This document shows positions 1 through 35,105 of a stretch of DNA of 35,105 nt, in pieces. Numbering within the stretch: position 1 is the stretch's first letter; each line of letters opens with the position of its first letter. The DNA comes from Candidatus Halobonum tyrrellensis G22. GTDB lineage: Archaea; Halobacteriota; Halobacteria; Halobacteriales; Haloferacaceae. A program made the position numbers and the translations under genes. The stretch spans positions 1-35,105 of the forward strand of contig NZ_ASGZ01000058.1 in assembly GCF_000495475.1 (NCBI RefSeq), given 5' to 3'. A model generated the notes under the pieces. That model made no database searches. It was not told the DNA's origin and was given only the letters and a program-made list of their open reading frames with translations.

Positions 1-77
1 CTCCCGTCGGCGCCGCCCTCGTCGCCCGCCGCGCGCGCGTCGCCGGCGCCGGCCGCGGTGGCCGCGTCGGGCGTCAT
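1..77 (-). CDS. lysA: Fourth gene of the lysine operon, N-terminus only (probable diaminopimelate decarboxylase)
   Basis: Only the first 25 codons are in the window; the gene runs off the left edge. The ATG (77-75) overlaps the dapD stop TGA (76-74) as ATGA, the same coupling seen between the other dap genes. The visible residues are low-complexity (Ala, Gly, Asp; begins MTPDAATAAG), with no diagnostic motif. The name is inferred from gene order: in halophilic archaea dapA-dapB-dapD is usually followed by lysA, the PLP enzyme that decarboxylates meso-diaminopimelate to lysine. It could instead be another dap gene, or the true lysA start could lie further left. Confidence 0.5.
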   Translation of the reverse strand, partial: MTPDAATAAGAGDARAAGDEGGADG

Positions 78-919
78 TCCCGGAGCGCCCCCTCCCGCCG
101 GGTCGCCTCCAGCGTCTCCTCTTCGACGCTCGTGGCGACGACGGCGGGCTTGTACGCGCCGCCCTCGAACAGGTCGTGGTCGCTCACGCTCGACTCCACG
201 AACCGGGTGAACGCGCGCCGCTCGCGCGGGAGGTGACCGTAGACCACCTCCTCCTCGACGAGGTCGTACACCGGGATCCGAGGGGTCAACAGCGTGTTCT
301 CGCCGACGACGGAGTCCGCGCCCACCCGGAACCCCGAGGTGACCCGACAGCCCGCGCCGAGCGAGACGCCCTCCTCGATCACGACGGGCGCGTCCTCGAC
401 CGGTTCCAGCACCCCGCCGACCAGCGTGTTCGCGCCCAACTTCACGTCGTCGCCAACCTGCGCACAGGAGCCGACGGTGTCACACGAGTCGACGAGCGTG
501 CCGTCGCCGACGTACGCGCCGACGTTCACGAACGAGGGACTCATCATGATGGCGTCCGCGCCGAGGTGGGCGCCCCGGCGCATCACCGTCCCGTCGGGCG
601 TGTTGCGCGCGCCGTTCGCTTCGAGGTCGTCGGTGTCGCGCAGCGGGAGCACGTCGTAGTAGCCCACGCCGCCGTACTCGCGGCGCTCGGTCCCCCGCAG
701 CCCGAAGTTGAGCAGGACCCCCCGCTTGACCCACTCGTTGGCCGCCCACGAGTCGAGCGAGTCACCGGTCCGGGTCGCCGCCCGGACCGCGCCGGCTTCG
801 AGTTCGTCGAGGAACTCGTCCAACAGCGCGCGGTCCGCGTCGGTCGCGTCGTCGGCGGTGAGTCCGTCGTCGTAGCGGTGCCACAGGTCGTCGATGGCTG
901 ATTCGAGCGTCGTCGTCAT
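74..919 (-). CDS. dapD: Tetrahydrodipicolinate N-succinyltransferase
   Basis: Transfers succinyl from succinyl-CoA to tetrahydrodipicolinate in the succinylase branch of lysine/diaminopimelate synthesis; cytoplasmic, usually a trimer. The 281-residue product has an N-terminal helical part (about 1-100) and a left-handed beta-helix built of hexapeptide repeats (about 110-230), including MMSPSFVNVGAYVGDGTLVD and GAGCRVTSGFRVG, as in the DapD family. The ATG at 919 was chosen over upstream in-frame codons because it overlaps the dapB stop as ATGA; the upstream extension is Arg-rich and lies inside dapB. The gene is co-transcribed with dapA and dapB and coupled to the following gene by another ATGA. 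Confidence 0.93.
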   Translation of the reverse strand: MTTTLESAIDDLWHRYDDGLTADDATDADRALLDEFLDELEAGAVRAATRTGDSLDSWAANEWVKRGVLLNFGLRGTERREYGGVGYYDVLPLRDTDDLEANGARNTPDGTVMRRGAHLGADAIMMSPSFVNVGAYVGDGTLVDSCDTVGSCAQVGDDVKLGANTLVGGVLEPVEDAPVVIEEGVSLGAGCRVTSGFRVGADSVVGENTLLTPRIPVYDLVEEEVVYGHLPRERRAFTRFVESSVSDHDLFEGGAYKPAVVATSVEEETLEATRREGALRE

Positions 920-1734
920 CGTGTCTGAGTCTCCTCCGTCGTTCCGGTCGTCCCGGTCGGTCCGTCGTCCGCGTCGAGTACGTCCTCGAAGTCGTACGCG
1001 CCGGCCGGGCGGCCGGCGAGCCACGCCGCGGCGTCGAGCGCGCCCGCGGCGAACACCCGCCGACTCCCCGCGCGGTGGGTGAGTTCGAGCACGTTCTCGT
1101 CGCCCGCGAGCAACACCTCGTGTTCGCCCGCGACGTCGCCCGCGCGGCGGGCGTGGACGCCGATCTCGCTTTCGGTCCGGGGCTGGTCGCCCTCGCGGCC
1201 GTGCACTCGCTCGGTCAGGTCGGGCCGCTCGGCTTCCACGTCCGCCAGCAGGGTCTTGGCGGTTCCGCTGGGGGCGTCGGTCTTCCCGTCGTGGTGGGTC
1301 TCGGTCACCTCCACGTCGTAGCCGGGGAGCGCGCCCGCCGCGGCGCGGACCGCCCGCCGGAGCGCCGCGACGCCGCGCGAGAAGTTCGACGCGCGGAGCA
1401 CGGGGACCGACTCCGCCGCGTCCGCCAGCGCGTCGCGGTGGTCGTCGGCGAACCCGGTCGTCCCCACGACCGCCGGCACGCCCGCCTCCGCGCAGGCGGC
1501 GACGTAGTCGACGCTGGAGTCGGGACCGGTGAAGTCGACCAGCGCGTCGGGGTCGCGCTCCGCGAGCAGGTCCGGCAGGTCGGCGGCGTCGGCCACCTCG
1601 ACGCCCGCGACGGGGTCGGTCGGCGAGCGGTTCACGGCGAAGGCGGCCACGCAGTCCTCGCGGTCGTCGACCGCCGCGAGCACCTCCCGGCCCATCCGCC
1701 CGCCCGCGCCGGTGACGGCGACCCGGAGCGTCAC
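916..1734 (-). CDS. dapB: 4-hydroxy-tetrahydrodipicolinate reductase
   Basis: NAD(P)H-dependent reduction of the DapA product to tetrahydrodipicolinate, second committed step of lysine synthesis. The 272-residue protein starts with a Rossmann dinucleotide site (VAVTGAGGRMGRE) and contains the family signature THHDGKTDAPSGTA, which holds the catalytic His pair and Lys. The start is GTG at 1734; it overlaps the dapA stop (TGA, 1733-1731) as GTGA, supporting translational coupling. Length is normal for the family. A short Asp/Thr/Gly-rich tail follows the last fold element. Confidence 0.95.
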   Translation of the reverse strand: MTLRVAVTGAGGRMGREVLAAVDDREDCVAAFAVNRSPTDPVAGVEVADAADLPDLLAERDPDALVDFTGPDSSVDYVAACAEAGVPAVVGTTGFADDHRDALADAAESVPVLRASNFSRGVAALRRAVRAAAGALPGYDVEVTETHHDGKTDAPSGTAKTLLADVEAERPDLTERVHGREGDQPRTESEIGVHARRAGDVAGEHEVLLAGDENVLELTHRAGSRRVFAAGALDAAAWLAGRPAGAYDFEDVLDADDGPTGTTGTTEETQTR

Positions 1735-2669
1735 GCGCCGCCCCCCGGGGCGTCCGCGCGCGCCGCGTCGTCGCGTTCCCGGTCCAACTCCGCGAGCAGG
1801 TCGCGCAGGCGCTCGCGCGTCGCCTCGCTCGCGCGGGTCAGCGGCGGCCTGACCGCGGCGGGACCGTAGCCGCGGAGTTCCATCGCCTCCTTCACCGGGA
1901 TGGGGTTCGTCTCCGCGAACAGCGCGCGCGTCAGCGGCCCGAGTTCGTGGTGGAGGCGCCGCGCGCGGTCGAACTCGTCGGCGAGCGCCGCCCGCACGAG
2001 TTCGCCCGTCCGCTCGGGTTCGACGTTGGCGACGACGCTGATGGCGCCGGTCGCGCCCACCGACAGCATCGGGAGCGTCATGCCGTCGTCGCCCGAGAGC
2101 ACGTCGAACGTCTCCTCGCGGGTCCGCTCGATCAGCTCCGAGATCCGGCCCGCGTCGCCCGACGCCGCCTTGTACCCCTGCACGTTCGGGTGTGTAGCCA
2201 GGTCGACGACCGTATCGAGGTCGAGGTTCGACCCGGTGCGCGAGGGGACGTTGTACACGACCTGCGGCAGGTCGACGGCGTCCGCGAGCGTCCGGTAGTG
2301 CTCCGCCTGCCCCGCGGGTTCGGGCTTGTTGTAGTACGGCGAGATGTGCAACAGCGCGTCCGCGCCCGCCTCCGCGGCGCGCTCCGAGAGGTCGAGCGCC
2401 TCCCGCGTCGAGTTCGACCCCGCGCCCGCGACGACGGGCACGTCGACGGCGCCGACCACCGTCTCGACGACCGCGGCGTGTTCGTCGTGGGTCAGCGTCG
2501 CGGACTCGCCGGTCGAACCCACCGGGACGAGTCCGTCGACGCCCGCGGCCTCCAGTCGGCGGGCGTCGGCGGCGAGTTGGTCGTGGTCGATGCGGCTTCG
2601 GTCGTCACCCGCGAAGGGGGTGGTCATCGCCGGGTAGACGCCGGCGAACGTGTCGTGGTCGATGGTCAT
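1731..2669 (-). CDS. dapA: 4-hydroxy-tetrahydrodipicolinate synthase
   Basis: Condenses pyruvate with aspartate semialdehyde; first committed step of lysine synthesis and first gene of this operon. The 312-residue product is a TIM-barrel aldolase with the GSTGE pyruvate-carboxylate motif (51-55), catalytic Tyr139 and Arg144 in VVYNVPSRTG, and Schiff-base Lys167 in QGYKAASGD. The ATG at 2669 was chosen because homology begins with FAGVYPAMTTPF; the longer open frame upstream is Arg-rich and unlike a haloarchaeal protein. No good TATA box lies 27 bases before this ATG. The best one is near 2921-2926, which would give a leader of about 230 bases. Confidence 0.95.
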   Translation of the reverse strand: MTIDHDTFAGVYPAMTTPFAGDDRSRIDHDQLAADARRLEAAGVDGLVPVGSTGESATLTHDEHAAVVETVVGAVDVPVVAGAGSNSTREALDLSERAAEAGADALLHISPYYNKPEPAGQAEHYRTLADAVDLPQVVYNVPSRTGSNLDLDTVVDLATHPNVQGYKAASGDAGRISELIERTREETFDVLSGDDGMTLPMLSVGATGAISVVANVEPERTGELVRAALADEFDRARRLHHELGPLTRALFAETNPIPVKEAMELRGYGPAAVRPPLTRASEATRERLRDLLAELDRERDDAARADAPGGGA

Positions 2670-2772
2670 CTGTGTCCGTCTCCGGGTTCCGTGTGTGGTG
2701 ATGGTGAGTCGGTCCGCGCGTTCCGCACCGAAGCCGCCCGCGACGGGGGTGCCACGCCCGCCGGGAGCGTCC

Positions 2773-2911
2773 CTACGCGCGTTTGGGTTTCCGACCGCTC
2801 CGACCCGAGAAAACCGCGGTCGAGAGCGCGGAGGACGCGCGGCGGAGGCGGCGCTCGGCGACCCCGAGCGCGCCCGACCGCGGCGTGTCCCGCATACCCC
2901 ACCGCTGGGGT
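2773..2911 (-). ncRNA. Candidate structured leader or small RNA upstream of dapA
   Basis: Part of the 365-base gap between divergent dapA and the phosphoribosyltransferase gene. Read on the minus strand, a TATA-like GTATTT (2926-2921) predicts transcription starting near 2897. Just inside lies a perfect 9-bp stem (2883-2875 with 2822-2814) enclosing two hairpins: 7 bp with a 5-base loop (2870-2864/2858-2852) and 5 bp with a 5-base loop (2840-2836/2830-2826). The result can be drawn as a three-way junction, followed at once by TTTT. The same strand also reads as a 40-residue Arg-rich ORF from ATG 2895, which looks unlike a haloarchaeal protein. Function is unknown; GC-rich DNA forms chance stems easily. 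Confidence 0.3.
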
Positions 2912-2920
2912 TCGACGGGC

Positions 2921-2926
2921 AAATAC
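2921..2926 (-). promoter_or_regulatory. TATA-like box for the dap operon or its leader
   Basis: GTATTT on the minus strand is the only AT-rich patch in the dapA upstream region. It lies about 250 bases from the dapA ATG. A perfect dyad (ACCCCA, 4-base gap, TGGGGT; 2896-2911) sits between the box and the predicted start of transcription, where a repressor could act. Confidence 0.4.
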
Positions 2927-3002
2927 GTTCCGACGACGGCAGTTTCTCCCCCGCTCGGGGACGGACGCCGCGGGTCACCCGCCGCGAGCGCACCTGTAAA
3001 CC

Positions 3003-3010
3003 CTTTTAGG
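3003..3010 (+). promoter_or_regulatory. TATA box of the phosphoribosyltransferase gene
   Basis: CTTTTAGG in GC-rich surroundings, centred about 28 bases before the ATG at 3035. This is the usual spacing for a leaderless haloarchaeal transcript and supports that start. Confidence 0.6.
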
Positions 3011-3034
3011 CGGTCCGGCGTCAGGTCGAACGTA

Positions 3035-3748
3035 ATGAGCGACCTCCCGGACGACTTCGACTGTACGATCACCAACTGGGAGTACATCTACGACCTCTGC
3101 CGGCAGGTGTCGGACGACGTGAAGGCCGCGGAGTTCGAACCCGACGTGGTGGTGGCGCTCGCGCGCGGCGGCTGGTTCGCCGGGCGGAACGTCTGCGACT
3201 TCCTCGGACTCGACGACCTCACGAGCCTCAAGATGGAACACTACGTCGGCACCGCACAGAAGTCGGGCGAGCCGACCGTCCGCTACCCGATGCCCGAGGG
3301 GAGCGTCCAGGGGAAGGACGTGCTCATCATCGACGACATCGCCGACACCGGCGGGTCGATCAAGCGCGCCCACGAGTACGTCGTCGACCGCGACGCCGGC
3401 GAGGTCCGGACGGCGACGCTCCAACTGCTCCAGACCTCCGAGTTCGAACCCGACTACGTCGGCGAGCGGCTGGAGGAGTGGACCTGGATGGTGTACCCGT
3501 GGAACTTCATCGAGGACATGGTCGACCTGGTGTCAGGCGCGATGGAGCAGGCCGACGAGACCACCCTCTCGCGCGAGCGGGTCCGCCACTACCTCGCGGA
3601 GGTCCACGGCATCGACCGGATCGAGATGGAGATCGCCCAGCCCGGCCGACTCGACGAGGTGCTGACCGAGATGGTGCGCCGCGACGTGGTCCGCGAGAGC
3701 GGCGACGGCTACCGGCTGGTCGACCCCGACCCCGGTACCGACGAGTAG
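3035..3748 (+). CDS. Purine-type phosphoribosyltransferase
   Basis: The 237-residue protein has a type I phosphoribosyltransferase fold, with the PRPP-binding loop VLIIDDIADTGGS near residues 98-110. It probably salvages a purine base (guanine, xanthine or hypoxanthine) with PRPP; the exact base cannot be read from sequence. The family is widespread in halophilic archaea and ends with an extra C-terminal domain (about 165-237, containing EVHGIDRIEMEIAQPGRLDE) that resembles a small helical or winged-helix module. The upstream in-frame extension is rejected because the TATA box at 3003-3010 points to ATG 3035. The next gene is on the same strand but 127 bases away, with no obvious link. Confidence 0.85.
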   Translation: MSDLPDDFDCTITNWEYIYDLCRQVSDDVKAAEFEPDVVVALARGGWFAGRNVCDFLGLDDLTSLKMEHYVGTAQKSGEPTVRYPMPEGSVQGKDVLIIDDIADTGGSIKRAHEYVVDRDAGEVRTATLQLLQTSEFEPDYVGERLEEWTWMVYPWNFIEDMVDLVSGAMEQADETTLSRERVRHYLAEVHGIDRIEMEIAQPGRLDEVLTEMVRRDVVRESGDGYRLVDPDPGTDE

Positions 3749-3875
3749 CCGCGCGGGCCGACCACGGCGTCGCCACCGGCACCGACGGCGCGGGAGACCC
3801 GCCGCGGGCGGGGCGACGCTCCGGTCCGACCGCCGGTTCCGAACGCCTCTTGTCGGGCGGTGCCGTCGCTCCGGC

Positions 3876-4832
3876 GTGGCGCTCCTCGACATCTTCGCCG
3901 GCGCGGTGCTCCCCATCGTCGCCATCTCCGCGGTGGGGTTCCTCCTGGGTCGGGGCAAGTCGACCGACCCCGGACCGCTCAACACGCTCGTGGTGTACGT
4001 GCTCGCGCCCGCGCTCGTCTTTCACAGCCTCGCCACCTCCTCGTTTTCGGGCGAGACGATCGCCAAGATGGCGCTCGGGGGCGCGGCGTACGTCGTCGGG
4101 ATGGTGGTCGTCGCGGAGGCGGTCGCCCGTCTCCTCGGCGAGACCGAACCGCGACGCTCGGCGCTCGTGCTGTCGGCGACGTTCGCCAACTGCGGCAACT
4201 ACGGCATCCCCCTCTCCGACTTCGCGTTCCCGGACGGCGGGCGCGCGGCCGCGGTCCTCTTTCTGGCGGTCCACTCGGTGATGACGTACACGGTCGGCGT
4301 CTACGTCGCCTCCCGCGCGGGCGGCGGCGGCGGTCTCGCGGGCGTCAAGCGCGTGTTCCGGATCCCGCTGGTCTGGGCGGTCCCCGCGGCGTTCGCGGCG
4401 CGCGCGCTCGACGTCCTCCCGCCGGTCGACTCCACCCCGATGACGACGCTCCAACTCGTCGGCGACGCCTCCATCCCGGTGATGCTCGTCATCCTCGGGA
4501 TCCAACTGTCGCGGACCGACTACGGCGCCGCGCTCTCGGGAGCGGTGGTGCCGACCGCGCTCAAGATGGGGGTCGCCCCCGTCGTCGGCGTCGGCATCGC
4601 GCTCGCGGTGGGGTTCCCCGACCCGACAGTCGCGCGGGTGTACGTCCTCGAAACCGCGATGCCCGCGGCGGTGACGCCCGTCATCCTCGTCGGCGAGTTC
4701 GCGGGCGACCTCCGGATCGGCGGCGTCTCCATCCCCGAGTACGTCAGCACCGTCGTCCTGGTGTCGACGCTGGTGTCGCTGCCGCTGCTGACCGGCCTGA
4801 TCGCGGTGTTGCAGGGCGGAGCGCTGGTGTGA
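3876..4832 (+). CDS. AEC family transporter (auxin efflux carrier-like)
   Basis: Integral membrane protein of 318 residues with about ten hydrophobic segments. It carries AEC/BASS-like features: a polar break in the first half (SATFANCGNYGIPLSDFAF) and a related segment in the second half (LETAMPAAVTPVILVGEFAG). Bacterial and archaeal members export or import small organic acids or amino acids; the substrate here is unknown. The start is GTG at 3876, immediately before the first membrane segment. It converges on the MATE gene with 44 bases between stops. Confidence 0.85.
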   Translation: MALLDIFAGAVLPIVAISAVGFLLGRGKSTDPGPLNTLVVYVLAPALVFHSLATSSFSGETIAKMALGGAAYVVGMVVVAEAVARLLGETEPRRSALVLSATFANCGNYGIPLSDFAFPDGGRAAAVLFLAVHSVMTYTVGVYVASRAGGGGGLAGVKRVFRIPLVWAVPAAFAARALDVLPPVDSTPMTTLQLVGDASIPVMLVILGIQLSRTDYGAALSGAVVPTALKMGVAPVVGVGIALAVGFPDPTVARVYVLETAMPAAVTPVILVGEFAGDLRIGGVSIPEYVSTVVLVSTLVSLPLLTGLIAVLQGGALV

Positions 4833-4876
4833 ACGAGTGACGAACGGCGAGAACCGGGACGAAACCGGGGGTCGGC

Positions 4877-6322
4877 TCAGTCGTCGGTCGGAGCGCCGCG
4901 CGGCCCGTCGACGACCGTCTTGGTCCACGTGCCGTGGAGGAGCCAGCCGAGGACGAGCACCGCGCCGACGACGTCGCCCGCGACGACCGCCCACCAGATG
5001 CCGGTGGTGCCCCAGCCGTACTCGAACGCGAGCAGGTAGGTCACGGGGACGCGCACGCCCCACAGCGCGATCAGCGAGAACACCAGCGCGGTGGTCGTCC
5101 GACCCGCGCCGCGGAACGCGCCGCGGCCCACCTCGAACACGCCGGTGAACGCGAACATCACCGCCGCCGTCCGGAGGTACGTCGACGCGTAGCCGACCGT
5201 CGCGGCGGCGTCGGCGCCCTCGGCGGGGAGGAACACCTCGACGATCGGCCCGGGGAACGCCGCGGCGAACAGGCTGACCGGGATCATCACCGCGACCACC
5301 GCGGTCAGCGCCGCCCGGACCGCGCGCCACGCCCGGTCGTCGCGACGCGCGCCGAGGTTCTGCCCGACGACCGTGTTGACCGCCTGCGACAGCCCCATCG
5401 CCGGCAGGAAGACCAGCGACACCATCCGGTTGCCCAGCCCGTACGCGCCGACGACCGCGGGGGGGAACGTCGACACCATCGCGGTCAGGACGACGAACGC
5501 GAACGCGGTGCCCGACTGCTCTAAACCGGTGGGGACGCCCAACCGGACCACGTCGCGGACGATGTCGAGTTCGGGCACCAGGTCGCCCAACCGCACGTCC
5601 GGGCCGGCGGACGTGCCGAAGAGGACGTACCAGCCGACGACCGTCGCGGCCGCCCGCGCGACCAGCGTCGCCCACGCCGCCCCCTCGATGCCGAACGCGG
5701 GGACGGGACCCCACCCGAAGATCAACACCGGGTCGAGCGCGACGTTGAGCGCGACCGAGAGGAACATCACGCGCATCGGCCCGCGGGTGTCGCCGTAGCC
5801 GCGCATCAGCGCCGTGAACACGAAGAAGCCGAACAGGAACGGCATGGCGAGGAAGAACACCCGCATGTACGACCCCGCCAGCGGCACGATCACGTCCGCG
5901 GTCGCCGCGCTCGCGGGCAACAGCCCCAGCAGCGACTCGACCGAGAGGTAGCCGACGACGGCGATGACGAGCGAGACCAGCATCACCACGCCCATCGTCG
6001 TGCCGGCGACGTGGCCGGCCGTGCGGTCGCCGTACTCGTCGCCCGCGGCCGCGCTCGCGCCCGTGTGCTGGGCGACGAGGATCGCGCCCGCGGCGGTGAA
6101 GCCGCCGCCGACGCTGATGAACAGGAACACCAGCGGGAACGCCAACGAGAGCGCGCCCACCGCGTCCGCCGACAGCCGGCCGAGCCAGAACGTGTCGGCG
6201 ACGTTGTACATTACCTGCAGCAGTTGGATGACGACGAGCGGCCACGCCACGCGCAACATCGGCCGGAGGAGGTCCCCCTGCGTCAGGTCGCCCGCGCCGC
6301 TCCGCGTCTGGGGACCGGTCAT
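4877..6322 (-). CDS. MATE family cation-coupled efflux transporter
   Basis: The 481-residue protein has about twelve membrane segments in two homologous halves. Family features include an N-terminal QLLQVMYNVADTFWLGRL segment, VALNVALDPVLIFGWG at the end of the first half, and GLSQAVNTVVGQNLGAR in the second half. MATE proteins of this type expel cationic drugs or metabolites using a Na+ or H+ gradient. The start ATG at 6322 gives a short hydrophilic N-terminus before the first segment. A weak AT-rich stretch near 6345-6352 is the only promoter candidate. The acidic C-terminal end is typical of halophiles. Confidence 0.9.
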   Translation of the reverse strand: MTGPQTRSGAGDLTQGDLLRPMLRVAWPLVVIQLLQVMYNVADTFWLGRLSADAVGALSLAFPLVFLFISVGGGFTAAGAILVAQHTGASAAAGDEYGDRTAGHVAGTTMGVVMLVSLVIAVVGYLSVESLLGLLPASAATADVIVPLAGSYMRVFFLAMPFLFGFFVFTALMRGYGDTRGPMRVMFLSVALNVALDPVLIFGWGPVPAFGIEGAAWATLVARAAATVVGWYVLFGTSAGPDVRLGDLVPELDIVRDVVRLGVPTGLEQSGTAFAFVVLTAMVSTFPPAVVGAYGLGNRMVSLVFLPAMGLSQAVNTVVGQNLGARRDDRAWRAVRAALTAVVAVMIPVSLFAAAFPGPIVEVFLPAEGADAAATVGYASTYLRTAAVMFAFTGVFEVGRGAFRGAGRTTTALVFSLIALWGVRVPVTYLLAFEYGWGTTGIWWAVVAGDVVGAVLVLGWLLHGTWTKTVVDGPRGAPTDD

Positions 6323-6793
6323 GTGCCTACGACGGACGCGGTGGTATTGAATCCTCCTAACACGTGGTATCGTGCCGCATCCGGGGCGGAAACCGAACCC
6401 GGTTGGGGCGTGCGACGGCCGTCCCCTCGTGCGGTAATGCCCCGTTTCCGGCGCGAAACCGTCGGCACCGATTGCCGGGTCGACCGCCGAATCTGGCAGG
6501 GATCAGTCATAGGCGTCTCGGCTCCCCGGACCGGCGCGCGGCGCCCGGGCCGACGCCGCACGCCCGAGGGGAGCGCGAACCGCTCGGACGGCCCACCGGA
6601 CCGCGGTCGTGCGTCGGGACCGAGTGACGAATCGGGCCGGCCGATACCGAGGGAGGACCACGCCGTTACGACACGCTCGTCCGCAGAGCCGTCGTTCGGT
6701 TTCGAGCGTCGGAACGGGCGCGTTCGTCGACTTCTCGCTCGTTCCCCGTCCCGAAAGGTATCAGATACTAGTTCTACACCGCTATCCGACCGT
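6323..6793. other. 471-base intergenic region without a supported gene
   Basis: Read on both strands: the open frames are Arg/Pro/Ser-rich shadows without haloarchaeal amino-acid bias. The AT-rich patch near 6755-6780 holds an 11-base dyad (GTATCAGATAC, 6758-6768). It lies downstream of the DUF7544-like gene on the minus strand, where it could take part in ending transcription. Nothing else was recognised. Confidence 0.6.
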
Positions 6794-7795
6794 TCAGGCC
6801 GGGTCGGCGTCGCGCACCGCGGCCCGCTGGTCGGGGATCAGGTCGAGTCGGGGGTCGACGTCGCCGAGGACCAACAGCGCGTAGTAGCGGAGGTACACCT
6901 GGACGGGCATCCCCGCGACGGCGGCGGCGGCGACCACCGCGAGCGCGTACAGGACGCCGACGACGACGAGGGTGACGACCCCGACCGGTTCGACGAGGGC
7001 GAACAGGCCGACCCCGAGCGCGAACAGCAGGCCGAACGGGATCAGCAGTGCCAGCGCGAGTACGCCCGCCGCGACGGCGACGACCACCCCGCCGACCAGC
7101 GAGAGGAAGAAGCTCACGACGGCGTACGCGAGGTACTGCGTCCAGTGGGCGGTGATGGTCGGCCAGAGCCGCCGCCACCCCGCGAGCACGCCCCGGTCGT
7201 CGAGCACCATCACGGGGACGACGAACGCCGTGGTGAACCCGTCGACGAGTCCGACGGCGACGGTGAAGACGACGAACACGGGGAGCAACAGTACGACGAG
7301 CGCGAGCGACGCGCCGTCGAACCCGCCACCCCCGACCAGCGGGAGGAGGAACGGCGCCGCGAGCAGCAACGTCCCCCCGACCACGAGCAGGCCGACGGCC
7401 AGTCGGAAGCCGAACAGCCGGAGTCCCTGTCGCCACCGACGCCGCCAGTAGTCGCGGACGGTCACGCGCCGCGTCCGGAGCGACTCGACGAGGACGAACT
7501 CCATCACCGACCCGACGAACCCGAACGCGAGCGCGAACAGCACCGCGACGCCGACGACGGCGGCGACGAGCGTCCACACCTCCACCCCGACGTCGGGCAG
7601 TCCCACGCCCGGCCCGCCGCCCGGGTCGGCGGTGCCGCCACCGGAGGTGTACTGGAACCCGCCGGTGCCGCCGGGACCGGCGACGAACAGCGTGACGAAC
7701 GCGAGTTTCGCCCACGTCGTCCGGTCGACGGGGGTGAGCAACCCCCTGGTCGCGTCCAGCGCGTCGTCGAGGTTGTCGAGCGCGTAGAGGGACAT
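6794..7795 (-). CDS. Multi-pass membrane protein, DUF7544-like
   Basis: Haloarchaeal membrane protein of 333 residues and unknown function. It begins MSLYALDNLDDALDATRGLL, the characteristic opening of this family, followed by a Gly-rich loop (about 45-70). About six to seven hydrophobic segments follow. A conserved amphipathic stretch (RDYWRRRWRQGLRLFGFRL) precedes segment 2, and a second one (VLAGWRRLWPTITAHW) lies between later segments. ATG 7795 was chosen because homologues start with the MSLYALD motif; an in-frame upstream codon would add 14 residues. It is divergent from the CapA-like gene (173 bases apart). I am fairly sure of the family and know no function. Confidence 0.75.
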   Translation of the reverse strand: MSLYALDNLDDALDATRGLLTPVDRTTWAKLAFVTLFVAGPGGTGGFQYTSGGGTADPGGGPGVGLPDVGVEVWTLVAAVVGVAVLFALAFGFVGSVMEFVLVESLRTRRVTVRDYWRRRWRQGLRLFGFRLAVGLLVVGGTLLLAAPFLLPLVGGGGFDGASLALVVLLLPVFVVFTVAVGLVDGFTTAFVVPVMVLDDRGVLAGWRRLWPTITAHWTQYLAYAVVSFFLSLVGGVVVAVAAGVLALALLIPFGLLFALGVGLFALVEPVGVVTLVVVGVLYALAVVAAAAVAGMPVQVYLRYYALLVLGDVDPRLDLIPDQRAAVRDADPA

Positions 7796-7968
7796 ACCCG
7801 ACCTGCGGCAGTCACGGCTACTAACTACTGTTACCACTCGGAGGGGAAATCGAATCCATTACTGGCCGGACGGTCGCCGCGTCGGCTCCCGCCGGCGACC
7901 GACCGCCGGAAGCAGGCAGTCCCCGCAGGCTCTGAAAGGGATTTGTCCCGAGCGTGCGAGGCGGTACC

Positions 7969-9318
7969 GTGCCACGATTCACGCTGGCGGCCGCGGGCGA
8001 CGCGATACTCACCCGGCGGCTCTCGACCGCCGCGGACGACGGACTCGACGCGCTCGCGGGTCGGATCCGGGGCACCGACGCCGCGGTGGTCAACCTGGAG
8101 GTCCTGCTCCACGACTACGAGGGCTACCCCGCCGCCGACAGCGGCGGGACGTACATGCGCGCGCCGCCGTGGGTCGCGGACGAACTCTCGTGGGCGGGGT
8201 TCGACCTGTTCGCGGCCGCCACCAACCACACCGGCGACTACTCCCACGGCGGGATGGAGGCGACGATGCGCGCGCTGGAGGCGCGCGACCTGCCGTACGC
8301 GGGGCTGGGGCGGACGCTGAGCGACGCGCGCGCGCCGGCGTACGTCGACACGCCGGCCGGCCGGGTCGCGCTCGTGGCCGCGTGTTCGACGGTCACCCCG
8401 GGGTCGACCGCGGGCGAGCAGCGCCCCGATATGCGGGGTCGGCCGGGGCTGTCGCCGCTGTCGCTGTCCGCCGAGTACGTCGTCCCCGCGGAGGAGTACG
8501 ACCGGCTCCGCGACCTGAGCGACGCGCTCGGGATGGAGGCGTTCAAACAGCGGCGCGAGGAGCAGGGGTTCCCGGTGTCCGGCGGGGACGAGGAGGGCGA
8601 GGGGCTGACGCTCCTCAACGTCGGGCGGGGCGAGCACCTCCGGTTCGTCCCGGGCGACGAGTACCGCGTCGAGCGCACCCCCTCGGAGGCGGACCGCGAG
8701 GCGGTGCTCGCGCGGGTCGACGCCGCCGCCCGACAGGCCGACTGGGTCGTCGCGAGCCTCCACGCCCACGAGGGAGCGGGCGTCGAGCGCAACGACCCCA
8801 CGGTGGCGCCGTTCGTCGAGTCGTTCGCGCGCGACTGTATCGACGCCGGCGCGGACGCGTTCGTCGGCCACGGCCCGCACGTCCTCCGCGGGGTGGAGGT
8901 GTACGAGGGGGCGCCGGTGTTCTACAGCCTCGGCGACTTCGCCATGCAAAACGAGACGGTGACGCGGCTCCCCGCGGAACTGTACGACCGGTACGACCTC
9001 GACACCCAGCGGGCGCTCCCGGCCGACCTGTTCGACGCCCGCGCGGTCGACGACGACGGCGAGCGGACCGGCTTCCCCGCCGACCGGGCGTTCTGGGAGT
9101 CGGTCGTCCCCGTCTGTACGTTCGGCGACGGCGGGGTGGAGCGGGTCGACCTCCACCCGGTCGAACTCGGCTACGACGCGCCGCGCGGGAGCCGCGGCCG
9201 CCCGCGCCTCGCCGAGGGGGAGACGGCGGCGCGGGTCCTCGCGGACCTGGCCGACCTCTCGGAGCCGTACGGCACCGATATCGCCGTCGGGTCGGGCGTC
9301 GGCGTCGTCTCGCCGTGA
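7969..9318 (+). CDS. CapA family protein (PGA_cap metallophosphatase-like)
   Basis: The 449-residue protein belongs to the CapA/PgsA-like calcineurin-type fold: LAAAGDAILTRRL at the N-terminus, VVNLEV, FDLFAAATNHTGDYS (the N-H pair), then VVASLHAHEG and ADAFVGHGPHVLRGVEVYEG with the metal-binding histidines. CapA proteins act in poly-gamma-glutamate capsule synthesis or anchoring in bacteria; in archaea the role is mostly inferred. No capB or capC neighbour and no signal peptide is seen, so a cytoplasmic hydrolase is also possible. GTG 7969 is preferred over GTG 7954 because of an ATTTGT box (7941-7946) about 25 bases upstream; this is not certain. Confidence 0.8.
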   Translation: MPRFTLAAAGDAILTRRLSTAADDGLDALAGRIRGTDAAVVNLEVLLHDYEGYPAADSGGTYMRAPPWVADELSWAGFDLFAAATNHTGDYSHGGMEATMRALEARDLPYAGLGRTLSDARAPAYVDTPAGRVALVAACSTVTPGSTAGEQRPDMRGRPGLSPLSLSAEYVVPAEEYDRLRDLSDALGMEAFKQRREEQGFPVSGGDEEGEGLTLLNVGRGEHLRFVPGDEYRVERTPSEADREAVLARVDAAARQADWVVASLHAHEGAGVERNDPTVAPFVESFARDCIDAGADAFVGHGPHVLRGVEVYEGAPVFYSLGDFAMQNETVTRLPAELYDRYDLDTQRALPADLFDARAVDDDGERTGFPADRAFWESVVPVCTFGDGGVERVDLHPVELGYDAPRGSRGRPRLAEGETAARVLADLADLSEPYGTDIAVGSGVGVVSP

Positions 9319-9420
9319 GACCGGACCGGGTCGGCCCCGCCGTCGTCGCGCCTCGTCGGCCCCGACGTGCGCGCACGCAGGCCGAGCGACTACCCCTCCG
9401 GGACCCTTCAGTGGGGTACG

Positions 9421-9678
9421 ATGGCACGGAACTTCAGCGACGACGACCGGGACAAGCCGGTGTACACCTCGGACGGAACCCGCATCGGGACCATCAGCGA
9501 GGTGGCGGAGAACGAGAACACCGCCCGCGTCCGCCGCGGCGACGACGACGAGGAGAGCGCCACGGACGAGATCCGCGAGTTCCTCGGCTGGAACGACGGC
9601 GACGAGTCGCACGAACTCCGGGGCGAACACGTCGACCGACGCGACGAGAACGGCGTCTACCTCCACGGCAACCGGTAG
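9421..9678 (+). CDS. Small PRC-barrel-like protein
   Basis: An acidic protein of 85 residues. The N-terminal part (PVYTSDGTRIGTISEVAEN) matches the start of a PRC-barrel beta domain, and the end (VYLHGNR) resembles the closing strand. Such small barrels are common in halophilic archaea and may bind RNA or protein partners, but no function is established here. ATG 9421 fits the start of the domain; an in-frame upstream extension lacks acidic residues and is rejected. It follows the CapA-like gene by 102 bases and converges with the HTH regulator. Confidence 0.7.
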   Translation: MARNFSDDDRDKPVYTSDGTRIGTISEVAENENTARVRRGDDDEESATDEIREFLGWNDGDESHELRGEHVDRRDENGVYLHGNR

Positions 9679-9834
9679 TCGGTACCCGGACCGCGGCGGG
9701 GCGACCGCCACCGGCCGTTCGCGGTCGCGCGTCCGCGCCGCTCGACGCCGGAGGGCCGGAGAAGGGGGACACCGCGGGCGGGGTCCCGCCGCGCGACGGG
9801 GGTCGGCCGACGCCGGCGCGGCGCCGCCTCGCGC

Positions 9835-10551
9835 CTACTCGGCGTCGTCTTCGACCGGGAGGTGCGCGCGGACCAACTCGGCGTGCGCGCGCCGGAACCG
9901 CTCGGAGAGCGCCTGGTGGCTCACGCCGAGGTCCTCGGCGATCTCCTCGGTGGTCGCCCGCCGGGGGACGTCGTAGTAGCCCGCCTCGAAGGCGGCCATC
10001 ACGGTCCGCCGCTGCTTCTCCGTGAGGACGCACCGGGCGGACTGCTCGCTCCCGTCGAGCGTGGTGACGCTCAGGCAGTCGGCGCTCGGGTCGAACTCGC
10101 CGAGGAGTTCGTGCACGTCGAGCAGCGTCGACCGGTCGCGCGAGGTGACCCGGAGGTACCACCGGCCGCCGCACGCCGTCGCCGAGGAGACGACCGCCCC
10201 CTCGCCGACGACCCGCCCGACCAGCCGCCGCGTCGCGTCGGCCCACCGGATCCCGTACTCCCAGGCGTCGTCGCAGCCGCCGAACCGCTCGGCCCGGTCG
10301 AGTGCGGGGTCCGCGCGGAGCGCCTCGTCGACCGCGTCCCGGGTGAGTCGTTCCGTCCGGACCACCAGCAGCCCCAGGTCGTCGGGCGCGGCGACCGCGG
10401 GTTCCAACTCGGCGCTGGCGTCCGGGTCGCGGTCGAACAGGCCGGCGAGTCCGACCGCCTCCGCCGCCAGTGAGAACCGGGCGAGGTTCGTCCGCGCGGG
10501 TGCGAGCGCCGCCTCACCCCCGTCGGCGCCGGGTCGCTCGGTCCGGCTCAT
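9835..10551 (-). CDS. Bat-type HTH transcriptional regulator
   Basis: The 238-residue protein has the bacterio-opsin-activator HTH (HTH_10) at about 178-230. It begins LTEKQRRTVMAAFEAGYYDV, followed by TTEEIAEDLGVSHQALSERF, the recognition helix region. The N-terminal 170 residues form the variable sensor-like domain of the family. Members regulate diverse haloarchaeal genes; the ligand and targets are unknown. Its ATG (10551-10549) overlaps the stop of a 53-residue zinc-ribbon gene as ATGA, so the two are probably translated together. Confidence 0.88.
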   Translation of the reverse strand: MSRTERPGADGGEAALAPARTNLARFSLAAEAVGLAGLFDRDPDASAELEPAVAAPDDLGLLVVRTERLTRDAVDEALRADPALDRAERFGGCDDAWEYGIRWADATRRLVGRVVGEGAVVSSATACGGRWYLRVTSRDRSTLLDVHELLGEFDPSADCLSVTTLDGSEQSARCVLTEKQRRTVMAAFEAGYYDVPRRATTEEIAEDLGVSHQALSERFRRAHAELVRAHLPVEDDAE

Positions 10552-10709
10552 CCGTCTCCCCCGTGTGCCCGCGTGCGCCGCACCGTCCCCCCGCTCCGGA
10601 CGGCGTCCTCACACTGAGGACACGCCCGTACCGACGTCCGGCCGGTCGGCGCGAACACGCGCACGTAGCGCTCCGTCACGAACCCGCCGCAGTTGTCACA
10701 GTCTGGCAT
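10548..10709 (-). CDS. 53-residue zinc-ribbon protein (DUF7563-like)
   Basis: A very short gene. The product begins MPDCDNCGGFVTERYVRVFA and continues to a second pair, ACPQC, giving two CxxC knuckles 23 residues apart (Cys4-Cys7 and Cys30-Cys33), which can hold one zinc ion. The tail is basic. The stop TGA overlaps the ATG of the HTH regulator (ATGA), so it is the first gene of a two-gene operon. A TATA-like TATAAC on the minus strand (10750-10755) lies about 44 bases upstream, which implies a short leader. The arrangement suggests that the zinc protein and regulator act in the same process; this is inference. Confidence 0.8.
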   Translation of the reverse strand: MPDCDNCGGFVTERYVRVFAPTGRTSVRACPQCEDAVRSGGTVRRTRAHGGDG

Positions 10710-11303
10710 TTGGTATCGCTCCGGGTCTCATCCGACGGGAAGCCCCCGGTTATACTGATACGTCGGTCCCGAACGTTTGCGCCGTGTACGATCACGGTAA
10801 CGTTCGTTTCGGCTGAATACGGCCGAATCTGGCCCTCCGCCGGGTGACGGTTTCGCCCCCGCCGAGCGGAAACGACGGATCAAACGTCGTCGGCTCAACT
10901 GTTTCGAACCGTTCTTCCCCGGTTCCACGGTCGGGGCGACCCCGGCGCACGCGGCGTGATCTCCCGGATTTACTACCGCGTACTCCCGGTTAACCGGTCG
11001 ATAAGTTCACGTTCGATCGCCGGTCGCTGGTCCGACTCGTCCCCGCCGCACGTCACCCGGTGTCACCCGCGCGTCGCCGCTCTCACGCCGCCCGCGTCGG
11101 CAGCCTCGGACGCCGTCCGTGTCGCCGATCGTTTCGTCTGCGTGATGATTACAGGGGTATGTCTGTAACGGTCGACGGGTCGCTCGGCCGGCGGGAACGC
11201 GGGTCGAACCCGCCGATATCGGCGGATCGGGACGGAACCACGCCGCGAATCGGCGATGAATTCTAGCAATAGATTCATATGATAGCCGGCTATTGGACTG
11301 CGC
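10710..11303. promoter_or_regulatory. 594-base divergent intergenic region with several palindromes
   Basis: This lies between the minus-strand zinc-ribbon/HTH operon and the plus-strand UspA gene. No convincing protein was found; the frames are not acidic. Perfect dyads are CCGGTTAACCGG (10986-10997), TTACAG-N8-CTGTAA (11149-11168), a hairpin GCGGGT-CGA-ACCCGC (11199-11213), a 16-base palindrome CCGCCGATATCGGCGG (11210-11225), TCATATGA (11275-11282) and ATAGCCGGCTAT (11282-11293). The last two sit on the UspA TATA box and the predicted transcription start. They could be operator sites; no binding protein is identified. Confidence 0.5.
11272..11282 (+). promoter_or_regulatory. TATA box of the UspA gene
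   Basis: An AT-rich stretch (GATTCATATGA) centred about 27 bases before ATG 11304. The box is itself part of a palindrome (TCATATGA). It is followed directly by the palindrome ATAGCCGGCTAT, which covers the gap to the predicted transcription start. Confidence 0.6.
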
Positions 11304-11777
11304 ATGGACCACGCGCTGGTGGTGGTGGAACCGACGGACGCGTTCGAGAGTTTGGTACGCGAAGCGGCGGCGTACGCCCGGGGGAGCGGCGCCGAACTCC
11401 TCGTGTTGTCGTTCATCAGCCCCGAGACGTTCGAGGAGGACGCCGAGACGCTGGGGACGATCGGTAACGTGGAGAACGTCTCGTACGGCGAGAACACCAT
11501 CCTCCAGGGGCACCGGTCGTCGCTCCAGCAGTTCGTCGACCCGCTGATCGGCGACGACGTAGCGTACGAGTGTCACGTCGCCGTCGCGGAACCCGACGAC
11601 AGGGCCGACGAGATCATCGACACCGCCGACTCGGCGGGGAGCGACCACGTGTTCGTCCACGGCCGTCGGCGGTCGCCCACCGGGAAAGCCCTGTTCGGCG
11701 ACATGACCCAGCGACTCCTCCTCAACTTCGACGGTCTCGTCACCGTCTCGATGACCGAAGAGGGGTACGACCGGTAG
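11304..11777 (+). CDS. Universal stress protein, UspA family
   Basis: The 157-residue protein has the UspA alpha/beta fold: ALVVVEPTDAFESLVREAAA at the start, and near the end GRRRSPTGKALFGDMTQRLL followed by GLVTVSM. The last motif matches the nucleotide-binding glycine pattern in a haloarchaeal variant, so nucleotide binding is likely but not certain. Such proteins help cells survive stress by unknown means. It stands alone, with its own TATA box and clustered upstream palindromes that suggest regulated expression. The SMP-30 gene follows after 60 bases, with a separate promoter. Confidence 0.85.
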   Translation: MDHALVVVEPTDAFESLVREAAAYARGSGAELLVLSFISPETFEEDAETLGTIGNVENVSYGENTILQGHRSSLQQFVDPLIGDDVAYECHVAVAEPDDRADEIIDTADSAGSDHVFVHGRRRSPTGKALFGDMTQRLLLNFDGLVTVSMTEEGYDR

Positions 11778-11808
11778 GCCCGAGGGGGTCCGGCGGGGGG
11801 ACAGTACG

Positions 11809-11813
11809 TTTAT
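11809..11813 (+). promoter_or_regulatory. TATA box of the SMP-30 gene
   Basis: TTTAT centred 27 bases before ATG 11838 in an otherwise GC-rich stretch; supports a leaderless transcript and that start codon. Confidence 0.6.
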
Positions 11814-11837
11814 CCCGGCCGCGGGTCGACTCCGCGC

Positions 11838-12731
11838 ATGGACGCCACCCCGGAACGTGTCGCCGACACGCGCTGTTCGACGGGCGAGGGACCCGTCTGG
11901 CACCCCGACGAACGCGCGCTCTACTGGTGTGACATCCCGAACGGCCGGCTGTTTCGAACGACCGCCGACGAGGCGGGGTACGAACTCCTCCTCGACGAGG
12001 ACGACGCACTCGGCGGCGCCACCGTCGAGGCGGACGGCGCGCTCCTGCTGTTCCGCGCGGCCGGACGGGTCGAACGGTTCGACCCGGGGGAGGGCGACCC
12101 CGAACACGTCACCACCGTCGAGTCGGCGACCCACACCCGGTTCAACGACGTGATAGCCGACCCCGAGGGCCGGGTGTACGCGGGGACGATGCCGACCGAC
12201 GACGAACTCGGCCGCCTCTACCGCGTCGAGTCCGACGGCGACGGCGTCTCGGTCGACGTGGTCGCCGACGGGAAGGGGTTCGACATCCCCAACGGGATGG
12301 CGTTCACCGACGACCTCGAGACGATGTACGTGACCGAGTCGGAGGCGCACGTGGTGTACGCGTACGACTACGACCGCGCGACGGGCGACCTCTCGAACCC
12401 GGAGCCGTTCGTCGAGACCGACCCCGACGACGGCGTCCCCGACGGCCTGACCATCGACGACGACGACGGTCTCTGGTCGGCGCGGTGGAACGGCGGCGCG
12501 GTCGTCCGGTACGGGGCCGACGGGACGGAGCGGGACCGGCTGTCGCTGCCCGCGCGGAAGGTGTCGTGTCCGGTCTTCGGCGGCGACGACCTCCGGGACG
12601 TGTACGTCACCACCGCCGGCGGCGCCGACCGCCCGGCCGAGGGCGACGGCGCGGGCGCGCTGTTCCGGTTCGAGGCGCCCGACGGCGTCGCCGGCCGCCC
12701 GGCGTTCCGGTCGAGCGTCGCCACCGAGTAG
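11838..12731 (+). CDS. SMP-30/gluconolactonase family lactonase
   Basis: A six-bladed beta-propeller hydrolase of 297 residues that probably opens a sugar lactone (for example a gluconolactone or pentonolactone). The family's metal ligands are all present: Glu17 in STGEGPVWHP, Asn103 in RFNDVIADPEGR, Asn152 in DIPNGMAF and Asp202 in VPDGLTIDDD. In halophilic archaea such enzymes serve sugar oxidation pathways, but no sugar dehydrogenase or dehydratase gene lies nearby, so the substrate is open. It converges with the M28 peptidase gene, 93 bases apart. Confidence 0.9.
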   Translation: MDATPERVADTRCSTGEGPVWHPDERALYWCDIPNGRLFRTTADEAGYELLLDEDDALGGATVEADGALLLFRAAGRVERFDPGEGDPEHVTTVESATHTRFNDVIADPEGRVYAGTMPTDDELGRLYRVESDGDGVSVDVVADGKGFDIPNGMAFTDDLETMYVTESEAHVVYAYDYDRATGDLSNPEPFVETDPDDGVPDGLTIDDDDGLWSARWNGGAVVRYGADGTERDRLSLPARKVSCPVFGGDDLRDVYVTTAGGADRPAEGDGAGALFRFEAPDGVAGRPAFRSSVATE

Positions 12732-12824
12732 CGCGGTCGCGCCGAGCGTCCACCGACCCCACTTTCACGCGCGAGCGGAACCGACAGCCGACCGACTCGA
12801 CCCGGAACGTATCGGGTATCCGAC

Positions 12825-14171
12825 CTACGAGTCGTCGTACGGCCACCGACCCCCGACCCGGAGTTCCCGCTCGTACCCCTCGTCGATCAGGTCGCGGGCC
12901 TCCTCGCGCGAGCGGCGCGGCACCTCGCGGTCGGCGTCGGCCAACTCGTAGACCGCCTCCGCGAGGACGACCGCGTGCTCGCGGAGGTCGCGCACGTCGA
13001 CCTTGTCGAGCGTGTCGGCGTGGGTGTGGCCCCACCCGCGCCCGCTCTTGTCCGGGTTGGTCGACGACGCCATCAGCCCGGGGACGCCCTCCTGAACGAA
13101 CGCCCACTGGTCGCCGTGGGGGCTGACGGTCGAACTCGTCGACAGCGGAACCTTGAGACCGTCGGTGACGGTCTCGAACACGTCCTCGAGGGCGTCGAAC
13201 CGGTTGGTCCGCACGTCGAGTTGGCGGTCGCGGCCCGCGCCGTCGATGTTGACGACCGCCTTCACGTCGTCCAGGTCGAGCGTCGCCGCCTCGTGGTAGG
13301 CGCCGCGGAGTCCGATCTCCTCGGAGCCGAACACCGTACACCGGACGCGCGTGTCGAGGTTGCCTTCGACCGCCGAGAGGAGTCCGGCTATCTCGGCGAC
13401 CAGCACCGTCCCGGCGCCGTTGTCGTTCGCGCCGGGCGCGATGTCGTGGGCGTCGACGTGCGCCGTCACCAGCACCGCCTCGTCGGTGTCCGGCCCGAGT
13501 TCGCCGACCGTGTTGACCGACGTCGTCGGCTCGTTCCGCGCGTCGACGTCGAGCGAGACCGTCGGGTCGTCGCCGACGTGCCGGCGCAGTTGCGCCCCCA
13601 CCTCCTTCGAGACGCCGACCGCGGGGATCGGACCGGGGCGGTTGCCGTACCCCACCTCGCCCGTCGGCGGGAGGCAGCCGTCGAGGTGGTTGGCGAAGAC
13701 GAACCCGACCGCGCCCGCCTCGACCGCGTAGCTGTACTTCTCCATCCGGTGGATCCACCGGCCGTAGTCGGCGGGCGTCTCGCTGGTCGTCAGGACGACC
13801 GCCCCCTCGCAGTCGGCGGCGTCGAACTCCTCGGGTCGGCCGTACCCCACGTCGACCAGGTCGCCCGTCGCCGCCGCCGCGGGGGTGCCCGGCAGCCCGA
13901 TCACCTCGTAGTCCTTCTCGTAGGTCCGGTCGTGCGCGCCGGTCGTCCGGAGCGTCGACGACCCGCGCCACCAGCCGGGGACGTCGAACTCGTCGAGGTG
14001 CACGTCGCGGAGTCCCGCCGCCTCGAACGCCTCGGCGACGCGTTCGGCGCCCTCGCGCTCGCCCGCCTGTCCGGCCATCCGGTTGCCGATGTCGACCAGG
14101 TCTTCGAGGAGCGTCCAGTGGAACTCGCTCGTGTACGCGTCGCCGACGACCCGGTTGGGAAGTCGTGTCAT
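12825..14171 (-). CDS. M28 family zinc aminopeptidase with PA-like insert
   Basis: The 448-residue protein is a co-catalytic di-zinc peptidase. Ligands seen are His238 (VTAHVDAHD), Asp250 (GANDNGAG), the Glu pair at 284-285 (FGSEEIG), Asp310 (VVNIDGAG) and a His in GWGHTHADTLDKVD (about 380-392). Residues about 100-200 look like a protease-associated (PA) domain inserted before the catalytic part. No signal peptide is visible, so it probably acts in the cytoplasm on peptides. ATG 14171 was chosen because the residues before it are not family-like and a weak TATA-like patch lies near 14197. It is divergent from the DUF7504-like gene. Confidence 0.88.
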   Translation of the reverse strand: MTRLPNRVVGDAYTSEFHWTLLEDLVDIGNRMAGQAGEREGAERVAEAFEAAGLRDVHLDEFDVPGWWRGSSTLRTTGAHDRTYEKDYEVIGLPGTPAAAATGDLVDVGYGRPEEFDAADCEGAVVLTTSETPADYGRWIHRMEKYSYAVEAGAVGFVFANHLDGCLPPTGEVGYGNRPGPIPAVGVSKEVGAQLRRHVGDDPTVSLDVDARNEPTTSVNTVGELGPDTDEAVLVTAHVDAHDIAPGANDNGAGTVLVAEIAGLLSAVEGNLDTRVRCTVFGSEEIGLRGAYHEAATLDLDDVKAVVNIDGAGRDRQLDVRTNRFDALEDVFETVTDGLKVPLSTSSTVSPHGDQWAFVQEGVPGLMASSTNPDKSGRGWGHTHADTLDKVDVRDLREHAVVLAEAVYELADADREVPRRSREEARDLIDEGYERELRVGGRWPYDDS

Positions 14172-14346
14172 GGACCCTCTCGCGGTGAACGCCCAATCAA
14201 CCTGTGGCATCCGGAAAGCCGGACCCCGAACGGCGGCCGGGTCGCCACCCCTCCGATACGCGCTCGGTATCCGACCGCGAACCCGGGGACGCCGGCCCGA
14301 ACTGACCCTCCCGCGGCGGGCGGCGACAGCCCGCTACTTCCGAACA

Positions 14347-14354
14347 CTTTTCAC
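14347..14354 (+). promoter_or_regulatory. TATA-like box of the DUF7504-like gene
   Basis: CTTTTCAC centred about 26 bases before ATG 14376, followed by an AT-rich spacer. Confidence 0.45.
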
Positions 14355-14375
14355 CTAAAACAGTAAGTCCCCAAT

Positions 14376-15134
14376 ATGAAAGTATCAGGGTCGGCGGGGC
14401 AGTCTCCGGCGTCCCGCACGGCGTCCGTCGGGGAACCCGCGGAGACGGGGTTGCGGAGTCGGCTCCGGAGCCTGGCCGCCGACGGACTGGGCTGTCTGGT
14501 CACCGGCCACGTCCCGACCGAGCGCTACCGCGAGGAGACCCGGAAGCTGTTCGGCGCCCCCGACAACCCCCGTCTGCGGACGGTGCTGTTGACGTGTCCG
14601 CCGGCCGCGCCCGACGGGTGGTTCCCGGGCGAACTCGGGGCGGACCACCCGGCCCACGAGGTGGTGACCCTCCCCAACGTCGCCCGGGGACGGGCGGCCA
14701 CCGCGACCCCCGGCGGACCCGCGGAGCCATCCCGACTCGACGACGGGAGCGTGGACCGCGACCGCATCGAGGCGGCGATACTCGACGCGGTCCGGTCGGT
14801 CGAGCGGCGCCGACCGGGCGTGAGCGGCCCGCTGACGTTCCGGTTCGGCCTCCACCGCTGGGACGTGTTCGACCACGACGTGCCCGACGCGCCCGAGGTG
14901 CTCGATACGGTGTTGGGGGCGGTCCACGACCGCCGCGGCCTGAGCCACGTCCACTACCCGCGGCAGATCGAACGCGGCCGGAGTCCGCTCGACGACCCGG
15001 TGGTGAGCCAACTGTACCACGGGAGCGACGAACTCGACGTCGTCGTCGAACTCCGCGTCGACGGCGAGACCGGCGAGACGCAGCAGCGCTGGCGGGTACC
15101 GGGCCGGCGGTTGACCGGCTGGTCCACCCTCTGA
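14376..15134 (+). CDS. DUF7504-like protein (degenerate RecA-like fold)
   Basis: The 252-residue protein resembles a haloarchaeal family of unknown function. Visible features are GLGCLVTGHVPTERYREETR (a strand-turn-helix where a P-loop would be, but without the GxxxxGKS motif), RTVLLTCPP, TFRFGLHRWDV, HVHYPRQIERG, and a closing ELRVDGETGETQQRWRVPG with a final GWSTL. Lack of a Walker A motif means it probably does not hydrolyse ATP. Relatives are often found near signalling genes; none lies beside it here. Family assignment is from memory of the pattern and is moderate. Confidence 0.6.
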   Translation: MKVSGSAGQSPASRTASVGEPAETGLRSRLRSLAADGLGCLVTGHVPTERYREETRKLFGAPDNPRLRTVLLTCPPAAPDGWFPGELGADHPAHEVVTLPNVARGRAATATPGGPAEPSRLDDGSVDRDRIEAAILDAVRSVERRRPGVSGPLTFRFGLHRWDVFDHDVPDAPEVLDTVLGAVHDRRGLSHVHYPRQIERGRSPLDDPVVSQLYHGSDELDVVVELRVDGETGETQQRWRVPGRRLTGWSTL

Positions 15135-15252
15135 ACCGGGCTATGCGACGTCGACCCGGGCGGCGCGTCCCCGACTCGTTCGCGCGCGTCGGGACCGCCC
15201 GTCTCGCGCCGGGCGAGCGGTTCGGCGGTCCGACCGGCGCGGCCGGGCCGGC

Positions 15253-15984
15253 TTACTCGACCGCGACCGAGTGTTCGAGGACGCCGACGCCCTCGACCTC
15301 CACCTCGACGCTGTCGCCGTCCGAGAGCGGTCCGACGCCGGCGGTGGTGCCGGTTGCGATCACGTCGCCCGCCTCCAGCGTGAGGTAGGTGGTTATCTCC
15401 TCGACCAGTTCCGGGACGGAGAAGACGAGTTCGTCGATGGTCGACTCCTGACGGGTCTCGCCGTTCACCCGGAGGGCGATCCCGGCGTCATCGACGAGGT
15501 GTTCGGGGTCGGCGACCACCGGGCCGACGGGGGCGGCGTTGTCGAACGCCTTGCCGCGCACCCAGTTTTGCTCCCGTCGCTGGTCGTCGCGGTTCGACAC
15601 GTCGTTCACGCAGGTGTAGCCCGCGATCACCTCCTCCGCCTCGTCGGCCGGGACGTTGCGGCACTGCTCGCCGATCACGACGCCGAGTTCCGCCTCGTAG
15701 TCGACGCGGTCTTTCCCCGCGGGGAGCGTGACGGTGTCGCCGTGCCCCGAGACGGTGTTCGGCGGCTTCAAGAACAGCAGCGGCCGGTCGGGCAGGTCGG
15801 AGTCGGTCTCCTCGGCGTGGTCGCGGTAGTTGAGCCCGACGCAGACGATCTTCGTCGGTTCGACCGGCGCGAGCACGTCCACCTCGTCGGGGTCGTACGT
15901 CTCGCCGCCGAACTCGATCCCGTCGTCGGTCCACTCGCCCGTCCGGACGCTCCCGGCGGCGTCGCGGAACCTCGCGCGTCTCAT
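15253..15984 (-). CDS. Fumarylacetoacetate hydrolase family protein
   Basis: The 243-residue protein contains the FAH fold: KIVCVGLNYRDHAEE (47-61), LFLKPPNTVSGHGD, then metal ligands Glu97/Glu99 in VDYEAELGVVIG and Asp128 in GYTCVNDVSNRDDQ. The family cleaves C-C bonds in acylpyruvates or hydrates/isomerises related keto acids in aromatic or amino-acid breakdown; the substrate is unknown. ATG 15984 was chosen because the domain begins right after it and an AT-rich box (16012-16017, minus) lies about 30 bases upstream. It is the last of three minus-strand genes with an M20 hydrolase and an MFS transporter, a possible catabolic set. Confidence 0.88.
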   Translation of the reverse strand: MRRARFRDAAGSVRTGEWTDDGIEFGGETYDPDEVDVLAPVEPTKIVCVGLNYRDHAEETDSDLPDRPLLFLKPPNTVSGHGDTVTLPAGKDRVDYEAELGVVIGEQCRNVPADEAEEVIAGYTCVNDVSNRDDQRREQNWVRGKAFDNAAPVGPVVADPEHLVDDAGIALRVNGETRQESTIDELVFSVPELVEEITTYLTLEAGDVIATGTTAGVGPLSDGDSVEVEVEGVGVLEHSVAVE

Positions 15985-16011
15985 ATCGTCCCGATACTCC
16001 GGATCGGACGG

Positions 16012-16017
16012 GAAAAG
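16012..16017 (-). promoter_or_regulatory. TATA-like box of the FAH gene
   Basis: CTTTTC on the minus strand about 30 bases before ATG 15984. It suggests that the FAH gene has its own promoter rather than relying on the MFS gene upstream. Confidence 0.4.
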
Positions 16018-16115
16018 CGTTCGCCTCGGGGCACCGTCGGCCGCCGCGTCGGCGGTTCGACTCGCGTCGGCGTCGGCGGAGGCGGACGGCGCCCGCCGGT
16101 CCGGGACGCGTCGGC

Positions 16116-17345
16116 TCACGCCGCTCGCCGTCCGGCGCGACCGCCGACGAGGACGAGGCCGGTGCTGACGAACAGACAGCCCACCAGCCCCGCGAACGCG
16201 ACCCGGTAGTCGAACGCGTCGGCGACCGCCCCGACGTACGTGGGTCCGAGCGCGCCGAGACCGATGTAGAACGTCCGCATCGCCCCGAGGTCGCCGCCCA
16301 TGCTGTCGGTGGGGAACGAGTCCATCAGGTACGCCTGCATCACCGGCGGGTACGCCATCAGCCCGGCGGCGAAACACGCCACCCCGACCACCACGAGCGC
16401 GGGCGTCGACGCGACCACCACGCCCGCGAGCGCGACGGCCGCGAGCGCGAGCGCGGCCGGCGCCACGAGGTCGCGCCGGAACCGGTCGCCCACCGCGCCC
16501 GCGAGCGGTTTGACGACCGCGCCCACCACGAACAGCGCGCCGAACCCGGCGTTCGCGAGCGCCGGCGAGAACGACTTGCCCGCCTGCAGGTACGTCGGGA
16601 GGAAGCTGACGGCCGACTGCCACGAGAACGCGTACAGCGAGTAGGCGACGAGCAGCCACCGCAGCCGCGGCTCCGCGAACAGCCGCCGGCCCGTCTCCCC
16701 GACCGCGAGGCCGACCCGTTCGAGGACGTACCCCTCGCGGCTCCAGACGTGGAGCGCGAGCGCGACCCCCGCGAGCACCGCGACCACGAGCGGGAACCCC
16801 GCGCGCCACGTCGCCACGGCGAGGACGAGCGTCGCCAGCCCCGCGGCGACCACCCCGCCGAGGTCGCCCGACGCGGTGTGGATGCCGAACGCCTGCCCCC
16901 GTCGCTCGACGAAGAGATCCGACACCAGCCCCCGCGCGGGCGTCGGGTAGAGACCGGCGCCGAGACCGACCACCGCCGCGCCCGCCAGCAGCGCCGGGTA
17001 CGTCGTCGCGGCCGCGAGCGCGAGAAACCCCACGCACGCCAGACACAGCCCCCCGACGAGCAGCGTCGTCCGGGACAGCCGGTCGGAGAGCCGGCCGCTG
17101 GGGTACTGCAACAGCGCGTACAGCCCCCAGACGACGGTGATCGCGACCCCGGCGCGCGTGCTCGACAGCCCGAGGTCGGTGCTGATCGCCGGCAACAGCG
17201 GCGACAGCAGGAGCCGACCCCCCTGTATCGAGGTCCACCCCAGCGAGACCGCGAGCAGCAGGCGACCGGAGTAGCCCGTCACCAGCCGTTCGGGTTCCGA
17301 CTCGGCGGCACCCGCGTGGTCGGTCGTCCCCGCGCTCCCGCTCAC
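16116..17345 (-). CDS. MFS transporter
   Basis: The 409-residue protein has twelve hydrophobic segments and major-facilitator features, including the loop 2-3 motif as QYPSGRLSDRLSRTTLLVGG and a related segment AGAVGDRFRRDL in the second half. The substrate is unknown. The start is uncertain: GTG 17345 gives an acidic cytoplasmic lead of about 25 residues, while GTG 17282 would begin close to the first membrane segment. The long open frame further upstream is a shadow of the M20 gene. The M20 gene upstream and FAH gene downstream (117 and 131 bases away, same strand) suggest uptake or export linked to breakdown of an amide or acid substrate. Confidence 0.85.
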   Translation of the reverse strand: MSGSAGTTDHAGAAESEPERLVTGYSGRLLLAVSLGWTSIQGGRLLLSPLLPAISTDLGLSSTRAGVAITVVWGLYALLQYPSGRLSDRLSRTTLLVGGLCLACVGFLALAAATTYPALLAGAAVVGLGAGLYPTPARGLVSDLFVERRGQAFGIHTASGDLGGVVAAGLATLVLAVATWRAGFPLVVAVLAGVALALHVWSREGYVLERVGLAVGETGRRLFAEPRLRWLLVAYSLYAFSWQSAVSFLPTYLQAGKSFSPALANAGFGALFVVGAVVKPLAGAVGDRFRRDLVAPAALALAAVALAGVVVASTPALVVVGVACFAAGLMAYPPVMQAYLMDSFPTDSMGGDLGAMRTFYIGLGALGPTYVGAVADAFDYRVAFAGLVGCLFVSTGLVLVGGRAGRRAA

Positions 17346-17461
17346 GCTCCCGCGGGCGGTCGCCGGCCGGTCGACCCGCGGGCCCGCGGCCGTCCGGGGC
17401 GGGGTCGACCGACCGCGGGCGGCCGGCGCGACCCTCGATTCGCCGTCCCGGCGCGACCCAC

Positions 17462-18889
17462 TCAGTCCGCCCCCATCGCGGTCACGTCGAACGGCGGCTC
17501 CGCGTCCTCCGGGAGCGGCGTCTCGTAGGCGTCCCGTCCGACCTCGGCGTCGAACTCCTCGTTGGCCGCGGCGACCCGGTCGGGGTCGGCCAGCAGGTCG
17601 TACGTCGCGCCCGCGAGCACCTTCGCCGCGAACGCCACCCCCTTCAGCCCGAAGTCGCCGTTGGCCGCGACCACCTGCCACGAGTGGCCGGGCGTGCCGA
17701 CGGGCCACGTCGCCCCGCGGAACTGTCCGGTCGGCGTGATGTAGCTCACGTCGCCCACCTCGGTCGAGCCGTGGGTCTGCTGGTCGTGGTCGAACGGCGC
17801 GACCGGGTCGGAGTAGAGCGCCTCCCCGCGAATCGTCTCGGCCGTCTCGTCGGGGAGGTCCGCCAGCCGCGACTCGATGCGGTCGTCGGGGACCGTCGCC
17901 TGCAACTCCGCGGCGAACGCGCGGTCCTCGTCGTCGTAGTCGATCGGACCGACCGCCTCCATGTTCTCCCAGATGGTCTCCGACACCACGTCGTTCGCGC
18001 GGTAGTCGTAACAGCCCGTCAGGAACCGTTCGTCCACCTCGGTCTGTGTCATCGTCGCCGCCGCGCCCGCGATGTCGCGGAGCCACTCGGTGTTGCGCTC
18101 CACCTCATCGCGCGTGGGCGCGCGGACGTAGTACCACACCGACGCCTCCGCGGGGACGACGTTCGGCGCCATCCCCCCGTTCGGGATCGAGTAGTGGAGG
18201 CGGGCGTCGTCCGAGACGTGTTCGCGCATGTACTCGACGCCCGTGTTGAGGAGTTCGACCGCGTCGAGCGCGCTCCGCCCCGAGTCGGGCGACCCGCCCG
18301 CGTGTGCGGCCTCCCCCTCGAACTCGAACACGAGGGAGTTGAGCGCGTTCGACGACCCCATCCGCGGGGTGTTGAGGTCGCCCGGGTGCCACGTCATCGC
18401 GGCGTCGAGGTCGTCGAACGCGCCCGCCCGCGCCATGTACGTCTTGCCGACCAGCGTCTCCTCGGCCGGACAGCCGAAGAAGGCGACCGTCCCCTCCAGT
18501 TCGCCCGCGTCGACGGCGTCGGTCAGCGCGAGCGCCGCGCCCACGCCCGCCGTCCCGAACAGGTTGTGCCCGCAGCCGTGACCCGGCCCGCCCGCCTCCA
18601 CGGGGTCCGGCTCGGACGCGACCCGCTGTGAGAGCCCCGGGAGCGCGTCGTACTCGCCGAGGATGCCGACCCGCGGCGATCCCTCGCCGTACTCGGCGAC
18701 GAACGCGGTCGGCATCCCGCCAACCCCCGTCTCCACGTCGAACCCGCCGTCCTCGAGCGCCTCGACGAGGACCCGCGCGGACTCCTCCTCGTGGAGCCCC
18801 AGCTCGGGCGTCTGCCATATCTCCCGTGCGATCGCTTTCAGGTGTGTTTCCTCCTCGTCTATCCGGTCGAACACGTCCTGCTTGGTCAC
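17462..18889 (-). CDS. M20 family amidohydrolase (AbgB-like)
   Basis: The 475-residue di-metal hydrolase resembles the p-aminobenzoyl-glutamate hydrolase subunit AbgB and related aminoacylases. Motifs are VGILGEYDALPGLS (75-87), GHGCGHNLFG with metal ligands (103-112), GCPAEETLVGKTYM with the catalytic Glu pair (143-144), and DAAMTWHPGD. A dimerisation (lid) domain follows, around 190-320. The natural substrate may be an N-acyl or amide compound. The start is GTG 18889, with a TATA-like TTTCATTA (18912-18919, minus) 27 bases upstream. It is first in a minus-strand group with MFS and FAH genes. Confidence 0.88.
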   Translation of the reverse strand: MTKQDVFDRIDEEETHLKAIAREIWQTPELGLHEEESARVLVEALEDGGFDVETGVGGMPTAFVAEYGEGSPRVGILGEYDALPGLSQRVASEPDPVEAGGPGHGCGHNLFGTAGVGAALALTDAVDAGELEGTVAFFGCPAEETLVGKTYMARAGAFDDLDAAMTWHPGDLNTPRMGSSNALNSLVFEFEGEAAHAGGSPDSGRSALDAVELLNTGVEYMREHVSDDARLHYSIPNGGMAPNVVPAEASVWYYVRAPTRDEVERNTEWLRDIAGAAATMTQTEVDERFLTGCYDYRANDVVSETIWENMEAVGPIDYDDEDRAFAAELQATVPDDRIESRLADLPDETAETIRGEALYSDPVAPFDHDQQTHGSTEVGDVSYITPTGQFRGATWPVGTPGHSWQVVAANGDFGLKGVAFAAKVLAGATYDLLADPDRVAAANEEFDAEVGRDAYETPLPEDAEPPFDVTAMGAD

Positions 18890-18911
18890 ACGCCCGGGTA
18901 CTCCCGGTTCG

Positions 18912-18919
18912 TAATGAAA
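18912..18919 (-). promoter_or_regulatory. TATA box of the M20 gene
   Basis: TTTCATTA on the minus strand, centred about 27 bases before GTG 18889. It decides that start codon against the longer open frame that continues into the neighbouring hydrolase gene. Confidence 0.55.
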
Positions 18920-19023
18920 CCCCGTCTCGCGGCGGAATCCCCCCGGAGTCGCCGGCGCGCCCGCCCCCGCTTCGTCGACCCCGCTCGGGGACCGTTCGGC
19001 GCCGCAGCCGCGGCCTCGCGGGA

Positions 19024-20448
19024 CTACTCGTGTCGTCGGTGGAGCCGCCACCGCTGGAGGAGCATGTCGGTCCCGCCGTCCCCCTCCCCGTCGTCCGGAC
19101 CGTCGACGAACTCGACGGTCACCCGCTTGTCGCCGTCGACCGCGTAGTACGTCGGGTCGGTCGGGTCGTCGGTGACCTCGGGGAACAGCGTGAGCGACCG
19201 GTCGCCCAGCCGGCCCTCCACCTCGACCGAGAGGGTCGTCCCCTCGCGCTCGACGGTCGCGGTCTGGACGCCCCGGTAGGACTCGTACTCGCCGACGACG
19301 GCGTCGGCCGCGCGTTCGAGCGCGAGCCGACCCACCGCCTCGTGGGGGTCGCGGCCGTCGAGTATCGACAGCACCGCGTGGCCCGCGACCGTCGGGTGGT
19401 GGTCGGGGGCGGTGTTGCACGCGACGACGACGCCCACCTCGGCGTCGGTCAGCCAGCCGAGGAACGCGGTGGTCGTCCCCATCATCCCGCCGTGGCCGAC
19501 GAGCGTGTCGCCGCAGAACGGCTGGACCGACAGCCCGTAGCCGTACTCGCGTTCGGTGCCGCCGACCGTCTCGTAGCGGGTCACCCGCGGCGTCGTCATC
19601 TCTTCGACGGCCTCCGCGGGGAGCACCCGCTCGCCGTCGAACGCGCCGCCGCCCATCAACATCCGGAGGTGGCGGGACGTCTCGGTGACCGAACTCACCA
19701 GCCCGCCGGGGGCGTCCATCGCCTCGGCGAAGCCGAGGCTCCCCTCCTCCCAGCCGTCGTCCGTCTCGTAGTAGGCGGTCATGCGGTCGTCGTCCGCGGC
19801 GACGGCGTCGGGGTCGAACCCCGACCGCTCCATCGACAGCGGGTCGAACACGTGCTCGCGGAGGTAGTCGGGGAAGTCGGTGCCCGTCACCTCCTCGATG
19901 ACCTTTCCGAGCAGCGTGAACCCGGTGTTGTAGTAGAAGAAGTGGTCGGCGGCGGTGTAGCGCTCGTCGGCGCTGTCGGCGACGTGCCGGCGGAAGTCGG
20001 CGTCGCTCGTCAGCGGGACGTTGGCGTCGCCGATGTCGGTCAGCCGGGTCACCAGCGCCGAGAGGTTCCCGTCGCTGGGCATCCCCGACGTGTGGCTCAG
20101 GAGTTCGGCGAGCGTCACCGGGTCGCCCGGCGCGTCGTCGAGGTGGGGGAGGTAGTCGCTCACCGGGTCCGACAGCGAGAGGTCGCCCGCGGCCGCCCGC
20201 TGGAGCGTCGCCGTCGCCACGAACGACTTCGTACACGAGCCGATACCGTACAGCGTGTCGGGCGTCGCGGGGCGGTCGTCCGCCAGGTCGCGCGCGCCGA
20301 ACCCCTCGGCGTAGCGCAGGTCCGCCCCCTCGACGACGGCGACGCTCGCGCCCGGCACGCCGTCGTCGCTCATCCACTCGGTCACGTACGACTCGACCCG
20401 GCGCCGGACGTCCGGGTCGAGTCCGTCGGGGTCGCTACTGGTTGACAC
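19024..20448 (-). CDS. Serine hydrolase, class C beta-lactamase/S12 type
   Basis: The 474-residue protein carries the three active-site motifs of the penicillin-recognising fold: SxxK as Ser71-Cys-Thr-Lys74 in GIGSCTKSF, YxN as Tyr172-Tyr-Asn174 in FYYNTGFTLLG, and HGG at 319-321 in VGHGGMMG. A C-terminal beta domain (about 385-474) follows. In archaea without peptidoglycan such enzymes are more likely peptidases or esterases than beta-lactamases. No secretion signal is evident. The start is GTG 20448, supported by a box CTATTTGT (20471-20478, minus) about 27 bases upstream. Confidence 0.88.
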   Translation of the reverse strand: MSTSSDPDGLDPDVRRRVESYVTEWMSDDGVPGASVAVVEGADLRYAEGFGARDLADDRPATPDTLYGIGSCTKSFVATATLQRAAAGDLSLSDPVSDYLPHLDDAPGDPVTLAELLSHTSGMPSDGNLSALVTRLTDIGDANVPLTSDADFRRHVADSADERYTAADHFFYYNTGFTLLGKVIEEVTGTDFPDYLREHVFDPLSMERSGFDPDAVAADDDRMTAYYETDDGWEEGSLGFAEAMDAPGGLVSSVTETSRHLRMLMGGGAFDGERVLPAEAVEEMTTPRVTRYETVGGTEREYGYGLSVQPFCGDTLVGHGGMMGTTTAFLGWLTDAEVGVVVACNTAPDHHPTVAGHAVLSILDGRDPHEAVGRLALERAADAVVGEYESYRGVQTATVEREGTTLSVEVEGRLGDRSLTLFPEVTDDPTDPTYYAVDGDKRVTVEFVDGPDDGEGDGGTDMLLQRWRLHRRHE

Positions 20449-20789
20449 GGTGGGGGAGACAGCCGGAGTCACAAATAGCCTCGGCTCGCGGAAAGCCGTC
20501 GGTCCCGCCCGGTTCCGGGCGGTCCCCATCCGGGTCGCGCGCCCCGGCGGGTCACCCCTCGGGGGGCGCTTGCTCCCGCGGAGTCGGGGAGGTCCGCGCG
20601 GATCCGGTCGTCGTCTATCGCCTCGAGTACGGAGTCGGCGTCGAGGTGTGCGGCGAGCCGTCGGTGGCCGCGTTCGGTCCGCCGGCCGGCCGCGGGCGTC
20701 GACTCGGTCGGTCGAACTCGCGCACGCGCCCCCGGGATTGCCGCACCCGCACGCTTTAGCACCCGTCGGCCGAACCCGGCGAACGACCA
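20449..20789. other. 341-base divergent promoter region
   Basis: Divergent region between the serine hydrolase (TATA-like CTATTTGT at 20471-20478, minus) and mtnP (CTTTAG at 20754-20759, plus). The middle contains one short minus-strand stretch (20574-20663) that reads like haloarchaeal protein, with acidic residues and GC-ending codons (LAAHLDADSVLEAIDDDR). It has no convincing start and runs into Arg/Gly-rich sequence, so it may be a gene remnant or chance. Nothing else was recognised. Confidence 0.45.
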
Positions 20790-21695
20790 ATGACGATCGG
20801 GTTCATCGGCGGCAGCGGTATCTACGAGGCGCTCCCGCTGTCGAACACGCGCACCGAGGACGTGACCACGCCGTTCGGCGACCCCAGCGCGCCCCTCGAA
20901 ATCGGCGAGTTCGGCGACAGCGAGGCGCGAAGCGCCTCTGGCAGTCGGACGGAGTCCGACGACACCGGCCGGGAGGTCGTCTTCCTCCCGCGGCACGGTC
21001 CCGACCACGGCCGGTCGCCGACCGACCTGCCGTACAGGGCGAACATCTACGCGCTGAAGCAGGCGGGCGTCGAGTACGTCCTCGCGAGCAACGCGGTCGG
21101 GTCGCTCCGGGAGGACCTCCCGCCGCGGACGCTCGTCGTCCCCGACCAGATATACGACCGGACGAAGCGGCGCGACCTCTCGTTTTACGGCGACGGGGTG
21201 GTCGTCCACCAGGGGTTCGCGCGGCCGTACTCGCCGGCTCTCGCCGCCCACCTCGCCGACGCCGCCCGCGAGGCGACCGACGCCGACGTGAACGAGGGCG
21301 GCACGTACGTCTGCATCGAGGGACCGCAGTTCTCGACGGAGGCGGAGTCGGAGTTCTACCGGTCGCAGGGGTGGGACGTCGTCGGGATGACCGCGATCCC
21401 CGAGGCCAAACTCGCCCGCGAGGCGGAGATGGCGTACGCCACGCTGGCGGGCGTCACCGACTACGACGTCTGGAAGGCCGACAGCGAGGTGAGCCTCGGG
21501 GAGGTGCTCGACAACGCCGCCGCCAACGAGACCGCGATCAAAGAGACCGTCGAACGCGCCATCGAGACGTTCCCGGACGACTTGGAGTGTGAGGCGCACG
21601 GCTCGCTGGAGGGGACGATCAACACCCCGACCGAGGCGATACCCGACGAGACCAGAGCGCGGCTGGAGCCGCTGATCGGCGACTACCTCGACTGA
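20790..21695 (+). CDS. mtnP: S-methyl-5'-thioadenosine phosphorylase
   Basis: Cleaves methylthioadenosine (from polyamine and SAM metabolism) with phosphate, giving adenine and methylthioribose-1-phosphate; cytoplasmic. The 301-residue protein has GFIGGSGIYEALP at the start, the phosphate-site LPRHGPDHGRSPTDLPYRAN (67-86), YVLASNAVGSLRE, and CIEGPQFSTEAESEFYRSQG followed by VVGMTAIPEAKLAREAEM. Residues 44-58 (SEARSASGSRTESDD) interrupt a segment that is normally continuous; their 45 bases form two tandem perfect hairpins. A CTTTAG box at 20754-20759 fits the start. The stop overlaps the convergent receiver-PAS gene by 13 bases. Confidence 0.93.
   Translation: MTIGFIGGSGIYEALPLSNTRTEDVTTPFGDPSAPLEIGEFGDSEARSASGSRTESDDTGREVVFLPRHGPDHGRSPTDLPYRANIYALKQAGVEYVLASNAVGSLREDLPPRTLVVPDQIYDRTKRRDLSFYGDGVVVHQGFARPYSPALAAHLADAAREATDADVNEGGTYVCIEGPQFSTEAESEFYRSQGWDVVGMTAIPEAKLAREAEMAYATLAGVTDYDVWKADSEVSLGEVLDNAAANETAIKETVERAIETFPDDLECEAHGSLEGTINTPTEAIPDETRARLEPLIGDYLD
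20919..20963 (+). repeat. In-frame double-hairpin insertion inside mtnP
   Basis: 45 bases (15 codons) between two GAC codons. They contain GAGGCGC-GAA-GCGCCTC (20922-20938) and GTCGGAC-GGA-GTCCGAC (20944-20960), each a perfect 7-bp stem with a 3-base loop. The frame is kept, and the added residues fall before the LPRHG motif, probably in a surface loop. The form recalls short palindromic elements that spread within genes. Absence of this stretch in related enzymes is from memory, not an alignment. Confidence 0.55.
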
Positions 21696-22618
21696 GTTCG
21701 GTCGCTCCCGCCGTCGGTCTCGACCGAGTCGACGCGTCCCCCGTCGGCGAACCCGGAGTCGACGTCGGCGCCGGCACCGGCGCCCCCGTCCGCGTTCGGA
21801 CCCGCGTCGGTCCCGGCGCCCGCGTCGGGGTCGGGGTCGGGTTCGGATTCGGTACCCCCGTCCGCGTCGTCGACCAGCGTGGCGTCGTCGAGTTGCGAGA
21901 CGGCGATCAGCAGGCGGCCGTCGTCGAGGGCGGTCACCATCTTCGACTCGGTGAACGTGCTCCCGTCCGACCGCAGTCCCACCGAGCGGCCGCTCCACTC
22001 GCCGCCGTGTTCGACCACCGGCAGCACGTGGGTCCTGATGTGCTCCACCTCCTCCTCGGGGTGGAGTTCCGACCAGTGTCTCCCCGCCACCTCGTCGGCG
22101 TCGTAGCCGTACATCGACGCGTACGTCGCGTCGGCCTCCTCGAACCGGCTGTCGGCGCCGACGACCCCCACCCCGTCGAGTTCGGTCTCGGCCTCGGTGT
22201 CGAACTGGCCGCCCCCCGCGACCGCGTGTTCGACCCGGCGGATCAGCATCGTGTACTGGTCGGTGTCCAACCCCTTCCGGAGGTAGTCGGTCAGCCCCGC
22301 CTGGATCACCTCCGCGGCCACCTCGTTGGTCTCCTCGCCCGAGAACAGCAACACGGGCAACTCGGGGTGCGTCCCGCGGACCGCCTCGAGGAACGCGACG
22401 CCGTTCATCCTCGGCATATCGTAGTCGCTTATCACGCAGTCGAACCCGGTGTCGGCCGCGCGGATGCGGTCGAGTGCGGCGTCGGGCGCCGTCTCGGTCG
22501 TCACGGTACAGTCGAGTCCGCTCGACTCGCGTTCGAGATACAGCTTCACGAGCGACCCCAGCGACGGGTCGTCGTCGACGTGGAGTATCGACAGCGAGTC
22601 GGTGTCGCCGGAACCCAT
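21683..22618 (-). CDS. Response regulator receiver-PAS protein
   Basis: The 311-residue signalling protein has an N-terminal receiver domain (about 9-130) with the acidic pocket VDDDP (14-18), phosphoacceptor Asp65 in CVISDYDMPRMNG and the conserved Lys in DYLRKGLD. A PAS domain follows (about 145-260; DSRFEEADATYASMYGYDAD and GRHWSELHPEEEVEH). The C-terminal 50 residues are a low-complexity Asp/Gly/Ala/Pro tail. There is no kinase or DNA-binding output, so it probably relays a signal through protein contacts; no histidine kinase lies nearby. A TATA-like box at 22641-22649 (minus) is 27 bases from ATG 22618. Its 3' end overlaps mtnP. Confidence 0.87.
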   Translation of the reverse strand: MGSGDTDSLSILHVDDDPSLGSLVKLYLERESSGLDCTVTTETAPDAALDRIRAADTGFDCVISDYDMPRMNGVAFLEAVRGTHPELPVLLFSGEETNEVAAEVIQAGLTDYLRKGLDTDQYTMLIRRVEHAVAGGGQFDTEAETELDGVGVVGADSRFEEADATYASMYGYDADEVAGRHWSELHPEEEVEHIRTHVLPVVEHGGEWSGRSVGLRSDGSTFTESKMVTALDDGRLLIAVSQLDDATLVDDADGGTESEPDPDPDAGAGTDAGPNADGGAGAGADVDSGFADGGRVDSVETDGGSDRTQSR

Positions 22619-22640
22619 GACCGATACAGGAACCCGGCTA

Positions 22641-22649
22641 TCATAACTA
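22641..22649 (-). promoter_or_regulatory. TATA box of the receiver-PAS gene
   Basis: TAGTTATGA on the minus strand, centred 27 bases before ATG 22618, in a short AT-rich gap between this gene and scpA. It shows that the gene is not simply the end of the smc-scpA operon. Confidence 0.6.
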
Positions 22650-22692
22650 TTTCGGGGCCGCGTAATTACCGGAAAAATACCCGTAACCTCGG

Positions 22693-23538
22693 TCAGTCCG
22701 CCGTCGCCTCGTCGCCGACGCCCGCGGCGGTCGGATCGCGCACCCAGAGGTCGCCGAACAGGTCGTCCTGGTCGAGGCGGATCTCGCCGCGGTGGGCGAG
22801 AAACAGCAGCGCGAGGTACGTCATCACGGGCGTCTCGGCCGCGTCGCGCACCTCCCGGAACAGCACCTCCGAGCGCCCCCGCTCGTAGTGGGGCCGGAGC
22901 CGACCCCGCACGTCGTCGATGACCGACTCGATGTTCTCCGCGTGGGCGGTGTCCGTCACGTCGCCCTCGCCGGGTTCCCCCTCCCGGCGGAGGTCGTCGC
23001 CGTCGTGGTACTCCAGCGTCTGGGTGCCCCGCGAGAAGCCGCGCGGGGAGTCGCTGGTGTCGTACTCCCGCGACTCCTTCCACCACGTCCCCCGCTCGGC
23101 CTCCCGTAGCTCGCGGACGAGTTCGTCGAGCGTCTCCGGGGAGCCGCGGGTGGACTTGCGGTCGAGCCGGCGGTCCATCTCGTCTTCGAGCGCGTCGACC
23201 GGGTCGAACCCGTCGTCGGGCGCGCCGCCCGCGTCGGCGGGACCGGGTCCCGCCTCGAACGCCGCCTCCCAGGGTTCGACCTCGGGCTCCTCCTCCTGTT
23301 GGTCGTCGCCGAGCATGGCGTCGGACTTCATCCGCAGGAGGACGCTCGCGTAAAACAGCGCGCGCCCGCCCGTCCGGAGGTCCGACTCGTCGAGGGCGTT
23401 GAGGAACGCGTCGGTCACCTCGACCACGTCGATGTCCCACGGGTCGATCTCCCCCGCCTCGGCGAGTCCGACCAGGAGTTCGACCGGTTCGGCCTCGTCG
23501 TCGCCCGCGTCGGGGGCGTCGCCGGGCGTCTCAGTCAT
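22693..23538 (-). CDS. scpA: Segregation and condensation protein A (kleisin)
   Basis: The 281-residue kleisin bridges the SMC heads in the archaeal condensin complex that folds and separates chromosomes. Family features are the N-terminal helix region VELLVGLAEAGEIDPWDIDV and VTDAFLNALDESDLRTGGRA with ASVLLRMKSDAML, an acidic linker (about 75-120), and the C-terminal winged-helix part VMTYLALLFLAHRGEIRLDQ. The ATG lies inside the end of smc (8-base overlap, 23531-23538), so expression is coupled. No scpB gene is seen nearby. Confidence 0.92.
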   Translation of the reverse strand: MTETPGDAPDAGDDEAEPVELLVGLAEAGEIDPWDIDVVEVTDAFLNALDESDLRTGGRALFYASVLLRMKSDAMLGDDQQEEEPEVEPWEAAFEAGPGPADAGGAPDDGFDPVDALEDEMDRRLDRKSTRGSPETLDELVRELREAERGTWWKESREYDTSDSPRGFSRGTQTLEYHDGDDLRREGEPGEGDVTDTAHAENIESVIDDVRGRLRPHYERGRSEVLFREVRDAAETPVMTYLALLFLAHRGEIRLDQDDLFGDLWVRDPTAAGVGDEATAD

Positions 23539-26500
23539 CCGCGCTCGCCTCCGGTTCGGCGGGGTCGCCCTCGCCCAACTGGATGCCCGTCACGGCGCTG
23601 ACGTTGTCCTCCTGCATCGTCACGCCGATGGCGCGCTCGGAGCGTTCCAGAAGCGCCGACCGGTGGCTGACGACGACGAACTGCGCCTCGCCCGCGAGTT
23701 CGTCCACCATCTCGCCGACCCGCTCGGCGTTGACCGCGTCGAGGAACGCGTCGATCTCGTCGAGGGCGTAGAACGGCGCCGGGTTGTGCCGCTGGATGGC
23801 GAAGATGAACGCGAGCGCGGTCAGCGACTTCTCGCCGCCGCTCATCGCGTCGAGCCGCTGGACCGGCTTGTCCGCCGGCTGCGCTTTCATCGTCAGTCCG
23901 CCCTCGAAGGGGTCGTCGGGGTCTTCGAGGACGAGTTCGCCGCTGCCGGCTGAGAGGCGCTCGAAGATGTCCCGGAAGTGACCGTCGATCGACTCGTAGG
24001 CGTCCATGAACGTCCCCTTCTTCTGCGCCTCGAACCGCTCGATCCGCTCTTCGATCGCGTCGCGCTCGTCGGCGAGGACGCCCCGGCGCTCCTCCAAGTC
24101 GCTCAGCTCCGACTCCACCTCGTCGTACTCGTCGATCGCGAGCATGTTGACGGGTTCGAGCGCCTCCATCTCCCCCTCCAGCCGCTCGATCTCCGCCTCG
24201 ACCGTGTCGTGGTCGGGGATCTCGTCGGGGTCGTACGAACCGACCCGCTCTTCGAGCTCCTCTACTTCCCACTCCAGCCGCTCGGCCGTCTCGCGGAGCG
24301 ACTCCACCTCGGAGGCGACCCGCTCGACCGCCTCCCGCTGGTCGTCGCGGGCGGACTCCACCTCCCGGAGGTCGGCCTTGACCGACTCGCGCTCCTCTTT
24401 CAGGTCCGCCAGCTCCTCCTCCAGGTCCGCGATCGCCTCGTGTTTCTCTTCGAGCCCCGCCTCCTTCTCCTCGATCGCGGTCTCGAACTCGGCGACGCGC
24501 TCTTCGGCGTCCGCCTTCTTCGCTTGCGCCTCCTCGACGGTCTCGTGGAGGTCGTCGACCGCGTCCTCGGCGTACTGCTTCTCCAACTGGAGCTGGTTGA
24601 GGTCGCCGTCGAGGTCGTCCATCCGGTCTTCGAGATCCGCGATCTCGGAGCGCACCTCGTCGGCGCGCTCGGAGAGTTCGGGGATCTCCGAGTCGGCCAG
24701 CTCCGCCTCCAACTCCTCGACCGTCGCCTCGGTCTCGGCGATCGACTCGTCGCGCTCGTCGATCCGCTCGTCGAGGTCGGTCATCTCCGCGTCGACCGAC
24801 TCGCGCTCCGCCTCCAGTTCCTCGATCCGCGCTTCGTACTCGTCGACGCTCGCCTCCGCCTCCTCGACCGCCTCCTCCGCGCGTTCGAGGTCCGCCTCGA
24901 TGTCGCGGACTTTCTCGGCGGCGTCCGAGGCGCGCGAGCGGGCGTCCTCTAAGTCCGCCTCGATCTCCTCGATCTCGGACTTGAGCGCCTGCCGGTCGTC
25001 CTCCAGCGAGTGGATCTCCTCGGCGACGCGTTCGAGTTTGCCCTTCCCCGACTTCGAGAACGCGTACCGCGAGCCGCCGCCCGACCCGCCGGTCATCGCG
25101 CCCGACCGCTCGACCAGGTCGCCGTCGAGCGTCACCATCCGGAAGTCGCCCATGTGCGCTCGGGCGGTGTCCATGTCCTCGACCACCAGCGTCGACCCGA
25201 GCACGTACGAGAACACGCCCTCGTACTCGTCGTCGTACTCCACGAGGTTGCGCGCGAAGCCGACCACGCCCGGGTCCGACGGCGCCGACGGCAGTCCCCG
25301 GCGGTCCATCTCGGTCAGCGGGAGGAACGTCGCCCGCCCCGCGTTCCGCCGCTTGAGGTAGTCGATGCAGTCGGAGCCGACGCCGTCGTCGTCGACGACG
25401 ACGTTCGCCAGCCGGCCGCCCGCGGCGGTTTCACACGCCGTCGCGTACTCGGAGTCGACCGACGCGAGTTCGCCCACCGGTCCGTGGACGCCCGAGAAGT
25501 CGGCGTTCGTCACCGTCGTCACCGACCGCGGCCACGACGCGTCGCCCGACGAGTCCGCCCGCGCCTCCAGTTGGGAGTACTCCTGTTGTCTCTCGCGGAT
25601 CTCCTCTTCGACCGCCTCCAGCTTCGACTCCGTCGCCGACCGCTCCTCGCTGAGCTCCTCGATGACGCCGCGGACGCGCGACTCGTTCTTCTCGGCCGTG
25701 TCGAGTTCGGAGTGGAGGTCCGACACCCGGCGTTTCAGGTCGGGGATCGACTCCTCGGTCTCGGTCAGTTCCTCCTCGACCTCGCTTATCTCGTTCGAGC
25801 GCCGGCGCGCCTCGTCGAGCAGGCGGTCCTTCTCCCGCTGGAGGTCGTTCCGCTCGCTCCGCAGCCGTTCGACCCGCTCTTTCTGCTCGGCGAGGTCGGC
25901 TTTGAGCTCGTCGAACTCGGTGTCCGCGTCGTCGATCTCGGCTTGGATCTCGGCGAGTTCCGTCCGCTTCGAGGTGAGCGACGACTTGAGGTTGGCCTTC
26001 TCGACTTTGGTCTCGCGGATATCCGACTCCAGACCGTCGATCTCCTCGTTCTTGCGGTCGATCGCGACGAACGCCTCCCGGCGCTCGGTCTCGGCCTCGT
26101 CGGCGCGCTCCTCCTGGTTTTCGATCTTCCCCTCCAGCCGCGACACCTCGCCTTTGATCTCCTCGATCTCGGCTTTGATCGCGAGCTGTTCGTCCTCACC
26201 CTTCCGCTCGATCTCGCGGTTGAGGTCGTCCAGCTCCGACTCCAACTCGTCGACGCGCGCCTGCCGGTCGTCCAACTCCTCGCGCAGGTCGGTCAGTCGC
26301 TCCTCGCCGTCGTCGATCTCCGCTCGGGTCTCGGCGAGGTCGTCGCGTTTCGCCTCCAGTTCGGCCGCCCGGAGGTACCCCTCGTACGTCTCCTTCTCCT
26401 CGCGGAGCCCCTGGTACTCCAGGGCGGTCTCGCGTTCGTCCGCCAGCCGGTCGAGGCGGTCCTCCTTCTCCCCGATCCGGAGGTCGGCCTCGTCGATCCG

Positions 26501-27118
26501 CTCTTCGACCGTCTCCAGTTCCTCGAAGGCGTCCTCCTTCTTGGCGTCGAACTCCGCGACGCCCGCGATCTCGTCGAGCACCTCCCGGCGCTGACCGGGC
26601 GTCATGTTGATGATCTCGGTCACGTCGCCCTGCATGACGACGTTGTACCCCTCCGGGGTCACCCCCGCTTGCGCCAACAGGTCGCGGATGTCCGAGAGGT
26701 TGACCGAGCGGTCGTTGAGGTAGTAGTACGAGTAGTAGTTCTCGTCGGTCTCCTTCACCCGACGCCGGATCCGGATCTCCTCGGTGTCGCCGACGTCGTC
26801 GCTGCCCGCGGCGTTGACCACCTGCGAGCGGTCGAGCGTCCCGTCGGCGTTGTCGAGGATCACCTCGACGCTCGCCTCCCGCGGGGCGTTCCCCGCCTCC
26901 TCGCCGTCGTGACCCGGGTTGTAGATCAGGTCCGTGAGCTTCTCCGCGCGGATACCCCGCGTGCGTGCGAGACCGAGCGCGAACAGTACGCCGTCGATGA
27001 TGTTCGACTTGCCCGAGCCGTTGGGACCGGTAACGACCGTGAAATCCTCGTAGAAGGGGATCCGCGTCGTTCGCCCGAAGCTCTTGAAGTCGTCGAGGAC
27101 GAGTTCCTTGATGTGCAT
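23531..27118 (-). CDS. smc: Chromosome segregation ATPase SMC
   Basis: The 1195-residue condensin ATPase has Walker A GPNGSGKSN (31-39) in the N-terminal head, a first long coiled coil (about 165-500), a hinge (about 505-660, including GRLANVVVDDDGVGSDCIDY), a second coiled coil (about 670-1015), and the C-terminal head with signature SGGEK (1093-1097) and Walker B FYALDEIDAFLD. It dimerises at the hinge and, with ScpA, entraps DNA. ATG 27118 was chosen because MHIKELVLDDFKSFGR is the normal start of the family. It lies 42 bases after the coiled-coil gene and overlaps scpA. Confidence 0.96.
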   Translation of the reverse strand: MHIKELVLDDFKSFGRTTRIPFYEDFTVVTGPNGSGKSNIIDGVLFALGLARTRGIRAEKLTDLIYNPGHDGEEAGNAPREASVEVILDNADGTLDRSQVVNAAGSDDVGDTEEIRIRRRVKETDENYYSYYYLNDRSVNLSDIRDLLAQAGVTPEGYNVVMQGDVTEIINMTPGQRREVLDEIAGVAEFDAKKEDAFEELETVEERIDEADLRIGEKEDRLDRLADERETALEYQGLREEKETYEGYLRAAELEAKRDDLAETRAEIDDGEERLTDLREELDDRQARVDELESELDDLNREIERKGEDEQLAIKAEIEEIKGEVSRLEGKIENQEERADEAETERREAFVAIDRKNEEIDGLESDIRETKVEKANLKSSLTSKRTELAEIQAEIDDADTEFDELKADLAEQKERVERLRSERNDLQREKDRLLDEARRRSNEISEVEEELTETEESIPDLKRRVSDLHSELDTAEKNESRVRGVIEELSEERSATESKLEAVEEEIRERQQEYSQLEARADSSGDASWPRSVTTVTNADFSGVHGPVGELASVDSEYATACETAAGGRLANVVVDDDGVGSDCIDYLKRRNAGRATFLPLTEMDRRGLPSAPSDPGVVGFARNLVEYDDEYEGVFSYVLGSTLVVEDMDTARAHMGDFRMVTLDGDLVERSGAMTGGSGGGSRYAFSKSGKGKLERVAEEIHSLEDDRQALKSEIEEIEADLEDARSRASDAAEKVRDIEADLERAEEAVEEAEASVDEYEARIEELEAERESVDAEMTDLDERIDERDESIAETEATVEELEAELADSEIPELSERADEVRSEIADLEDRMDDLDGDLNQLQLEKQYAEDAVDDLHETVEEAQAKKADAEERVAEFETAIEEKEAGLEEKHEAIADLEEELADLKEERESVKADLREVESARDDQREAVERVASEVESLRETAERLEWEVEELEERVGSYDPDEIPDHDTVEAEIERLEGEMEALEPVNMLAIDEYDEVESELSDLEERRGVLADERDAIEERIERFEAQKKGTFMDAYESIDGHFRDIFERLSAGSGELVLEDPDDPFEGGLTMKAQPADKPVQRLDAMSGGEKSLTALAFIFAIQRHNPAPFYALDEIDAFLDAVNAERVGEMVDELAGEAQFVVVSHRSALLERSERAIGVTMQEDNVSAVTGIQLGEGDPAEPEASADD

Positions 27119-27160
27119 GGGTGGTGTGGTGGTGCGACGCCCTCCCACGAGGGGCGCCGC

Positions 27161-27496
27161 CTACGCGACGATGATGTCGTCGGACCCCGACTCCGTCTCC
27201 TCGTCACCGTCGTCTGCCCCCTCTTCGGACTCCGCGGGGTTAGCCTCGTCGGACGCCGTCGCGTCCGCCGCGTCCGCGTCCGACGCCGCGTCGTCGGCGT
27301 CGTCCCCGCCGTCCGCGGGGTCGTTCGCCACGAACTCGGCGTGCGCCGACTCCGTCTCGGTCGACGGTTCGAGGTCGGTCGCCGACTCCAACTGCCGCAG
27401 TCGCTCTTTCGTCTCGACGAGTTCCTCGGTTAGCCCGTCGACCGCCGCCTGTAGCTGTGCCACCTGCGTCTCCAAGTCCTCCACCCGGTTTCCCAT
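27161..27496 (-). CDS. Coiled-coil protein of the condensin operon (DUF7518-like)
   Basis: The 111-residue protein has an N-terminal coiled coil (about 1-42; MGNRVEDLETQVAQLQAAVD then LTEELVETKERLRQLE), a long acidic Ala/Asp/Glu linker (about 45-100) and a conserved-looking hydrophobic end, DIIVA. It opens the operon that continues into smc and scpA, and has a strong TATA box. The function is not known; position and coiled coil suggest that it assists SMC or acts with it. The family name is from memory. Confidence 0.75.
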   Translation of the reverse strand: MGNRVEDLETQVAQLQAAVDGLTEELVETKERLRQLESATDLEPSTETESAHAEFVANDPADGGDDADDAASDADAADATASDEANPAESEEGADDGDEETESGSDDIIVA

Positions 27497-27520
27497 ACCC
27501 CGTGTCGGTGGCGCTAGCCG

Positions 27521-27526
27521 TATAAA
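27521..27526 (-). promoter_or_regulatory. TATA box of the condensin operon
   Basis: TTTATA on the minus strand, centred 27 bases before ATG 27496. It is the strongest promoter element in the window and probably drives the coiled-coil gene, smc and scpA. Confidence 0.7.
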
Positions 27527-27675
27527 CCTGCGTCAGACGTTCCGACGACGGCGCCAGACGGCTCCAGACGGCCGAGAACGGCGGAATCGGTGGTCGACGG
27601 GCGTCCGCCCACGGCGCGTCGATACACCAGCCGCCGCGATATCGAATCGCCGACCGGCTCCGAAGCTCCGGCTCC

Positions 27676-27715
27676 GGGCGGTCCCTCCGGGGACCCGCCC
27701 GCGGCCGTCCGCGGG
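27676..27715. repeat. Intergenic pair of overlapping hairpins
   Basis: A 10-bp stem with one bulged C and a TCCG loop (27676-27685 with 27690-27700) overlaps by three bases a perfect 7-bp stem with a 4-base loop (CCCGCGG-CCGT-CCGCGGG, 27698-27715). It lies in the region between the condensin and metal-export promoters. The layout resembles the double hairpins in mtnP, zntA and at 33841-33881. Confidence 0.45.
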
Positions 27716-27851
27716 GGCGACCCGCGTTCGCCGTCCCGACGGCGCCGCGGCGAGGAACTGCCGTTCGACCGGCGACGCGGTCCGGGGCCACCGGTCGACT
27801 CGTCCGGTTCGCCGCCGGCCGACCGGAACGCCAAGTCGGACGCGCGCCGTG

Positions 27852-27878
27852 TTTTAGATGTGTCTAATATATCGATTA
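27852..27878 (+). promoter_or_regulatory. Possible operator: three TTAGA half-sites at the exporter promoter
   Basis: TTAGA (27852-27856), its inverse TCTAA (27861-27865) and TTAGA again (27874-27878) give two overlapping dyads: TTAGA-N4-TCTAA and TCTAAT-N6-ATTAGA. The AT-rich core (TAATATAT) looks like the TATA box. Half-sites of this kind recall binding sites of metal-dependent DtxR/SirR-type repressors (TTAGG core). The link to a metal exporter gene downstream makes this attractive but unproved. Confidence 0.45.
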
Positions 27879-27943
27879 GATAGGAAGCGTCTTGTAGTTC
27901 GGGGTCGGTGTGATACTCGATACTACACGATGAGGGCTACCGT

Positions 27944-28045
27944 ATGACGAGGGATCTACCGGACGGGGCGGACGGAACAGACGGATGCCGAACCGACGGA
28001 TACCGGGGCGACCGGACGCGAGCAGCGGGGGTCGACGGACGATGA
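27944..28045 (+). CDS. Possible 33-residue upstream ORF coupled to the metal exporter
   Basis: It starts at ATG 27944, begins MTRDLPDGADGTDGCRTDGY, and ends at TGA 28043-28045, overlapping the exporter's ATG (28042) as ATGA. It could be a coupled microprotein or leader peptide. The Asp and Gly content comes partly from GACGG repeats, so chance is a real alternative. Confidence 0.25.
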   Translation: MTRDLPDGADGTDGCRTDGYRGDRTRAAGVDGR

Positions 28046-29265
28046 TCGGGCTCGGGGAGGCGCTCGATATCCTGGTCCTGTCGGTACGCGACGGGTTCGT
28101 GCAGGTCAGCGCGTTCGTCGCCGTCACCGTGTTGCTGTTCAGCTACGTGCAGTACCGGACCGGCGGGCGGGTCGTCACGTTCCTCGAAGAGCACGAACGG
28201 CTCCAGCCGGTCGCGGGCGGCCTGCTCGGTCTGACGCCGGGCTGCGGCGGCGCCATCGTCGCCATGCCGCTGTACGTCCGCGGCACCATCAGTTTCGGGA
28301 CGGTGGTGGCCACGCTCGCGGCGACGGCGGGCGACTCCGCGTTCGTGATCCTCGCGCTCGCGCCCGAGGCGGGGCTGTACGCGTACGGGATGGCGCTGGT
28401 CTCGGGCGTCCTGTTCGGCTACGCGATCGACTACCGGGGGCTGGGGGTCGGCCGCGTCGACCGCGCTGTCGAACGGCTCAGCCGGCCCGTCACGGACGGC
28501 GGGTTCGCGACGACCAGCGTCGCCGCGGGCGGCCCGAGCGTCGCCGACTACGAGGCGGACCACGCCGGCCACGACCACGACCCCGGGACCGAGGGGTCGG
28601 AGTTCATGACGACGCTGAGCCACGCGGTCCACGTCGTCTGGTGGGTCGTCGCCGCCGCCGGTCTCCTCGCGGGCGTGGAGTACCTGCTCCGCGGCGCGCC
28701 CGAGGTGACGCTGGAGTTCGGCCCGACGTTCTTCGGGCTGTTTACGGTCGCCGGGCTGGTCGGCACGACGCTGTCGTTCTACCTCCACTTCGTCGGCCGG
28801 AACTACATCGGCGAGGGGGAGGCGGGGCGGATCCGCGAGGACTTCGCGAGCGCCTACGAGACGTTCCAGCACGCCGCGATGGAGACGAGCATGGTCACCG
28901 TCTGGGTGATCGGCGCGTACCTCGCCTACGAGTACACCATGGCGGCGTTCGCGTTCGACATCGGCGCGCTCGCGGCGGCGGCGGGCGTGCTCGCGCCCGT
29001 CGCGGGCGCGGCGCTCGGGTTGGTCCCGGGCTGCGGCCCGCAGATCGTGTTCGCCACCCTCTACGCGAACAACCAGGTCCCGTTCTCGGCGCTGACCGCG
29101 AACGCGGTCAGTCAGGACGGCGACGCGCTGTTCCCGCTGCTGGCGATCGACCCGAAGGCCGCGGTCATCGCGACCATCTACACCACGATCCCCGCGCTCG
29201 TCGTCGGGGGCGCGGTGTACTACTGGTGGCCGTACGCCCAGTTCGGCTTCGGCGCCCTCGGCTGA
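28042..29265 (+). CDS. Putative 10-TM heavy-metal exporter, ArsP_2 family
   Basis: The 407-residue membrane protein has two internal repeats, each with the motif GLxPGCG: GLTPGCGGAIVAM (63-75) and GLVPGCGPQIVF (326-337). These Cys-Gly motifs inside membrane segments are the mark of the ArsP_2 (DUF2899) family, often annotated as manganese or heavy-metal exporters. A His-rich loop (DHAGHDHD, about 173-180) may bind metal. ATG 28042 gives a normal N-terminus; an earlier in-frame ATG (27985) would add 19 basic residues and is less likely. It is followed after 144 bases by a Zn/Cd-type ATPase on the same strand, which supports a role in metal efflux. Confidence 0.82.
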   Translation: MIGLGEALDILVLSVRDGFVQVSAFVAVTVLLFSYVQYRTGGRVVTFLEEHERLQPVAGGLLGLTPGCGGAIVAMPLYVRGTISFGTVVATLAATAGDSAFVILALAPEAGLYAYGMALVSGVLFGYAIDYRGLGVGRVDRAVERLSRPVTDGGFATTSVAAGGPSVADYEADHAGHDHDPGTEGSEFMTTLSHAVHVVWWVVAAAGLLAGVEYLLRGAPEVTLEFGPTFFGLFTVAGLVGTTLSFYLHFVGRNYIGEGEAGRIREDFASAYETFQHAAMETSMVTVWVIGAYLAYEYTMAAFAFDIGALAAAAGVLAPVAGAALGLVPGCGPQIVFATLYANNQVPFSALTANAVSQDGDALFPLLAIDPKAAVIATIYTTIPALVVGGAVYYWWPYAQFGFGALG

Positions 29266-29313
29266 CGCCTCGGTCGAGTGCGTCGACGGTCGTCGGCCCC
29301 GTCGACGGCACGA

Positions 29314-29322
29314 ATTAATAAC
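29314..29322 (+). promoter_or_regulatory. Upstream ATTAATAAC box, second promoter candidate for zntA
   Basis: Exact copy of the zntA TATA element, 65 bases upstream. It predicts transcription starting near 29345. Between the two copies lies a TTAGTTAG direct repeat (29332-29339). Confidence 0.4.
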
Positions 29323-29345
29323 TCGGCGCGGTTTAGTTAGTAAGG

Positions 29346-29378
29346 ATGGGCAGTTATCGACCGATCTGTAGCAGCTAG
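29346..29378 (+). CDS. Possible 10-residue leader ORF upstream of zntA
   Basis: Reads MGSYRPICSS and then TAG. A TATA-like ATTAATAAC (29314-29322) lies 28 bases before its ATG, the spacing of a leaderless gene. An identical ATTAATAAC (29379-29387) directly after its stop serves zntA. It may be a leader peptide, or the upstream box may only be a second promoter. Confidence 0.25.
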   Translation: MGSYRPICSS

Positions 29379-29387
29379 ATTAATAAC
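29379..29387 (+). promoter_or_regulatory. TATA box of zntA
   Basis: ATTAATAAC centred 27 bases before ATG 29410; supports a leaderless zntA transcript and the chosen start. Confidence 0.65.
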
Positions 29388-29409
29388 CGCGAGGCGACTA
29401 CCCCCGACA

Positions 29410-32298
29410 ATGACTGCTCCCGATCCCGATACGCCCGGCGGGGGTGACGCGTCGAACGGCTGCGGAGACGACGACGGCCGCGCTCGCGACGACCACGACC
29501 ACTCGGGCGGCCACCCCGAGGGACACGGCGACGGCCGGGACGCGGGGGACGGTCCGCACGCTCCCGACGTCGAGACCGACGGCGCGGACGCCGACACCGC
29601 GTCGTTCTCCGTCCCCGGGATGGACTGTCCCTCGTGTGCGGGCAAGGTCGAAAACAGCGTCAGCGAACTCGACGGCGTCGAGGCGGTCGACCCGAGGCCC
29701 ACGACCGGGACGCTCGCCGTCTCGTTCGACGCCGGCCGGACCGACCCCGCGGCCATCGCCGACCGGGTCGAACGGGCGGGCTACGCCGTCGAGAACGCCG
29801 ACGGCGACGGTGACGCGACGGTGACGCTCGAGGTGCCCGGGATGGACTGCGCGTCGTGTGCGGGTAAGGTGGGCAACGCGCTCGACGGCCGGGCGGGCGT
29901 CTCGTCGTACGAGACCCGGCCGACGACCGGGACGGTCGTCGTGACCCACGACGGGACGGTGACGGCGGCGGACCTGGTCGAGACCGTCGAGGGCGCGGGC
30001 TACGAGGTGACCGGGTCGGACGCCGCGGACGACGGGGAATCCCACGCGCACGGTTCGCACGGCTCGGACGGGGCGGACGGCGTCTGGACCGGCACCCGCG
30101 CGGTGAAGACGTGGGTCAGCGGCGGGTTCGTCGCGCTCGGGCTGCTCTTCGAGTTCGCCCTCCGCGGGTGGAACGCGCGGGTGGCGACGGTGCTCGGGAG
30201 CGACCTGCTGCTCGCGGATCTGCTCTTCGTGGTCGCCGTCGCGGTCGGCGGGCAGGCGATCCTCCGGAACGGCTACTACTCCGCGCGCAACCGCAACCTC
30301 GACATCGACTTCCTGATGTCGGTCGCCATCCTCGGCGCGCTGACGGCGAGTCTGGCGTTCGGCGAGGGGCTGTACTTCGAGGCCGCCACGCTCGCGTTCC
30401 TGTTCAGCGTGGCGGAACTGCTCGAACGCTACTCGATGGACCGCGCGCGGAACTCGCTGCGCGAACTGATGGACCTGTCGCCCGACGAGGCGACGGTCAA
30501 GCGGCCGGCGTCGGCGGACGGCGAGGACGGCGACGCCGTCGGTGATCGCGAGGAGACCGTCCCGGTCGAGGAGGTTGAGGTGGGCGATATCGTCGTCGTC
30601 AGGCCGGGCGAGAAGGTGCCGACCGACGGCGACGTCGTGGCGGGCGAGAGCGCGGTCAACCAGGCGCCCATCACCGGCGAGTCGGTCCCCGTCGACAAGA
30701 CGGACGGCGACGAGGTGTACGCCGGCACGATCAACGAGGAGGGCTACCTGGAGGTGCGCGTCACCTCCGCGGCGGGCGACGACACGCTCTCGCGGGTGGT
30801 CGAGATGGTCGAAGAGGCCCAGTCGAACCGGACCGACCGCGAGCAGTTCGTCGAGCGGTTCTCGGCGTACTACACGCCGGTCGTCGTCGCGTTCGCGGTC
30901 CTCGTCACGCTCGCCAGCCCGTTCCTCTTGAACACCACGTGGTCGACCGCCGTGGTCCACGGGCTGACGCTGTTGGTGCTCGCGTGCCCCTGCGCGTTCG
31001 TCATCTCGACGCCCGTCTCGGTGGTCTCGGGGATCACCAGCGCCGCGAAGAACGGCGTCCTGATCAAGGGCGGCGACCACCTCGAAGCGATGGGGAGCGT
31101 CGACGTCGTCGCGTTCGACAAGACGGGCACGCTGACGAAGGGCGAACTCGCGGTCACCGACGTGGTGCCGCTGAACGGCAACACCGAGGCGGACGTCCTC
31201 CGGTGTGCCCGCGGGCTCGAACGCCGGAGCGAACACCCCATCGGCGAGGCCATCGTCTCGCGGGCGGGCGCGGCCGGCGTCGCCGACCGCGACGTCGAGA
31301 GCTTCGAGAGCATCACCGGCGAGGGCGTCCGCGCCACCCTCGACGGGACGCCCCACTACGCGGGCAAGCCCGGGCTGTTCGAGGGACTGGGGTTCGACCT
31401 CTCGCACGTCCACGCGACCACCGACGGCGGCGTCGTCACCCGGACGGCGCGCGACATCTGCGAGCGGAACGGCTGTCTCGACCTGCTGGGCGGGACGGTA
31501 CCCGCCCTCCAGTCGGAGGGGAAGACGGTCGTGCTCGTCGGCAGCGAAGACGAACTCGAAGGTGTGATCGCCGTCGCCGACGAGGTGCGCCCGGAGGCGC
31601 GGCGGACGGTCGAGCGCCTGCGCGACCTGGGCGTCGAGCGGACGGTGATGTTGACCGGCGACAACGAACGGACCGCGGGCGCCATCGCCCGAGAGGTGGG
31701 CGTCGACGAGTTCCGGGCGGAACTGCTGCCCGACGAGAAGGTGGCTGCCATCGAGGACCTGATCGACGAGTACGACGACGCCGACGAGCGGCGGTCGTGG
31801 GCGGGCCGGACTGCGTCCGGCGGGGTGGCGATGGTCGGCGACGGCATCAACGACGCCCCCGCGCTCGCCACCGCGACGGTGGGCGTGGCGATGGGCGCGG
31901 CGGGCACCGACACGGCGCTCGAAACCGCGGACGTCGCGCTGATGAGCGACGACCTCTCGCGGCTGCCGTACCTCTACGAACTCGCGGACCGCGCCGACGG
32001 CGTCATCAGACAGAACGTCGCCGGCAGCCTCCTCGTGAAGGCGGCGCTCGCGCTCGCGGTGCCGTTCGGTCTCGTCCCCATCTGGCTGGCGGTGCTCGCG
32101 GGCGACGCGGGCATGACCGTCGGCGTGACCGGCAACGCGATGCGGCTCTCGCGGGTCGAACCCGTCGACCTCGGTCCCGAACCCGGGGCGGACGACGGCG
32201 ACGCCGGCGGGGGCGGCGGCGACCCCGCGACGGAGGCGTCGGACCCGCCCGACACCGCCGCCGGCCCGAGCGCCGTCGAGGCGGCCGGCCGGGACTGA
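29410..32298 (+). CDS. zntA: P1B-type Zn/Cd-transporting ATPase with two HMA domains
   Basis: The 962-residue heavy-metal pump has a His/Asp-rich N-terminus (about 24-50), two HMA metal-binding domains (GMDCPSC at 70-76, GMDCASC at 144-150) and a second His-rich linker (about 212-222). Catalytic features are the membrane CPC (526-528), TGES in the actuator, phosphorylated Asp570 in DKTGTLTKG, SEHPIGEA and GDGINDAPA (810-818). The sequence after CPC (AFVISTPVSVVSG) and the Asp in the last membrane helix (GDAGMTVGVTGNAMRL) match Zn2+/Cd2+ pumps rather than Cu+ pumps. An in-frame double hairpin codes a loop at about 789-804. Its partner is the ArsP_2-type exporter upstream. Confidence 0.92.
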   Translation: MTAPDPDTPGGGDASNGCGDDDGRARDDHDHSGGHPEGHGDGRDAGDGPHAPDVETDGADADTASFSVPGMDCPSCAGKVENSVSELDGVEAVDPRPTTGTLAVSFDAGRTDPAAIADRVERAGYAVENADGDGDATVTLEVPGMDCASCAGKVGNALDGRAGVSSYETRPTTGTVVVTHDGTVTAADLVETVEGAGYEVTGSDAADDGESHAHGSHGSDGADGVWTGTRAVKTWVSGGFVALGLLFEFALRGWNARVATVLGSDLLLADLLFVVAVAVGGQAILRNGYYSARNRNLDIDFLMSVAILGALTASLAFGEGLYFEAATLAFLFSVAELLERYSMDRARNSLRELMDLSPDEATVKRPASADGEDGDAVGDREETVPVEEVEVGDIVVVRPGEKVPTDGDVVAGESAVNQAPITGESVPVDKTDGDEVYAGTINEEGYLEVRVTSAAGDDTLSRVVEMVEEAQSNRTDREQFVERFSAYYTPVVVAFAVLVTLASPFLLNTTWSTAVVHGLTLLVLACPCAFVISTPVSVVSGITSAAKNGVLIKGGDHLEAMGSVDVVAFDKTGTLTKGELAVTDVVPLNGNTEADVLRCARGLERRSEHPIGEAIVSRAGAAGVADRDVESFESITGEGVRATLDGTPHYAGKPGLFEGLGFDLSHVHATTDGGVVTRTARDICERNGCLDLLGGTVPALQSEGKTVVLVGSEDELEGVIAVADEVRPEARRTVERLRDLGVERTVMLTGDNERTAGAIAREVGVDEFRAELLPDEKVAAIEDLIDEYDDADERRSWAGRTASGGVAMVGDGINDAPALATATVGVAMGAAGTDTALETADVALMSDDLSRLPYLYELADRADGVIRQNVAGSLLVKAALALAVPFGLVPIWLAVLAGDAGMTVGVTGNAMRLSRVEPVDLGPEPGADDGDAGGGGGDPATEASDPPDTAAGPSAVEAAGRD
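31775..31821 (+). repeat. In-frame double hairpin inside zntA
   Basis: A 9-bp stem with one bulge (31775-31783 with 31789-31798) is followed by a perfect 7-bp stem GCCGGAC-TGC-GTCCGGC (31805-31821). The coded residues (about 789-804, DDADERRSWAGRTASG) sit just before VAMVGDGINDAPA, in a place where pumps of this family usually have a shorter loop. It resembles the double hairpin in mtnP. Confidence 0.4.
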
Positions 32299-32313
32299 CG
32301 ACGCCGTCGTCAG
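32295..32313. other. Hairpin across the zntA stop codon
   Basis: CTGACGAC-GCC-GTCGTCAG is a perfect 8-bp dyad with a 3-base loop, and the TGA stop lies in its left arm. No T-run follows, so it is not a typical archaeal terminator. It may protect the mRNA end. Confidence 0.35.
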
Positions 32314-32430
32314 GCGGGGGTCGCCGGCGTCCGGACCGCCGGACTGCTCCTCCCGGCCGCCGCGGCACGCGGACGCCGCACCGGAGGGACGTTTTTGCCT
32401 CCACCCCCCGATAGGGCGTACCGACCCCAG

Positions 32431-33477
32431 ATGGACGAGGACGACTCCCCCACCCCGTCGCCGGCCGAGCGTCTCGCGGGTCTCGTCCCGGACGACGGGG
32501 CCGCCGGCGATGCCGACGACGCCGCCGCGTGCGTCGAACGGCTCGGACGCGCGCCGGCCGACGACCGGAAGGAGGCGCTCCGCGCGCTCCGGGAGGCGGC
32601 CGACGACCCCGCGGCGGCGGCCGCGTTCGAACCCCTCGCGCCCCCGCTCGCCGGGTTCCTCGACGACCCCGAGCGGCCGGTCCGGCTGGCGGCCGCGAAA
32701 CTGTTCGTCGCCGTCGCCGAGGCGGACCCGGACGCCGCGGTCGGGGCGGTCCCGGCGCTCGCCGACCGGTTGGCCGACGACGACGAGTTCTACTACGTGC
32801 GCGCCCGCTCGGCGGAGGCGCTCGGCTACGTCGCACTCGACTACCCCGACGCGGTCACCTCGCCGGCGGTGCTCGCGGACCTCCGCGTCGGCCTCGCGTT
32901 CGACGAACCGGAGGTGACCGAGAAGCTGGCGAAGGCGCTCGCGCTCGTCGCCGTCGGCGACCCCGCCCGCCTCGCCCACGGGGCGTCGACGCTCGCGGAC
33001 CACCTCGACGACGGGGCGGAACTCGTCCGGTATCACCTCTGTACCGCGCTGGTCGCGGTGGGCTGTGAGCGCCCGACCGCGCTCGATGCGGCCCGCGACG
33101 CGCTGGTCGGGGCGCTCGACGACGACTGTCCGCAGGTCCGGGGGCGCGCCGCCGAGGCGCTCGGGGTGCTCGCGCGCGCCGACGCCGACGGCCTCGACCC
33201 GTCCACCCGCGACGCGCTCGCCGCCCTCCGGGACGACGGGACGGCGTTCGTCGCCGAGCGCGCCGCCTTCGCCGTCCGCATCGATGGCGACACCGCCGAC
33301 GCCGCCGACGCCGCCGACGAGACGCCCGACCGCGTCGGGTCGGTCGCGGCGGTCCGGGCGACGACGTCCGACGCCGTCGCGGCCATCACCGCGCCGGACG
33401 ACGACTGTTCCCGCTGTGGACTCGCGCTCCCCGGGGCCGGCCCGCCGATGTGCCCGCGCTGTGGCGCGCCGCGGTGA
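32431..33477 (+). CDS. HEAT-repeat protein with C-terminal zinc ribbon
   Basis: The 348-residue protein is acidic and Ala-rich. Residues about 35-285 form roughly six HEAT-like helical repeats (for example VRLAAAKLFVAVAEADPDAA, VRARSAEALGYVALDYPDAV and VRGRAAEALGVLARADADGL). The last 30 residues hold two knuckles, CSRCG and CPRCG, that can bind one zinc ion. Such proteins are protein-binding scaffolds; the partner is unknown. ATG 32431 was chosen because the TTTTTG patch at 32392-32397 would serve as promoter; a TTG start at 32395 is unlikely. It follows zntA by 132 bases on the same strand but may be independent. Confidence 0.8.
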   Translation: MDEDDSPTPSPAERLAGLVPDDGAAGDADDAAACVERLGRAPADDRKEALRALREAADDPAAAAAFEPLAPPLAGFLDDPERPVRLAAAKLFVAVAEADPDAAVGAVPALADRLADDDEFYYVRARSAEALGYVALDYPDAVTSPAVLADLRVGLAFDEPEVTEKLAKALALVAVGDPARLAHGASTLADHLDDGAELVRYHLCTALVAVGCERPTALDAARDALVGALDDDCPQVRGRAAEALGVLARADADGLDPSTRDALAALRDDGTAFVAERAAFAVRIDGDTADAADAADETPDRVGSVAAVRATTSDAVAAITAPDDDCSRCGLALPGAGPPMCPRCGAPR

Positions 33478-33630
33478 GCCGACGGTGTCGACTGGCGGCT
33501 CACGCTCGTCCGCGGCCGCGGCGACGCCCGGCGGCCGCGCGTGCGTACCGGTCCGCCGGCCGCGTTCGGGGTGACGGAGTGCGGCTGACCCGAACTAAAC
33601 ACTGACTACGCCGGCCGCGAAGGGGACGGT

Positions 33631-33828
33631 GTGTCCCCTCCGCTCCCCTCCCGGCGACGGGTCGCGTTCGTCGGCGTCTGCGCCGCCGCGGGCGCCGCCG
33701 CCACCGGCTACCGACTCCTCGACGGCGAGCGCGGCGTCTTCGTGTACGTTCCGTTCGCCGCGTTCCTCCTGATACTCGCGTTCGAGGCGTACCTGTGGGT
33801 GGAGCACGGTCGCGAGTCGGGCGGGTGA
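33631..33828 (+). CDS. Small two-helix membrane protein
   Basis: A 65-residue protein starting at GTG 33631. It has a basic N-terminus (PSRRRV), a first hydrophobic segment (about 11-28, FVGVCAAAGAAATGY) and a second (about 37-56, FVYVPFAAFLLILAFEAYLW), then a short polar end. A promoter-like AACTAAAC (33593-33600) lies about 33 bases upstream. No family was recognised. It probably sits in the cell membrane; function unknown. Confidence 0.6.
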   Translation: MSPPLPSRRRVAFVGVCAAAGAAATGYRLLDGERGVFVYVPFAAFLLILAFEAYLWVEHGRESGG

Positions 33829-33840
33829 GACGCCCGAGCG

Positions 33841-33881
33841 CCGCGGGGTGGAGCTTCGACTCCGCGGGCGCCCCCGCCCGC
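33841..33881. repeat. Overlapping hairpins after the small membrane protein gene
   Basis: A 9-bp stem with one G-T pair and a 9-base loop (33841-33849 with 33859-33867) overlaps a perfect 7-bp stem with a 4-base loop (GCGGGCG-CCCC-CGCCCGC, 33864-33881). It starts 13 bases after the upstream stop. It may aid transcript ending, or belong with the other double hairpins in this window. Confidence 0.4.
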
Positions 33882-33939
33882 GACCCGTCGGCGTCCGGGA
33901 ACCACAACCGCCAAACCCGGCCCCGTGTAATCGCCGCCG

Positions 33940-34860
33940 ATGAACCCCCGCGTCGCCCGCGGCGTCGCCATCGCCGCGGCCGTTTTCCTCGTCGTCCAAC
34001 TCGGCGCGGTGTCGCTCGCGCCGACGTTCGAGGCGGCCGGCTACCAGTCGGTCCCCGACCCGCAGGACCCCACGAACAGCGTCGTCTACCTCGGCGCCAT
34101 CGTCGTGGTGACGGCGCTGATGCTCGCCGCGTTTCGGTTCGAACTCGACTCGCTAGTCCGGGTCGTCATCCTGCTGTCGTCGGCGTCGCTGTCGTGGTAC
34201 GTCTTCTCGGTCGTCGTGCCCGGCACCGTCGCCGTCGTCGCGTCGCTCGCCGTCGCGGCGGTGCTTTGGGTCTACCCCGAGTGGTACGTCGTCGACACCG
34301 CGGGCGCGCTGATGGGCGCGGGGGCCGCCGGGCTGTTCGGCATCAGCTTCGGCCTGCTCCCCGCCGTCGTGCTGCTGGTGGTGCTGGCGGTGTACGACGC
34401 CGTCTCCGTCTACGGCACCGAGCACATGCTGGACCTCGCGGAGGGGGTGATGGACCTCCGCATCCCAGTCGTCCTGGTCATCCCGTTGACGTGGACCTAC
34501 TCGCTTCTGGAGGACGACCTCTCGGGGGCGGCGGCGGGCACCGACGAGTCCGAACGCGAGGTGTTCTTCATCGGACTCGGCGACGCGGTGATGCCCGCGG
34601 TGATGACCGCCTCGGCCGCGCGGTGGTCGCCCGCCGACCCCATCGGCGTCCCCGGGCTGGAGGCGATGGGGTGGCCCGCCCTGCTCGCCATCGTCGGGAC
34701 GTTCGCCGGTCTCGCAGTGCTGCTCCGGATGGTGCTGAAGGGCCGCGCGCACGCCGGGCTCCCGCTGCTCAACGGCGGCGCCATCGGCGGCTACCTGCTC
34801 GGCTCGCTCGCGGTGGGTGTCCCGCTCGTCGACGCGCTCGGGCTGGCGCCGTACCTGTGA
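33940..34860 (+). CDS. Presenilin-type intramembrane aspartyl protease (PSH, A22)
   Basis: The 306-residue membrane protein has about nine hydrophobic segments and the catalytic motifs of presenilin/signal-peptide-peptidase enzymes: Tyr152-Asp153 in LAVYDAVSVYGTEHM and GLGD (212-215) with Asp215 in FFIGLGDAVMPAVM. The third motif (PAL in eukaryotes) appears as LPLLNGG (274-280), a variant seen in archaea. It cuts membrane-embedded peptides, possibly signal-peptide remnants. The stop TGA overlaps the GTG of the next gene (34857) by four bases. Confidence 0.9.
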   Translation: MNPRVARGVAIAAAVFLVVQLGAVSLAPTFEAAGYQSVPDPQDPTNSVVYLGAIVVVTALMLAAFRFELDSLVRVVILLSSASLSWYVFSVVVPGTVAVVASLAVAAVLWVYPEWYVVDTAGALMGAGAAGLFGISFGLLPAVVLLVVLAVYDAVSVYGTEHMLDLAEGVMDLRIPVVLVIPLTWTYSLLEDDLSGAAAGTDESEREVFFIGLGDAVMPAVMTASAARWSPADPIGVPGLEAMGWPALLAIVGTFAGLAVLLRMVLKGRAHAGLPLLNGGAIGGYLLGSLAVGVPLVDALGLAPYL

Positions 34861-35105
34861 GCGGCGGGCGCGCGGCCCCCGCTCGCGGCCCGCTGTCGGA
34901 CCCGCGGCTGCGGGGCGCGCTCGGCACCGGCGCGCTGTTTTTCGCCGTCCAACTGCTCGCGCTCGTGGTCGCCCCGCGGCTCGCGGGCACGGGCGTGAGC
35001 TACGGCGAGGGCGGCGACGCGCTCGTCCCCCTCGTGGCCGGGCTGGCGCTCGGGACGCTGCTGTCGCTCGCCGTCGTCCGCTACGGCGCGAGCAGGCGGC
35101 TCGTC
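34857..35105 (+). CDS. N-terminus of a membrane protein resembling the neighbouring protease
   Basis: An open frame of 83 codons from GTG 34857 to the window edge, without a stop. The start overlaps the stop of the presenilin-type gene as GTGA. Residues about 19-42 (LRGALGTGALFFAVQLLALV, continuing VAP) resemble the first membrane segment of the upstream protease (AVFLVVQLGAVSLAP). A second hydrophobic segment follows (about 56-74, ALVPLVAGLALGTLLSLAVV). It may be a second, tandem A22-type protein or only share the membrane-helix pattern; the catalytic motifs would lie beyond the window. Confidence 0.55.
   Translation, partial: MSGGRAAPARGPLSDPRLRGALGTGALFFAVQLLALVVAPRLAGTGVSYGEGGDALVPLVAGLALGTLLSLAVVRYGASRRLV

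Follow-up and report, generated by a model that had tools for sequence, protein, structure and literature searches.

A 45-bp hairpin insertion in the mtnP gene of Candidatus Halobonum tyrrellensis G22 and its probable place in a dispersed family of coding palindromic elements of haloarchaea

The window analysed here, a stretch of 35,105 nucleotides from Candidatus Halobonum tyrrellensis G22, carries at positions 20790 to 21695 of the plus strand the gene (mtnP) for S-methyl-5'-thioadenosine phosphorylase (MTAP). The ORF is intact and 301 codons long, and its product, which matches Pfam PF01048 (E 2.1e-42) and the NCBIfam MTAP models and thus belongs to the PNP/MTAP family, shares 84 % identity with its nearest relative (G016). 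Residues 44-58 are encoded by a segment of 45 bp, or 15 codons (20919 to 20963, plus strand; peptide SEARSASGSRTESDD), and, as a sequence-only reading of this DNA had claimed, the segment contains, in frame, two tandem perfect hairpins, each with a 7-bp stem and a 3-nt loop. The first (GAGGCGC-GAA-GCGCCTC) lies at 20922 to 20938 and the second (GTCGGAC-GGA-GTCCGAC) at 20944 to 20960, on either side of the 5-nt spacer TGGCA (20939 to 20943), all on the plus strand. A terminal GAC (20961 to 20963, plus strand) closes the segment, and another GAC, an Asp codon at 20916 to 20918 of the same strand, flanks it on the left; the latter is the presumed target and is already present in the empty site of two homologous loci (L003 and L032). 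The insert is preceded by CGAC and also ends in CGAC, which leaves a 4-nt uncertainty in the position of its left boundary. When folded as RNA, the 45-nt segment is better than 200 of 200 shuffles (z -3.2), and when folded as DNA it is equalled by one of 200 (z -3.5). The AlphaFold model of the mtnP product is poor (mean pLDDT 57.9) and sets the insert, with low confidence, between strands 36-41 and 61-67; the insert is missing from solved MTAP structures. Elsewhere in the window, a perfect 8-bp hairpin with a GAA loop (GCCTCGGCGAAGCCGAGGC, 19721-19739) occurs in a neighbouring gene region, where both a second hairpin and a match to the covariance model described below are absent, and this hairpin is probably due to chance.

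Among 109 homologous mtnP loci of haloarchaea, both named and unnamed, a small number of which are duplicates of one record retrieved twice, none has residues at the position of the insert. At the junction, G016 reads GGC GAC/ACC GGC and G22 reads GGC GAC, the 45 bp, and then ACC GGC, so that the two differ by exactly 45 bp. Judged by these alignments, the segment is a clean 15-codon insertion that is specific to the G22 lineage, which bears out the earlier proposal of an in-frame insertion into the phosphorylase gene. The same step of +45 bp separates empty and filled sites of close relatives in each of four genes, i.e. those for MTAP, LeuC, DnaK and formate dehydrogenase, the empty sites being GGC GAC/ACC in MTAP, GAG GAC/GAC CCC in LeuC, GAG GAC/GGG GAG in formate dehydrogenase and GAG ATC/GGC GAC in DnaK. 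The inserts in LeuC and DnaK are patchily present within a genus, and that in LeuC is missing from five same-genus genomes. In Halorubrum, mtnP homologues (e.g. L066, L077, L078, L089 and L092) carry an acidic loop of variable length, of the GG-DGD... type, before the motif VVKGGTYVC; the hairpin element was not seen there, and the loop looks like ordinary halophile loop growth.

Within the G22 genome, of which 1.15 Mb of stretches were scanned in addition to genome searches, hairpins as such are a poor signal. Triloop hairpins with 7-bp stems number 122 in 363 kb, which is near the Markov expectation for this GC-rich genome, and whole-genome triloop statistics were rejected as a signal for being near chance; close pairs of hairpins are mildly enriched (52 versus 28-48 expected in 1.15 Mb). 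With single hairpins so frequent, a comparative test was required, and the non-random nature of the window segment rests on the empty homologous loci, the exact 45-bp step and the related copies elsewhere. Perfect hairpins with a GAC triloop, a separate matter, were found 25 times against 8.8 expected in the same 1.15 Mb, which is among the largest excesses of any loop. The sequence-only reading had also proposed a search for further genomic copies. By plain sequence such a search looks negative, as no second copy of the 39-nt core exists within 3 mismatches; a near-exact search of this kind is misleading, however, because the stems vary between copies, and searches by architecture did return in-frame relatives, both in G22 and across the order. 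Thus, instead of homologues that all carry the residues and a genome free of other copies, the comparison gave 0 of 109 loci and a family. Two patterns were discarded along the way: the half-hairpin pattern GCGCGAAGCGCCTCTGG with 3 mismatches showed no excess over its reversed control, and a relaxed pattern with 2 mismatches gave more than 100 matches against 14 in the reversed control, mostly lacking the second stem and therefore not counted. A scan of the 1.15 Mb for neighbouring hairpins disclosed a second place with the same order of loops, and the fixed pattern GCGCGAAGCGC-N11-GGACGGAGTCC returned the window copy, that second place and a third copy with 3 mismatches. In all, seven copies were identified in the G22 genome, three of them strong and four weaker. 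Besides the copy in mtnP, the strong copies lie in an S9 peptidase gene (C8:40478-40524, minus strand; peptide SDARSASTERTESAE) and in an archaeal RecJ-type nuclease gene (C8:7614-7660, plus strand; peptide ADGRSPSASGTESRP), and the three have in common a loop-to-loop distance of 22 nt and a codon phase while differing in their stems. The weaker copies are located at C5:12631 and C20:76971 and within a sulfatase-family gene (C8:72717) and a PLP-enzyme gene, the latter copy having a single hairpin (C8:93339). Of the seven best G22 matches, four (7614, 40478, 72717 and 93339) fall on a single 119-kb contig, C8, that makes up about 3 % of the genome, and this clustering suggests local spread or a special region.

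Beyond G22, the family has a wide distribution in haloarchaea. The pattern CGAAGC-N13-GGACGGAGTCC, with at most 1 mismatch, occurs in 39 of 170 genomes of the family Haloferacaceae, while the reversed control gave about 3 matches in all. A covariance model (R1) built from 29 copies, which align without gaps (alignment A1) and share the fixed spacer length, finds matches in 145 of 167 genomes of the family at E<=0.01 and in 145 of 243 genomes of the whole order at E<=1e-4; the window copy scores 70.4 bits (E 8.1e-12), a value to be read in light of its belonging to the training set. In GC-rich DNA the E-values overstate significance once they exceed about 0.01, and the roughly 8 matches between 0.1 and 1 in the 1.15 Mb look like background. 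As read from the aligned copies, the architecture is a 7-bp stem with a GAA-type triloop, a 5-nt spacer, a 7-bp stem with a GNA triloop and a terminal GAC, 45 bp in total, with the two loops 22 nt apart. Some genomes hold dozens of copies, at least 36 in the richest, and 400 kb of the genome G099 contain 15 matches with E below 0.002. The host genes identified by profile encode Hsp70/DnaK, an amidohydrolase, a HerA-like ATPase, an AMP-binding enzyme and a short-chain dehydrogenase, as well as a formate dehydrogenase-like enzyme, dihydroorotate dehydrogenase, precorrin-3B methyltransferase, phosphoenolpyruvate synthase, a RecJ-type nuclease and an aldehyde dehydrogenase; two further hosts, for which the sequence itself gave the name, are LeuC and a CBS-domain protein. 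An Rfam search with the element gave no match at E<=1. Related arrangements were seen outside genes. G099 has two similar intergenic arrays of head-to-tail hairpin pairs (L291:13190-13560 and L294:4140-4510), in which GAC closes each pair and the stems are longer and of a different composition. In G178:C1 (37927, 155853, 847839, 962030, 2528386, 2803811 and others), near-identical, REP-like copies form a related subfamily, CGGGCGAAGCCCGGTTGCCAGAGGGACGNAGTCCC, of which the three examined copies (L214, L225 and L319) are all non-coding.

The stems of the family vary in sequence and yet remain paired. Across the 29-copy alignment, 96.8 % of the stem pairs are standard versus 79.8 % in shuffles, and slid controls are 31-41 % paired; in both hairpins pairing is kept by double changes, with 57 double-changed cells as against 16.9 in shuffles. 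Comparable evidence comes from copies at one and the same site, since paired (compensatory) changes distinguish those in the genes for the S9 peptidase, LeuC and the HerA-like ATPase. The S9 peptidase insert, for example, is common to G22 and genus g17 at the same loop of the protein, and its arms are GAT..ATC in one case and GAG..CTC in the other. Such differences imply either that pairing was kept after insertion or that the sites were struck again. At both the S9 peptidase and the LeuC sites the inserts are shared across genera, and some copies are old and vertically inherited. In the HerA-like ATPase (L206, L207, L314, L315 and L324) the element sits at one site in several haloarchaeal families with different, paired stems, a situation that may represent an ancient insertion that they share or repeated hits at a hot spot. 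Template switching, a known cause of stem homogenization, can change an arm in one step (PMC8794818, PMC8604942), and the stem pairing may be kept by a template switch between the arms or, alternatively, by selection on the hairpin.

A further hallmark of the family is its strict orientation within genes. Of 68 non-redundant top-scoring copies, 63 are genic, and every one of these 63 is on the sense strand in phase 0. Frames were assigned by third-position GC and by hand, the longest-ORF choice giving wrong frames in GC-rich DNA, and the phase of L221, L268, L286, L307, L308, L311 and L318 was settled by reading the ORFs, with L311 the least certain. Merging same-site copies leaves about 46 distinct host sites; given that 34 % of GAC sites on either strand of called G22 genes are sense phase 0, the chance of 46 out of 46 is about 1e-21. 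Stop codons do not explain the locking, because the consensus, by inspection, is open in all six frames. Choosing copies by score favours those near the consensus, and an unselected sample is less extreme: the 15 matches in the 400 kb of G099 comprise 8 in sense phase 0, 6 intergenic and 1 that an automatic caller placed as antisense. The translated peptide is hydrophilic, with 30 % Ser and 14 % Arg and also Gly, Ala, Glu and Asp. We infer that selection keeps only those insertions that add a harmless, flexible loop, and a frame-specific mechanism of insertion may be an alternative source of the locking. The boundaries are likewise non-random. GAC flanks 44 of the 63 coding copies on the left, compared with a GAC share of 7.2 % among codons, and ends 50 of the 63 on the right. 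As the right-hand GAC is retained where the left flank is ATC, CTC, TAC or TTC (e.g. L230, L317, L320, L322 and L325), it is to be assigned to the element itself, with the left GAC as a pre-existing target, and a classical GAC target-site duplication is ruled out as the general rule. In DnaK the insertion follows ATC rather than GAC, and GAC is therefore not obligatory.

Taken together, the segment in mtnP is very probably a single copy of a coding palindromic element that is non-autonomous and dispersed among haloarchaea, copied at GAC and filtered by selection; we infer its mobility from the dispersal and the empty sites. In such a scheme, a single-stranded copy of the element would be joined at GAC to give a new copy, either through template switching during replication, with GAC serving as a 3-4 nt microhomology on both sides, or through a putative recombinase that acts on the hairpins. 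Selection would remove insertions that fall in other phases or on the opposite strand, given that only sense phase 0 would yield a soluble, flexible loop, and the selfish hairpin would in this way add a 15-residue linker rich in Ser, Gly, Arg, Glu and Asp to the host protein. Stem pairing could be kept partly by intra-hairpin template-switch correction, in which one arm takes over a mutation of the other. If the segment does belong to such a family, we tentatively lean towards GAC-microhomology copying as the means of spread, consider an enzyme acting in trans to be nearly as likely, and regard other routes as rather doubtful. No enzyme would be needed for GAC-anchored template switching to yield such products, and it would also yield the GAC-joined head-to-tail arrays of G099. 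The more ambitious proposal of an order-wide, strand- and phase-locked 45-bp family that is copied at GAC codons by a dedicated hairpin-recognizing enzyme or by a defined template-switch process is plausible and falls somewhat short of probable.

The most serious competitor is a REP-like element that is moved in trans by a Y1 tyrosine transposase, whether RAYT or IS200/IS605 TnpA, with single-stranded DNA cut beside the hairpins and inserted 3' of a short target without target duplication. In IS200/IS605 elements hairpins lie by the ends and insertion occurs at a short target, and the layout of the haloarchaeal element agrees, having hairpins near both ends, insertion 3' of a GAC-like target and a GAC end of its own. 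The DnaK site, which lacks a clear target duplication, and the intergenic copies and hairpin arrays of G099 and G178 fit as well. However, a search for Y1_Tnp (PF01797) gave 0 matches in the 99.6 %-complete G22 genome and none in the copy-rich G013, G164, G033, G007, G095 and G112, whereas the same settings detected the domain in 65 of 99 genomes; moreover, the strong copies are mostly inside genes rather than extragenic. A Y1 transposase as a necessary partner is thus not supported, and we judge this explanation unlikely. Less credible still, indeed improbable, is that the inserts are kept for a useful peptide or for RNA hairpins (as a regulatory RNA, a processing signal or a salt-adapted surface loop) and that this benefit drives their spread. 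Conservation of pairing inside coding sequence, the sites common to several genera (S9 peptidase and LeuC) and the hydrophilic, Ser-rich peptide with its Gly, Glu and Asp would suit such a role, but the patchy presence in LeuC and DnaK within a genus, the unrelated functions of the hosts, an Arg content that differs from the usual acidic halophile loops and the lack of an Rfam match do not. Ordinary lineage-specific loop expansion with DNA that is palindromic by chance, for which one might cite the other MTAP loops that vary in length among Halorubrum and the abundance of single hairpins of this size, is refuted by the family search, in which copies from unrelated genes and genera shared the architecture, the spacer length and the codon phase while their stems showed compensatory changes, and it has next to no likelihood.

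Read as one copy of a dispersed coding palindromic family, the mtnP insert has implications beyond its own gene. Coding palindromic elements have so far been regarded as an oddity of Rickettsia, Wolbachia and a single methanogen. With its many copies, its closely related alleles with and without the insert and its strict locking of strand and phase, a free-living and partly genetically tractable archaeal order allows tests of several open questions: the way in which these elements move, their selfish or useful nature, and the gain of new segments by proteins. The family also accounts for puzzling stretches of 15 extra residues in DnaK, LeuC, MTAP and other enzymes of haloarchaea, and stem covariation in coding DNA without an evident RNA function is a caution for RNA calls that are based on covariation.

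Among known systems, the closest in behaviour are the Rickettsia palindromic elements (RPEs; Ogata et al. 2000/2002) and the Wolbachia palindromic elements, i.e. short in-frame palindromic repeats in unrelated conserved genes, where they are tolerated as additional stretches of the protein, with several families per lineage (PMC10969869, PMC2996958). Like RPEs, the haloarchaeal element is inserted in frame in unrelated protein-coding genes whose homologues lack it. RPEs, however, are about 150 bp long and reside in AT-rich intracellular bacteria, whereas the haloarchaeal element is 45 bp long, resides in GC-rich free-living archaea and is spread over most of an archaeal order; and in place of one long palindrome of ~100-150 bp it has two separate 7-bp triloop hairpins and a GAC end. 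Size and architecture set it apart, with taxon and base composition differing too, so that the likening to RPEs made in the sequence-only reading stands for the behaviour and falls for actual identity. That reading had further held coding use in archaea to be notable, and here the freely accessible literature searched yielded no haloarchaeal description of such an element, while coding palindromes reported in Methanocaldococcus jannaschii (Suyama et al. 2005, as cited in PMC2996958) are, as far as that citation goes, a direct archaeal precedent, their host being a thermophilic methanogen with an AT-rich genome. With the generic coding palindromic class of M. jannaschii and Wolbachia the element shares dispersed copies within proteins, its translation being predicted from the intact frames. 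REPs and BIMEs are also short, dispersed, imperfect palindromes that are sometimes paired or arrayed, as are the intergenic copies in G099 and G178. REPs, though, by definition seldom overlap coding regions (PMC12306157), whereas most top copies of the haloarchaeal element are coding (with the G099 sample mixed), and, unlike REP/RAYT systems, its presence does not need a Y1 enzyme. In PARCELs, palindromic DNA is similarly translated, but these are tandem 75-nt repeats linked to membrane proteins and to genes of unknown function (PMC2996958) rather than single 45-bp inserts in soluble housekeeping enzymes. A MITE of a DDE transposon would have an end-to-end inverted repeat and a target-site duplication; the element has neither, and its DnaK site shares at most 1 bp. 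The haloarchaeal element therefore works like an RPE but is a separate family, distinguished by its breadth, its locking of strand and phase, its preference for GAC and its covarying stems.
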